DNA of 64,000 bases from Tribonema minus (lineage: Eukaryota > Sar > Xanthophyceae > Tribonematales > Tribonemataceae), in NCBI GenBank assembly GCA_017506865.1, contig JAFCMP010000041.1, forward strand, positions 1-64,000. Reading direction: 5' to 3'. The position numbers and the translations under genes are program-made. Numbering within the stretch: the first letter of the stretch is position 1; each line of letters starts with the position of its first letter. The notes below the pieces were generated by a model that did not search any database, was not told the DNA's origin, and saw only the letters and a list, made by a program, of their open reading frames with translations. Positions 1-64,000 of this stretch are shown here, one piece after another.

Positions 1-462
1 TTGCTGTGCACAGATAAACTCATAGGTACGCTTGAAATTACTGAGCCTGTGCCTGTCGAAACAGGCTGATTCGATACTCGCTAGAATTTGGTCAACTGCA
101 TATAATTTATGCACAAAATCGAAGGAGTAGGTGAGCCCAGGCTGATAGAGGTTCAAGCTTCCCCTACATTTGCGTACTCAACATGCTCAGGCTTAGATAA
201 TAATAGGTTAGACTGCCTGTGTGCGGTTGCAGTTGGGCTTTCCTAGGGTTAGGGTCAGGGCTATCTTGTTCATGCTGTTGAAGTTCATGAGGTGTACCAG
301 ATAATGTGGAGATTCGGCCCGGAGATTTGGGAATAAATATTGATTCACGCAAGCTATATCATACTGCTAAATAACCCCCGAATTTCAGCATGCTCATTGC
401 CTGTGCTCACAATCACAACCCGGCCCGCAAGCACACAAAACCACAAAAGCAGCCAAGGCATC
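1..462. other. Flank without a recognised gene
   Basis: I see no convincing coding region here. The stretch holds a short telomere-like word (TAGGGTTAGGGTCAGGG, about 243-259) and the palindrome-like CCTGTCGAAACAGG near 52-65, which resembles the TTCGACAGG word of the satellite at 18.9-20.9 kb. It is probably the leader or flank of the tyrosine-recombinase gene that follows. Confidence 0.4.
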
Positions 463-2182
463 ATGTCCAAAAACTCCGGCCTCACCTCTGTGGTCAACGA
501 CTCCGCTCGCGGCCAAGTGCTCAGGTCCGCAGCGGCTGCTGCTGAAGACACCATTAAGATAAGCAACCGGTTCAGCCCCTGCTCTGTCAACGAGCTGACG
601 TCCTGGGTTCCAAGGGGGCCACCTACACCTACAATGACCAAGACAAGCGTCACAAAGGCATGGTCAAGGAGGCATATGTGTGCCATATCATAAAAGAGGC
701 GGTGGCTGCGGACACATCACCTCCGACACTTGCTGAGCGCAGCGACCTGTTCACAAGTCTAGGTGAGGATGTTAAGGATATGTGGACCACTCGTCTGGCC
801 ACCTTGCATGCAGCTATGGCATATGCACTGTGGACGATGCTTGTGCCATACTATGTGGCAGAGAGATCGAAACTTGGCACCAGATCGCACCATTGGCGCC
901 CGCTTGAACCCAATGCGGCGTTACGCACAGAACGCATGCAGGCATACACGGTGCTCAAAGCAGCTGTCGCATCTGAGTACGTGAAGAGAGCACCTGCACA
1001 CACCCTCCTCCCCGATCACTATAATTGTAACCTCACGCCGGATGATGAGAGGCTCGGTTACTTTCTTGACCGCGATTTCTCAGTTGAGGGGGACTCCGCC
1101 GAGGCAGGTGGCACATCTACGCAATCCATCCGCGGTGTGGCCAGCACCTTTGTTAGATCGCTGTGGACGGCCTGCATAGTGCTCGGACGTGAACCCCACC
1201 CTCTCAGTGCCATACGCCCTCTCACCGCAAAGGAGTGGATGGTGCTCGTCCATGGACACAGTGTTCCGGAGGATCTGCTGTCCGGCACCCGCATCGTCCC
1301 CCCGCTGAACTACGCGGAGGTAGCAGCCGACCCTGACACATTCAAGCCATGCAAGGAGTACACATTCCTCTGTTCCATAACAGAAGACGCTTTCTTCTTC
1401 GATATATTCATTTCCAAAGCATTCTTCTTGATGCGAGCGCGCCGGGTTGCAGAGGAGTGCACTACGGAGGGGGTGAACAGAGATGAGCTTCTCAGGCAAG
1501 TGTTTGAGGCGACGAGCGACAGCACGACGGCTGGTTATAACAACAACCTAGCCTCAGTGTTTGGCGCCATCGAGCGGAGTGGAGCTGAGCGATATAGGCC
1601 AGATGCGATGGACATAGCGGCTATACGGGCCTACATGCCTTCTGCAGACCTGGCGTGGCTGGACACATCGGGGCAAGCGCTGACATACTCAGTGAAAAAG
1701 TTCATTGACGCTTTCAGAGATACGTTTCTCACCACGCGGAGGCGGCTGAGGGCGGACGTCACTGTCAGCCGCGCACTGGACAGGGGAGGCCTAAAATCGA
1801 AGAAGGCCGCAGGTCGCCTCCCTGACGCCGAAGACGCCGGCCTTCGCGACATGATGCGGGCCCTCCGCAAGCAGATATGGAGCCGTGTGTGGACGTCAGT
1901 CATCGCCCCCTGGCTGCGCGCCCACGCTCTACCTCAGGATCTCCAGTCCTTCATGAACACCTACGCGACAGCAGCAGAGGAGGGGAATATCATCAAATTT
2001 GCAGACAGCAAGGGGTTCACCAGGTACGACGCGGAGAGAGTGCAGCTCCTGCTGATGCTTCACTTGTCATGCCTCAGATCGCAGGTGTGGCGCGACTCTG
2101 TCATTGAGGAACATGAACTCAGCAAGCGCGACGGCAAGGTGTTCTACACGCTTCATGTGACGCGAGCTTTCAAGACGGCTTC
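463..2182 (+). pseudogene. Tyrosine recombinase, N-terminal part, interrupted by a retrotransposon
   Basis: This is the 5' part of a tyrosine-recombinase (YR) gene of the Crypton/DIRS-like kind; the family cuts and rejoins DNA through a tyrosine nucleophile. The long open frame starts at ATG 660. An earlier in-frame block from ATG 463 lies in another frame and reads plausibly into it around 600-620, so there is either a frameshift or an unseen intron. The first catalytic arginine sits in the segment LRSQVWRDS (Arg codon 2076-2078), followed by the beta-hairpin lysine region (AFKTA) just before the break at 2182. The 3' part resumes at 15990 in the same frame once the retrotransposon and one CTTC copy are removed. 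The assignment rests on motif order, not on a database search. Whether the gene was already non-functional before the insertion is unclear because of the frame change near 600. Confidence 0.75.
2179..2182. repeat. Target-site duplication CTTC, left
   Basis: CTTC directly precedes the TG start of the left LTR and recurs directly after the CA end of the right LTR at 15986-15989. A 4-bp duplication fits integrase-mediated insertion. Confidence 0.8.
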
Positions 2183-2389
2183 TGTGGTGACACTGGATGT
2201 TGGAGTGTCACCTGTAACTGTTACGGTTGGCAGTTACGAGTTGTTCGTTGTGTTTGTTTGGCTCAGACAAGAGCAGCAGCCCCAGAATACACATAGCACA
2301 GTTCGGTCAGCTGTGTTGTGTGTGGGTGTCTTCTCTGCATTGTTCCCTGCACTTGCTGAAGTGTAGTACGGAGACTAGTTGTTTCATCA
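2183..2389 (+). repeat. 5' LTR
   Basis: This 207-bp terminal repeat (TG...CA) reads as identical to 15779-15985. Its first 55 bases fold into two successive perfect 7-bp hairpins: 2187-2193 with 2205-2211, and 2214-2220 with 2231-2237. The LTR extends the broken recombinase frame to a stop at 2364-2366. No clear TATA box is visible. Confidence 0.95.
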
Positions 2390-2391
2390 GT

Positions 2392-2406
2392 TGGTTCCCG
2401 AGTACG
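2392..2406 (+). promoter_or_regulatory. Candidate tRNA primer-binding site
   Basis: TGGTTCCCGAGTACG starts 2 nt after the left LTR. It has the TGG that pairs with a tRNA CCA end, at the position where LTR elements keep their minus-strand primer site. I could not match it to a specific tRNA; it is not the usual initiator-Met site. Confidence 0.5.
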
Positions 2407-2449
2407 AAAAGACGACCTTTGACCAAATCCACCAGGCGATAGCGGTACG

Positions 2450-5400
2450 ATGGCGCACGAGCAGGACTCGGCGCGTGCTGCATCAGGAGTAAACTCTCGC
2501 GCAACGCGGAGCTCTGGAGTTGTGTTGGCCAAGCTGCCCTATGGCCACAACCCGGAGCCGAGGCGTGTGCAGAGGTCACGGAGTTTGTCCGTGGGACGCG
2601 CAGCATCACTGGCAGATGCTGTTGCGATCAAGGCTGGAGGCGCTGCTGGTGGCGCAGTCGTACCAGCCCAGAGTGCGAACGAGCTAGCAAGCGGCAGCGC
2701 AGTGAGAACAGAGCCTGTGCCAGGGCCTGCAACTGACGCTGCTGCGGCGGCTCCGCACCACTTGTCCACCATCGGGAGCAGCGACACCACTTCAGGTCCA
2801 GTATCTGTCGCTGACCACGCTTTGGTGGAGTGGGCAGACAGTGCTGCTGCCGACTGGGGGCACGAGTCTGGCGGCAAGCCTTCTGGACCCACAGGACTTC
2901 TTGGCGCCCTCGCCGACAACCCGAAGCACCTGGTCATCCGCCCGATGGGATCTGGGCCCGCAATGGACGCGGTGCCCTCTCCTAGGGAGCGTGAAATGGA
3001 GCAGGAGGAGCAGCGAAAGGAAGCTGCGATGGTGGGGCATATGACTGCCGAGGAGGACTTGGACTTGCAGCTCAACATGGAGTTGCAGTACCTGCAGTCC
3101 GAGGTAACCAGCCTCAAAGGGGGGCTCGCAGGGGTGGCCAACACCACCTCTCTCATGGGGCAGGATCTGTGCATGGTAATTACGCACAACTTGCCCGGTA
3201 TCGACACATCGCTGCGCAGGCACCAGATGCAGCTGGCGGAGCACGCTAGTGCACTGGCGCAGATGGGGAGTGGCCCCACCATCGCAGGCGGTGCAGCATC
3301 ACAGCGCGACATGGACGCGCTGGTACAGGATGTGATTCCTGTCATACAAGGAGACATGGCGGCCATCGCGGAGAGCATCGCGGAGGTCGGTGAGAGGGTC
3401 GCGACTGCGGAGTTGCGGCTGATCCACATGGGTGAGCGCCTGTCAGGAGTGGCAGCGGAGGTTGCGCAGGGGCAAAAGCGCATGGAGGAGGTGATCGCGC
3501 GGCACGAGGATCTGCTGCGGCGGCACAACAACGCTGCAGCGGGCGTGGGGGACATGCGGCGCCAGCTATTTGAGGTGGGCACTAAAGTTGCGATGCTTGA
3601 TGCGCAGCGTCGTACCACAACGGCGTATGAGACATCCTTCCACTCTGTGGGTAGCAACTTTGGCAGCGCAGCACCCAGTGTGGCTCCCGAGGACAGCGTG
3701 TCAGTAGCAGACTTCAGCACCAGCGGCCCGGCAGTGCCGCTTAGTACGATCCGCAGCAGCAGCGTGGCACGACCGCCCATTGCGCCATACGCTGCACCAT
3801 TGGCTGGGCCTGGAAAGCACGTGTCGCCGAGCGCATCGGCGGCGCCGACCATTCCTGCTGGCGGCGCTGACGCCCGGCCACTGCGTCAACAACTGGAACG
3901 TGTAACAAGCAGCTACGCTGCTGACTCGTCGGATGCGACTTTGGCACCCACAGCGCAGCCCACTATGAAGCCCGACGCTCAGCTGCAGCTGCAGCATGCA
4001 GCAGATCAGAGCCACTTCCATCAGGCTCTGATGACACTTACTATGCAGCGCGATGCAGCTACGGCAGAGGCTCAGCAGCTACGGAGGGTCAACGCTGGCC
4101 TATCGGCGGCGCCAACGGCCGCAATGGCGGCCGCCCCAGGTACTATGCAAGCAGCGGCTACCCAGCAGAGGCCGTCGACGACTGCTGCGCCAACTGCCTT
4201 GCCTGCTGCCACCCTCGCGGACGGCGGCAGCAGCGACTTTGGCGCCGCAGCCCGCGGCGCCGGCAGCAGCGGCGGCGCTGCAGGCAGCGGCGGCGCCGGA
4301 GGCGGCGCCGGCGGCGACGGCGACGGCGGTGGCGGAGGCGGCAGCGGCCCCTCTAGATCGCCCCGGGGCACTGTACCGGTTGGCGCAGCCTCTGGCGGCG
4401 GCAGCGGCGGCGGCGGTGGAGGCGGCGGTGGTGCAGGTGGCGCTGGTGGTGGCGGCAGTGGAGGCAGCCGTGACGACAACTTTGATCGTGATGGCTGGGC
4501 TCTGCGCCGTGTACCGGCAGACTTGGACAAGCTGTTCCATGGCCTCACGCCTGTAAACCGCGGCGACGAGTATGTCGTGTGGCAGATTGGCAGTCAACTG
4601 CTGGTGCACCTGCGCCACGCCTGCTCACTCGCGCGTCAGAAGGCCAAGCTGCCGCAGGTGCTCAACAGGGAGGACGACTTTGGTTGCGAATGGCTGGCCC
4701 CCTTTACCATGGGCCTGTGTGTCGCCTTACGGGGCTCGCATCCGGCAGCAGCAACGGTGCGCGAGCAGGCAGAACAATGGATCGCGGAGGGCGCACGGGG
4801 AGTGGCGGCTGGCACGAGAGACCTGCAGCTCTACAAGTGGCTCATGGAACAACTGGGGGAGCACTTCCAGCAAGGTCAGCCTTCTCGCATTGCGGCGGAC
4901 CTGTTACGCGTGGCGGTGCGCAAAGACACGCCATTCCGTGATGCGCTCAACTACATGCAGTCCAAGTGCAACCTGTCCGCAATGATCGACCCGACAAACG
5001 ACAACCTACGCGTCCAAGCTCTTACGGGCTTGGTAAACAGGCAATACCCAACAATTGCCGCGCAGGACAACATTCGGGACATCATCAACCGCCACACACG
5101 CTACAGCATGCACCAGGCGCTTGAGGCGCTCAAGGCGCACCGCTCCGTGCAGCATCTCGCCAGCGGCGCACCCGCCGGCTACTCTATATACCCCGAGACA
5201 CTCAGCACGGGCTCAGGCGGAGGCGCCAGCGGTCTAAGTGGCGGCAATGGTGGCGGTGGCACCAATGATTACGCGCTGGGCGACAGGAGGCGCAGGCAGC
5301 AGCGTGAATCAGTGACACTGAACTCCATGGCTCTGTTGGCAGTGGTGGAGGAGAAATTCACCAGCTCGGAGCGGGCGCGGGGTAACGCGCTGGGGTGCTA

Positions 5401-5710
5401 CAACTGCGGCGGTGATCACCTGTTCAGCGCATGCTCGGAGGCATTCAACCACGCAGGTTGGGCAGCGGCAGCAGTACAACGCCCACTGGTGCAGAAATTT
5501 GCGCCTACGAACCAGACGACGTGGCAGGCACTCCGGTCGCGCATACGTGCTTTCAACAGCGGCGATGCCTCCTCGCTTCAGGGCCCGCGCGGCAGAGATT
5601 CCGCAGATGGTGGAAGCGGAAGTGGCGCTGGCGGTGGCAGGAGCTACAACCGCTACGGGGGCGGCTACGGCCGCGGCGGCCGTGGCAACAGTGGCAACAG
5701 GGGCACCTAG
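2450..5710 (+). CDS. gag: Gag polyprotein of the Ty3/gypsy element
   Basis: This 1086-aa structural protein would form the virus-like particle. It starts at ATG 2450, 60 nt after the left LTR. The N-terminal third is Ala/Ser-rich with a heptad-like helical segment at about residues 195-380. A Gly/Ala low-complexity stretch follows at about 590-680, then a folded capsid-like region at about 685-860. A zinc knuckle lies at residues 983-995 (C983, C986, H990, C995), spaced C-x2-C-x3-H-x4-C, one residue shorter than the canonical C-x2-C-x4-H-x4-C. The tail is RGG/Tyr-rich (GGGYGRGGRG) and likely binds RNA. The frame ends with TAG at 5708-5710, and the pol frame continues in the same register directly after it. 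A 230-bp piece of the knuckle region (5291-5520) recurs inverted at 11182-11399. Confidence 0.92.
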   Translation: MAHEQDSARAASGVNSRATRSSGVVLAKLPYGHNPEPRRVQRSRSLSVGRAASLADAVAIKAGGAAGGAVVPAQSANELASGSAVRTEPVPGPATDAAAAAPHHLSTIGSSDTTSGPVSVADHALVEWADSAAADWGHESGGKPSGPTGLLGALADNPKHLVIRPMGSGPAMDAVPSPREREMEQEEQRKEAAMVGHMTAEEDLDLQLNMELQYLQSEVTSLKGGLAGVANTTSLMGQDLCMVITHNLPGIDTSLRRHQMQLAEHASALAQMGSGPTIAGGAASQRDMDALVQDVIPVIQGDMAAIAESIAEVGERVATAELRLIHMGERLSGVAAEVAQGQKRMEEVIARHEDLLRRHNNAAAGVGDMRRQLFEVGTKVAMLDAQRRTTTAYETSFHSVGSNFGSAAPSVAPEDSVSVADFSTSGPAVPLSTIRSSSVARPPIAPYAAPLAGPGKHVSPSASAAPTIPAGGADARPLRQQLERVTSSYAADSSDATLAPTAQPTMKPDAQLQLQHAADQSHFHQALMTLTMQRDAATAEAQQLRRVNAGLSAAPTAAMAAAPGTMQAAATQQRPSTTAAPTALPAATLADGGSSDFGAAARGAGSSGGAAGSGGAGGGAGGDGDGGGGGGSGPSRSPRGTVPVGAASGGGSGGGGGGGGGAGGAGGGGSGGSRDDNFDRDGWALRRVPADLDKLFHGLTPVNRGDEYVVWQIGSQLLVHLRHACSLARQKAKLPQVLNREDDFGCEWLAPFTMGLCVALRGSHPAAATVREQAEQWIAEGARGVAAGTRDLQLYKWLMEQLGEHFQQGQPSRIAADLLRVAVRKDTPFRDALNYMQSKCNLSAMIDPTNDNLRVQALTGLVNRQYPTIAAQDNIRDIINRHTRYSMHQALEALKAHRSVQHLASGAPAGYSIYPETLSTGSGGGASGLSGGNGGGGTNDYALGDRRRRQQRESVTLNSMALLAVVEEKFTSSERARGNALGCYNCGGDHLFSACSEAFNHAGWAAAAVQRPLVQKFAPTNQTTWQALRSRIRAFNSGDASSLQGPRGRDSADGGSGSGAGGGRSYNRYGGGYGRGGRGNSGNRGT

Positions 5711-5800
5711 GGGTGCGACCCCCAGCCCACTCCTGGCTGGGGGGGAGCACTTGGAGCCTCTAGTGTCACTGGGGGGGGGAGTGACGCCCTCCCCCCGACG
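5708..5800 (+). promoter_or_regulatory. Putative stop-codon readthrough signal between gag and pol
   Basis: The Gag stop TAG (5708-5710) is followed in the same frame by pol, with no stop until 11188 and no ATG near the start of pol. Eight nucleotides after the TAG a perfect 9-bp G/C-rich stem begins (5719-5727 with 5735-5743, 7-nt loop). A second perfect 6-bp stem follows (5765-5770 with 5780-5785) whose loop is nine G residues, able to pair with the C-rich run at 5787-5796 as a pseudoknot. An 8-nt spacer to a structured element is the arrangement known from gammaretroviral UAG readthrough. Function is inferred, not shown. Confidence 0.65.
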
Positions 5801-8800
5801 ACAGTCAGAGACGCTGCGGCAGCAGCGGCGCCTGCGGGCGTCGCGCAAGCTGCAGTGCGCGCGACGTCTGCGGGGGCGACGGCGAGCGCCGCCCAAGCAG
5901 CTGACGCGCAGCGGAGCGCTGCGATGGCAGCGGCGCCCTCGGGCGCCGCGCCAGTCGCAGCGCGTACTTCTGGTGTGGCGGCGCCGCGGCGCGCCGCGCA
6001 CGCACCAGAGGCACTACGGAGTGCTGTGGCAGCAGCGGCGCCTACTGACGTCGCGCAAGCTGCAGCACGCGCGGCTTCTGCGAGGGTGCCGGTGAGCGCC
6101 GCCCAAACGGCTGACGCGCAACGAAGCGCTGCGATGGCAGCGGCGCCCTCGGGCACCGCGCCGGTCGCGGCGCGTGCTGCTGGTTTGGCGGTGCCTGCGC
6201 GCGCCGCGCACGCACCAACAGCACCACGGAGGGCTGCGGCAGCAGCGGTGTCTATGGACGTCGCGCAAGCGGCGCGCGCAGCTTCTTCAGTGGCGCCGTC
6301 GGGCGCCGCCCAAGAGGATGACGCGCAGCGGGGCGTTGCGATGGCAGCAGCGCCCTCGGGCGCCGCGCCAGTCGCGGCGCGTGCTTCTGGTGTGGCGGCG
6401 CCGCGACGCGCCGCGCTCGCACCAGCAGCACCACGGAACGCTGCGGCAGCAGCGGCACCTTTGGGCGCTGCGCTGTCTGCAGTGCATGCAGCTTCTGCAG
6501 CAGCGGCGAGCGCCGCCCACGCAGCAGCTGCGCAGCAGAGCGTTACGACGGCGCAGCTTCCGTTGAGCGCTGCTGCTGAGGAGGCGCCCACGAACGCTGC
6601 TCAAGCAGCAACGGCGCGATGGAGACCGGCGGCGTTGGCGGCGCCTGATGGTGCTGCACAGTCGCCGGCGACAACAACTACGACTGTACAGCGATGGCCT
6701 ATTTTGGGGCGACGTAAGTCCAGCGGCGCGCGGCTACGGCGCGCGCGCGCGGAGCGCCTGCAGCAGGAGCAGCGCGCTCGACAGCCGGTAGCACCCCTCA
6801 GCCCTATTCAGGAGCTTGGTACTCCAGCATGGAGACCCGTGCATGCTGCGGCGGGTCATGGAGTTGGCGCGCACGCGTCATCGCAAGGGGGGGTGAGGAT
6901 ACCACCAGCACCAGCAGTGAGTAGCTGCAGCACGACTACAACTGCAACTTCTGCGCCGGCAACGGCGCCACATTTGGCGACTGCAGCAGCTGCTGCGACA
7001 CGACACACGACAACTCCATCTTCTACACCAACTTCAACTCTGACATCAACTGCGACTCCCACACATTCCTCAAGACCGCCTTCAGCACCACTCAGCGGCG
7101 GCGACGCTGCTGCGGCGGCGCACGCCGCCGACGACGCCGCCTTTGCAGCGGAGCAGCAGCGCAGGCTGATAGCTCTGCAGCGGCTTCATGCTTTCAAGGT
7201 GGATGGCACGGCTCAACCTGAGCCGCAGCGGCGGATGCGCAGCTGGGCGCCGGCGGCAGAGACCCTTGGCGCCATCGACGAGGTGCTGGACGGCGAGGCG
7301 GGCCTGACAGCGGTGGAGATAGCCATGGCAGAGGAGGCGCGCACTGTTGAGCGCTGCTTCGAGATACTGGCCATGTGGGCGCCGGAGGACGGAGCTGATG
7401 ACGGGGCGGTCTTGGCATACTACGCTGAGGTGGCAGCGATGGAGGCCGCAGTACTACCTGTACCACAGCAGGCAAGCATGCCCAACGTAAGGGGCAAACT
7501 CTATACTGACGTGCACTCTAGGTTCAAGGCCCGTTTACGCTCTGCGCGCGCACTACGTTGCAAGTTTTCTAGGGACATTCTCTGGGACACTGGGGCCTCA
7601 GTTACTGCCATCAGGGAGCAAGCATTCCGCAAATTAGTTGCATCAGGAGCCATAGAGCAACGGGATGTCCACCAACTCAGCAAACCTAGGGCAGTAGCCG
7701 GTGTTGACACATCCAAGAAGCCACAGCGCGTCACCCACGCTGTAGCGCTTCACTTTGAGGCTGATGGCCCAGACGGGGTAGCTTTCACTCAGCTGGCGCT
7801 CATTGTACCACATCTGCCACACGACATCATCATTGGGCGTGACCACATCAGCAGACATAAGTGGCATGCAAGTCATAGTGGCAGTGGGCCCACATACGTG
7901 TATGGCGAGCCATCAGCAGAGCCCACCCCCAGCTTCAGTCCCAAAGTCCCAGTGTACACCTACGGGGAGGAACGCGATTGGGTGGCAGTAGTGCGCGTCG
8001 CAACAGAGCTAGATGGCCTTGAACATGGTGTGCAGACAGTTTGGGTTCAAGTGATGGAGTCTGATGGGATCACACCTGTCGTCTCCTGCCCGGGAGAACT
8101 GGACACAGCACATGTGACCATCGCGGAGGAATTCCTGAATCACATGTACACACGCGAGCTGACGGTTGGGCTGCATGCCAAGCCGGTCAAGCTCGAGCAG
8201 CGGGGGGAGCCCGTCTCGCTGCCACGTGGCACCGTGCTGGGCAAGGCGCGGCCGCTACGTGAGGTAACTGACAGCGTGCTGGAACGAGACCCGAACGCGC
8301 GCGCCACGGCGGTAGACGTTTACTGCGGCGCTGGCGGCCTGGCGGAGGGGCTCCAGCCCTACTTGAACGTCAAGCTCGCCGTTGACTCTGAGGAGCGCGC
8401 TCTTCGGATATACAAGGAGAATCACCCTCATACGGACGTCCGCCGCCGGGATATGGCGGACCCATCTACGCGCGCAGAGCTCATTGCAGATATGAGGCGG
8501 CTGCGCGCCGAGGTCTTATTAGGGGGCCCCCCCTGCCAGAAGTTCTCAACAGCAGGGGAGGGGGAGACGGCTTTGGGCATGGAGCACCTCTACTACATGC
8601 TGGAGGTAGCAATGGGCGCAGAGACCTGCCGACTACTGCAGATTGAAAATGTTCCGGGCCTTAGGGCGGCACCGGAGCTGGCGGAGTTTCTGCGCTGCGC
8701 AGCACACGGCGGCTTCACGGTGCAGCAGGAGCTAGTGATCACTGGTGCAGACAGCCGCATTGCTCAGACGCGCACGCGTGTGTTTTGGCTGCTGGGGCGA

Positions 8801-11188
8801 CCTGGCACTGGCGAGCACGACAGCGCGCGCATGCAGGCGTCTATGCACCAGGCAGTGCAGTTGCTGACATATGCCAAGCAGCAAGCTGAGTACGACACCG
8901 TGCGCAACGTCACCAGCGACGTGCTTGACTCCAACGGTCAGCGGCGCGACTTCTTTGCAACAGTTGGCCGCAACACTAAGGCCAAACAGGTGCACTCTAT
9001 GGACGGCCCCGCGCCGACCATTCGCGGCTGCACATACCGCCGAAACCTGCAGCCTAACATGGACGTGCGACCACAGGATGCTACGCAGGACCCGGCTGAG
9101 CACGCGCGCGCGGAGTACCTACCCTGGCATGCGCTGCGCGCCATTCACAGCTTCCCCACCTCGTACAAGTGGGATGCTCCAGAGCCGCCTGACGTCACTG
9201 CCTACTCACAGATGCTGGCGAACGCGGTGTGCCCGCAAATGGCGGACCTACTGGGGGGGATCCTGCTGCAGAGCGGATTGCTGCATGATGTCGTGGACCA
9301 GGCGGCGGCATCGTCGCTGCCAGATCCAGTACAAACCCTCATCAATTCTGGCACCCACCACGCTTTCGGCAAGTATGGAGTGGCTCTTGCACAGGAGGCG
9401 CGCAGACGTGTGGCGCGCGGAGCGCGCGCCCCTCAAGCACAAGCTGCTGCAGCTGCGGCGGCGCCGGCGAGCGCTGCGACGGCGGCGCCGGCGAGCGCTG
9501 CTGCAGCAGAGCCGGCAAGCGCTGCTGCGGCGGCAGCATATACAGGCATTGCGCGCAGTGCGCCGCGGGCTGCTGCCGCGGCGCCGCAGGGTGCCGCGCA
9601 GTCAGCGGCCGCGCCGCGGAGCTCTGCGACAAAAGAGACGTCTTCTGGCCCCCTACACGGCGACACTGCTGCTGCTGCGCAGGCAGCGGCTGCATGCCGG
9701 GGCGCTGCGGCGGCATCGGTGCCGGCTGGCACCGTGCGCGCTGCGGCCCAAGCTGCCTCAGGGGCGGCTCATAAGGAGGTCGCGCAGGCAACAGTTGCGC
9801 GACGGAGCGCTGCGACGGCAGCGGCGCCCGAGGGCGCCGCGCCAGTCGCGGCGCGTGCTGCTGGTGTAGCGGCTGCGTCGGCGCACGCCTCGCGCGCACC
9901 AGTGACACCAGGGAGTGCTGCAGCAGCAGCAGCGCCTGTGGGCGCCGCGCCAGCTGCAGCGCGCGCAGTCTCTTCGGTGGCGCCGGCGAGCGCCACCCAA
10001 GCGGCGGACGCGCAGCGGAGCGCTGCGGTGGCAGCGGCGCCTACGGGCGCCGCGCCTGTCGCGGCATACGCTGATTCTGCCGCGGCGCCGACCAGCGCCG
10101 CGCATGGAGTGGCAACTCAACAGAGCACTGCGGCAGCAGCGGCGCATGCTGGCGCTGAACCAGTCGCAGTGCACATGGCCACCGCAGTGGAGTGGGCGAG
10201 CTCCGCACAGGCGGCAGCGGCGCAGCAGCGCTCTGCAGCGGCAGCGGCGTCTGAGGACGCCGCGCATGCGGCAGCGGCTAGTGGGAGCAATGCTGCAGCG
10301 GCAGCATCAGTGACAAGAGATACAGCGGCGCAGCCCGCGCACGCGGCAGGCGCCGCCGCGGCGGCGCCAGCGCGCGCTGGGAGGGAGGAGGACATCTTTG
10401 TGCTGGACCTGCGCACTGACATTATGCGCTGCGAGGCGGAGCCGGAGGGTGACGCCGGCAGCAGCGCTGACGCGACTATTGCGAAGGGCGCAGCAGCCGT
10501 GCGAGAGGCGCTGCAGCAACACCTCGGTGAGGCCGTTGACTTTGAGCCTAGTGGGAGCGCAAAAGTACACATTCCTGACAGCGGCGGCTTAAGTTTGGGG
10601 TCATACGTTCACGAAGACCCTAAGGTTAATGCTGCTTTGGCTGAGGCACGCAAGCACTTGCCAGACTACATGCTGGCAGTGCGCGTTGACCTGCAGGGAT
10701 GGGACGTTGATCAGGTGGCGTGTTTGTGCCTACTGCTCGCTCAGTATAGCAGCAAAATGCTCTCAAAAGACAAGTGGGACATAGGGCATTGTAACACATT
10801 GCCCTTCCGCTTTGATCTCAAAGAGGGCAGCACACCGCACCATGACCGTCCATATAGGTACTCTCCTGCAATGACGGCTCTGGTCAAGGTCGAAATCGAC
10901 AAGCTGCTGGCTGCTGGCATCATCCGCCCTTCCAACTCTGAGTGGGCATCCCCAGTGGTGGCAGTGCTCAAGCCTGATGGCACTGCCCGAATCACCGTCA
11001 ACTACAAGAAGCTGAACGCCCAGACCAAGATCCCCCAGATCCCCATTCCCAACATAGAGGATCTTCTCAATAGTTTGGGGGGCTCAAAGGTCTTCACCAC
11101 CATGGACATCACCAGTGGGTACTTCACTAGTGCCATAGATGCAGACAGCATCCCCCTCACTGCCATGGTCACGTCGTTTGGTTCGTAG
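5711..11188 (+). CDS. pol: Pol part 1: Ala-rich linker, protease, C5-DNA methyltransferase, start of RT
   Basis: This frame is open from the Gag TAG to the TAG at 11186-11188, about 1825 codons, and no ATG marks a separate start. In order: Ala-rich ~70-aa repeats (about 5855-6650); an Asp/Pro/Thr-rich spacer; an aspartic protease with DTGA at 7586-7597 and the closing DIIIGRDH box near 7830; a full cytosine-C5 methyltransferase at about 8300-9280; a second Ala-rich block (about 9430-10380); then the N-terminal part of the reverse transcriptase (linker, LKPDGTARITVNYKKLN, MDITSGYF, ending at MVTSFG). The RT is cut off at 11181 by the inverted gag fragment and lacks its YIDD box. This portion could still give protease and methyltransferase but no polymerase. 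The residues before the break are repeated in full in part 2. Confidence 0.92.
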   Translation, partial: GCDPQPTPGWGGALGASSVTGGGSDALPPTTVRDAAAAAAPAGVAQAAVRATSAGATASAAQAADAQRSAAMAAAPSGAAPVAARTSGVAAPRRAAHAPEALRSAVAAAAPTDVAQAAARAASARVPVSAAQTADAQRSAAMAAAPSGTAPVAARAAGLAVPARAAHAPTAPRRAAAAAVSMDVAQAARAASSVAPSGAAQEDDAQRGVAMAAAPSGAAPVAARASGVAAPRRAALAPAAPRNAAAAAAPLGAALSAVHAASAAAASAAHAAAAQQSVTTAQLPLSAAAEEAPTNAAQAATARWRPAALAAPDGAAQSPATTTTTVQRWPILGRRKSSGARLRRARAERLQQEQRARQPVAPLSPIQELGTPAWRPVHAAAGHGVGAHASSQGGVRIPPAPAVSSCSTTTTATSAPATAPHLATAAAAATRHTTTPSSTPTSTLTSTATPTHSSRPPSAPLSGGDAAAAAHAADDAAFAAEQQRRLIALQRLHAFKVDGTAQPEPQRRMRSWAPAAETLGAIDEVLDGEAGLTAVEIAMAEEARTVERCFEILAMWAPEDGADDGAVLAYYAEVAAMEAAVLPVPQQASMPNVRGKLYTDVHSRFKARLRSARALRCKFSRDILWDTGASVTAIREQAFRKLVASGAIEQRDVHQLSKPRAVAGVDTSKKPQRVTHAVALHFEADGPDGVAFTQLALIVPHLPHDIIIGRDHISRHKWHASHSGSGPTYVYGEPSAEPTPSFSPKVPVYTYGEERDWVAVVRVATELDGLEHGVQTVWVQVMESDGITPVVSCPGELDTAHVTIAEEFLNHMYTRELTVGLHAKPVKLEQRGEPVSLPRGTVLGKARPLREVTDSVLERDPNARATAVDVYCGAGGLAEGLQPYLNVKLAVDSEERALRIYKENHPHTDVRRRDMADPSTRAELIADMRRLRAEVLLGGPPCQKFSTAGEGETALGMEHLYYMLEVAMGAETCRLLQIENVPGLRAAPELAEFLRCAAHGGFTVQQELVITGADSRIAQTRTRVFWLLGRPGTGEHDSARMQASMHQAVQLLTYAKQQAEYDTVRNVTSDVLDSNGQRRDFFATVGRNTKAKQVHSMDGPAPTIRGCTYRRNLQPNMDVRPQDATQDPAEHARAEYLPWHALRAIHSFPTSYKWDAPEPPDVTAYSQMLANAVCPQMADLLGGILLQSGLLHDVVDQAAASSLPDPVQTLINSGTHHAFGKYGVALAQEARRRVARGARAPQAQAAAAAAAPASAATAAPASAAAAEPASAAAAAAYTGIARSAPRAAAAAPQGAAQSAAAPRSSATKETSSGPLHGDTAAAAQAAAACRGAAAASVPAGTVRAAAQAASGAAHKEVAQATVARRSAATAAAPEGAAPVAARAAGVAAASAHASRAPVTPGSAAAAAAPVGAAPAAARAVSSVAPASATQAADAQRSAAVAAAPTGAAPVAAYADSAAAPTSAAHGVATQQSTAAAAAHAGAEPVAVHMATAVEWASSAQAAAAQQRSAAAAASEDAAHAAAASGSNAAAAASVTRDTAAQPAHAAGAAAAAPARAGREEDIFVLDLRTDIMRCEAEPEGDAGSSADATIAKGAAAVREALQQHLGEAVDFEPSGSAKVHIPDSGGLSLGSYVHEDPKVNAALAEARKHLPDYMLAVRVDLQGWDVDQVACLCLLLAQYSSKMLSKDKWDIGHCNTLPFRFDLKEGSTPHHDRPYRYSPAMTALVKVEIDKLLAAGIIRPSNSEWASPVVAVLKPDGTARITVNYKKLNAQTKIPQIPIPNIEDLLNSLGGSKVFTTMDITSGYFTSAIDADSIPLTAMVTSFGS
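5855..6650 (+). repeat. Ala-rich coding tandem repeats, block 1
   Basis: A ~207-210-bp coding unit (about 70 aa) repeats at least three times; for example the GCGATGGCAGC word recurs near 5921, 6131 and 6338. It encodes Ala/Pro/Ser sequence with spaced Arg. Units similar in composition and phrasing recur in block 2 at 9430-10380, so the protease-methyltransferase segment is bracketed by related linkers. Confidence 0.7.
8300..9280 (+). other. C5 cytosine-DNA methyltransferase domain inside Pol
   Basis: This domain transfers methyl groups from S-adenosylmethionine to cytosine C5. All the signature motifs are present in order: motif I DVYCGAGGLAEG at 8315-8350 (SAM binding); motif IV GGPPCQKF with the catalytic Cys codon at 8534-8536; motif VI ENV at 8645-8653; motif VIII QTRTR at 8765-8779; motif IX around TIRGCTYRR at 9017-9043; motif X ANAVCP at 9218-9235 (usual form GN.V.P). 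The region between motifs VIII and IX, where the target-recognition domain sits, is short (about 80 aa). The domain is about 325 aa, near bacterial M.HhaI size, with no added BAH, PWWP or ADD domain. All key residues are intact, so it looks catalytically competent. Its position between protease and RT means it would be released by, or packaged with, Pol. Confidence 0.95.
9430..10380 (+). repeat. Ala-rich coding repeats, block 2
   Basis: This is a second array of the Ala/Pro/Ser repeat seen at 5855-6650, here between the methyltransferase and the RT. It is a probable flexible linker in Pol. I see no domain in it. Confidence 0.65.
10325..11181 (+). repeat. 857-bp direct duplication, copy 1
   Basis: It reads identically to 11400-12256, offset 1075. 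It covers the end of Ala block 2, the spacer and the first third of the RT. The copy ends at the word GTCGTTTGG, which nearly matches the reverse complement of gag 5512-5520. Confidence 0.93.
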
Positions 11189-11399
11189 GCGCAAATTTCT
11201 GCACCAGTGGGCGTTGTACTGCTGCCGCTGCCCAACCTGCGTGGTTGAATGCCTCCGAGCATGCGCTGAACAGGTGATCACCGCCGCAGTTGTAGCACCC
11301 CAGCGCGTTACCCCGCGCCCGCTCCGAGCTGGTGAATTTCTCCTCCACCACTGCCAACAGAGCCATGGAGTTCAGTGTCACTGATTCACGCTGCTGCCT
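11182..11399 (-). repeat. Inverted fragment of gag inside pol
   Basis: This is the reverse complement of gag 5291 to about 5510 (zinc-knuckle region) with at most one or two differences at the junction. It lies between the two 857-bp copies and introduces the pol stop at 11186-11188. The left junction sits in a ~9-nt near-match (GTCGTTTGG against GTCGTCTGG), which suggests template switching onto the opposite strand. Confidence 0.92.
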
Positions 11400-12256
11400 G
11401 CGGCGCAGCCCGCGCACGCGGCAGGCGCCGCCGCGGCGGCGCCAGCGCGCGCTGGGAGGGAGGAGGACATCTTTGTGCTGGACCTGCGCACTGACATTAT
11501 GCGCTGCGAGGCGGAGCCGGAGGGTGACGCCGGCAGCAGCGCTGACGCGACTATTGCGAAGGGCGCAGCAGCCGTGCGAGAGGCGCTGCAGCAACACCTC
11601 GGTGAGGCCGTTGACTTTGAGCCTAGTGGGAGCGCAAAAGTACACATTCCTGACAGCGGCGGCTTAAGTTTGGGGTCATACGTTCACGAAGACCCTAAGG
11701 TTAATGCTGCTTTGGCTGAGGCACGCAAGCACTTGCCAGACTACATGCTGGCAGTGCGCGTTGACCTGCAGGGATGGGACGTTGATCAGGTGGCGTGTTT
11801 GTGCCTACTGCTCGCTCAGTATAGCAGCAAAATGCTCTCAAAAGACAAGTGGGACATAGGGCATTGTAACACATTGCCCTTCCGCTTTGATCTCAAAGAG
11901 GGCAGCACACCGCACCATGACCGTCCATATAGGTACTCTCCTGCAATGACGGCTCTGGTCAAGGTCGAAATCGACAAGCTGCTGGCTGCTGGCATCATCC
12001 GCCCTTCCAACTCTGAGTGGGCATCCCCAGTGGTGGCAGTGCTCAAGCCTGATGGCACTGCCCGAATCACCGTCAACTACAAGAAGCTGAACGCCCAGAC
12101 CAAGATCCCCCAGATCCCCATTCCCAACATAGAGGATCTTCTCAATAGTTTGGGGGGCTCAAAGGTCTTCACCACCATGGACATCACCAGTGGGTACTTC
12201 ACTAGTGCCATAGATGCAGACAGCATCCCCCTCACTGCCATGGTCACGTCGTTTGG
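11400..12256 (+). repeat. 857-bp direct duplication, copy 2
   Basis: Second copy of 10325-11181. Unlike copy 1 it continues into the rest of the RT (LYEWLRCPQG) without a break, so copy 2 is joined to the functional 3' part of pol. Confidence 0.93.
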
Positions 12257-15200
12257 CTTGTATGAGTGGCTACGGTGCCCACAGGGGGCAGCGGGGGCGC
12301 CAGGGCACTTTACACGCCTCATGCAGATGGTGCTTTCCGGCCTAGAGCGCGTCCAGCCCTACATTGACGACGTCATTGTGCACTCTACATCCACGGCTCA
12401 GCACCTCGACGACCTCAAAGCCCTTTTTCAGCGCCTAGAGCATCATGGGATGAAGCTAGCCCCCAGCAAGCTGCACATAGGGTGTAAGCACATCAAGTTC
12501 CTGGGGCACATTGTGGGCGTTGATGGCATCAGGCCAGATCCATCCAAAGTTCAAGCCCTACTTGAGATGCCCATCCCCTGCAACATCTCTCAGCTGCGTG
12601 CGTGGCTTGGCCTCGCAAACTACTACCGGCGATTTATTCAGAACATGGCCAAGCTGGTAGCACCGCTCACCCATCTGATGGCCAAGGGGGTGGACTTCAT
12701 AGTTGGCAGTGCTCAACAGCAAGCCATCCGCGAGGTCAACGAAGCCCTGGCGCTTCACACTTGCATGCAGTACCCCGACTACGCGCGCGCCAGCACAGGC
12801 GAGCGCCCCTTTGTCCTTGCCACAGACGCATGCAAGGAGGGCTTTGGCGCAGTGCTCTCGCAGGCCAACAACGACGGCGCGGAGCAACCGATCGCCTTCA
12901 CATCTCGCGCGACTCTACCCAATGAGCGCAACTGGTCTACTACCGACCTTGAAGCCGGCACCATCGTCTTCGGCATCAAGAAGTTCAAACACATCCTGTG
13001 GGGGACGCCGTTTGTCCTCTACACCGACCACCGCGCTCTTCAGTACATCGACAGCCTTCGCGAGCGCACCGCGCGCGGCGCGCGCTGGAGCGAGTTCCTC
13101 AGCGCCTTCAACATCACCATTCGCTACAAGAAGGGCGCGTCACACGGCAATGCCGACGGGCCAAGCCGCAATCCTGTCCCTGCTACACCACAAGATGCAG
13201 AGGAGAGCGAGCGCGAGCGGCTGCTCGAGGCGTACTGCCTGCAGGCCCACGAGTGGGAGCGGCTGGAGGCATTTGCAACAGCAGAGTACATCAACATCTG
13301 CACGGAGGTGGTAGCAGCGCTTCAAGGAGGGGGAGAGGAGCAGATTTCCGCGCTTGCTGAGGCGGCAGACGCTGAGGCGGGTGCATGGGAGTGCTTCGCT
13401 GAGCATCCTCAACTGGGCGTCATGACGCCTGGTGACTGGCAGCGAGAGCAGCGCGCAGATGCTCAGCTGGGGCCAATTTGCAACATGCTGCTTGGAGCAG
13501 GACTGCCAGCAGACGCGGCGCTTGCAGCCCAGGTACAGAAATGGGCCTTGCAGTGCAGCCTTGTCGTCTGCGGCAACGCTCAGCTCTTGGTGCACAACAC
13601 CCCCGAATCCCCGCTTCCACAGCTTGCCATTCCCCGGTCCATTAGGGATCAAGTTCTTGAGGCGATGCACGGCTCAGCTTGGGCAGGCCACCAGGGCATT
13701 AAACGCACAATGGAGCGCACCCGCGCGCACTGCTGGTGGCCCTCTTGGACCCTAGACGTCAACTACTGGGTTAATCATTGCTGGCCCTGCCAAGCGTTCA
13801 AGCACACCGGCAAGCTGTCTCGCTGGCCCACTATATGGCGCGAGAGGCCCCCCTACGCCTTTCATAGCCTAGCGCTTGACCACTTCGGCCCCCTACCCCT
13901 CAGTGCTGGCGGCTTCATGTACATACTGGTGGTGATGTGCCTGTTTTCGGGCTGGGTGTGGTGCTATCCCATCAAGCCTGGGGACTACAGTGCTGCTGGC
14001 ACAGCTGAAGTTTTAGTCAACCAGCACAGCACTCGTCACGGTCCCCCTTCTAAGCTCCTCAGCGACCGCGGCAGCCTCTTCATGGCAGAGCTTTCTCAAG
14101 CTGTCTACAAGCAGATGGGCGTCAAGAAGCTTTCCACTACCGCATACCACCCTGAGTGCAACGGCAAGTGTGAGCGTTTCATGCAGGAGCTAGCCCAGAT
14201 GCTCGCCATGTTAGTTGATAGTGCCAAGAACAATTGGGCGGACTGGCTACCTCATATCAGTTTTGCCCACAACACTGCCTACAACCGCGCCACCGGCGCA
14301 ACCCCCTTCCTTCTGGCTACTGGTCGCGAGGCCGCCGTCGCACTACACCTCATACTGGGCAAGCTTCAACAGCCCTTGGTCAAGCCTGGCACACATCCTT
14401 CAGTGTCACAGCTAGTGTTCGACATCCTTGAGCGGCAGCGCTCAGCCAACACCATTGCCAACCAACGTCATGCGCTGCGACGGGCTAAGGTGCTCCGCGA
14501 GAACACCGAGATCGCGGAGGCATTTGGACTACGTCAGTCGTTCAGCGCTGGTGAGCGAGTGTGGTACTACCATGTGCCGCGCACGCATACGGCATCTGCA
14601 GACACGGAGCCGGCACCAGTGGCGGGGGAGTTCAACAAGGCGAAGCGCACACTCTTTAGCAAGAAGCTCTTGGATAGATGGCATGGGCCCTATAGCATAA
14701 TATTAGCGGGCCCGGCGGAGAGCGGCGGGGAGCGTGTGCAGGCCGGGTGTCTTCTGGTGGACATCAACGGACGGCCTACGCGCATATCGATGCGCCTCAC
14801 CAAGAAGTGTCGCGACCCTAGCGACATGCGGCAGCAGCCGGAGACGTTGCCTGCGGGCTTCTCTCGCTACCTGCTGGCGAAGCACTGGAGCGGGCATTCA
14901 CCTGGCTCACTCTCTACTGACGACGTTGCTGCTCACAACTTCCAGCGGCACGGCGTAGAGGCGATACTTCAACATCGTGTAGCGGCGGCAGCGCGCGGGC
15001 GGGGGCACCGCCTACAGTACCTAATACGCTGGGAGGGTGCAACCAGCGGGGGGATAGTTGACTCGTGGGAGGACTCCGAGCAGCTAGATGAGTGCCCCCA
15101 AGTACTCGAGGAGTACTGGTCTACATTAAACAAGGCCATTGCCTGTCGCGACATTACAGTGGCGGGCTCAAACACTCAGGTGGTCAAGCGTCAGCTGCGA

Positions 15201-15596
15201 CGCGCCGTCAAGGCGCGGGGCGTTGGCGGCGTTCTGGCCCAATGTGGTGCGGGCTCGTATGAGCTTGCGCCTCTGGCGGAGGCGTTACTCCAGCCACCTG
15301 CGACATCGGTGTTGCAGAGTGCAGCTATCAGCGGACTGCAGCTTATGGCTGTTTTCAAGTTCACGGAGCCAAGCGGCGAAGAGCACCTTACTTGGTGTGA
15401 GGGCGAGCTCACAGGCGTAGTCTCAAAGGGGAAGACAAGGCGTACACAGATAGCTCATAGGGTGTTCTGGATTGTTGAAGGGGTGTATCAGACCCTAGTA
15501 CTGGACCCTAGCTTGTACAACACGCGCCCAGATGCATCGAATGGTTCTTGGTTCCTAGTTGGCACACAAGCCCAGCTGGAATCATTGCATGTGTAG
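11499..15596 (+). CDS. pol: Pol part 2: reverse transcriptase, RNase H, integrase, chromodomain
   Basis: This frame is open from 11384, with its first ATG at 11499, and ends at TAG 15594-15596. It holds a complete RT with YIDD at 12360-12371; RNase H with its first Asp (LATDACKEG) at 12825-12827; an integrase with an HHCC zinc region (about 13665-13795); and the DDE triad at 13878, 14064 and 14172 with exactly 35 residues between the second Asp and the Glu. A chromodomain follows at about 14955-15100 (YLIRWEG, SWEDSEQL). The last ~150 residues contain a segment of the type WCEGEL...HRVFWIVEG...GSWFLV, which resembles a Tudor-like chromatin-reader barrel; this last point is inference. RT-RNaseH-IN order defines Ty3/gypsy. 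In this rearranged copy the frame is cut off from gag and protease. Confidence 0.95.
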   Translation: MRCEAEPEGDAGSSADATIAKGAAAVREALQQHLGEAVDFEPSGSAKVHIPDSGGLSLGSYVHEDPKVNAALAEARKHLPDYMLAVRVDLQGWDVDQVACLCLLLAQYSSKMLSKDKWDIGHCNTLPFRFDLKEGSTPHHDRPYRYSPAMTALVKVEIDKLLAAGIIRPSNSEWASPVVAVLKPDGTARITVNYKKLNAQTKIPQIPIPNIEDLLNSLGGSKVFTTMDITSGYFTSAIDADSIPLTAMVTSFGLYEWLRCPQGAAGAPGHFTRLMQMVLSGLERVQPYIDDVIVHSTSTAQHLDDLKALFQRLEHHGMKLAPSKLHIGCKHIKFLGHIVGVDGIRPDPSKVQALLEMPIPCNISQLRAWLGLANYYRRFIQNMAKLVAPLTHLMAKGVDFIVGSAQQQAIREVNEALALHTCMQYPDYARASTGERPFVLATDACKEGFGAVLSQANNDGAEQPIAFTSRATLPNERNWSTTDLEAGTIVFGIKKFKHILWGTPFVLYTDHRALQYIDSLRERTARGARWSEFLSAFNITIRYKKGASHGNADGPSRNPVPATPQDAEESERERLLEAYCLQAHEWERLEAFATAEYINICTEVVAALQGGGEEQISALAEAADAEAGAWECFAEHPQLGVMTPGDWQREQRADAQLGPICNMLLGAGLPADAALAAQVQKWALQCSLVVCGNAQLLVHNTPESPLPQLAIPRSIRDQVLEAMHGSAWAGHQGIKRTMERTRAHCWWPSWTLDVNYWVNHCWPCQAFKHTGKLSRWPTIWRERPPYAFHSLALDHFGPLPLSAGGFMYILVVMCLFSGWVWCYPIKPGDYSAAGTAEVLVNQHSTRHGPPSKLLSDRGSLFMAELSQAVYKQMGVKKLSTTAYHPECNGKCERFMQELAQMLAMLVDSAKNNWADWLPHISFAHNTAYNRATGATPFLLATGREAAVALHLILGKLQQPLVKPGTHPSVSQLVFDILERQRSANTIANQRHALRRAKVLRENTEIAEAFGLRQSFSAGERVWYYHVPRTHTASADTEPAPVAGEFNKAKRTLFSKKLLDRWHGPYSIILAGPAESGGERVQAGCLLVDINGRPTRISMRLTKKCRDPSDMRQQPETLPAGFSRYLLAKHWSGHSPGSLSTDDVAAHNFQRHGVEAILQHRVAAAARGRGHRLQYLIRWEGATSGGIVDSWEDSEQLDECPQVLEEYWSTLNKAIACRDITVAGSNTQVVKRQLRRAVKARGVGGVLAQCGAGSYELAPLAEALLQPPATSVLQSAAISGLQLMAVFKFTEPSGEEHLTWCEGELTGVVSKGKTRRTQIAHRVFWIVEGVYQTLVLDPSLYNTRPDASNGSWFLVGTQAQLESLHV

Positions 15597-15766
15597 TCAC
15601 ACGGTCATGTGCTTGGTAGAGACCCCGGCGTGTGAGAGGCGTCGTGTGCGGCATGCCTTTGCATATTGACTGCGTTTGCACAGGAGTCATTGCAATGTGT
15701 AGCATTGGCTTGCGAGTCATGTTGCATATGTGTAGTGGGTCCCCCTTGCAGTACCCTTTCCAATCT

Positions 15767-15774
15767 AGGGGGGG
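15767..15774 (+). promoter_or_regulatory. Candidate polypurine tract
   Basis: AGGGGGGG ends 4 nt before the right LTR and is the expected plus-strand primer position. The 15597-15766 stretch before it is the element's untranslated 3' region and shows no gene. Confidence 0.55.
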
Positions 15775-15778
15775 TGAC

Positions 15779-15985
15779 TGTGGTGACACTGGATGTTGGA
15801 GTGTCACCTGTAACTGTTACGGTTGGCAGTTACGAGTTGTTCGTTGTGTTTGTTTGGCTCAGACAAGAGCAGCAGCCCCAGAATACACATAGCACAGTTC
15901 GGTCAGCTGTGTTGTGTGTGGGTGTCTTCTCTGCATTGTTCCCTGCACTTGCTGAAGTGTAGTACGGAGACTAGTTGTTTCATCA
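15779..15985 (+). repeat. 3' LTR
   Basis: 207 bp, read as identical to 2183-2389 including both hairpins. Confidence 0.95.
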
Positions 15986-15989
15986 CTTC
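15986..15989. repeat. Target-site duplication CTTC, right
   Basis: This is the matching copy of the 4-bp duplication. Removing the element and one copy restores an open reading frame across the recombinase gene. Confidence 0.8.
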
Positions 15990-16779
15990 ATGCCAGGACG
16001 ACGGGATCCCACAGCTCGCAAAGTGGGACTTGTCGGAGACGGAGAGCGCATTGGTGCACTGCGTTCTGCTGTTGTGCAGGCCGATGCTCGCCACAGGCGC
16101 CAAGAGCACTGCCCGCATGTTTCTCGATGCTGCCGGAGCTCCCGTGACACAGCGCTGGATCGAAACCAAGGTGGCAGAGGTCGGAAAGGAGTGGCTCGGG
16201 GTGCCAAGGCTTGGTCCGCACTCACTCAGGACGATGTGGGTGTCTTGGATGGTGAACAGCGGTCTCACCACAGAGGAGGACTTCAACAGCCTGGCTGCCT
16301 ACGTCCAAGTGTCTCGCTGCACAATGTTGGAGACTTATGTGACTCCCAGTCACAACGGCCCTGCGCAGCGCGTCGGGCAGCTGATGAGGGATGGAGGGCT
16401 CAACTCTCACGTGCCTCCGCCTACAGCACCTGCAAAGGGTGCGGACGATCGCTCTGAGCAGGATGAGGAGTGCGATACCTCCACCGCAGACACGGCGTCC
16501 ACAGCCGCTGCGTCCGACACGACAGAGGAGCAGATCGACGGAGGGGGTGGGGGGACCAAACCATACGGCAAGGCTCTGCGCACGAAACGCAATGCATACA
16601 TTGACAACATCACGCTTGCGGTCGGGGCGTACGGTGGCGACGCAAAGACAGCATTTGATGCCTTGGTCACAAAGCGCAAGCATGGCCAGCTGGGCGCTCA
16701 GGAGCAGTGGTTCAGGGAGGACGTCACTTTCTTCAGAGACCTAGACCTCCCTGCGTTCAAGAAGATGTGCACAAAGTGA
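15990..16779 (+). pseudogene. Tyrosine recombinase, C-terminal catalytic part
   Basis: This is the 3' part of the YR gene split by the retrotransposon. It carries the H-x-x-R box (HSLR, His codon 16219, Arg codon 16228), a following helix (LAAYVQVSRCTMLETYV) and the candidate nucleophile Tyr at 16336-16338, which is the expected order of a tyrosine-recombinase catalytic domain. After the catalytic core comes a low-complexity Asp/Thr/Ser/Gly linker and a basic C-terminal tail, ending at the TGA at 16777-16779. It has no start of its own. The frame is continuous with 660-2182 across the precise excision point, so the interruption is recent and the two halves were one gene. The 16780-17040 stretch after it holds no recognised gene. 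Confidence 0.75.
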
Positions 16780-17040
16780 AAGTGCCCTACTAAATGTCAA
16801 CTTTCTGTTCTACGTTTCTAGTCTCTCACTCTATTCTTGTCTTGTTGTTGATTGTAAGGCTGGCATGCTGCATACACGTTTGACAATTGCATGTTGTTAA
16901 CCCCTTCAGCATCAGCAGCAATCACCATGCGGCTGCCGCATCAAAGTTGACAGCACAAAAGCCGCCCTGCAGCAGTAGTAGATAACAAAGCAGCTCGACT
17001 GTAAATGGTGCGTGAAATTACGGTGGCATGTAATTTTTAA

Positions 17041-18400
17041 TCAGAATGGTGTGTACCGTGCACGTTTGCGGCATAGCAGTGTCATGCTTGGTACATTATG
17101 ATCCTTGTGGCGAGCACAGGTCAGGAAAAATCTACAAAACTTGAAGCTCCAGTTTGTGCGCCCTCCGCAATGTGCGACAATGCACTTTCGATCACATGGC
17201 TTGCATCGAGAATCTGGTGGGACAAGCTCTCCTTGTGCCAGCCAGGTTTCACCAGCACAACCTTGCAAGCCTTTGCGTGGGCAGGACACACTGGCATAAT
17301 GTTTTGGACATGCCTTGCTGCCCTGAGAATATGTCTCATGACACACCTTGCACTCTCTGCATGCTGCACACTTGACGCGACTGTGCGGAACATGCTCATC
17401 GGCGGTAAACCACACAATTTCGCCACACCGTGGCTGTGAACATATTGCTGAAGTGAAATGGTCTGCGCAGCCGTATTCATCTTGGCTCCAAACAAATCCA
17501 CACTCTACACACAATCGGCACATGTCACAAGTATCTGTCTTGCACACCCGTTCACCCCGCCTAAGCCAGAAAGTTTCGCCACAATGGTCAAGTAGGACAA
17601 TGAACCTCTTTAAAGTGTTCATCGCACTTGCGCCTCTGATATCCTGGAATTACACCACACACTGGGCATGGCGGCTTTTGCATTTGACGTCTCTGTGTCT
17701 GAGCGAGTCGCAGTGAAGCAAGTAGATCACTGTTTCCCACTTCCACTTCCTCATCTTCGCCTGCCCCATCCGCACCTATGCCTGCCCCATCCGCACCTTT
17801 GCCTGCCCTGTCCGCACCTTTGTCTGCCCTGTCCGAACCTTTGCCTGCCCCGTCCGCACCTTTGCCTGCCCTGTCCGCACCTTTGCCTGCCCCGATATGT
17901 TTGATGCAGTCTTTAACAATCGGCCCTATTGTTTGCCCAGTTGTGCCGTGTATCATCACGTATACTACTGTAATTGGTTGAAAAAACACTGGCACCTGAG
18001 CTGCTGAGAACTTGTGTTGTCATCTGCGATTGCAACCGTCTTCCACTCAAGCCGTGCATCACTCCATCTGGGGGCATTCGAGAACGCTGTGACAATACTT
18101 CGGCAGGCGCATATGCTTATACTTTGCAGGTACGTCGTAACCGTCGCTTTTCGAAGTGTTGTCACTTTCATCTGGTGACATCCACACAAGGCGACCGTCA
18201 TGCATGTCATGCCCTGCGTACACGAGTTCAAGCATTGTCAAATCTGACAGTTTCCTACCCGATGCAGCCCTCCTCTGCATCAATTCACTGTATGCCAGCT
18301 CCAGCGCTTGTGAATGCCAGCAGACTTGCTCCGCCTTACTGCACGACTTGAATTGTGCAAGCAGTCAGGAATTGTTGCGGCCCCATAGTTCAGTGGAGCT
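17041..18400 (-). pseudogene. Cys/His-rich zinc-finger-like protein with frame breaks
   Basis: I do not recognise the family. Read on the minus strand, three overlapping frames hand over to each other. About 18400-18059 is a mixed segment ending in VLECPQME. About 18060-17965 continues in another frame. 17995-17588 holds a Gly-Ala-Lys-Asp 7-aa repeat and then CPVCGVIPG...CDEHF. 17622-17041 is a ~190-aa region with at least four Cys/His clusters in which CxxC pairs alternate with GCADHF- or KACPKHY-type Cys-His ends. The clusters recur about every 50 residues and look like zinc-binding modules. Frames change at about 18060 and 17600, each time without loss of the protein pattern, so indels (real or sequencing) or short introns are likely. 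The last frame ends at the TAA-side stop near 17041. The 18401-18860 stretch upstream holds nothing I can support. Confidence 0.5.
17758..17893. repeat. 21-bp coding minisatellite
   Basis: About six and a half units of a 21-bp repeat (plus strand GCCTGCCCCGTCCGCACCTTT with changes). On the minus strand this encodes the 7-aa repeat G-K-G-A-D-R-A in the Cys-rich gene. Confidence 0.85.
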
Positions 18401-18859
18401 CTGTGTGTAATACTTGCTGATCATGTGCAGAATGACCGACCTGAACATAATGCAAGCACGCAACTTGCCTTTTACGACTATATCAACTAGCCCCAGATCT
18501 TGCGCTGCCTGCCTATACCATACCTGCCACCTACCATCAGTAGGTCAAGGTGTCAGTTCAACAGAAAATGGAGTCACATGCAGGTCTTCATAGCTGGTGT
18601 TTGCATATATACGTGGCGTTGTTGGCAGAGTGTACACGTCGTCGTTTACCACAGTGCTCATCGTGGTGTGTGGGGTCGACACACTCAATAGGCGCCATAT
18701 CTACATGCAGCACTCCACCACTTCACCTGTCAGTGGTCACAGAGAATAATCATTGTCTGCATAACACAAATCAGGTGTTGCAAGCAAGTTATCAAACATA
18801 TATGTAGAATGTACATCAAGGAGCGGGTGCAAAGCCAGCAGCAGTAGAGGTGCTCTGCA

Positions 18860-20930
18860 CGCACAAAGTTCAGCAGCTCAAAATCCTAACCCTAACCAGA
18901 CTCAGGAACTTCAAGTTTGTGCTGTAAGGCTGTATGGCGAGCACTCATGTAGGGACAGTTTGAACCTCTCTCAGCCTGACCTCACCTACACTTGCGACGC
19001 TGGACCACAATCATTTGCACTTTGCGAATTTCTTGCGAGTGTCGTACCGACCCCATTCAGGGTCAGCCTCTGAAAAACACATTTCTCGACAGGACCAGAC
19101 TCAGGATCTTCAAGAATAAAGTTGACATGTGTTGAGCTCTCACCATCTTGGCGGACTGATGTTCTGTTGACATTCAAGCAAGAGCTGTGCGCCATTCCAT
19201 GTCCAAGTATGTTGGCGACTTGCACATGCCCATTGCTCCACGGCCACTGCTGTATCACAAGTTGCCTGCATGTGTGTCACAGATTGCCTGCATGCTGTCA
19301 GGGGATGAGTTACTGAAACAAATCAACAACGCCAATCAAATATGTTGGTGAGTTGTGCATGCCCGTTGCTCCACGGCCACTGCTGTGTCACAGATTGCCT
19401 GCATGCTGTCAGGGGATGAGTTACTGAAACGAATCAACAACGCCAATCAAACATGTTGGTGAGTTGTACGTACATGACCGTTGCTCCGCGGAAACTTGCC
19501 TGCATGCCTGGGCGTGCCTCAAGAACTTGCATTTTTAGCATAAGTTCAACTATAGCAGGGTTGTGCGAAAACGTATTTAAAATATGCTCCAAATACGGGC
19601 GTATTTGACCATCAAAACACTTCACAGCGAAAATTAAACGAGTGCACGTTGTGCACTTTTTTCGACAGGCCCAGCCACAGGAACGTCAACTTTCAGCACA
19701 AGTTCAACTCTGCGCTGTAAGGCTGAGTATGGTGACTGCTAATGCTGGCCATGTTTGAACCTCTCTTAGCCTGACCTCTCCTACACTCACGATCTTGAGC
19801 CATAATTATTTGCACTTATACAATCCTTTTTCGACAGGCCCAGCCTCAGGATTCTTGAGCTCAAACAAAAGTTCAACTGTAGGCGGTAAGGCTTAGTATG
19901 GCGAGCACTCATGTAGGGACAGTTTGATACCTCTCCTAGCCTGATCTCGCCTACACTTTTGATGCTGGACCATAATTATTTGCAGTTTACGAAAACCTGG
20001 CGAGCGTCGTACCGACCCCATTTAGGGTCAGCCTCTGAAAAATACTTTTTTCGACAGGCCCAGCCACAGGAACGTCAACTTTCAGCACAAGTTCAACTCT
20101 GCGCTGTAAGGCTGAGTATGGTGACTGCTAATGCTGGCGATGTTTGGACCTCTCTTAGCCTGACCTCTCCTACACTCACGATCTTGAGCCATTATTATTT
20201 GCACTTATACAATCCTTTTTCGACAGGCCCAGCCACAGGAATGTTGAGCTCAAACAAAAGTTCAACTGTAGGCGGTAAGGCTTAGTATGGCGAGCACTCA
20301 TGTAGGGACAGTTTGAACCTCTCCTAGCCTGATCTCGCCTACACTTTTGATGCTGGACCATAATTATTTGCAGTTTACGAAAACCTGGCGAGCGTCGTAC
20401 CGACCCCATTTAGGGTCAGCCTCTGAAAAACACTTTTTTCGACAGGCCCAGCCACAGGAACGTCAACTTTCAGCATAAGTTCAACTCTGCGCTGTAAGGC
20501 TGAGTATGGTGACTGCTAATGCTGGCGATGTTTGAACCTCTCTTAGACTGACCTCTCCTACACTCACGATCTTGAGCCATAATTATTTGCACTTATACAA
20601 TCCTTTTTCGACAGGCCCAGCCTCAGGAATGTTGAGCTGAAACAAAAGTTCAACTGTAGGCGGTAAGGCTTAGTATGGCGAGCACTCATGTAGGGACAGT
20701 TTGAACCTCTCCTAGCCTGATCTCGCCTACACTTTCGATCTTGAGCCATAATCGTTTGCAGTTTATCAATACTTTGCGTTTCTCAACAGGCGCAGCCTCA
20801 GAAACTTCAAGTATATATTTAACATGCGTTGAGCTCTCACCATCTTGGCAGGCTGATCTTCTGTTGACATTAAGCATGAGCTGTACAAGCTTGGCGCCAG
20901 TCCATGCCCTGCAGGTGGTACACGTCATCA
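18860..20930. repeat. Higher-order satellite array
   Basis: Two related half-units alternate to give a ~388-bp period. The word GACAGGCCCAGCCACAGG falls at 19664, 20053 and 20441, and the sister word GACAGGCCCAGCCTCAGG falls between, spaced about 169 and 220 bp. Each half-unit contains TTCGACAGG, CATAATTATTTGCA and AGCCTGA. The flanks at 18880-19200 and 20640-20920 share a third segment (TTGAGCTCTCACCATCTTGG), so the array lies inside a larger duplicated unit. Short ORFs in it are by-products. Confidence 0.88.
19205..19465. repeat. ~125-bp tandem duplication
   Basis: The sequence around AATCAACAACGCCAATCAAA and GTCAGGGGATGAGTTACTGAAAC is present two to three times in tandem, interrupting the satellite. 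A diverged relative (TGTCACAGATTG, GTCAGGAGAAGGG) lies at about 29480-29640. Confidence 0.8.
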
Positions 20931-21083
20931 CCAGGAAGCAGGTGGCAGGGGGATGAAAGAGAGAGTGCACAATGCATTGACAACAAGCAAGATACCAACA
21001 CCAGCAATAACATCAGTAAGAAATGGTGCATGTGCCCTTATATTCCATGTGTGTAGCTTGAGCATAAAGTGTGTGTGCGAAGA

Positions 21084-21575
21084 TCAGCACATGAAGTTGA
21101 AAATTGTGTGGTGTGCACGATGATAGTGCACTGCAGTTGCAATGGCGAGATTAGGGATCACCTCGCTCAGACCAAGACGGCTGCGAGCAATAGGATCCGT
21201 GCCATTCTCGCGCACCCACAGCTCAAGTTCCCCCCGTGAGTACGTGATGCCACTTGGGGTGATAGCAGGGTTCACCAGCCAATCGAGGAAAGTGGGGCAT
21301 AGAAAATGTGCCGGAATGTAAGGTGCAGCTTCTGCATTTCTAGCCCTGTAGATGATGTTGGCACACCGCACCATCATGGCCTCGGTGTACGCAACAGGGA
21401 ACCCGCTTTCAAGCCCGACTTGCTCCGCTGCATCTCTAAGATGCCTGTCATCAGCATTGAAACCGTGCAAGTCGCCAACTGTATTGTACCCGGCTAACTT
21501 GAAGACACGAGCTGTGACCTCGCCAATGCCTTTCAGGTTTGCTATAGCAGCTGAGATGATTAAGTCCCTGCTCAA
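21084..21575 (-). CDS. U-box protein with helix-hairpin-helix segment, terminal exon
   Basis: About 163 residues on the minus strand. An N-terminal helix-hairpin-helix-like segment (IANLKGIGEVTARVF) is followed by a C-terminal U-box of the form CPTFLDWLVNPAI..SGITYSRGELELWV...TDPIARSRLGLSEVIPNLA. U-box proteins act as E3 ubiquitin ligases with E2 enzymes. The family's hydrophobic and turn positions are kept although the N-terminal loop is unusual. There is no ATG at the upper end: an in-frame stop lies just upstream and an acceptor-like TTGTGTCTATAG precedes codon 1, so this is probably the last exon. The gene diverges from the EsV-1-7-type gene at 21851. A truncated copy of its N-terminal half lies at 26562-26690. 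Confidence 0.65.
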   Translation of the reverse strand: MSRDLIISAAIANLKGIGEVTARVFKLAGYNTVGDLHGFNADDRHLRDAAEQVGLESGFPVAYTEAMMVRCANIIYRARNAEAAPYIPAHFLCPTFLDWLVNPAITPSGITYSRGELELWVRENGTDPIARSRLGLSEVIPNLAIATAVHYHRAHHTIFNFMC

Positions 21576-22200
21576 CTTCTATAGACACAAAACATTACCT
21601 CTCTCAACGTGGTGTCTACTCTTCTCGATTTCGTACCTTACGAACTTGCAAGTGACGAACTACAGTTTTGACAGGCTCGGGTCACGGTCAGTGAAGCGTC
21701 AATTAAATGTTTATCAAGCAGTGAGGCGCGGATTGAATGTATATCAGGCAGCGACGCATCAATTGATTAATATCACACAACGTCATTGTGAGCAACTCGA
21801 TTCACTTCACTTTCAACAGGCATCATAGAATACATTCCTGCTTTGCACACATGATGGCGGATATGGAGGCAGTGAGGGAGGTGCGTGCACGAGGAGCATG
21901 CGTTGGCATATATGGCGCACAGTGAGGCTGAGAGGAAGCAACGTAGTGACGAGCAACACACCGCAAAGCACATTGCAGATGCTGCGAATGAGCAGGGGTG
22001 CAAGAAGGCACGGAAGAAGCCTGTTGTGAAAGCAGACACAGCAGCAGTGCCTGTCAACAAGCTGCCGGTAGAGGTCAAGAATGTCAATTTGTGGGATGCG
22101 CGCACACGAGAGTAGCATGCACTGGCATATTTTGCATACACACAACGACTTGCAGAAGAGAAGCGCGCAGCAAAGCGTGCTGCAGAAGCTGCCAAAGAGC
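21340..22200. repeat. Segmental duplication, copy 1 (U-box/EsV intergenic region)
   Basis: This segment is highly similar to about 26562-27425. It includes the 5' part of the U-box exon, the whole divergent intergenic stretch (21576-21850, no gene seen in it) and the N-terminal module of the plus-strand gene. The intergenic part holds short tandem words (GTTTATCAAGCAGTGAGGCG and the like) about 30 bp apart. Confidence 0.88.
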
Positions 22201-24927
22201 AGGTGAGTAATACACCAGAGCCTCTTCTGATAGCACCCAGAGCGGCAATTGTGTGCGACAACATGGACATTTGCAATGCGCGCGTCACTGCGCCGACACG
22301 ACAGGTTTCAACTGCTGCCCAACCTGACAGCAGTGCTGAACCAGAGGCTCCTGCTCCGTGTAAGCCCGCCAAGCTGCCGGCAGAGGTCAACACTCTCAAT
22401 TAGTGGGATGCGCGCGCACGAGAGGAGCATGCCTTGGCATATTTTGCGTACACACAACGACGTGCAGAGGAGAGGCGCGCTGCAAAGCGTGCTGCAGATC
22501 CTGCCGATGAGAAGGCGAGTCATAAGGCACAGCCTCTTTCGGCAGCACCCAAAGAGGCAACTGTGTGCCACAACATGGACAATTGCAGTGCGTGCGTCAC
22601 TGCGTCGACACAACAAGTCCCAACTACTGGTCAACCTGACTGTGTTGAGTCCAAGCCTCCTGCATTGTGTGCGGGGACGCCCTCCAAGCCGCCGGTAGAG
22701 GTAAAGACTGTCAATTTGTGGGATGCGCGAGCACGAGAGGAGCATGCCTTGGCATATTTTGCGTACACACAACGACGTGCAGAGGAGAGGCGCGCTGCAA
22801 AGCGTGCTGCAGATCCTGCCGATGAGAAGGCGAGTCATAAGGCACAGCCTCTTTCGGCAGCACCCAAAGAGGCAACTGTGTGCCACAACATGGACAATTG
22901 CAGTGCGTGCGTCACTGCGTCGACACAACAAGTCCCAACTACTGGTCAACCTGACTGTGTTGAGTCCAAGCCTCCTGCATTGTGTGCGGGGACGCCCTCC
23001 AAGCCGCCGGTAGAGGTAAAGACTGTCAATTTGTGGGATGCGCGAGAACTAAAGGAGCATACCTTGTCACATTTCGCATTCACACAACAACTTGCAGAAG
23101 AGAGGCGCTCTGCAAAGCGTGCTGCAGAAAGTGCCAAGGACCAGGTGAGCGATGAGCCACAGCCTCTTTCGGCAGCACCCAGAGAGACTATTGCGTGCGG
23201 CACGATCATGGACAGCTGCAGTGTGCGCGTCCATCCGACAAAGTGCAACAGCAGCTTGAACGTGCTGGTTAGCATGGACGACGACGTGCCATGTTGCACC
23301 AAGGGACCGGTTATGATGCGGCTGATCAGGAGGTGGGCCACTCGGCAGTACCTGCATCGTTTTGCCGATGCGCTAGCTGTGCCCATCATCCCTGCCCCCC
23401 CGCTTGCCGAGGTGATGCTCCTCGGCAACGCCATCCAACCTCCCTGCCAAGATGACTGCTCCGGACCATCTGCACCAGGGCAAGAGGGCGCGGTTGGGGG
23501 CAAACGTAAGCGAGGCAGTAGCAAGTCTGGCAAGCGTGCCATAGCGGCCAAACAGTGTGCTGTGAAAGGCTGCAGCAATCCCGCCAAGCGCAAGTGGTGT
23601 GGGGAGCACAAACGCTTTCAGGTATGTCGCCACCAAGGATGCAGCAAGGCGCCGATTTACAACATCCCTGGGGCTGCAGCACAGTGGTGCAGGGAGCACA
23701 AGACCGGAGACATGCAAGATGTTGCACACAAGAGGTGCATGCGGTGTGGACTGAAGATACCCAAGTTTGGGACGGAGGACGGCAGGCCGACCCACTGCGG
23801 TGACTGCAAGACGGCAGACATGCGTGATGTTGGCAATAATAAGTGCAAGGCTTGCAGACTGAAGCAACCAATCTTTGTGACGGAGGAGGGCTACCCCACG
23901 CACTGCGGTGACTGCAAGACGGCAGACATGCGAGATGTTATAAGCAGGATGTGCGAGGGGTGCAGTCTTAAGCGACCATGCTTCGGGGTGAAGGATGGCA
24001 GCCCCACCCACTGCGGTGATTGCAAGACGGCAGTCATGAGAGATGTTGCACACAAGAGTGTGAAGCTTGTGGATTGAAGACACCCACCTTTGGCATGGAG
24101 GATAGCAGCCCCACCCACTGCGGTGACTGCAAGACAGCAGACATGCGTGATGTTCGCAACAATAAATGCAAGGATTGCGGACTGAAGCAACCAAGCTTCG
24201 GGACGGAGGAGGGCGACCCCATGCACTGCGGTGACTGCAAGACGTCCACATGCGAAATGTTGTCAGCAAATCACGAGAACAGTGTGGGCTGAAGATACCT
24301 AGCTTTGGGGTTGAGGACGGCCGCCCCAGCCATTGCGGTGACTGCAAGGCGGCACACATGCGAGATGTTGTAAACAAGACATGTCCGCATGGTCGGAGAC
24401 TGGAATTATGACGCGGTGAGATCTGCCATATCAACAACATCGGCACACGATCTGTGGAGGAGATCTTCCCAGACGCTACAGCATTTGTGGTTTGGATTGG
24501 AGGTGATGACCTGCTCAAATTCATTGAAGCCATCAGCCAGCGGTTCAAGTGGGAAGAGATGGTGATGCCAGACATGATGGTGGGGCAGCGTACATTCTTC
24601 CACGACAGCTATTTCTGGCATAAAGACAAGCCCAAAGACGTGCGGGACACGCTGGCGCTGGTGCAAAGGGGCTACCAGCTCGTGCGCACACGAGACAGAT
24701 TGCCACCAGTCGAGGGAGCTCTCAACATCAACGTAGATGCGTCAAGGGGGTTCGCGGAGATCTGCTGCACCCTGGCTGCAGCGCCAGGGGTAGCAGATGA
24801 GGCATGGCCGACATTGTGGAAGTGTGCCGACAGCCTCGCGCAGCGTGCCATCATGCAACTCGGGCAGCAGCATGCGCATGTTAAGCAGAGCCTCATGACA
24901 AACTTCTTTGAAATCAATGGAAACTGA
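21851..24927 (+). pseudogene. EsV-1-7-type cysteine-repeat protein, multiply broken
   Basis: It starts at ATG 21851, shared in position with the copy at 27069. The N-terminal half is a ~105-aa repeated module (LWDAR..EEHALAYFAYTQR..EERRAAKRAA) present about four times. The C-terminal half has eight to nine Cys repeats with a 36-aa period from about 23555 to 24411. The first two are C-x4-C...C-x2-H, the later ones C-x2-C...C-x2-C followed by K-T-A-D-M-R-D-V. This matches the EsV-1-7 repeat known from brown-algal, green-algal and giant-virus proteins such as IMMEDIATE UPRIGHT. A 150-aa unknown C-terminal domain ends at 24927. Damage relative to the copy and the repeats: a 2-nt loss near 21890, in-frame TAG at 22113 and 22401, frameshifts near 24055 and 24245, and TGA at 24409. 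The stops replace different residues, so code reassignment does not explain them. Confidence 0.72.
22406..23035. repeat. 315-bp coding tandem duplication
   Basis: Two units (22406-22720 and 22721-23035) read nearly identically, 315 bp or 105 codons each, so the frame is kept. More diverged units lie on both sides (about 22090 and 23036 onward). Confidence 0.93.
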
Positions 24928-26140
24928 GTCACAAGTGCACGGATGTGTATGTGTCCTTGCGGGCTGTTGTTCTTGTAATTGGTCTGACATGCGTCACATC
25001 TCACCATCCGTGCAGCGGCACGCTTGTGATACAAGTTCTCTGTTTTATGCTACGAGTAGCATGAAATGCCAGGAGCTCTGGAAGGAGGAGACCGTTCTCT
25101 GGACCGGTACTTCAACTTCAAGTCCTGTGCCAGCAACTAGGAGGAAGGCTCTTTTTTTGCTTCAACAACAAGTGCTCAAGGCACCTACAAGGCAAGCAAC
25201 AAGAGGCCATCCTGGCTGGGAGACAGCAAGACCTCTGGAGCTGAGCCATATCCATTGGGCTCACTCTCCTTCTTCAGTCATGTCTACACAGGTGTGTCTT
25301 TGTTTGCCCCACTGATGTTTGCCCTGCAAGTTGGTTGCACTTTGATGTCACTAGCAGCTCAGCAGCTCTATTGCTCAAGAACATAGACTCCAGGCTGCTT
25401 TGCTGTATCATGGCTCAGCTCCACTTGCCGGCGACAACATCGGTGCTAGACTTTGAAGACTCTGTCGATTACTCCGACACAGTTTAATGCCGTGCACTTA
25501 GGCCACGAAGGTGTTCTGAAGTACTGCGTCCGCGACGGGGTCGCGCTGGCGGTGCAACAGACACATAGGGACGCTGCTATGTACTAAGACTGCCCAGCGT
25601 CTATCAGTTGCTCGCATGCTATGGCAAGTCCGTGCTGTTTAGTCCTGCAGACGACAGCATGCGATCAACGAAGCTCACGGTGTTTCCCTTCCAGCACACG
25701 GCTGCTAGGCACAACTGGCTGTACTGTCAGACTAGGTGCTCCAGCTACTTTGAGGAATCCGTGAGCATGGACACGCAACCATGCAACAGCGTTTTCCGTC
25801 AGTTAGTGTGAGCGCCGCTAACTGATTCGTGCACCTCGGCACAATGTTGCGTGCAGCGTGAAAACTCATGTATGCAACGGGACTGATCACCCCGACGCAT
25901 TTTGAGTTGACAATGTGGAGTTGTCCACACGCTGGCTAGACTCGCCTAGGCCGACCCTGGCACGCTTTTCAAGTGGAAAGGGGAATTATCGGTTCTGCAT
26001 AACCTCTGAGCAGATTGCATAAACTTTGAGCACTTTGAAAATCTTGAGCGCTCTGGCACGCCGTCGACGCGCACATTTTGAGCGTTTGCCCGCTCTACAC
26101 AGAAGTGCGTACTAGCGACGAGTTGCCAACTTTGTCGTGT
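24928..26140. other. Intergenic stretch, nothing recognised
   Basis: About 1.2 kb of mid-GC sequence with only short chance ORFs. I see no domain, repeat or terminal structure that I can support. Confidence 0.4.
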
Positions 26141-26322
26141 GTCTCAGGGAGGAAGTGCTATCCACACTGGCAACGCCGAACAGCCTGCGACGGCCTTAGC
26201 CTCCGTTGGGGAAACGGGTGGCGCGGGAACCGGCGGTGAGAGTAGCGGTGGCGGTGCGGATCCGCAGGCACAGCCCCCCCCCTGTGCACCCTGTGTCGGC
26301 GCCTCCTGCCGATCAGGGCGGC

Positions 26323-26565
26323 ATGTCGGCTGCGGTCGCCTCGACCCCTGCGAGCGCTGGGACTGCACCGACTGCCACTCCGCCTGTCACTGCCGCTCAA
26401 GCTCAAGGTCCCCCCGCGTCCTCCGGAAACCTGCCGGTCGCGACATCCGCCGCACCTGCCCCGGCTTCCGGTGATGGTCGAGAGCAGATGGACGACATCG
26501 TCCGAGGACTTCGCGCCGCTCTCCCCGCTATTAGCGACGAGGCTCTGCGCCGTGCTGCCCTGTAG
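26323..26565 (+). CDS. Short Ala/Pro-rich ORF, possible gag remnant
   Basis: This 80-aa ORF starts at ATG 26323. An Ala/Pro/Thr-rich run is followed by a charged helix (MDDIVRGLRAALPAISDEALRRAAL). The composition resembles the N-terminus of a retroelement Gag, but nothing diagnostic follows. It ends where the segmental duplication begins at 26562, so it may be cut off by that rearrangement. Confidence 0.25.
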   Translation: MSAAVASTPASAGTAPTATPPVTAAQAQGPPASSGNLPVATSAAPAPASGDGREQMDDIVRGLRAALPAISDEALRRAAL

Positions 26566-27425
26566 AGAATGTTGATTGATACACCGCACCATCATGGCCT
26601 TGGTGTGTGCAACAGGGAACCCGCTTTCAAGCCTGACTTGCTCCGCTGCATCTCTAAGATTCCTGTCATCAGCATTGAAACCCTGCAAGTCGCCAACTGT
26701 ATTGTACCCGGCTCACTTGAAGACACGAGCTGTGACCTTGCCAATGCCTTTCACGTTTGCTATAGCAGCTGACATGGTCAGTCCCTGCTCAACTTCTACA
26801 AACTTATTGTTCTAAATCTCTCAACGTGGTGTCTACTCTTCTCGATTTTGTACCTTACGAACTTGCAAGTGACGAACTACAGTTTTGACAGGCCCGGGTC
26901 ACGGTCAGTGAAGCGTCAATTAAATGTTTATCAAGCAGTAAGGCGCGGATTAAATATATATCAGGCAGCGACGCATCAATTGATTAATATCACACAACGT
27001 CATTGTGAGCAACTCGATTCACTTCACTTTCAACAGGCATCATAGAATACATTCCTGCTTTGGCACACATGGCGGATATGGAGGCAGCGAGGGAGGCGCG
27101 TGCACAACAGGAGCATGCGTTGGCATATATGGCGCACAGGGAGGCGGAGAGGAAGCAACATAGTGAAGAGCAACACACCGCAAAGCACACTGCAGATGCT
27201 GTGAATAAGAAGGGGCGCAAGAAGGCACAGAAGGAGCCTATTGTGAAAGCAGACACAGCAGCTGTGCCTGTCAACAAGCTACCGGTAGAGGTCAAGACTG
27301 TCAATTTATGGGATGCGCGCGAACGAGAGGAGTATACCTTGGCATATTTTGCATACACACAACGACTTGCAGCAGAAGAGAGGCGCGCTGCAAAGGGTGC
27401 TGCAGAAGCTGCCAAGCAGCAGGTG
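26562..27425. repeat. Segmental duplication, copy 2
   Basis: Counterpart of 21340-22200. It keeps the start of the U-box/HhH coding sequence (minus strand), the divergent intergenic region and the N-terminal module of the plus-strand gene, but the U-box itself is missing. The left boundary is abrupt at the word GCCCTGTAGA. Confidence 0.88.
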
Positions 27426-29280
27426 AGCGATGACCCACAGCCCCTTGGTATGGCGATGCAGACAGTGCACACGATAGATGAGCATAGTCAGGTGCCTGAA
27501 CAACCGGTGAAGTCTGCCGTGCTGCTGCCACAGGGTGCAATGTTGACTGTTGGCGCCACGATGAATGAACATGTCCGAGTTGCACACACAGCAACAACTT
27601 TGTGCGATACTAATGCCTTGGAGCTTAGCAGTGCGCTCATCAATGCGCCAGAGCAACTTAGCAGTGCGCACATCCATGCGCCAGAGCAACCACTTGTAAC
27701 TGCTGCTCGATCTCACAAAGCGAAGTCCAAGCCTGCTGTGACGGCAGCAGCTAGGAGGAGCACCAAGCTGCCGTCAGAGGTCAAGAATGTCACTCCTTAC
27801 AATATGATTCAGTTCAAGAATGTCACTCCTTACAATATGATGATGCAGTTCACGAGGTGTGGGGTACGACAGAAACGACCGAGTAGATCCCCAATGCACC
27901 TGCGTCTATCAACAGATAGCTCAGAAGACGCGCAGGTTTGAGTGTAAACTTCTTCTGAAGAATGGCCAGAGTACTCCACCTTACATTGAGATTTGGTGTG
28001 GAAACACTGTGCCGCCAGCCCAGCAGACCTCTTGCACCGCAGAGGCTGAGGGATTCAAGTCTGCGTCGGCCGTAGCGCTGCTGTCAGCGCCCACTGTCCA
28101 GCCTGATACAGTTCAACTGGCGTTGCCCTTAGCACCTGTTGACATAAAGCGGTGCAGCCAGTGCCAACGCATGAAACCCCTGACCGGCTTTAGTAAGGAC
28201 AAGACGCACAACGATGGGTTACAATCAATCTGCAAGGATTGTAACGCATTCAAGTACCTTGTGCGCGTCAGCACGCGCACAGGATTCATTTGTGGTCTTG
28301 TGGCAGCATCCAAACAGCAATCAAAGCAGCGCGGCATGAGCCAACACGCACTCACGACCACCGTCTTTGACGGCATCTGTAGCGCGCAGCGTGACCGCTG
28401 TGCGTACAGTGGTCTGCCTGTGACCTTTGCCCCTATGTCGGATTGGCAGGCGACCATTGATAGAATTTGTGACGATGAGGACTACACTGTTGCCAACAGT
28501 GCTCTTTCCGCGCTTGAATTCAACACACGAGCTAAATGGACTGCGGAAAAGGCAAGTCATGCAGCCACCCATACTGAGAGCGTGGATGCCGCCATTGTGG
28601 AGGCTGTCGCACTTGAAGCACTCTGCAAACCCACCAACCAGCACAGAGCTGCCCAACCGTGGCAGCAAAAGGAGGAGGATGGTGCAACTCTGACTCTCTG
28701 TACTTCATGTGCTGTTTGAAAACTTCAACAGAATTTCTATGCCAGCTCGAGAACAATTTGCAAGAAATGCATGCGTAATACAGTGAAGCAGGTTGAGGCA
28801 ACCTGGCGTGGGGCGTTCAAGAGGTTGGTGAAAAATGCAACTGCTCATTGTAAACTGCCAGCTCGTGCGGCTCGCGGATTGTTTTGTTCCATCACATATG
28901 AGGATCTTGTGGACATTTACCGCGAGCAGGATGGTGCGTGTTTCTACAGTCACATCCCAGTGACCACAGAGGGCGACTGGAAGTTGTCACTCGAAAGGAA
29001 AGATGTGCACGTGGGATACACCCGTCAGAACTGCTGCATCATCACAATGGAGTTTCAGTCAGCAGACTTCACAGCAACCAGCAAACATGGTGGAGAAGGG
29101 TGCGCCGGCTGGTCTCGTGCAAAATACAGATACTTCAGGGCCAACTACAACCCTGCCAACGTGCCTACCACCCAGAGAATCAACTGCCGCTTGATACATG
29201 GGGTTCAACATGAGTACATTACAAGACATAACCTTTATGTCCCGCTAACTATGATCCCGCCAATGTGCCTACAATGCTGA
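27069..29280 (+). pseudogene. Fusion of repeat module with tandem HNH-like zinc nuclease modules
   Basis: It starts at ATG 27069 with the same N-terminal module as the EsV-1-7-type gene (EEYTLAYFAYTQR and so on), then a variable Gln/His/Ala linker with a 30-bp internal duplication near 27785-27845. The frame changes at about 27860-27940. The continuing frame (27859-28719) has a zinc-ribbon pair (CSQC...CKDC) and an HNH-like block (CAYSGLP, W-x-ATIDR, DYTVANSALSALEFN, KWT). A TGA at 28717-28719 falls inside the next zinc ribbon (CTSC...CKKC). After it the same frame runs to 29280 with a second HNH-like block (CFYSHIPV, WKLSLERKDVHVGYT, EFQSAD). Cys/His and Asn positions of the HNH fold are kept in both. 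The family assignment comes from pattern only; one frameshift and one nonsense codon suggest decay. Confidence 0.55.
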
Positions 29281-29999
29281 CAAGCGACAGCTGCTGAGAC
29301 AGGGACCAATGTGGATGATAATATGAAAATACCTGATGGCATATCCCTTGATGACTCCTAGCAGCCGTGTACTCCTTCTTTGCACTATGCGTGTCTTTGC
29401 GTATGCCCGCTGATCCCTTCATGAGTCACGCGCAATCGAAACTGTGGAGATTGGACAGAGAGATTGTTAGTCACCAGGATATGCATAGGCGTGGCAACAA
29501 TTGTTGCTCCCCGGCCTTGTTGCTCCATGACCAGCGATGTGTCACAGATTGTATGTATGCTTGTCAGGAGAAGGGTTGTTGAGATCATCAACAATCTAAA
29601 AATGTACGTTGGCAATGCCAAAAATGTATGCTGGTAAGTTATGTGACATGCCATGGCCAGCACTGTGTCCTTGCATGCATGCAGTTGTTCTTGTAGATGA
29701 TGTGTGATTGCGGATAAGCGCACAATGCCTGGTACTTGACGAGAGTGAGTAGTCATATGCTTGCGTCATAGCTGGGTGTGCCAGATATACTGTGGAATGC
29801 GCATAGAGCCGTAAGCTGTGGTGTATGAATGTAACAATCTGCATCAATGGCATGTGAACAGCACAATTGCAGTTTGAGCTGCGTTATCAAAAATGATCCA
29901 GTTTGAATCAACTGTATCAGCAGCATGAGGAGGGAGCGTATCTGAAAGTATTAAACATGCGATGAAGTTGACGGTGAGTGCATGACCGTTTGCAGCGCC
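29281..29999. other. Intergenic stretch with a dispersed repeat
   Basis: No gene is seen. About 29480-29640 is a diverged relative of the tandem repeat at 19205-19465. Confidence 0.4.
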
Positions 30000-30930
30000 A
30001 TTGCCCTCCTTAGCGCCAGCAACAACAACACCACCGCTCTCCAATCAAGATTACCAACTCTATGACCAAAGCTTCGGGAGGAGGCGTATCGCAGTTATCA
30101 ACTCTGTAACACAGGTTGACGAGGCGAGTTTACAGCTCACCTGCAGGCGTTCTTGGCCTCCTCAGCGTCAGCAGCAACACCGCCGTTTTCCCATCAACTT
30201 TATCAGCTCTATGACCAATGCTTCAGGCGGAGGTGCATCGCAGATATAAATTCTGTAATACAGGTTGACGAGGCGAGCGCTGTGCTCACCGATAGCGCCA
30301 GCTGCCCTCCACAGAGCAGCAGCAACACCGCCGTTTTCCAATCAACACTTTATCAACTCTATGACCGAAGCTTCAGGAGGAGGCGTATCGCAGTTATCAA
30401 CTCTGTGTTAGAGGTTGACGAGGCGAGCGCTGTGCTCACCTGTAGCGCCATTGCCCTCCACAGAGCAGCAGCAACAACCAATCAACTTTATCAACTCTAT
30501 GACCAAAGCTTCAAAAGGAAGCATATCGCAGTTATCAACTCTGTGATAAAGGTTGAGAGGCGACTTTTACAAATACATGCAGCGTTCTTGGCCTCCTAAG
30601 CACCAGCAGCAACACCGCCGTTTTCCAATCAACTTTATCAACTCTATGACCAAAGCTTCAGGAGGAGGCGTATCGCAGTTATCAGCTCTGTAATGCAGGT
30701 TGACGAGGAGACTTTACAACTCACCTGCAGCGTTCTTGGCCTCCTTAGCGCCAGCAGCAACACCGCCGTTTTCCAATCAACCTTATCAACTCTATGACCA
30801 AAGCTTCAGGAGGAGGCGTATCGCAGTTATCAACTCTGTAATACAGGTTGACGAGGCGACTTTACAACTCACCTGCAGCGTTCTTGGCCTCCTTAGCGCC
30901 AGCAGCACCACGCGCCCTCCGCCTCACGTC
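30000..30930. repeat. ~147-bp tandem array, six units
   Basis: Units begin near 30042, 30190, 30338, 30478, 30626 and 30773, each with CAACTCTATGACC, GCTTCAGGAGGAGGCGTATCGCAG and GTTGACGAGGCGA. The period is about 147-148 bp (one unit about 140). The frame is partly open (QLYDQSFRRRRIAVINSV), but the unit length is not a strict multiple of three, so coding is unlikely. The stretch 30940-32394 after it shows poly-C at 31186-31202 and no gene I can support. Confidence 0.9.
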
Positions 30931-32394
30931 GATATATAAACCTTATGTATAAACTTATAGATAAGCCACCTGCAGTCCCAGATCTGACCTGCTCGCTTTA
31001 TCAAGTTATGGCGATAACTGGTACCCCCAACGGCAGGCGGTGATGCCATTAGCCAATCAAATCAGCCCGTTGCAGCGAGTGGGCCAATCAAGGCCTGTCT
31101 TTTCGATACGTTTTTTTAAAAATCTCGCTGACGTCGCATAAAGAGAAGCAAAAGATGATACCCCTTTGCTAAAGACTTATGAACAACCCCCCCCCCCCCC
31201 CCTTCCCTTCACAGTGCTCAGTGATGCCACAGTGCTCAGATTCCGGCCTCACGGCTGCTGCCGCTAGCGGCGCGCCTCACCCATCCCTTTTTGAAATCAT
31301 GCTGGCTTTGTCCCCTTGTGTAGCACGCTCATCGGTGGCAGCTTTCAACTGGCTGCCTGCGCTGGTCTGCCAGCTGGTCTCTCGTGCGTGTGTGGTTTGA
31401 GCAGCCCGCAGGGCATGATAGAGGACAGTGCAGGAGTACGTACACGAGCGCTGGATGCGTCTCGCCTTCATCAGGCGCGATTGCGTGTTGCGGGCATAAC
31501 GCCCTTCACATAAGCGCAGAGCTGCTGAGCAGTGTGGCTGGCAGGCTGATGTGCAGCGGGCAGCTTTGTACCATAGCCGAAGCAGGGAAGGGCTCATCTA
31601 GTATGCACCACGTGAGCGTTGGTCATTAACTGGCCTGTCCTCGTGCTGGTGCATGTGCCAGGCAGCCGGCTCAGAGGCCAATGATACATGGCATTCACCA
31701 TCAGTAATTTGTGCAATGCGCTTCAAGTGCTTGTTGGCTGCTTGTGTTGCCTGCTTGCGTGGTGGCGCTGCTGATGCCATTTGCAAGATATAGTGCCTTG
31801 TTTTGCTTAGCTGCCTCGCAATGTATCCCCTCTGGGCGTTGCCTCTGGTAAGCATGAATCCATTTGAGCCACGACGACTGATGAACTGGTCTGCATGGGC
31901 CCATCTCTTGTCTTCGCAAGTCGTGTGACTCGACCTACACATGTGTTTGACGTCAAACTTACCTGCAGCGATTGTGTATATATTCCCTTGAAGCGCTTGC
32001 CGATGCACTTGCCTTGCCCTTGAACTCAACCTTGCAGCATTGCTCGCAAATAGGGCACGTTGCTTCTGTGGAGGAACCATGTATGCGATATGCGCATGTT
32101 TCGTTGATGCTTTGTATGCTTGCCTCAAAAAGAAGGATGCATTCCGTGAACGAAACGAATGTAGTGGGCAGGCATCGCTACACGGTGGTGCATAACATGT
32201 GATCATGCATGGCTCATCACGCGTGTCCACTAAAATTCAAGTTTCGCTTCTGAAGCATTATACCCCCCTCCCCCCCCCGCAGCATCATCCATGGATGCCC
32301 TCCACAAGTGAGTAATTCTCGTTCAGAGTGGTACTCATTGCGCTCTTTCGCACGCGGGCGCAATCACCAGTGAATGTGTAGTATTTAGGTCCCC

Positions 32395-32404
32395 AGTGTT
32401 AGCC
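32395..32404. repeat. 10-bp target-site duplication of the MULE, left
   Basis: AGTGTTAGCC directly precedes the element end CGGATCCCATATT and recurs at 44118-44127. Confidence 0.88.
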
Positions 32405-32554
32405 CGGATCCCATATTTGGGCCAGCCTGGCCCAATTAACTATTTGGGCCAGGGGGGTGAACACCCCCCAGCAAGTGCACATTTGAAGTGTGCGTGTTCG
32501 CAGCAGTCGCCCTTGCGTTTCTGGCGCTACGCACAGTGCGGAGGCCGTGTTGAC
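32405..32554 (+). repeat. MULE left terminal inverted repeat
   Basis: About 150 bp, near-identical to the reverse complement of 43954-44104. It includes the internal mirror words TTTGGGCCAGCC and TATTTGGGCCAGG and the hairpin GGGGGGTGAACACCCCCC. Confidence 0.92.
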
Positions 32555-32817
32555 GGCTCATTCTGTTGTAAAACACCAGCGGTCTGTGGTCTGGCGATGC
32601 AATGGCGTGGCTGGTGCGGGCAGCTGTCATAGGCAAGTGTTTCGAAGCGAAAGTCTGCAACTGTTGCTCTTATCCTTCGTGCGCTGTCTATGCTGTGGCG
32701 AATGCAGTGCTTGGTTTGCAAGAATTTGGAGTATTTCAGTCAACATGTAGAAATCTGCACCGGCATACACGGCAGCAGCAACCAGATTTGGCAGTCAGCA
32801 CAAAGAGCAAGCACTCA

Positions 32818-32858
<41 letters not shown>

Positions 32859-35800
32859 ATTGCTGCTGGCGGTGCTGCTATTACTGCCACAACTGCGAGA
32901 CCAGTGGCTATGGTTATTATCGCTGGCGACATTGTAGGGCGACGATAGCTTTCTGCAGCAGGCTGCTGTGCTCAGGTTGCGCTTGCCGTTCGTGTGTTGC
33001 TGCTTTACCACTGCCAGTGACGCAGCTGTGGTTGCTCAAAGCTGCTTACAACTGCAGCATATGTGCACCTGACCTGTAGGCTGTAGGCTTTGTGGCTCTT
33101 GCCTTGATATGACTTGAGACTGAGCTACTGCTTGTGCACGGCGCGAGTGCTTGTCCCATACTTGTTGGATCCCGCATATGGGCCAGCCTCACCCATTCAA
33201 TGTTGAGGCCTCAGAGCCACGTCATCCATTCATTCAGCACTGCCGCCTCGCTGCTGCTGCTACGTGAGCGCCAGAACTAACAGGCAGTAGGAGGGCTGGC
33301 TCTGTGGCAGGCGCTGGCGGCAAAGGGAGGCCGCTGCTGCGACAGCCCCAGTCTCACAGGCAGTAGAAGGACTTTGTAGACAGGCGCGGGCGGCGAATGG
33401 AGGCCAATGGCGGCATGGAGACTGGTTGCAATGGCGAAAGCGCTCCAACGGCATTACAGCGGCGTTGTGTAGTGATCAGGTAAAGCGGTATACTAAAGGC
33501 TCTCAAACTGGCTTTTTTCGCTTGTGTGCTTTACTGAGGCGCTGTGTGAATACCTCTCCGTTCGCGCAACATTGCATTGAACCAGGCTCCAAACAGAGTT
33601 GGTTTACCACGTCAAGCAGACAAGGAGGCAATGATGCAAGCATCGGCTCACCACCAGCAGCAGCAGCAACAGCAGCAATTGAAACGCAGCCGCTGGTGCG
33701 TGCTGCTGCTGATGTTAGCATGCTACATGCAGGTTTTTTTGTGGTTGCTGCGCAATTCCCATATGCTCCTGGCCTTAGTCGCCCGCAAGTGCATGCCAAG
33801 CGCACTAGCAGTTGCTCTGCAGGAGTCGCAGCAGTAGCAGCGCAACGGTCACTGGATACGGTACAACAATAGAGTGAAAGCGCGGGCCAAAATAAATATA
33901 GGAACGCATGGTTTTTTTCGACTTCAGTGCAATATTCTGTCGACCACATGTGCTCATTCAAGGTGGCACATGGCAGATGTTCTGATGCTATCTGTTGAAG
34001 AGTGTGATTGAGACAGCTTACACACGCACCTTCCGTTTACTGCATGTTATGGTTCCACTAAATGTTATGGTTCCACTGTTAATGTGTTCAGTCACTACCG
34101 TCAACGCGGTCTACCATACCGTAAGGCAATTATCTAGTACAAGTCTACACCACGTGTCGTTATTTAGGGGTACAGCAACAAACGATTTTTTGGAAAGCGT
34201 ATCCCACACGTGAAGACAAAGCTGAAAAGTGCCAGAGATACTGCAAAATTCAAATGTATCAATGCAGGCCAGAGCGGCTGAGTTGTGGCGTCATGCATGT
34301 GCATGTTGATGTGATTGGACACGCTCCCGAGCAATAGAAAGATGAAGGACCACTGATTTGCACGGAGACCGTTGGGTTTGACAGGATTGCGCATGCTGGA
34401 GACGGTCACATTCCCACCTGCCTCAGTCAATCCTAAGCTGAATGCGCATGCCCGTTGAGGTGAAATGCTTGAATGTTCCAATGTGCATTGATGTTAACCA
34501 ACGTCGAAGAAAGTGACAATGACCATCATGTGTTGTGGTAGTATACTGTGCCTAGTGTCAAGGAATGCTGGAAGATGGTGAAATGCTTGCAGGCAGCTGA
34601 AATTGCTGTCGTCAGCATGAACACAAATGGATAACTGGACTTGTCCACACATCGCAGCGGCGCAACGAGCAACATTTGCGACTCAGGCAAATGCAATCAC
34701 TATACGCTACTCAAGAACTTGTTGCACTGTTAAATGTCTTACAGCACAATAGCGTTCTCAATGCAGTGTTCAAAACATGTTCGCATTATCACCTCACGGC
34801 CATCCTATTGCAATCTTATGCAGGCCCACCATCTGAGATCGGCTCCAAGCGAGGCACAGCTGCAGGCACCCTCACGAACTGTCAAATCGCCCTAGTACCA
34901 AGCAGCTGGTGTGCGCCACTTGCAGCGAGCAGGCCTGGCTATATGCTTGGCTCCAAGACAGGCAGGTGGTTTTGAAACTGCTCATGTTGCTTGCAAAGTT
35001 AGTTATCCGGAGCCTTTGTCCTGTGTGTATTATAAACACTGGCAGGTGTTGCTTATGTTGCGCATGCTGAAGGCATCATTGCAAATGGTGAGCTTGATTT
35101 ATGCACCTGCAGAAGTGCAGGGTGGATAAGCATTATGCTATGCCCATCAATACAGCTCAACTGCAAGGGTTATGATTCAGCAGTAGTTGCTGTCATGATA
35201 TATGCATTGCAATCGATGCCTTGTCCTGACCATCAAATTCATGCTGTTGAAATGATCAGGCTATTCAACTGCTGCTGTTGATCTAGTTAGCATGAGGTGC
35301 GTGCATGCATGGCCGCTGCTTGCGAAGAGGGCATCACTGGCCCCTGATGTGAGTATGCTGCGGATGAGATGTTTTTCTGTGACTGATGCACAAGTCCTGA
35401 ACCTCTGCGGTCTGTGCTAGTGAAGGTGGTACAAGTACGCTGCAGGCACAAACTGCGTCCTTTCCATACGAGCACCAGCACACAGCCTGATTTTAGAGTG
35501 TTTCAGGTTCGTAGCATTATCAGTATTCGTGTGCTGCAAGCAGGAACCATGATCATTTAGCAAATTACCTGATCGATGTTATCTCTATCTGACGTCGCAG
35601 ATGTCGTGGAGATTCCAGCAGCAAGATGGCGTGTTTTGCAGCTGCATATTCTGCATGGTGCCAGGCAACCATCCGCCCAAGTACTTATACCACCTGCAAC
35701 GTGCGATTACAGCACAGCGGATTTGCGCATTGCGCCCAGATGTGTACACACGCACTGTTATGTCAAGGCACACCGTTTTTTACAACAGGCACCTCATCAA

Positions 35801-36725
35801 TGCCCCTCTTTCTTTTCTTTTCTGCACAAATGCATTTCTGAGTTGTGCGTCCCCGTGTTGAGTATTAGTTTGTGTTACCATTTCAATTTGCGACACACTT
35901 GACCGGTTTCAAACTGTGAGGCCAACATCACATACACGCACAGGCGGCTGCAAGAGAGGGTGCATGCCCGTTCAGCAGGTTGTTTGGAGAACGGGTGCTC
36001 TGCTACACCTGATTCGATCATCTTTCAGTATTTCTCGCATTACAGTTGGTGCTGTGATCCTACGCGCATGACCTTAGTGTGAACACACATGCATGCATGC
36101 ATCATGTTTGAGTTGTGGTCCTGTCAGTGGTGAAGCATCAACAGTACATCAGGCACATGTACATGCACGCACCTTGGAGTTGTCCTCGTGAACCTGATGT
36201 CAAAAGACATGCCATATAGCTGGCAAGCACATGCCATGGAATTGCAATCCAGGTCTGTATGCAAAAATTATAAAGGTAGATGACTTTGTCAGAATTCGAC
36301 ATCAGGTGGCTCTGGCAGAGCCAGCTTGACAACACTTGGCTCGTGAAGTCATCATCCGTCGCTCAAGATGCCATGCACTGTTATGTCGTGTTGCAACAAC
36401 AGCACTAGACAAGCATACATACTCTGCTTTACAAGTACTAGCATGACATGTCATTATCTGCATTACAAGAGTAGGTGAAGCGGCTCACCGCAGCACGGTC
36501 ACAATAGCAGAGCGGCTTTAGTTTTCACTATGCAGGACAAGGCTGACCTTACACAGCAGATGACAACGCAATGTATGCTTGCAAGCGGCTTACTTTTGTA
36601 CATGCATAAAGTTGTCAGGATGTGTGATCTGAACGCCGAAAGCAGGAGCAGTAGAACTTCAACATGCATCATGAATAATCTTGTGATTTAAACACACATT
36701 AGGCATCACAACTGGCTGCTGATGT
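32555..36725. other. MULE interior without a recognised gene
   Basis: 4.2 kb between the left TIR and the transposase gene. It contains a CTG/CAG trinucleotide run at about 32818-32875, a TIR-like internal copy near 33170 and GCA/CAG runs at about 33650-33680. ORFs here are short and unlike known families. It may be non-coding filler or captured host sequence. Confidence 0.4.
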
Positions 36726-39700
36726 CTACGATTTGGGCTTCTTGCGGGCTCCGCCTGTGCTGCCCTTAATGCGTTTTCCCACCGTGTTCTGCGTACGCCG
36801 TTTCCTGACAAAAGGGTCATGGACATTGCCAGCAACCATGTCGCGCATTACCTCAGCCAGATACCTCATTTTGTCTACTGCCTGCTGTGGTGGCAATGAC
36901 TTAGCGTCTGCGACAATGGTCTTGGCAATCGCCCATACCTCAGCATGAGCCTTCTCAACATTAGTCTGCAATGGCTCATCTAATGCTGCTGCCCCTGCCC
37001 AATCACCGTCGAATGCGTGTTGAGTGACATCTGTGCCAGCAGCATAGTGCATTGCAGCAAGAGCCAACACTTTGGCCAGTGCTACCTGCTGACCAGCACT
37101 AGTGGTGACGCAAGCTGCTGCCTGGGCTGAGGAAGGACGCAGCCACCTAGGGTTGGTGTTGCGGAATACAGCATTGGCAGCTGCAATGGCGACACGTAAG
37201 CATTGTGGCCGGCCAGGCGCTGCAGGATTTGATGGAAGAGGTACATCAGCCACCATTTGCTGCGCACTTGTGCCCGCCCCACCCCCCCCCTCCTTACCAT
37301 TCCGCAGAGTAAGTGTGTTCTGCATAGGGCTTGCTTTGCGAGCAGCCTTGAGCACCCGCTCTGCTGTGCTCTGCGGCAGCCCTTGCAGAGTGCAACCATC
37401 TATGGCAGTGATGATGTCGCCAATGGCTACAAGCTCTGATGCCTCGGCAGCAAGCATGCCACCGTCCTCCGCGCGCGTGAACGCTTGTACGACGACCATG
37501 CGGTTGCCGAATTTGAGCTTGACGCCGAGGCCCTCGCCCTTGCGCATGCGCAGCGTCACGTCGAACATGCCGTACGCCGGAGCTGCTGACGCCGCACCGC
37601 TTGTATCGGCAGCGGCGGTGCCAGCTGCGCATTCTCCAGAGCCCTGCTCGCTATCCGCTGTCCCCCCCACCCCCTGTCCCTCCCCCGCCGCCGGCCCCGC
37701 CGCCTCTGCCACCCCCCCAGCGGGGATGACTGTCACTCGCGGCAGGCAAGCGATGATGTGACGGCAGAGCATGCCTGTCCGTATGGGGTTCAGGCAGCTG
37801 CACAGGGCAGCGCCTGAGGCCGCCACCACCACCGAGTGCTGCGAGCACCCTGAAGTAGCCGTCGCTGCAAACCACTCCTGATTTGCAAACACTGGGGCGC
37901 TGCGCGTGATCGCTTGCAACATGCCCTCACTTGCCCTCCGACTATCATTGTCATCTAATGTTGCGTCAGGGTCGTCCTCCGGGGTTGGTCCTGAAAGCAG
38001 CAACACACGCGCATCAAGTCAGAGGGTGCTTTAGAAAGGGCTTGAATGCGTCCAGACATGAGAAGAAAGTGCAGGTGACTCTCGCATCAGGGCTGCCACC
38101 ACCCAGCAGTCCGCAGTGCACGGCGCCTCATTGAGAACCTCACGTTGATTGTACAGGGCTGCACAGGCAGACAACCTGAAGATTGAGGAAAAAGGCAGGT
38201 GCGGCGTCTCAACGAGGCTCTGGTGTTGGTTGCAGCGGGCTGAACAGGTGAGAGGGGGTGAGAAAAATGCATGCAATCGAACTTCAAGTCCAGCTCAGCA
38301 GTGGAAACGTGTACCACTGAGGACATGAAGCTGAAGAACTGGTGGACATTAGCCTTCATTCGGCAGTGCACGGACTCATACAGGGTATGCATATACTAAA
38401 TTACATCGGATGATCATGATCCCTCAGTCAGGCGAGTCTGACAGCACCCCTTTGAGGGGGGGGGGGGCGGGGCATTTACCAGGGCGGGGGGGGGGGGGGG
38501 GGGGGGCAGAGGTCCAAGATTGGCAAGCCGAATAAACCAGGAGGCAGGCGAGTGGGTCGAGAGGGAGGGGGGGCAGGGGCATAAGAAAGGCTGAGGGTAT
38601 CGAGGATGCCGTTACCTTGCTGGCTTTAGTGTACTCGACTTGCTTGGCACATGGACATGCAGTACTATAATGGGAACAGCAATATTTGCTGCAGCACTGT
38701 TGCTGTTGTCGACATTTCTGTAGGTGGGTGTTGTCGCCGTTTGGCAAAAGGGGGGCTATGACTTTGCAATGACGCCCGTGGTCTCACACAAAGAGAGGGG
38801 GCGTCTAGAATGGGGGGGCAGTAAGTCATTATTCAACAGCGGTACGGTAAGGTCACCAGGTGCGTGTGCTACATGTGCATGATGAACTTCGCAAGAAAAC
38901 GTACCTGGACTGGAATTGAGACCTTCATCCGCAACCGCCACATGATACCGCGCTGCAGCGACCACCTCCTGGGCGATGTGCTTCAGGCAATGCAAAGTGC
39001 CATGATGCTTCGCTACCTCCAGCAATGCCCCGTAGATGCTGCGCAGCCCTGCATCGATGCCCTTCACAGCCACGTCCAATGCGCGGGTGCTGGCCTCCAT
39101 GTATAGCTGGTCTTCCGCGCTGTATCTTGCAGTGATGCGGCTGATGGAAGTGGTGAGGGAGCACAGCGTGCCCATTTTCTCCAGCTCTGCCTTCAGCTTG
39201 GCAAAGTAGCCCTCGCAGCGCTGGGTAGAGTTGATGCCGAGGGTGAGGATGCCAAGCCGGAAACAGAAAGCCCACCGCCTGCGGATTGCGTAGATGGTCC
39301 GGTTGAGGTATGTCACCACCTCGGCCTCAGCTTTTCCAGCGTGTGCAAGGCAATGGTGCATTGCTTGCCACGCTGATTCGAAGCAGCGCTCCGTGGGCGC
39401 TCTGGACGCCAGCCGCAGATGCCGCTTGAAGTCCTGTCAGTCAACAAGAATGGACAGTACCGGTGATGGATATGCTTGGCATAAACATTAGCATACACGG
39501 ACGAGCCTGGCCATGTCCACAGGCCAATAAGCACATGAAATACAGGAAGGTACAAACAGTACATGAGGCTCTCACTTCTCTTGTAGTAGTACATTTTTCT
39601 GCCATCGCTGCTTGTTGCCAGGCAAACCCTAGTAAATCGCGCACATTATCAAGCTGATGTAAGTGTATCAAGCACATCTCTGCACTTTGCAACCCTATAT

Positions 39701-42700
39701 GCGCATTCTGTCAGATCAATTGTTTTTGAGTTAAAACATTGTGCACGTGATTCAGCTGCCCAGCACTTCCCTGGCTGAGTATGCGAGTTGCAGCATCACT
39801 GTTTAAGATGGCGCAGAACACGCAGTGCACGAAGATCATGGTTGCTTCATACATGTCACCTTTGGGTGTCAGCTGGCACATTCTGGAAAAATACCATCTT
39901 GATCACTGCAGACTAGCCAGCGCTCAACACTAGGGTTGGCAAAGTGCGTATATTTGGATTTTACATACCCCTATATATACGTACTTTTGGCGTATAATAC
40001 GTATATACTGCGTACATTAGCGTATCTGACAAAGCCAAATCTCGCTACGGCGCTTTCCCGTCTTTGGATTTCTCTGAAACCAGGTGCATTCGAACGGGCT
40101 CAGGCTGCTGATTACAGACATGCAGACACTAGAAATAATTGCCTTCATAAAGTGATATCAGAGCAACACTTGAAGTATGGGATTTTCTTGAAGTTGGCCG
40201 AAATGCCAAAAGAAGCTTGGTTACGGCCTGAGTGTGCCGACCGCATGGTGCCGCTGAAAAGCCGCACCTCGCCAGGGGGCAGCCTGTGCTCTGTCAGCAT
40301 GAGCAGCGACTCCTTCCCTTCGTCCTCTTCCACATCACCGATAGAACAAGCCGTGAAGGCTCGTGCAGGCTCTGCTGGCGAAGTGCGAAGCTGCCTGAGC
40401 CACTGAATTGTCAAGTTCAGGCTGTGCAGGCGCCTTGTGTGGCTTAAGACCACCGCTCAGCCCTGCCTTTCCGCTTCTGGCCCCAAGATAGCCCTAGCCA
40501 CCTTACCCTTGGCATGCGCTGGGCCACGGGCGACACTCGTGAGCACCACAGCGGTGCAAAAGCGTATACGCGAATATACGCCCCGTTTCGGCGTCTACGC
40601 GTATATATACGCGTATATACCAATATACCGTATATATACTATCTACGCATGTGCCAACCCTACTCAACACCAAAGACTTGTGCAAGCCTGACATGCAATG
40701 TCTCACAACGTGCATTTGGCAGCGGATGACTAAAAAAAATGCCACGGAAGTTGGCTTGCCAAGATAGGGATGCACAGCAATGCTGGCTGACAACATTGCG
40801 ATCAGATTGTTCCTGTCAACGTCATTTTTGTCACCTTTGGGTGTCAGCTGGCACATTCTGGAAAAATACCATCATGATCACTGCAGATTAGCCAGCGCTC
40901 AACACCAAAGACTTGTGCAAGCCTGACATGCAATGTCTCACAACGTGCATTTGGCAGCGGATGACTAAAAAAAATGCCACGGAAGTTCGCTTGCCAAGAT
41001 AGGGATGCACAGCAATGCTGGCTGACAACATTGCAATCAGATTGTTCCTGTCAACGTCATTTTTGTTCACGTGATGCACTCATGGCTAGGTGCTCTACAC
41101 ATGCAAACAAGGGGCATGCACTCATGGCTAGGTGCTCTACACATGCAAACAAGGGCCATGCTACTAATTTCCAACAGCTGTAGACATACATTTGACAGTC
41201 AACTTCCGTGGCGTCGGGGTTGCACTTGCCTTCCATGCAGTCCCCAGTCTTGATTTCAACTTCTCCTTCACGTTCTTGATGAAATGCCACTCGCAGATCA
41301 GGTGCACCGTTCCCGGCCATGACAACTCCATGGCCGCCTCTGCAGCTGCATCTCTGCACAATAACACAAGTAAGGATAAGATTGGGTCACCAGCCTGACA
41401 GTGATGCCATGTGTAACAGGATAAGGGATGTGCGCTAGCGTATAGCACCGTACATATACGGCTGTGCAAGGGATGACTAAGAGCCTCGCTTCTTCTTCGT
41501 ACATACCACGTAGGTGATACCTGAACTTCAACTTCTTTCAATTTCTCGTTCAGCAGTGTAGCGCTATTGCAGACAGCAGGCAGTTGTGCATTTGATGACA
41601 CCACAACCACAAGCATAACACTGCAAGCACGTGCGGGCCGATGGTGGCAGCTGCTCAACAACAGTTTATGTACATATGTCTGGGTGACTACCTTCAGCTG
41701 TTCGCTCATGTCCCTGAAATCAAGCTGAAAGCAAACCTTGTTGCTTAGTGAGAAAGGATCATGACATGTACGCCGTATGCCGCATGCCACAATGGCTAAA
41801 CTGCCGTCTTTATAACGCATATAGAGCGGGTAGGATACTTGAGTTGGCGTATATGTATATGCTATAGTATTTAATAACCAACATGTATATCAGTTTTGTT
41901 AAACAGGATACTCTTGCAGAAACAGGATATGCTGCAAGCCTTCATACCTGTCTGTGAAGCACACTCGAGGGAATCGCCCGTCCACCATTTTCACATAATG
42001 GTCGAAGAACCACGTGAACTCTTCAGTGCCCTCTCCATCCAACACTGCCTGGCAGAACAGTCTTGTCCTGCACATATTGCAGAGAGATTCGCACAGTCTG
42101 AGTCAGACATCTGTGTTTCATGGCCCGCTGTGATTTAAACTTGACTGATACATGCTCAGCAATCAATAGCATAGAAGCCATTAGCATGACAGTATACGGT
42201 ATACGCATATCAGAACCATGCATTCGCGCATACAGTACTTCATCACCATCAGACATTCCTGCAACAGCGACATGACTCACTTGCTCTCGCCGTTCACGCC
42301 AATGATAATGCTGAGCGGCAGGCCATACTTGTTTGTGCCAAATGTGCAGTCCTGTGAAACACCCAAGCAAGTGGACAACAGAGACGATTCAGATTAGTGG
42401 TGCTTCAGAAAATGCAACAGTGATCACTCCAGCGGCAGTTGAGGCATTGGCACGACGACACAATCATGACAAAGCCTGCAAGCTGACCTAAATGCAAGAT
42501 TATACCCCAAGGACGCAAGGATGGCACATTGACAGGTTTGTGACTGCACGTTCACTCACTACGGAAGCGTTGGCCGGCCTCAGCACACACACTGATAGCT
42601 GACAACTGCGTGCTTTGCATGCATCACCCTTTGTCACCTCAGTGCAGACCGACCGACAGTTGTGGCAAAAGCAAACTTACGTGCAGTAAGCGAGCTCAGC

Positions 42701-43511
42701 GACTGTGGGTCACCTGTTGAATGACATCCAGACCAAACTCCATGGCCAGCTCCACCTGCTCGCGTGTGGCCCAGAATGCTCGCTTAAACGTGCTGTCCTC
42801 CGAAAGGTCATGAGCAGCATACCCTCCTGTCGCCACCACATTGTTGAGCTCAGCAATGAACTCTTTGCTGTCGCCAGCAACGAATGCAAGCTTCGCCCTG
42901 ACAGCCGCCGCTACATTGTTGAGCTGATTGATTGCCTGCTCATCGAAGACAGCCTTCAGGTCCCCGCCGAAGTGGTGAGCGAGGACAGTTTGTCGCAGCA
43001 TCTTTCCACACATGCTGGGCGCCACGCACCAGCTCCTGACATCAGCTAAGATTTCTGCTGTGAGCTCGCTCTTGGCAATGATGCGGCCGATGCCATCAGG
43101 CCGAGGTAGCTGCTTCACAGCCATTGCATGGTTGTGACCCTCGCTGAATGACGAGGGGACACTGATCAGAGTCCATGGCACTGGTGTGGCAGTGACCGTA
43201 TGCTCCAGGCTATCAGTGATCGCAGCAAGAGGCTGACGCGCTGATGGCATGTGAGGCTTTAGAACTGCACGCCAGCTGCAGTTGCATTTGATGCACTGAT
43301 TTACCACTGTCCGTGGTGCAGCATCGGGCTTCAGTGCAGAGGCCTTCTGAGGAGGGGCACCTGCACAATGGCAGACTAGCCAGTATAGCGAGCTGTTTTT
43401 TTTCTTCAGGTACACCTTAAAACCAGCAGTGGAAGCTTGCATCTGCACGACCTCCAAAGCTTCGTTTGGTGACCCAAACAGCCTCCCCTGAAGCTCAGCA
43501 CCGAACTGCAT
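36726..43511 (-). CDS. MULE transposase with FAR1-type, SWIM and PDZ domains
   Basis: Six exons on the minus strand: 43511-42714, 42351-42281, 42067-41948, 41353-41230, 39433-38905 and 37990-36726. They sum to 2907 nt, or 968 aa plus stop, with every phase matching. Exon 1 (ATG at 43511) encodes a FAR1/WRKY-GCM-type zinc DNA-binding region ending in HNH. The DDE core has D267 (DCTFGTNKYG), D329 (FTDRDAA), the C-x2-H pair C350/H353 (LICEWHFIKN) and a candidate acidic residue E445 (STQRCEGYF). A SWIM zinc finger follows (C611, C613, C623, H625), then a PDZ domain at about 689-779 with GLGV at 701-704, and a basic nuclear-localisation tail. Introns are GT-AG except intron 4, whose phase requires a GC donor (AAG|GCAAGT). 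All predicted catalytic residues are present and no stop interrupts. A PDZ domain in a transposase is unusual; its ligand is unknown. Confidence 0.93.
38454..38510. repeat. Long G homopolymer runs in MULE intron 5
   Basis: Runs of up to about 20 G separated by short spacers (plus strand). The transcript carries the complementary C-rich form. Lengths of such runs are often unreliable in assemblies. Confidence 0.7.
39840..41062. repeat. 235-bp tandem duplication in MULE intron 4
   Basis: Two near-identical units, the first split by the hAT MITE (39840-39930 plus 40671-40830), the second at about 40831-41062; the word CACCAAAGACTTG is at 40669 and 40904. The uninterrupted second unit preserves the pre-insertion site of the MITE (CGCTCAACACC). 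Confidence 0.9.
39931..40662. mobile_element. Nonautonomous hAT-type MITE nested in the MULE
   Basis: 732 bp with terminal inverted repeats TAGGGTTGGCA (39931) and TGCCAACCCTA (ending 40662), flanked by an 8-bp duplication CTCAACAC (39923-39930 and 40663-40670). An 8-bp duplication and this terminus are typical of hAT elements. Subterminal TA-rich palindromes (CGCGTATATATACGCG type) lie at both ends. Internal ORFs do not resemble a transposase. It interrupts one unit of the 235-bp tandem repeat in MULE intron 4. Confidence 0.87.
41074..41157. repeat. 42-bp tandem duplication
   Basis: Two adjacent copies of a 42-bp unit starting ATGCACTCATGGCTAGG, in MULE intron 4. Confidence 0.9.
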
Positions 43512-43953
43512 GCAAACGAACAGGGCACAATGCGATCAGCTTGACACGATCTGCTATCTAAGGTCGAGCTGTGCCGTGCACTCAGAAAACGCAGTGGCCA
43601 TGCAGTGCGAGAGCTAACAGTACAGTCAAACTTGAGCCAAACTGGCCATGCCCGCGGTAGCGCTGCTGTCCGTTGGTGTGTGTCTTTGAGTTTTGAGTAC
43701 GCAACATGTGCAGTGCGACTGGTCCACTCAAGCTGTGAAGCTTACAAGGCCGATGTCAAAATGGCTTGGAACATGAACCTGACTCCCTCATGGACATTGG
43801 TCTACCGCTGCAGATGGCAAGTTATGAATGAAATTTGGCAGTTGCTTCATAGTCACCTCGACATCTCCAGCGGTTGCAGCTGAGCTCGCCGGAGGCGAGC
43901 CCTCCATCTGTGCGTCACCAAGCCCACTGATTGCTGTCTTAGCTGCTTACTCG

Positions 43954-44117
43954 GTCAACACGGCCTCCGCACTGTGCGTAGCGCCAGAACTGCAAGGGCG
44001 ACTGCTGCGAACACGCACACTTCAAATGTGCACTTGCTGGGGGGTGTTCAACCCCCCTGGCCCAAATAGTTAATTGGGCCAGGCTGGCCCAAATATGGGA
44101 TCCGAGTGTCCGATCCG
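43954..44117 (-). repeat. MULE right terminal inverted repeat
   Basis: Inverted partner of 32405-32554, with one extra T in the GTTCAACCCC hairpin loop and about 13 further terminal bases. Confidence 0.92.
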
Positions 44118-44127
44118 AGTGTTAGCC
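44118..44127. repeat. 10-bp target-site duplication of the MULE, right
   Basis: AGTGTTAGCC, the same as 32395-32404. A 9-11-bp duplication is typical of Mutator-like elements. Confidence 0.88.
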
Positions 44128-45528
44128 TCCTGCGACCAACATGGATGATGACTCTGTCTGCTGTTGATGCAGACTTGCTAACAGTTGAATACGCCTGACG
44201 TCCGTTGTTTTATCTTGTCACGTCTGCCATGTGCACCAAGAGCACGTTGCCGTGACAGTTGACCTACTGAGGTCCATTGCATTGCAAACAAGTAAACTTT
44301 CGTAGAAGTATGCTCTTGACATCACTGAATGACCATCACTACAGAGGCGGTCAGTGCCTGAGGGACCAAAAGAAGCACCACAGCAAGTATGATTCAGACT
44401 GTCCAGAGAGCCGGTGCCTTGAAGCAAACATTGCTCATCAGTGCTGCATGGTTCATTTGAAAATTTGGTCACGTCTTGATCAGCTAAAGCAGATGCCACG
44501 CTGGACAGCACCACCATTCAGCCCCAGCAACAGCAGCAAGATCAGCAAGACCTGCCACCAGTAACTCATTTCTGTCGCTCTATTATGGCAGTTCGACAAT
44601 GACGACCAGGACTGCGCTTACATCAGCGCCTGCTCTTTGCGCGCGCGTGTGGGGGCCCCGCGAGGGCCCTGTTCCAACAGCTCAGTGTACATACACGCAG
44701 CATATGGACACGTCTTTTTGTGCTTGGTTGTTTTGTCTGGCCGTCGTCACATGCCATTTCCCCCTCCCCCCCCCCCCCCTCCCCCCTTCACTTCCCCCTT
44801 GAATGATCAAACTGTGCTGCACGGTGTAGCACTCGAGCTGAGTGTTACCACCAGTAGGTCCCCCCCTGACGGCCCGTTTGTTCATGTGCTCTCCTCCCTA
44901 CATGCGCCCTGTTTGCTATGCTGCGCATGCTCCCCTGCAGCAGTCGCTCTGCAGCCGCCATCGCGGGCGCCGCCTGTCGTGTGCGGCGACAGCACTCGCC
45001 CCCGCTGTCTTTTGCCATTTGGTGATGCCCAGAACCAGAGAATGGCCTGCCTGCTGATGCGCTGCGCCCCAAGCGCTTTCCCTGGTGCATCAGGTATGTC
45101 AAAACTGTCGCAGCGGCAGAGGAAGCAGCCGCGCGTCGCATCATTGTGGAATGCGCCAGTGTGCCCGCTGACGGCTGTGGCCCTTCCTTCTGCAAAAAGA
45201 AGACTGATTCCGCGGAATTACGAGCGGCATGGGGAAGTGACGCAAGCTTGAACCCCAGCAACGCCCTGCTGCTGCCGCGCTGCGATGCCGTGCTGCGCAG
45301 CAGCAGCGGCCGTATGGCTGCCGCAGGTACACGTGCGACTGCACACCCACATGAGATGGTGGCAGACCAGCCGCAGCGGCGTCGCCGTCGCTGGCGTCGC
45401 AGCGGCAACGCAGTCGCTGGCGCCTCTGCAGCTGCAGATTTTGACGGCAGCAGCAGCAGCAGCGCGCAGCTGCACAGTCTCTCACCGGCGGCAGCAGCGT
45501 CGTCGCTGCCGCCGCGGCCGCCGCCGCC
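44128..45528. other. Intergenic region downstream of ATG11
   Basis: No gene is supported. It holds a poly-C/T tract at about 44760-44800. ORFs on the plus strand at 44637-45535 are Ala/Arg-rich and look like composition effects. The ATG11 3' UTR should lie here. Confidence 0.45.
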
Positions 45529-48500
45529 TCAGTAGCTGGTAGCCGTGAGCACGTAGTACTCCTGGCCGGCCGTGGTATTGTACGGGTTCGCGTCGTCGTC
45601 CCCCTCCCCCTCCGCATCCCCTTCCCCCTTCCCCTCCCCCTTCCCCTCCTCCGCAGGCGGCGGCGCGCGCTGACGGTCCACCATGATGACACGCCCGAGA
45701 ATGAAGTCCGGGAAGCGCCCGGCGCGCTTGCAGATCTCGTCCACGCTCTCGCGCGCGAGGTACGGGTGCGGGTAGTTCATGTGGAACGCCAGGTACACGC
45801 GCGAGCTGCCGCTGTGGCTCGTCGGCAGGAACAGCGCGAGGTCACCCACGGCAAAGTCGCGGAACGCGATGCGGCGCGCAGCAGCGGCGCGCGCTGCCTC
45901 CGCGACGCGTGCCTCGGTGTCCGCCGCCGCTGCTGCGCGCGCGCGCCGCGCCGCCGCGCGCAGCGCCGACTCGACGAGCGCCGCCACCTGGTCGACGGAC
46001 ACGCCCGCCGGCGCCGCTGCCGATGAAGATCTGAGGGGCAGGCGTGGAGTATGGCATGGCGCATGGCGGTGGAGTGAGAAAGGGGTGGCATGAATGTATT
46101 CTGTGGGAGAGACGCCGCACGCGGCACTGGGTTGAGCAGCGCTGCTGCGTGATCGATGCGCATGCCTTTGGCTCGAAAGCAGAAGCCCCAAACTGCTCCT
46201 TGCCATGCGACCCGGGCCTGCCGTGCCAGCGCTAACAGCTAACCGTGGTATACAGGGTGCACAAGTTTTCCCACAGTAACGTAGCCCCAAACTGTGCCGT
46301 CCCGCATATACCATCCACATGAACACTTTCCCGACTTATCACGACCATGGCGCACAGCACAACCGGCTGCGCGCGGTCACACACCGGCCGCCAACAATTG
46401 GCAGTGCTCATCACTTACCCGCTGCCTGCCGCCGCAGCCAGCGCCGTGCTCACGGCCGCGCCCGCCTCTGCCGCCGCTGCGTCCTCGTCCTGCCACGACC
46501 GCACCAGCCGCTCAATCTTCGCCACGCCATGCAGCAGCGCCTCCACATCCTCCAAGCCCCGCTCCTGCGCCGCCGATGCTGCCGCTGCCGCCTCAACGGT
46601 TTCCGCGGGAACCTCCGACGACGCCACAGCGGCTGCTCCCGCCGCCGGCTCCGCCAATTGCGGCGCCTGGTCAGCAGTGCCGTGGCTGGCGTCGGCGGTG
46701 GCGACGGTAGCAGCAGCCGGCGTATCTGTCTGCGTTCCGACGGGCTCCACTGCCGGAGACGCCTGCTGCGCGTGGTCGAGCGTCGCTGGCGGCGGCGGCT
46801 CGACAGCTGCTGCTGCTGCTGCTGCTGCCGCCGCCTCTGCGCGCGGCTGCGGCGCTGGCTGCTGCTGCTGCTGCAGCCGCCGCACCGCGTCCTGCAGGCG
46901 CAGCACCTCCGCATCGCCTGAGCGCTGCTGTTGCTGCAGACGCAGCACCTCCGCGCGCAGCATGGCGTTTTGGTACTTGAGCTCGGCGGCGCGCGCCGCC
47001 AGCTGCACGCCGCTGCTGCGGTCGTCGTGCGCGCTGCCGCTCTCTGCCTCCTCTGCTCAGCAGCATTCAGCGAGGGGGAAAGCCGGGGGCGTGGGGGGGG
47101 GTGAGGACCGTGTTCGCAAAAGAAAGGTGGCGTACCAAAGCAGCTGTATTTATATGTTTCATCTGTAAAGTCACCAGGCTGTTATAATGTTTTTTCTGCC
47201 TGACAGAAGCAGGCTAGCAAATATACAGTAAAAGTGCTTCGTGAGGCGCGTGAGTAGCTGATGATATTTCTGTGCAGCAAACCGATGCATATTTCTGTGC
47301 AGCAAACCGATGCATCTATTGAAGAGGCGTGTTGCACCTGCCAGCCCCCAGGCAGAGGGGCTCTGCAGACACGTTATACACTCACGCGCACATGACAACT
47401 ACAGTACAGCTTAACATCAGCCAGCACATTTCATAGCACCCTGCGGACACAAACCCAGACAACACACACACACACGCACGCATGCACATCGCTCAACCTC
47501 ATTATATGAAGCCGCAACTGCCCACCTGCCGGCAGAATCAGGCTGCCCTTCACCAACGCGGGGGGCGGCCGCTCGGATGCGTGCCCCCCAGAGCCCCCGC
47601 CACTGCCCCCCGACACCCCCCCGCCGCCGCTGCCTACCGCTGGCGCGTGTGGTGGTGATGCTTCGCCATCGCCCTCTGCGCGTGCGTTCATGACCGCCGC
47701 TGCTACAGCGTCATCTGTGAGGCCAATGTCCTCGGCGCGAATGTCAGGCAGCGCTTGGTCCTCCTGCGTTTGCGAGAGCACGCGTCGCAGCGTCAGGCGT
47801 ATTGCACACACATCAGGTGGTATGTCTGGCAGCGCTTGGTCCTCCTGCTCTTGCAAGAGCACGCGGCGCAGTGTCAGGCATGCAGGTACACAAGGCCATG
47901 TTTCGTCCCTGTGGCGGGCCAATCTAGGCCGAGCATCAGTGTGAGCGCTCATAACAACAGCGCATTGCAGTTGCCCGGCAGCACTGGGCCCGTTGCGCTT
48001 GCGGCAGCATGCGCGGCTCGTGCAACCTCTGATGCTCTGATGTAACTTCCAGCCAAAGTTCAAGCTGGGCGCAGTCCCGCACGCACCTGATCGTCGATGG
48101 TCGGTATGAAGCGCGGCGACATGCAAGCATTCGGGTGCCAGATACCCTCGGCTGCCCAGAGGACTGTGACCACGCTGGTGCGCGCATGAGGGACGACAGG
48201 CCGCACGCATCAAACACGCGACGCGTGAGATCAGCGCGAGGAGCGCACCTGATCATCGATGGTGGGTATGAAGCGCGGCGGCATGCGCGACAGCGCCGGC
48301 GCCGCCTCCAGAAACGCCACCGGCAGGTTGACCATGTGCCGCCGCAGAAACGCGTCGCGCGCCACGATTTCGGCGCTGCGGAGCGACGCTGCGTCCTCCG
48401 CTGCTGCCGCGGCGCGCGCTGCCACGAGGGCGCCGTACGCGCGCCGCCGCACCACCTCTGAGAGGAGCGCCGCGTGCGCTGCCGGCATGCGCTGCACCTG

Positions 48501-51500
48501 CTCTCACGCATGCAGACACGGGGTCACGCGCAAGTTTTGATCAGACGGTGGGAGCCCGAGGCAGCAACAAGCAGCCCTGCAGTAATGTCACCTCTGAGAG
48601 CAATAATGCTCGAACTTCAGGTACCAAACATCTAGCAGCAATGCCGAACGACCATTGCCGAAGCAGCGGCGATCAGCGCCGCGTGCGCCGCGGGCATGCG
48701 TTGCACCTGCTCTCACGCGTGCAGACAGACGCAGGGTCACACGTCAGCTTCGATCAGACTGTGGGGGATGCGCAAGAGGCAGAGGCGGCAGCAGCAACCC
48801 TGCAGTGGTGTTATCTCTGAGAAGCAGTGATGCAGAACACTACAACTTCAGGTACAAAGCACCTAGCACATATGTCGGACCATCGCCGAAGCCGCAACGT
48901 ATATGTCACCGGCACAATTTGCGCCTGCTGAGAAACGCTTGCTGGAAATAACTGATCATAGGGCTCCCTTGGAAGGTGCCGCAATGTGTTCAACTTCAAA
49001 GGATGGCCCAATGCACATCATCGCGCAGCAGCATTCACGCTCTCTCACATTGACGCTCTCTCAGGGTCGCTAAGCCGCTCCACCCGCCATGGCGCTCCAC
49101 GCTTTGAATGAACTTCAGCAAGCAAACTTCAAGTTCAACTGCAGACACGCCTCACCTTCTCCAGGTGACTGAACTGCTCCTCCTTCTCGGTGAACTTCAA
49201 CAAGCAAACTTCAAGTCCAACAAGCAGACCGCATTGCCAAACCTTCTCCAGGTGACTGAAGTGCTTCTCCTTCTTGGCGAACCTCAACAAGCAAACTCCA
49301 ACTTCACCTGCAGACCTTCCTGTCGAACCTCACCTTCTCGAGGTGACTGAACTGCTCCTCCTTCTCAGTGAACTGAACTGCTCCTCCTTCTCAGTAATCT
49401 TCAAAAAACACCTCAAGTTCAACTGAAAACGCCTCCCTTCTCCAGGTGACTGAACTGCTCCTCCTTCTCAGCGCGTGCGCGCCCCATGAGCCGCACCCAG
49501 TTTACTGTCTCCTTCTCTGTAAACTTCAACAAGTGAACTTCAACTTCAACTGCAGATGCCTCACCTTTTCAAGGTGACTGAACTGCTCCTCCTTCTCAGC
49601 ACGCGCGCGCCCCATGAGCCGCGCCCAGTTGAGTATCTCCTGTATGCGTGACTGCAGCGTGGACACCTCGTGCAGGCGCGCGCGCACCGCCATATCCTGC
49701 GCCGCCTTGGCGCGCGCCGCGCCGTGCAGCAGCTCGCACAGCTCTGCGTCAGCCTGCTTCAGAGCGAGCGCAGCAGAGTAGGGTCAGGCATCGTACCTCA
49801 TGTCTTTGGTGGGAAGCTGTGGATCACTTCAAAAAAAAACAGATGGCCTTGAAAAAGCACGATAGGGTGAGTCTGTCTACAGGTCTACAGCGCCGCATAG
49901 GCATGCGCCGCTGCATGCAGCTCCATGTCAGCCTGCTCGACAGCAGACATAGCAATGTCAGGCATCGTGCCAAGTCTGGGGTGTAGTGACTGACGGCGAC
50001 TGCATGTCGTGCTCGGTGCCTAGGATTTGCGCTGTGTCCGAATTGCGATTGAGGCTGGTGTCGTGCGCGGGATTTGGTTGCGATTGGTGTTGCGCCCGAG
50101 CAATCCGACAAACATCGCAACAGGTACAGGCAGGTGTGCTCCGCATATGATCAGGTGTCGGCTAGAGTATTACGTCCAAGAGACGCAGCAATCATTGCGA
50201 AGGGCGTTCAGTTAGCAACGCGCGTACCTGCTGCATGGCAATACAACAACCGTTTCATAAGGCGTGCAAGCAGCGGCGCGCACCTGCTGCATGGCGGGCA
50301 CCATGTCCGTCTGCGCATTGTACCGCGTGTCGAGCTCCTGCACCAGCGCTATGATTGTTGCGCCCCCTTGCTGAGCCTCGCCACCGGCTGCTGCCAACTG
50401 TAGCGACAGGGGCGGTGGCAGCATGGGTTGGTGACACTTGTACAATGTTTGCGCGTAAATTCAACGGCCATACTGTGTGTGTGCGGGAGATGATGCCGCA
50501 GCGGCTCTTTCAATGACCTTAACAGCAACACTTCAAGTTAGAGATCTTCTGAAACGCCTGGACAGTTATTCAGTTGTCTGTGTCATCAGTAAGAAGTGTC
50601 ACAATGGTGACGGTAGTACCATGAAACACGGACTGTTGTGAGAACACAATGTCTGTGCTGTCAACACGGCACACCGCGACTTGTACAGCAGCCACGATAC
50701 AAGGACACACCAGCACAGGCGCAACTACAACTACACCTGGCGGCAAACATGGTTGCTTTGGTACATTGATGCACAACTGGTACACCGTAACCGAACCGTG
50801 GCCCTTCATTGGTCCATGCCTTCACAGATTCTTACTGCGGTTTTTTACCTGCAGTTGCTCTGTGGCCACGCGCACCACCTCCTCATAATTGCGCTCCAGC
50901 TTGTTGAGCCGTTGCAACTGTGATGAGACGAGCGCTGCAGCCGCTGCCGTCGCTGCTGTTGCTGCCTCTGCCGTGACAGTTTCAGCCTGTCACACAGCCA
51001 CACCATGCCATCACCGTAACACATGTCAATTGCATGCATGCAGTAACTGACGGCATCAGTGGCATCATGCGAAGCCCACAAGGCACACTGCACAGTGAGA
51101 AGCACTCAGGAGCGCTTGCCTGTGTTAATCTGTTCAGATCATCTCGGGCCCATCTCTGATTACTTATCTGCACCTCTGCGTTGGGCACACTGTCCCACAA
51201 ATCAGCGAATCAACTCTGCAACACTCGTGCACGGACAACCATTCTACAAGTGGCCCGTGTCTTTGCCGCCAACGCCCTGAATCAGTCAAGACTACAACCG
51301 ATGTTGAGGATGCACCAGTGCGTGACCATGAGCAGTCTGTACATTGCGAGCAACGCATGAGCCATGTAGCGCAACCAAATATATAAACTGGCAGCTGTGC
51401 TCACTGCTGCAGCGTGTACCGCCTGCTGCTGCAGAGCTCAGTTGACCATGCGCCCATGAACGACTACAAAACTTGTGTTCCGTTCGCGGTTGAGGTGGAC

Positions 51501-54500
51501 ACTTCAACTTCAATGATCCCTGTGTTACCTTCACCACTGCAGTGCCGGAAGAGGGCACTCAACACACACTTCAGAGCGGCAATCGCGGGCATTGCTGCAG
51601 CATGCCGGCCCTGAGCTGCCGCTGACCAAACACCTTGAGAAAAGCTACACAAGCTCGTACACAGCTCCGATGTTCTCTGGCAGAACGAACTTCAAGAGTG
51701 AAGAGGCATCACACCCTTACACTCAGAATGTTATGCGCATGCCTGATCGCTGCCATCAACACCAGCAGCAGCCGCATGCAAATCACAGTTCTCCATCAAA
51801 GAGGGGCGCACACTGTTTCGACCATTGCTGTGACGATTATGGAACCCACTGCTTCAAGAGTGAGGTGGGGCACACTTCACCTATTGTGGTGCTCTTACCT
51901 GATCGCCACCATCACCGCCGCTGCCGCCGCCTGCGTGTGCGTCACTGCAGTACTCCGCCACTAGCTGCTGCACGCCCGCCGACACCTCGCCCCACGCCGT
52001 GCGCGCTTGCGCCAGGTGTGCCTGCGCGGGGTGGGGGGCGTAAAGCACGGGGCGTCGAGCGACTATTATTATAGCGAACTATGAGCACACATAGTGATGA
52101 ACTCGCAACTTCAGTTCAGAACACGTGGGGGATAATGCCAGAGATGAAGTTCACGAGGTTCTGCAGACACTTTTGAGCGATGACGCGCACTGCAGAGTGA
52201 TGGTTCAAACACGTGGGGAAGATTGCCAGACGTGAAGTTTGCACGGCTTTGCAGAGACGAGTTTCCGACCGCGCCTGCGTGTGGTACGCGCACAGGGGCA
52301 CAAAGCCGAGCAGCGCTGATGGAGAGCACCACTCGGCACACATCAATCATCGGTTCATCTGTTGAGCTGCGTGCGCCCTAGGGTATGCTTTGACGGCTGC
52401 CTGATTCTTGATGACGACGCTTTCGGCGCAAAGGGCTGATGGCACAGAGATCGATTGAGCACTTGAGCGGCCGACTTGTTACCCAGATCATTTGCACCTC
52501 TACCCTTACATACTGCCAGGTTGCTTGAGACGAAGCAACAGTGGATTGCTGATCCTGCAAGAGACGCTTGAAAGCAGCATTTGCAGATCGCTGCGTAGCA
52601 TGCGGGATGACCGTGTGGATGAATTGTGCAAAGGCGCATTACCCTTAGCAACAGCTGCAACTTAAACAACTAGCCTTCCTCGTAATGCAAGTGCAACCAG
52701 CGGACGGTCTCTCCTCAGACAACACACAATCTTCACAGGTGCACTGTGGCAGCAAGCGGTCCTTCTTAGACCGCCACATTCAGAGGCGCCCACAAACGCA
52801 AGCACGCAACACGGCCAACACTCAACAACTTCAACAAAATACACTGTAAACTTCAACAATGATGCTCCTGCTGCGAATGGGGATTTTCATGGCAGTCTCG
52901 CGCACATGAAAAGAACGGTGCGACTCGCAACGTGCCACTACCAGCTGCACCTTCAACAGCCACCAGCAGCCCTGCTTATGTCAGAACCTGCGTGAACAGC
53001 AGTCCCGCCCGGAACTTGCTTCTTCGGACCGCAATCTTCAACAGTACCAGACAGCTCTGTGCATGCGGCGTTCGCCGCACACGCACCTGGAAGGACCGGT
53101 GCATTCCCGGCACGCCGCTACTCATGCTCCACCGTCACACAGTCGAGCAGCGTAGCTTTGATGGCACACACAGTGAACTTCAACAGTGATGTTTGCCAAG
53201 GTGCTCCCACTGCGAACAAGGACGTCATGACGGTCTCGCGCACCTGAAGGGACCGGTGCAATTCGCAGCACGCCGCCACCAGCGTGCGCTCTCGTTCCAC
53301 TGGCACGCAGTCGAGCAGCGTGAACACACTGTCAACTTCAATAGTGACGTTCGCGAGGGAACTGCAAATAAGCATGTCATGGCAAGTCTCGCGCACCTGA
53401 AAGGAGCGGTGCGATTCGCGGCACGCCGCCACCAGCGTACGCTCGCGTTCCACCGGTACGCAGTCGAGCAGCGTAGCGGGCGGCGCGGCAGATGGCGAGG
53501 GCGCCAGTCGTGGTGCCAGCGACGGGTGCAGTGGCACGCCGCCGAGCGCTGCCAGATCCGTCTGCCGCAAGTGGGGTTAGGGTTTCAGGTCAAAGATTGG
53601 TGTTTGGGGTAAGGGTTCAGGAATCAAAGTGCAGCAGATGGGAGGAGAGTCACATCTGCAAGCGCTGTGAAATCTGCGGCCTGCCACAATTGGGATTGGA
53701 AGTTGAAGGAATAGAGTTACAGCAGCTTCTTATCGATGTCATGAGTGCTAGGTGCAGCAGTGGTCAGGGGGGTTAGTAGCGAAGGTACAGCAGGGCAAGA
53801 AGTCTCGACACAGAAGACACGAGAAGCTGAAGGGGATGGTTAGCAACGAAGAGATTTCCCTGTATAGAGCGAAATGCAAAGGAGCAGCTGCAGCCCTTAT
53901 GCACACGCCTCAGCTGCCGCACAAGCCCACTGCCAGCAGTTTCCGGCTGTTGAGCACTGCCGTTGTCGTCAGCTACCATTCCACACACTTGCGTGCTCGC
54001 TTGCAGACGCATGCGCTGCATCACGTCTCATACCGCTTCACGCGCAGCCATCGGCGGCGCACCACTGCCGCCAATGAGCATCACAACGCTGTTAATGAGG
54101 GTCAGGGTTAGGGGTAGGGTGTAGAGCCTGAAGAGACCTTGCCTGCTCACTGAACGCTGCTTCAACCGACATTGACGCCTGTGTATGAGTGAGCGCATGC
54201 AGTCAAATCAGACACTTCAACAACTGCCGCGCCTGACACCACCAACACGCACACACACACGCCAAGCAGCACACGCAGCCCACAACAGTCGCCAGTGCTG
54301 CCAACAAACCTCAAAGCTGTCGATGAGCGCCTGGTGCCGCCCCTCCTGCTCACTGAGCGCTGAGGTGACCTCCTCAAAGCTGCTGCCGAGTGAAGTCGCG
54401 TGGTCCGAGAGGTTTGACACCGCGGCCGCGAGCGCGTCGCGCTGCGCGCGCGCCTCTGCCCAGCAGCTGTTGCGTCAGTTACACACAGAAATGAAGTTGG

Positions 54501-57500
54501 GTGAGACTGCTGCTTAGCATTTGCGTTTGAAGATCACAGGGCACATGGCAAGCCCAAGAGACAGTTGGAGCAGTCGCGCTCATGAGGCAACTACTAGAAA
54601 GGACGACGTGCCTCGCAGTTCTGCCACTGGTGGCAAAATGAATTAGCCACTGGTGGCAACATGGATTAGCCACGGGTGGCAAAATGGATTAGTGGCAAAA
54701 TGGATTAGCCACTGGTGGCAAAATGGATTAGCCACCGTGGCAAAATGAATCAGCCACTGGTGGCAAAATGTGGACAAACGTGACGGTGGCCGAGCACCGA
54801 CATTTCAAGCATCATCGCCGCTGCGCTGCCTGCGCCCGCGCTTACCTCTCGCACTCGGCGCGCCGCTGCTGCGCCGCCGCCGCGAGCACCTGCCCCTGGT
54901 TGAGCGCTGTCATGAACCAGCGCTCGTAGCCGGCGAGCGTGCTGAGCAGCGGTGACGCTTTGCTCTGCGCAAGATTTGCCGCCGCGGTGGCGAGTTCTGG
55001 CGGCATCTCGCCCGGTTCTGCACAACGAAAGGCGCAGCGCAGACGACATGCAGTAGTTGGGAACCATTCCGTGAGGCACAGTGGTAGAGGTGCAGCCAGT
55101 GTCATTGGGATGGTTTGGTGAGCGCAGGGTTCGGCGCGTGAATCGGTCAGAGTGTGGCAGGTGCGATGGCATCAGCAGCAGCAGCAGCAGCAGCAGCTGT
55201 CAGCACGCATTGGAGGCCGCTGCGATCTCATCTTGCACAACGCTTACGCCTGTCCTTAACGATGCGCATGCGCATGCGCAACAGGCCCTACACTTGCCAG
55301 GTGCGGTAGGGGGCATGTTACTGCGCATATGAGCACATGCAGTAGCGCTCAGCACGCAGGTGCAGCAGTGCTCACCAGGCACAATGAGCCTCCCACACGA
55401 GAGGCGCTTCAGCTGCATATGGCTGACGCGCTCACATGCATTTCGAGTGCAGCCTTGTACCTACTGGTGTGAATGAGAGCAAGTGCAGAGCGGCAATGAA
55501 TGCTGGCGCGGTGCCACAGGGTATGCGCATATGCGGATGTCAGCAGTGGCTTTCTGCGCATTCAGACCAAACACTGGTGTGCCAAAACTAGCAAGAGAAG
55601 GCAATGGGGGCGCGCACCGCGCCTGCGCGCCTGCGCAGGTGCTCTGAGCAATGGCAACAGCGGCCGTTGCGCACGTGCTCTAGCCATGAAGGCATTCGGC
55701 ACATGTACCATAAGCACAAGCGTGTCTACTAGAGCAGGGTGCTGGGCCGTGCAACAGCAGCTGCCTGCAGGCGTGTCAATCGGTGGTGATCTCACCCGGG
55801 TGCCTCACGTCTGACAGCGCTCATGTACTTTTCAGTAATTCTCGCTCAGTGCGCGAGAACGCCCACATGAATGGCATCTAAATTGAAGCTTGCTGTACGG
55901 AATTTACATGTCGTGTGACAGTCTGAAAGTGTATCAATGACAACCACTCAAACGACGCCGCCGCCAAATGGCGATGTACCATTGCTTGATGCGCACGTAA
56001 ATTGCGCGCGAAGAACCCCAATACAGTCAAACACCAAGTGCGCTAGCAGAGCGTGCACCTCAACACCAAGCGCCTCAATCCCCATGGTACTTGTCACTGT
56101 GTCTCTCACTGCTCATCGACGATCAACGATCACCCTGAAGGGCGTCACCATCCAGACCCCCCCCCCCCCCCTCCCTATCAACACACCTGTAGGTAAGACG
56201 ACGGCGGCCGTCCCCGCGTGCTGCGCTGCAGCGCCAGCGGCGGCGGCGGCGGGCGTGCTTTCGCTGCTCATGAGCAGACGCCGGTCGTAGAGGAAGATGC
56301 GACTGCCGGGCGCGAGCGGCGCGCGCGCAAACGTGGCATCAAGCCGCTTGTACCGCGGCCCGCAGAGCAATATCTGTTGAGGCAGGGGAGAGGGGGTACA
56401 GAGCAGGGGGGAAGGGTCGGAACCAGGGGGACGGGAGTGCGCAAGGGTGGGGGCTGGGGAGGCGCATGCACTGGAGAGCTGGTGTGTGCCTGGTGGCTAC
56501 GCTGCAGCAGTTCTGAGTGCGGTGTTGCAGTGATGATCTATGACCTGATGAGAGCGAGCAGCGTGTGTAGTCGAATCGCAAGGCGCAGCACACGGCGATC
56601 GCAATCGGTACTGGAGCATGCTTACATGATCTGCGGCCTTGTTGCGCACCTGCTCGGACCTGCTGGGAGCCACGTCGCACGACGTCAACTGTACACTTCG
56701 GTCCTCATCCAGTACATTCAGCGCCTGCACTCTACTGCTGTCCTTCAGTAGGAACTAGGGCGGCCGCACCCCACTCCAGCAAGTGTGTTGCACTTGTGAA
56801 CGTGCAGGTGAGCCCAGGGCTGAGCCTGAGGTCTGAATCGTACTTTAAAGTATGCCATAAAGCGTGCCCCAGACTCACTGAATGTCAAAGCGCAATGGCT
56901 GCCGATTTAAGCATCGATCAAATGTCTAAATGGCAGTCACAGATATCGTAACTGTGCGTGCTCACCCCCCCTTCCCCGCTTGCGCCATCAAGTGTTGTGT
57001 AGGAATGCATGTGAAGGGCACAATGCCTGATTGTGATGTTGGCAACCAACACAAGTACAAGGAAACCCGTGCGCTGTGCCAAAGGGAGACAACCACATCT
57101 GCCGCTTGCAACACCGCACCACAAGTTGTACTGCAGGCACTTCCCCGATAGGGCGCCACACTGCAGGGCAGTGATCATGAGCTTGCGCACAGGCCCCACT
57201 GCCTCATCTGTCTGACGAATGAGGACTCTGCGTACATTAAGGTATGTAGCGAGCGGCGCAACCGCAAGCGACCCAGCGCGGTGCTCATTGTCACTGCGGT
57301 CGTCAACATGACACACGATGGCAAGCACTCACAAGCACAGCCCTGTTGGGACTGGACTGCATGCGTACATGCGCATGCGCGCGTGAGCGGAGCACCTACA
57401 CAGCAGCGCTCGGCGCTCTGCTTGCGCTAAGCGGCTGACACACAATGCGCTCCCCAAGCACATCTAGCGCTGCTGCTGCTGCTACCAACTGAGGTCCGAA

Positions 57501-57995
57501 CCGACAGCTGTGCTGACGCAGTGTATCAGGCATGAGCAATTGCTACTGGCCACAGCTTCCTCGTATCGTGTAAGTGTCGCGATGAGCTCTGGGGATTGAC
57601 AGTACAGACACCATACCGCGGAGGCACAGAGGGTGCTCTCGATGTCAGGGGCCTGTACATCGACCATGCTCCCAAGTTGCAAGGTTATTTGCAGACACAA
57701 ATAAGTGCAGTGTAAATGACAAGAAGCTGATGGTAAAACTGTTGCGCGCTGCAGTGTTATTGCAACAAGGTCCGACCTGCCGCGTTCGGAGAGATCGTGC
57801 AGGATCAAATATCGACATGGTGCGCCAGGATATGTGTTTATATCGAATAGCAGTGCACCAGCTCTGACTGACCTGATCTTCAGGCGCCACTCGTGCCAAG
57901 GCAGCGAGTTTGGCCTTGAAATGCTGCACGTGTTCCTCTCCTGGTCCCAGCACAACGCTGTGCGTTGCACCAGTGTCCGCCGAGGTCACGAGCAT
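45529..57995 (-). CDS. ATG11: ATG11/FIP200-like selective-autophagy scaffold
   Basis: Thirteen exons on the minus strand: 57995-57873, 56373-56187, 55017-54846, 54466-54310, 53561-53397, 52021-51899, 50986-50849, 50397-50284, 49753-49565, 48497-48249, 47763-47526, 47052-46419 and 46030-45529. They total 2991 nt, or 996 aa, and all phases close. ATG11/FIP200 bridges the ATG1/ULK kinase complex and cargo receptors at the phagophore. Residues 1-85 form the ubiquitin-like N-terminus (PEDQILLCGPRYKRLD, RIFLYDRRLL). 104-270 match the ATG17-like region (LAGYERWFMTALNQGQ, LHPSL, LLDCVPVER). Helical segments follow. 457-539 include the RR..F.....NLP block, 630-680 a coiled coil, and 883-996 the C-terminal claw (IAFRDFAVGDLALFLP, GRVIMVDRQ, NPYNTTAGQEYYVL). 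The start is the first ATG in exon 1; an upstream stop lies in frame. It is shorter than plant ATG11 (about 1150 aa). Exon edges are duplicated in several introns. Confidence 0.87.
47748..47885. repeat. Tandem copies of the exon-11 acceptor edge
   Basis: The first ~25 coding bases of ATG11 exon 11 plus its acceptor and branch region (47748-47800) recur at 47823-47885 in the upstream intron, about 75 bp away. The shared words are GCAGCGCTTGGTCCTCCTG and GAGAGCACGCG. Confidence 0.85.
48085..48770. repeat. Copies of both edges of ATG11 exon 10 in its flanking introns
   Basis: The 3' edge of exon 10 with its donor (48247-48290) has a copy at 48085-48115. The 5' edge with its acceptor (48470-48540) has a copy at 48680-48770. 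Both copies keep the splice-site words (CACCTGATC and GCACCTGCTCTCACGC on the plus strand). Confidence 0.82.
49158..49512. repeat. Copies of the exon-9 donor edge in intron 9
   Basis: The 3' end of ATG11 exon 9 and its donor (49560-49640) recur downstream in the intron at about 49441-49512 (long copy) and, shortened, near 49158, 49247 and 49335. Each keeps AGGTGACTGAACTGCTCC. They are separated by AACTTCAACAAGC-type filler. Confidence 0.87.
52896..53322. repeat. Copies of the exon-5 donor edge in intron 5
   Basis: About 85 bp of the 3' part of ATG11 exon 5 with its donor (53390-53480) recur at 53238-53322, 53090-53155 and, decayed, 52896-52952, spaced about 150 bp. The nearest copy still encodes the LLDCVPVERERTLVAAC motif in the same open frame as the exon. 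Confidence 0.9.
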
Positions 57996-58140
57996 GCTCA
58001 CAGGCCCTCCCGTGACCGTCTGCTCAAAAGCGGAAGGATTCCGCGACAAGCGTTTACGTGAGGTTCTCGATGCAGGCTACGAGGCACAGCCGGCAGCAAG
58101 ATGTCCACAAGATGAGCCGCGTGTCTGTCGCCTGAACAAG

Positions 58141-61100
58141 TCATCTTGATGTAAAGTCATCACTCACCATTTGAGGCCCGCCCCACGACATCGCAGCTGC
58201 GGATTCGCCAGCTGAGTACCACCTACAATCCCTCCTCTGCCGCCAGTTCTCCTTGTGGTACGCTCTCTGCCTTCGCTCTTCAAGGATATATTTACGACAA
58301 GGAAGTTGACGCTTCCGTCCCCCAAGGTGCTGCTGTTGCGTCAACCTGCTCCAATATGAGCCGTGATACTACCAGGACATTATGTCCTCTGCGCCGAGCC
58401 ACCCGCGCAAAGCTGCTTCCTTGCGCGGTGAGTCACGAGCTCGAGGCAGCGAGCTGTTGCTCGCGGGGGGGGTCGATCCGACGGGGATCAGTCTGCGCAT
58501 ACATGAAGCGACAGCCAGGTTTTACACAAGAGAAAAGCTCAGTGCAGACTTACTTCGCTCACGGCTACCACCTAGTAGTTCTCTCTTGCATTGCAGAACA
58601 TCGGCAATTGCACACTGCCGTGCACGATGTGATTATCCGTGGCAGTCAAGTGCAGAACCTCATGACAGCTGCACTTGTCTGCTCGGGACAGCTTTATCAT
58701 GCTACATATTAGACAATGTACTCATAGATCATAGTTGTACAGGCCCCAGGTGTAATGCATTCAATGCATACAGTCAACAAGAAACACAGGCACAATACCA
58801 GTCAATTGGTCAATATCCACTGTATTACAATACAAACGATTCATCCATGCACAGCGTCTACAGGCGACTGCGTGTGCGCATCGCTCAGTTTTCAAATACT
58901 ATGGGTCTCACAACTCCTTACTACTAGTAGTGTCCAAGTGCATGCCGCGTCGGTTGCTGCTACGCCATCTCGCATCGAGTAGACTGAAGCGCGATGCATG
59001 GCAAACGACTCAGGCGGTCTGACATCTACAATGCGGTGTGGCGGGGCAGTCAACACGCTGCGCCTTGGCAGCTACCTTACATCACGTGACAGATACATAC
59101 GCGATTTGGCAGAAACCGCGTTAGAACACAATGAGGGGCCTTTGCCTTGTGGCACAGAAACATGGCCCGGCATGGACACACTGCGCGTGGCGCGCGGAAG
59201 GTGACCATGCTGGGCACTGCCCCAGTGTACACGTGATGCTAGCTCTGAAGTACCACACCTAGCAAAAGGGGACCGCCTGCTGCAGGAAGGCGTGTATGAT
59301 GTGGCTGATGCTAAACGAGACTGACGGAATGGACAGTGCCTGTAAGGACTTTGTGCAAGGGGGCTGCTGTAACGGTCAAACTGTGTGCGGTGCGGACGCT
59401 CCAGAACTGGGCCATGCCGTCGGTCATGTCTGCGCACCATAGAGCAACGACCACGGCAACGGCGTGTTCAGCTGCACACAAGTATGTAGACATGCCACCT
59501 GTAACTATCAGCTTAAAAGCAGGTGTATGTTGCTGGGATGATCGTGGTTGCCCTCGTGGCTCACACAGCCCGTGACATCATTGTGATCGGTGTGCCATCT
59601 GCAGCGCCCACTCTTGTTGCACTGCACAGACATGAGCTGACTGCCGTACAACAGCGTCAAGCATGGCATCGTGCTTTTAACAATATTGCCTGTAACCAAG
59701 GGCACTGGGCGCAATCAGCTGCATCTGGGTCCATTGCACACAGCGCGCGTCATTCGCTTGTGACGCGTTTGGGGTGCACGCCTACTTGAATGCGCACCCC
59801 CGGGTTGACAGGGCACCACAACGTAAGCCTATGGTTGCAATGCGATGAGCATTGAACACCATCTCCTTGCTCATCTCATACACACACGTACAATGTCTTC
59901 CAAGAATGTACACCTCTGCACAACCCTGTTCATGAGTGCACCGTGCGTGGTATAGCTTCCGCTGCCTGCAGGCGGATGCAGTCTAATCCCTTGCGAGCAC
60001 GAGCATGCACATTAGAATCTGGTGTAGAGCACTCGGCGACATGCGCGTTATTCCAAGCATCTGTAGTGCTCACCAGCGGGTGCTCAAAGGCAGGGCGCCA
60101 GGCAGATGCCGCGAAGCAGCGCCGCTTTGCTGCGCACGAGCCACGCCCATCCGATCCAGACCCTGTGCGGCAGAGCGCTGCTGGGACAGTTCCAGGAACT
60201 CGCCTCAGGAAATTACCATTTGCGCCGCTGACGTCCCACAACACCGTGTCGCAAGCGGGGCTTCGCACAAAGGAACCGCCATCGCCAGTGGTCATTGATG
60301 TCAGGCTCGATGCCCAGGGGTCCACTGGGGCATCAGCAGCAACTTCAAGTGCACGCTTCAAACAGCCGCGTTCAGCCTGCAGCAGCGCACCATGCCTCTC
60401 AGTTCTGCTGCGCCGTTCATAAGCATTGGCAGTTCTGGAAAGTAGACGGAGGTAGCACATTCGTCACAGCCTGTTTCCACAGCTGTGCCTTGTACTTTGC
60501 TGCAAGGCACTCTGCTGCCACAAAGCCGGTGCATGTTTAGCACGTTCCTGAAAGTTTGCTGATCCACGCACCAGTGACTCAGCAGCAGTGTCCTGATTAG
60601 CTTGCATCAATGCGTACACTGTCAAACAACAGTCCCACAAGGAGCACGCGACTTTCTCACTGGACAGACACTGTGGCTAAGCGGCAGGCCTCCTGTTGTG
60701 TAGCTTGATCATACAGTTGGTGTCTCACAGCATGCGCATGGTCTCATTGACACTTGATAAGAAAGCTGTGAGCTGGGAAGCAGCACAACAAATCTGAAGG
60801 CAATACGTCGCCTTGATAGTTGTGACGGTACAATCAGCGACACTTGATCTGCACATGATGGGTATCCTGTGCTTGGAGCAGAGAGATCACCTGTGAAGGC
60901 TCGCCACCGCACATGGACAATGGCCGATGAAAGCTCATCGCTTCAGGCGCAGGCCGCTCACTGTGCTCGTGCGTCCACACCTCACTGGCCAGTCGCTCGT
61001 GCTGCTGCTCCCTCAAGTGGGTCTGCTGCTGCTGGAACTGCAACTGCCTGAGCAGGTTTTCGATGACCTGGGGGTCAGGTAGGTGCTGCAGAGTCGCATT

Positions 61101-61996
61101 CATGGTGCCGGTGGCAGTTGCACCTGCATCCACATCCATGGCACAGCGGTCGAACTCCACTGGAGATGCAGGCGGCACCTGCAAAGTGGTCAACATTGCA
61201 AACAACACCAGGATCCTGATTAGGGCCTATTCATATTTTTGAGTGCCTTTGCTATATCACTGTGACGTGGAATTTACGCAAAGCCGTAGGAAGCACCGAC
61301 TCGCTCCCCGCCCCAAGATGCGAAGCCGGTTGCGGTGACTGACCTTCAAGTTACCGTCGTTGAGGCCATTGTACCAGCCGGCCTCTCTAGCCTCGATGGT
61401 GACCCACATGCTGCTGCTGCCGCTGCGGGAGCGATGCGTCGTATAGTCCGTTCTGCGCCGTCGCAGGAGCAACGCCGCTCGGCGCCCCTAGTTCAGTTGC
61501 TTGCGGACCCAAAGAGAGGGGCTTTCGCAGTCGGCTTCGCAATTGGCCCTGGTCGATTGCCGTCAACACAGCAGGGAGTCTGAGCGGAGAAGCAAAAGTA
61601 TGTCGACACCTCAAGATCCGTCAGGACAGGCTCGCTGTGTGCCTACGAATCACACAATTTTCTCTTCAACTTGAAGTGACCTAACGTTGCCAAAGTGGAC
61701 TGTGAGTGGACTGTGTCCACGTCAGCAGTGAGCGTACTGAGACGTCAACAGCTGCAGGCATCTGAAATGCATACGCACGCGTGAAGCAGAAACAATGTCA
61801 AAAATGGAGCCACTGTTGTGCATTGCCTTAGTTGTAAGGAAGGGCCCTATTCTCATATGCATGCTTGTGCACTGCCGCACCTGCGTTCGAGTGCTGCAAT
61901 TTTCGCTGCCACATTGTCGAGTACCAGCTTGTCTTCGAGCCGCGCAATGTAGAACAGCGACCGGAGATACGGCGCCACCTCCGAAGCGTCGATGTC
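58141..61996 (-). CDS. Unidentified multi-exon gene (partial model)
   Basis: I do not recognise the product. Three consecutive exons have matching phases and clear splice sites: 61996-61881 (VAPYLRSLFYIARLEDKLV), 61452-61344 (MWVTIEAREAGWYNG) and 61178-60891 (Gln/Glu-rich helix around LLRQLQFQQQQTHLRE). A probable last exon is 58333-58141, rich in basic and aromatic residues (ERRQRAYHKENWRQRR), ending at TGA 58141. Exons between 60891 and 58333 and upstream of 61996 are not resolved; an open frame at 60460-60080 (LQAERGCLKRALEVAADAP) is a candidate. It ends only about 145 bp before the ATG11 start, so its 3' end and the ATG11 promoter are close or overlapping. The linkage of the last exon to the first three is tentative. 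Confidence 0.5.
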
Positions 61997-62122
61997 CTGG
62001 AACATCGATCAGCACAATGCGGTAATGAGTGACACCATCTGAAATGCATACGCACGCGTGAAGCAGAAACAATGTCAAAAATGGAGCCACTGTTGTGCAT
62101 TGCCTTAGTTGTAAGGAAGGGC
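61761..62122. repeat. 85-bp direct repeat flanking an exon
   Basis: 61761-61845 and 62038-62122 read as identical, offset 277 bp, one on each side of the exon at 61881-61996. The pair lies in the introns of the unidentified gene. Confidence 0.92.
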
Positions 62123-63703
62123 ATAACATTCAATACACCGCAAGTTTTTTGCTTCCACAGACCTGTTTGTTGCACATGGCAGTAATCCGTAAAGGACACA
62201 CGTGCAGCTCTATGAATCTCGCAGTTCAGTCATACTGCCTTGGGGCTTTTCCTATCCCCAAGATACTGCGCCAGCATCACTTGAGCTTTGCATTGTCACT
62301 GTGCCGAGGTCGGCTGGTGCTCAGCACTGTGTAGACATCCACGAATGCGCCTCCCACAACAGAACAAACCTGCACGGTATATTTATTGATTATGAAAGAG
62401 TGCATTGTGCATGTTGCTTCGCAAAGGTGTACATGTCAGGGCTGACCATGGCGTCAATCACTGATTGCCACTGCAAAGCCACAGAGTATTGTCAGGCACT
62501 CTACTTGAGCAACCCTAACCTTGCCCTAAACCTAAACCTAACTTTAACCCTGAGCTTTCTCGTTTTGCATCAACCCTGTTCACTGCGCCTTGACTCACCA
62601 CAGGATGCTGCACACCCCACCCAGCCTTTCGCTCACTGCTGCCAAGCGTGGGACAGCAAGAACACGCTCGACACTCCGTGCCAAGTAGCAGCAAAAGACA
62701 AGGTGCTCTGCTATCCAGTAGCTCAGCAAACAGCACATGAAAGTATCTCTGAAAGCCCGCCAGAATCAAGCGCCTAACAAGAGATGCCCTGTCATTGGCT
62801 GCTGGAGGAGGCAGACGATCCAACACGCTGTGCGTGAGACCTGCCACTGCCACCAATGCATGCATTCAACAATGGTCATGCTGTCCCAAAGCGGCAAGTG
62901 GAAGAAAACGTTGCTCAGTGTTGTGATTGCCTGGCATCTTGGCTCTGCCGGTGTACTGACTAATGGTCAATGCAAAATTGATGCTGAAACAAGCACGGAC
63001 ACTACGCGCAGCAAGCAGAGTGCTTGCAGCATATAATTGTGACAAGCACACTCACATGGCCCTGGGCCCACCTCCAAGCTCACCGATCAGTGCTGCACAT
63101 GTTCGTTCCTGTCCACCTTCCTTGCAGTAAGAGAAGGCGAGCTTCAAGTGCATGTGCATGAGAAAAAACTCAACAAAACTCAACTTGCTTGAACAACAGC
63201 ACATCAGAAGACGCAGCGTATACACATTTATGAAAACCACAGCAGGACACACACATTGCGGGACCATGGCAGCAACATGTCAGTGACACCGGCGGCTTTC
63301 CGAGCCTACCGCAGGACCTGAAAGCCAAACCTTCCTGCACTCAGACCTTTCTAAGCACACGCCAATGACAGTAAAATCCCAGTGTGCGCAGAGGCGGCAG
63401 ACATGTGCGAAGTTGAGAGAGCACAAGAAAAGTGAGTACTAGACCAGGGTGTAAAAGTAAATTTTATTTTTTTTCACGTGTGCAGCAGCAGCAGTGCTGA
63501 CACCGGTGTTACGTGGTGAACACAGCAGCAGCGCTCATCAGCCCCGCGCGCGGTCCACTCACCCCAGCCCCTCCTTTTCACAAACGAGAAAGTGGAGCGG
63601 GGAGGGACGTAACGCAGAGCCGAGTGCCGCCTCTAGCTGACCATGCACGCCCGAAGGGTTGAAGATGAGTGGGTCTATACAGCGGTGGTGGTGGCTAGAG
63701 TGC
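62123..63703. other. Intergenic or intronic stretch with telomere-like words
   Basis: No exon is firmly supported. 62512-62545 holds CCCTAACC and CCTAAACCTAAACC telomere-like words. A donor-like GTGAGT (minus strand) near 62595 and an open segment at 62740-62825 might belong to upstream exons of the unidentified gene. The 3' UTR of GAPDH should lie at the right end. Confidence 0.4.
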
Positions 63704-63789
63704 TTAGACGGAGACGCCGGCCTTCTTGTCGGCCTTTGCCATGTAGCTCATCAGATCAAGCACACGCTGGCTGTAGCCCCACTCGTTGT
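63704..63789 (-). CDS. GAPDH: Glyceraldehyde-3-phosphate dehydrogenase, last exon
   Basis: The minus strand encodes the C-terminal 27 residues of GAPDH, beginning NEWGYSQRVLDLM, the conserved end of the catalytic domain, and ending in KKAGVSV and a TAA at 63706-63704. The exon starts after a good acceptor (CGCCTGCGCAG) with two bases completing the preceding Asp codon. Earlier exons lie beyond the window or across an intron of at least 200 bp, since 63790-64000 shows no GAPDH sequence. The enzyme oxidises glyceraldehyde-3-phosphate in glycolysis. Whether this is the cytosolic or plastid form cannot be told from so short a piece, although it lacks the CP12-like tail of plastid GapB. Confidence 0.9.
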
Positions 63790-64000
63790 CTGCGCAGGCG
63801 AGAAGGTTACAGTACAGGAAGTACAGAGTGAGTACATGCTAGGTGCTGGAAGGTTCAGTACTTCATGGTGTGTGGTTGACGCAATGATCGTGTGCGTGAC
63901 GCAACTAGTCTTGACAGCTTGCTAGCACATACAAACCTCAAGCGCTCTGCTATAGTCACAGCAATGGCAGCTGGTCCACTGACGCAATACAACCATTGGC

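Follow-up and report, generated by a model that had tools for sequence, protein, structure and literature searches.

Hosts usually turn DNA methylation against their transposons. What would a retrotransposon do with a DNA methyltransferase of its own? The question is raised by a locus in a 158-Mb algal genome assembly (554 contigs), where a sequence-only reading had claimed a complete C5 cytosine methyltransferase (MTase), with all motifs and intact catalytic residues, between the protease and the reverse transcriptase (RT) of a Ty3/gypsy element. We analyzed the stretch of DNA that contains it, positions 1–64,000 of its contig, which we call the window. The window contains a Ty3/gypsy chromodomain LTR retrotransposon whose Gag-Pol has a C5 MTase between the protease and RT. 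Its features are listed here; families A and B are described below, and the motif names and definitions (I, IV, VI, VIII, IX, and X) are those that we take to apply to C5 MTases.

2179–2182: target site duplication CTTC, left copy (right copy at 15986–15989)
2183–2389, forward strand: 5' LTR, 207 bp, TG...CA, identical to the 3' LTR (sequence comparison)
2423–5707, forward strand: Gag open frame, first ATG at 2450, no Pfam match
5396–5434, forward strand: CX2CX3HX4C motif close to the Gag C terminus, which we take to be a zinc knuckle
5708–5710, forward strand: in-frame amber stop separating Gag and Pol, shared by the A and B copies that we read
5711–11188, forward strand: Pol open frame, part 1, with protease, MTase, alanine-rich repeats, and the start of RT (ORF list, Pfam)
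7586–7846, forward strand: aspartic protease core, DTGA...IIGRDH (motif)
8303–9262, forward strand: complete C5 cytosine methyltransferase domain, 320 amino acids (Pfam, motifs, structure model)
8315–8338, forward strand: MTase motif I, DVYCGAGG
8522–8536, forward strand: MTase motif IV, GGPPC, with the catalytic Pro-Cys at 8531–8536
Within 8642–8653, forward strand: MTase motif VI, ENV
8765–8782, forward strand: MTase motif VIII, QTRTRV (RxR)
9119–9157, forward strand: MTase motif IX-like, LPWHALRAIHSFP
9215–9229, forward strand: MTase motif X, LANAV
9812–10216, forward strand: 105-bp repeats encoding alanine-rich sequence, between MTase and RT (repeat comparison; repeats also at 5813–6529)
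10325–11181, forward strand: 857-bp segment, duplicated at 11400–12256 (100% identical), which interrupts RT
11170–11402, reverse strand: inverted copy of gag 5291–5523 inside Pol (100% identical)
11385–15596, forward strand: Pol open frame, part 2 (Pfam), with the next five features
12042–12515, forward strand: RT, RVT_1 (Pfam)
12801–13109, forward strand: RNase H (Pfam)
13629–13805, forward strand: integrase zinc domain H2C2 (Pfam)
13893–14153, forward strand: rve integrase core (Pfam, 31 bits, just under the cut-off of 32.6)
14955–15122, forward strand: chromodomain (PF00385, 30.1 bits, cut-off 25.1)
15779–15985, forward strand: 3' LTR, 207 bp (sequence comparison)

The direct TG...CA LTRs with a 4-bp duplication, the order protease–RT–RNase H–integrase, and the chromodomain after the integrase are those of chromoviruses (chromodomain Ty3/gypsy elements). 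Unlike these, the window element has an MTase between protease and RT and an amber stop between Gag and Pol. The RT of element copy L010 has Ty3 RT (4ol8) as its best match in PDB (E = 8.3e-59). In family B, gag-asp_proteas from Pfam matches at the same place as the protease core of the window element (E = 0.0023, below the cut-off). Because the two LTRs are identical and CTTC is found on both sides, this is a very recent insertion. The flanks (558–2181 and 15990–16779) have a weak match to a tyrosine recombinase (PF00589, E = 0.0093, below the cut-off), and the insertion site is possibly another mobile element.

The MTase had been described as built into Pol. It is indeed in frame between protease and RT, and its frame is open, but the Pol of this copy is broken inside RT by a recent internal duplication. 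The duplicated 857 bp are part of the linker between MTase and RT plus the start of RT, and the inverted piece of gag is at the junction. A template switch during reverse transcription could produce such a pattern.

The MTase domain itself is complete, as claimed. PF00145 matches residues 867–1179 of the forward-strand ORF at 5711–11188 (roughly 8309–9247) with E = 1.8e-18 and 67.5 bits (cut-off 22), covering model positions 3–316 of 324. Motifs I, IV (PC), VI (ENV), VIII (RxR), IX, and X are all present and in order. The catalytic cysteine column is invariant across the 22 rows of alignment A3 (family G is not in A3). A structure model from a 22-row alignment (pLDDT 80.2, pTM 0.82) has the C5 MTase family fold across the whole domain; we used it instead of an earlier model from 10 rows, which was poor (pLDDT 45.6). 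The domain had also been described as minimal, the size of M.HhaI, and without a host-type regulatory domain. At 320 amino acids, it resembles the bacterial C5 MTases M.HaeIII and M.HhaI in size, predicted fold, and motif order, but it has 15–20% identity to them in the aligned core and is embedded in a polyprotein. RFD and BAH domains, as at the N terminus of DNMT1/MET1-type enzymes, had no Pfam match in the window frames scanned or in L010.

In this alga, a large radiation of gypsy elements carries the MTase as a standard component. Searching the genome with the window MTase gave a list of 128 matching places, of which 17, including the window, are 100% identical, so we rejected a single-copy or contaminant domain. 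Among the 128 places listed, family A comprises 28 stop-free places that are full-length (or one residue short) and at least 96% identical, and family B comprises 15 full-length places at 64–66% identity, one of them with a stop. For 62 of the 150 RT places listed, we searched for an MTase match 0.5–6 kb upstream on the same strand. We found one at 31 of 33 places in family A (RT at least 96% identical), 15 of 16 in family B (85–88%), and 12 of 13 in family C (61–67%), which disposes of the concern that all other members of the family might lack the domain. One of the two exceptions in family A (C31:1794) is so close to the start of its contig that the MTase would be cut off. Similarly, at least 99 of the 150 integrase zinc-domain places listed have an MTase match 0.5–9 kb upstream; as controls, there were 3 matches on the wrong strand and 1 downstream. 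The 99 is a lower bound because the family of L056 (C117), in which the MTase is present, is counted among the misses; other places among the 51 may truly be without one. We also took four gypsy elements on the basis of RT similarity alone: PF00145 matches three of them, and the domain of the fourth is 65–74% identical to that of one of the three.

Related MTases are found in three deeply separated gypsy lineages of this one genome: lineage 1 (families A, B, and C), lineage 2 (D, E, F, and P), and lineage 3 (G and H). The RTs of different lineages are 32–40% identical, which is no higher than the identity of each to yeast Ty3 (35–41%). L006 (family X) groups with lineage 2, on the MTase alone. 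The MTase has two placements, protease–MTase–RT or gag–MTase–protease. Lineage 1 has the first order, with the protease located in A and B; in C, the MTase is upstream of an RT resembling that of A. In lineage 2, the MTase comes before the protease. In family E, the MTase is at 984–1131, the protease at 1547–1630 (below the cut-off), and RT at 1974; in D, F, and P, a protease motif was found by eye after the MTase. In lineage 3, a protease-like LDSCAG motif (found by eye) precedes the MTase, and RT follows it.

In a phylogenetic tree of MTases, all 25 element domains (24 without X) are on one side and 12 others are on the other, with support of 100/99. The 12 are nine references and three non-element genes of the same genome. 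The grouping holds without DNMT3A, X, and one phage row, and also without lineage 3 and DNMT3A; with lineages 2 and 3 removed, lineage 1 still forms one group. The phylogeny against known DNMTs that the sequence-only reading had proposed thus gave one group of element MTases, separate from DNMT2, but against few references, with one DNMT3 row on a long branch and the published element sequences outside the tree. Because the references are few and the branches are long, one shared source for all element MTases is likely, but not proved, from these sequences. The MTase and RT trees have different branching orders, but congruence was not rejected (p-AU 0.058 and 0.215), so we do not claim that MTases were swapped between lineages.

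By sequence comparison, the element MTase is like M.HaeIII, M.HhaI, DNMT2, and DNMT1 (Dcm-like), unlike the Dnmt3-type MTase of the Klebsormidium gypsy element. We rejected a Dnmt3 origin: profile A3 matched 54 PDB sequences at E ≤ 10, none of them named DNMT3 or DRM, and the library does contain DNMT3, 3L, or DRM (44 of the 56 rows of another search there). The best sequence relative in a PDB profile search was DNMT2 (E = 1.8e-22), and Foldseek with the structure model placed prophage 3g7u first and S. pombe Dnmt2 second, with M.HaeIII after them. Also, LTR retroelements prime with tRNA. These points would suit an MTase that acts on RNA, the tRNA primer, or an RNA:DNA hybrid rather than on finished DNA. 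On the other hand, VIA-align ranked DNA-bound M.HaeIII first, and the three DNMT2 rows in the tree form their own clade (100/99) without the element MTases, which rejects membership in that clade. We consider an RNA or hybrid substrate to be improbable.

Searches of several collections turned up no close prokaryotic or viral source of the MTase. Profile A1 against prokaryotic genome contigs gave 46 candidate stretches and no relatives; against viral contigs, it gave 35 candidates and one relative at 26% identity. It also matched 26 phage records, the best-ranked at 27% identity over 99%. A single-sequence search of the viral contigs with the MTase gave two candidates and no relatives. The host's own MTases were rejected as the source, as L001, L002, and L004 are in the tree and are not close. 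The non-element MTase matches that we read in the host genome are a DNMT2-like exon (L004) and three virus-like Dcm genes (L001–L003). These three have open frames of 367–390 amino acids and score higher against PF00145 than any other place in the genome; L002 and L003, on different contigs, are almost copies of each other. The three are possibly endogenous viral genes. Genome searches for DNMT1-RFD and DNMT3A gave no match, but as they lacked a working control we draw nothing from them.

Is the MTase under selection? Between families, pairwise dN/dS for the MTase is 0.07–0.28, with open frames. The values are 0.065 (dS 0.40) and 0.136 (dS 0.94) within B, 0.227 for A–B (dS about 1.25–1.27), 0.09 and 0.17 for pairs within C (one saturated), 0.13–0.20 for D–F, 0.157 within E (dS 0.105), 0.28 for E–P (dS 2.6), 0.135 (0.090–0.190) for F at dS 0.84, and 0.169 (0.109–0.241) for G versus H at dS 1.36; those at high dS are rough because they are near saturation. 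For RT, dN/dS is 0.03–0.09 where defined. The low values between families imply selection on the transposing lineages, MTase included, that is looser than on RT. The MTase also diverges faster than RT (66% versus 88% identity between A and B).

Close copies have looser values, as expected for insertions after transposition: 0.39–0.92 within A (one pair undefined), 0.16–0.66 for near-identical B pairs (one undefined), and 1.11 for two H copies at dS 0.008. Loose constraint among close copies in A and H is also what we would expect if the MTase were a captured, functionless passenger that was spread by a recent burst. The low dN/dS between families already disfavors this explanation, and an MTase match is missing beside only 4 of the 62 RT places examined. 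We think it very improbable that the MTase is a passenger.

Although the fold is under selection, the active site varies. Families A, B, C, E, and X have PPC in motif IV; D has APC, F has SSC, P has TLC, and H has TRC. In G, the motif IV loop is deleted. The G copies align to residues 1–84 (or 18–84) and 109–353 of the H domain, all skipping the same stretch; judging from this alignment, family G cannot use the usual catalytic cysteine. Lineage 3, whose catalytic loop is changed or deleted, is at least as numerous as the other lineages, so catalysis is not needed for the success of gypsy elements here. Its search list accounts for 56 of the 99 pairings of MTase and integrase zinc domain. G and H also fill many of the top places in the integrase list, and their long frames (up to 3455 amino acids) and many identical scores indicate that they spread recently. 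Some old A and B copies have an altered motif I, so there is decay in the intact lineages too.

These changes suggest another explanation, that the MTase fold is non-catalytic throughout and serves Pol as a structural module or for binding nucleic acids, and that catalysis is a dispensable ancestral trait that is being lost family by family. The low dN/dS for degenerate G versus H and for F (SSC) fits this, as does the presence of the domain in all four elements chosen by RT. However, the catalytic cysteine, ENV, and RxR are invariant across the 10 rows of alignment A1 (families A, B, and C), and B is more constrained (0.065) than the dead pair G–H. We consider a non-catalytic role throughout to be unlikely, if still a serious contender. 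As to history, we tentatively propose, at just short of an even chance, that gypsy elements of this algal lineage captured a C5 MTase early on, and that it then became a regular domain of Pol in three lineages, with RTs as distant from each other as from Ty3; that it came to lie before the protease in some elements and after it in others; and that it turned non-catalytic, yet stayed under selection, in at least one lineage.

Our best reading is that this is a young chromodomain Ty3/gypsy element whose MTase modifies cDNA in the particle before integration, and that a second, non-catalytic role keeps the fold in other lineages. We give this an even chance of being correct. It starts from the element's anatomy, the presence of the MTase across families, purifying selection, the predicted fold, and the changed or missing catalytic residues of the sister lineages. 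The first step would be production of Pol by reading through the amber stop. In the A and B copies that we read, Gag and Pol are in one frame with a single amber codon between them. A and B have the same TAG and the same 12 bases after it despite a synonymous distance of about 1.25, which makes readthrough the probable route to Pol; the following 50 bases look well conserved. RNA at the junction (5708–5770) folds at -43.4 kcal/mol over 83 nt, a value without a shuffle control. From its sequence, the region of the amber stop is likely a readthrough signal.

The MTase would then be packaged in the virus-like particle alongside RT and integrase, and would methylate short cytosine sites in the new cDNA before it integrates. 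The methylated copy might be marked either as host-like or as already tamed. We infer methylation in the particle from the position and completeness of the MTase, from selection on it, and from the published finding that SymbioDIRS-Dnmt3 domains are active on CG in yeast (PMC5890265, in the text available to us). In the lineages in which the catalytic loop is altered or lost, the fold remained under selection, so it would have a second value, probably in binding DNA or RNA or in maintaining the shape of the polyprotein.

Several observations count against methylation of the cDNA: the abundance of lineage 3 without a normal catalytic loop, the faster divergence of the MTase than of RT, the changed motif I in some old copies, the lack of activity in yeast of KnitGypsy-Dnmt3, which is the closest published case (PMC5890265; considered inconclusive by its authors), and the lack of overall CpG decay in the element copies, as judged by CpG observed/expected and by transitions among A copies. 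CpG observed/expected comes to 0.90 for the window element, 0.98–0.99 for two stretches of B, 0.82–0.92 for lineage 2, and 0.70–0.74 for G and H. For comparison, it is 0.86–1.16 in six non-element loci, 0.81 in the left flank, and 0.70 and 0.84 in the two halves of the right flank. Comparing ten other A MTases with that of the window gave 132 differences, 60 of them transitions. Of these transitions, 17 involve CpG; this is close to the CpG share of C+G positions (29%). Parts of A point the other way, with 0.79 in the RT–integrase part and 0.42 in the LTR (2183–2389). The LTR is CpG-poor and the whole element is not, but at 211 bp the LTR value may be due to chance. Methylation may be short-lived, may fall outside CpG, or may not occur at all.

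Retrotransposon-borne DNMTs are already known as a kind, since SymbioLINE-Dnmt, SymbioDIRS-Dnmt3, and KnitGypsy-Dnmt3 have been published. In the text available to us, KnitGypsy-Dnmt3 of Klebsormidium nitens is a Dnmt3-family MTase in a Ty3/gypsy Pol, with key residues kept and Ka/Ks < 0.2, and the KnitGypsy and SymbioLINE domains had no activity in yeast, which the authors considered inconclusive (de Mendoza 2018, PMC5890265). The elements in this alga are similar in having a C5 MTase inside the Pol frame of Ty3/gypsy, with key residues kept and purifying selection. As far as that text goes, they differ in being Dcm/DNMT2/DNMT1-like instead of Dnmt3-family, in having plain direct LTRs instead of a DIRS-like repeat arrangement (Fig. 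4 legend), in their host, which has red-type RuBisCO traces instead of belonging to the green lineage, and in their three lineages, two placements, and catalytically degenerate relatives. In Symbiodinium, there are hundreds of retrotransposon-borne DNMT copies in one alga (PMC5890265); like the elements here, these are numerous, and the SymbioLINE DNMTs are also an orphan lineage, but they are carried by DIRS and LINE elements, not gypsy, in another host group. The accessible part of PMC12344493 confirms DNMT3 members in retrotransposons and orphan DNMTs. That of PMC6338049 speculates on antiviral roles and places methylase-bearing elements of the Ty3/gypsy and DIRS types in stramenopiles, charophytes, and red and green algae (DAM is not separated from DCM). 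It also describes SF1 RNA helicases in insect retrotransposons, which are likewise accessory enzymes captured by a polyprotein, although the enzyme and the hosts are different.

Our literature search, with bioRxiv and most subscription papers outside its coverage, found no comparable gypsy element apart from PMC5890265 and papers that mention it. Nor did we find in print any LTR element with a C5 MTase outside the Dnmt3 family, any genome with both placements, or catalytically degenerate versions under selection, and within that coverage these seem to be new here. The MTase appears as common equipment of one genome's gypsy elements, and natural versions whose active site is complete, altered, or deleted are available for direct comparison. 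This natural series makes the role of retrotransposon-borne DNMTs testable: new copies should be methylated only where the version is intact, and a property common to intact and degenerate MTases must come from the fold.

We also made some minor observations about the genome. Light-harvesting genes are present, and there are two pieces of plastid rbcL (L029 and L030); 47 amino acids of L030 score best with RuBisCO chains that we take to be of the red type. The host is thus probably an alga whose plastid is of the red lineage. A search for the cryptophyte phycoerythrin alpha family gave no match, but it lacked a working control and we draw nothing from it. At G000:C311:6724-9033, an open frame of 6208 amino acids is reported around a gypsy RT and integrase, about twice the length of that in its relatives (3129 amino acids). 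In the window, the ORF at 22404–24077 contains the EsV-1-7 cysteine-rich motif (E = 2.5e-15), and its N-terminal part is tandemly repeated.
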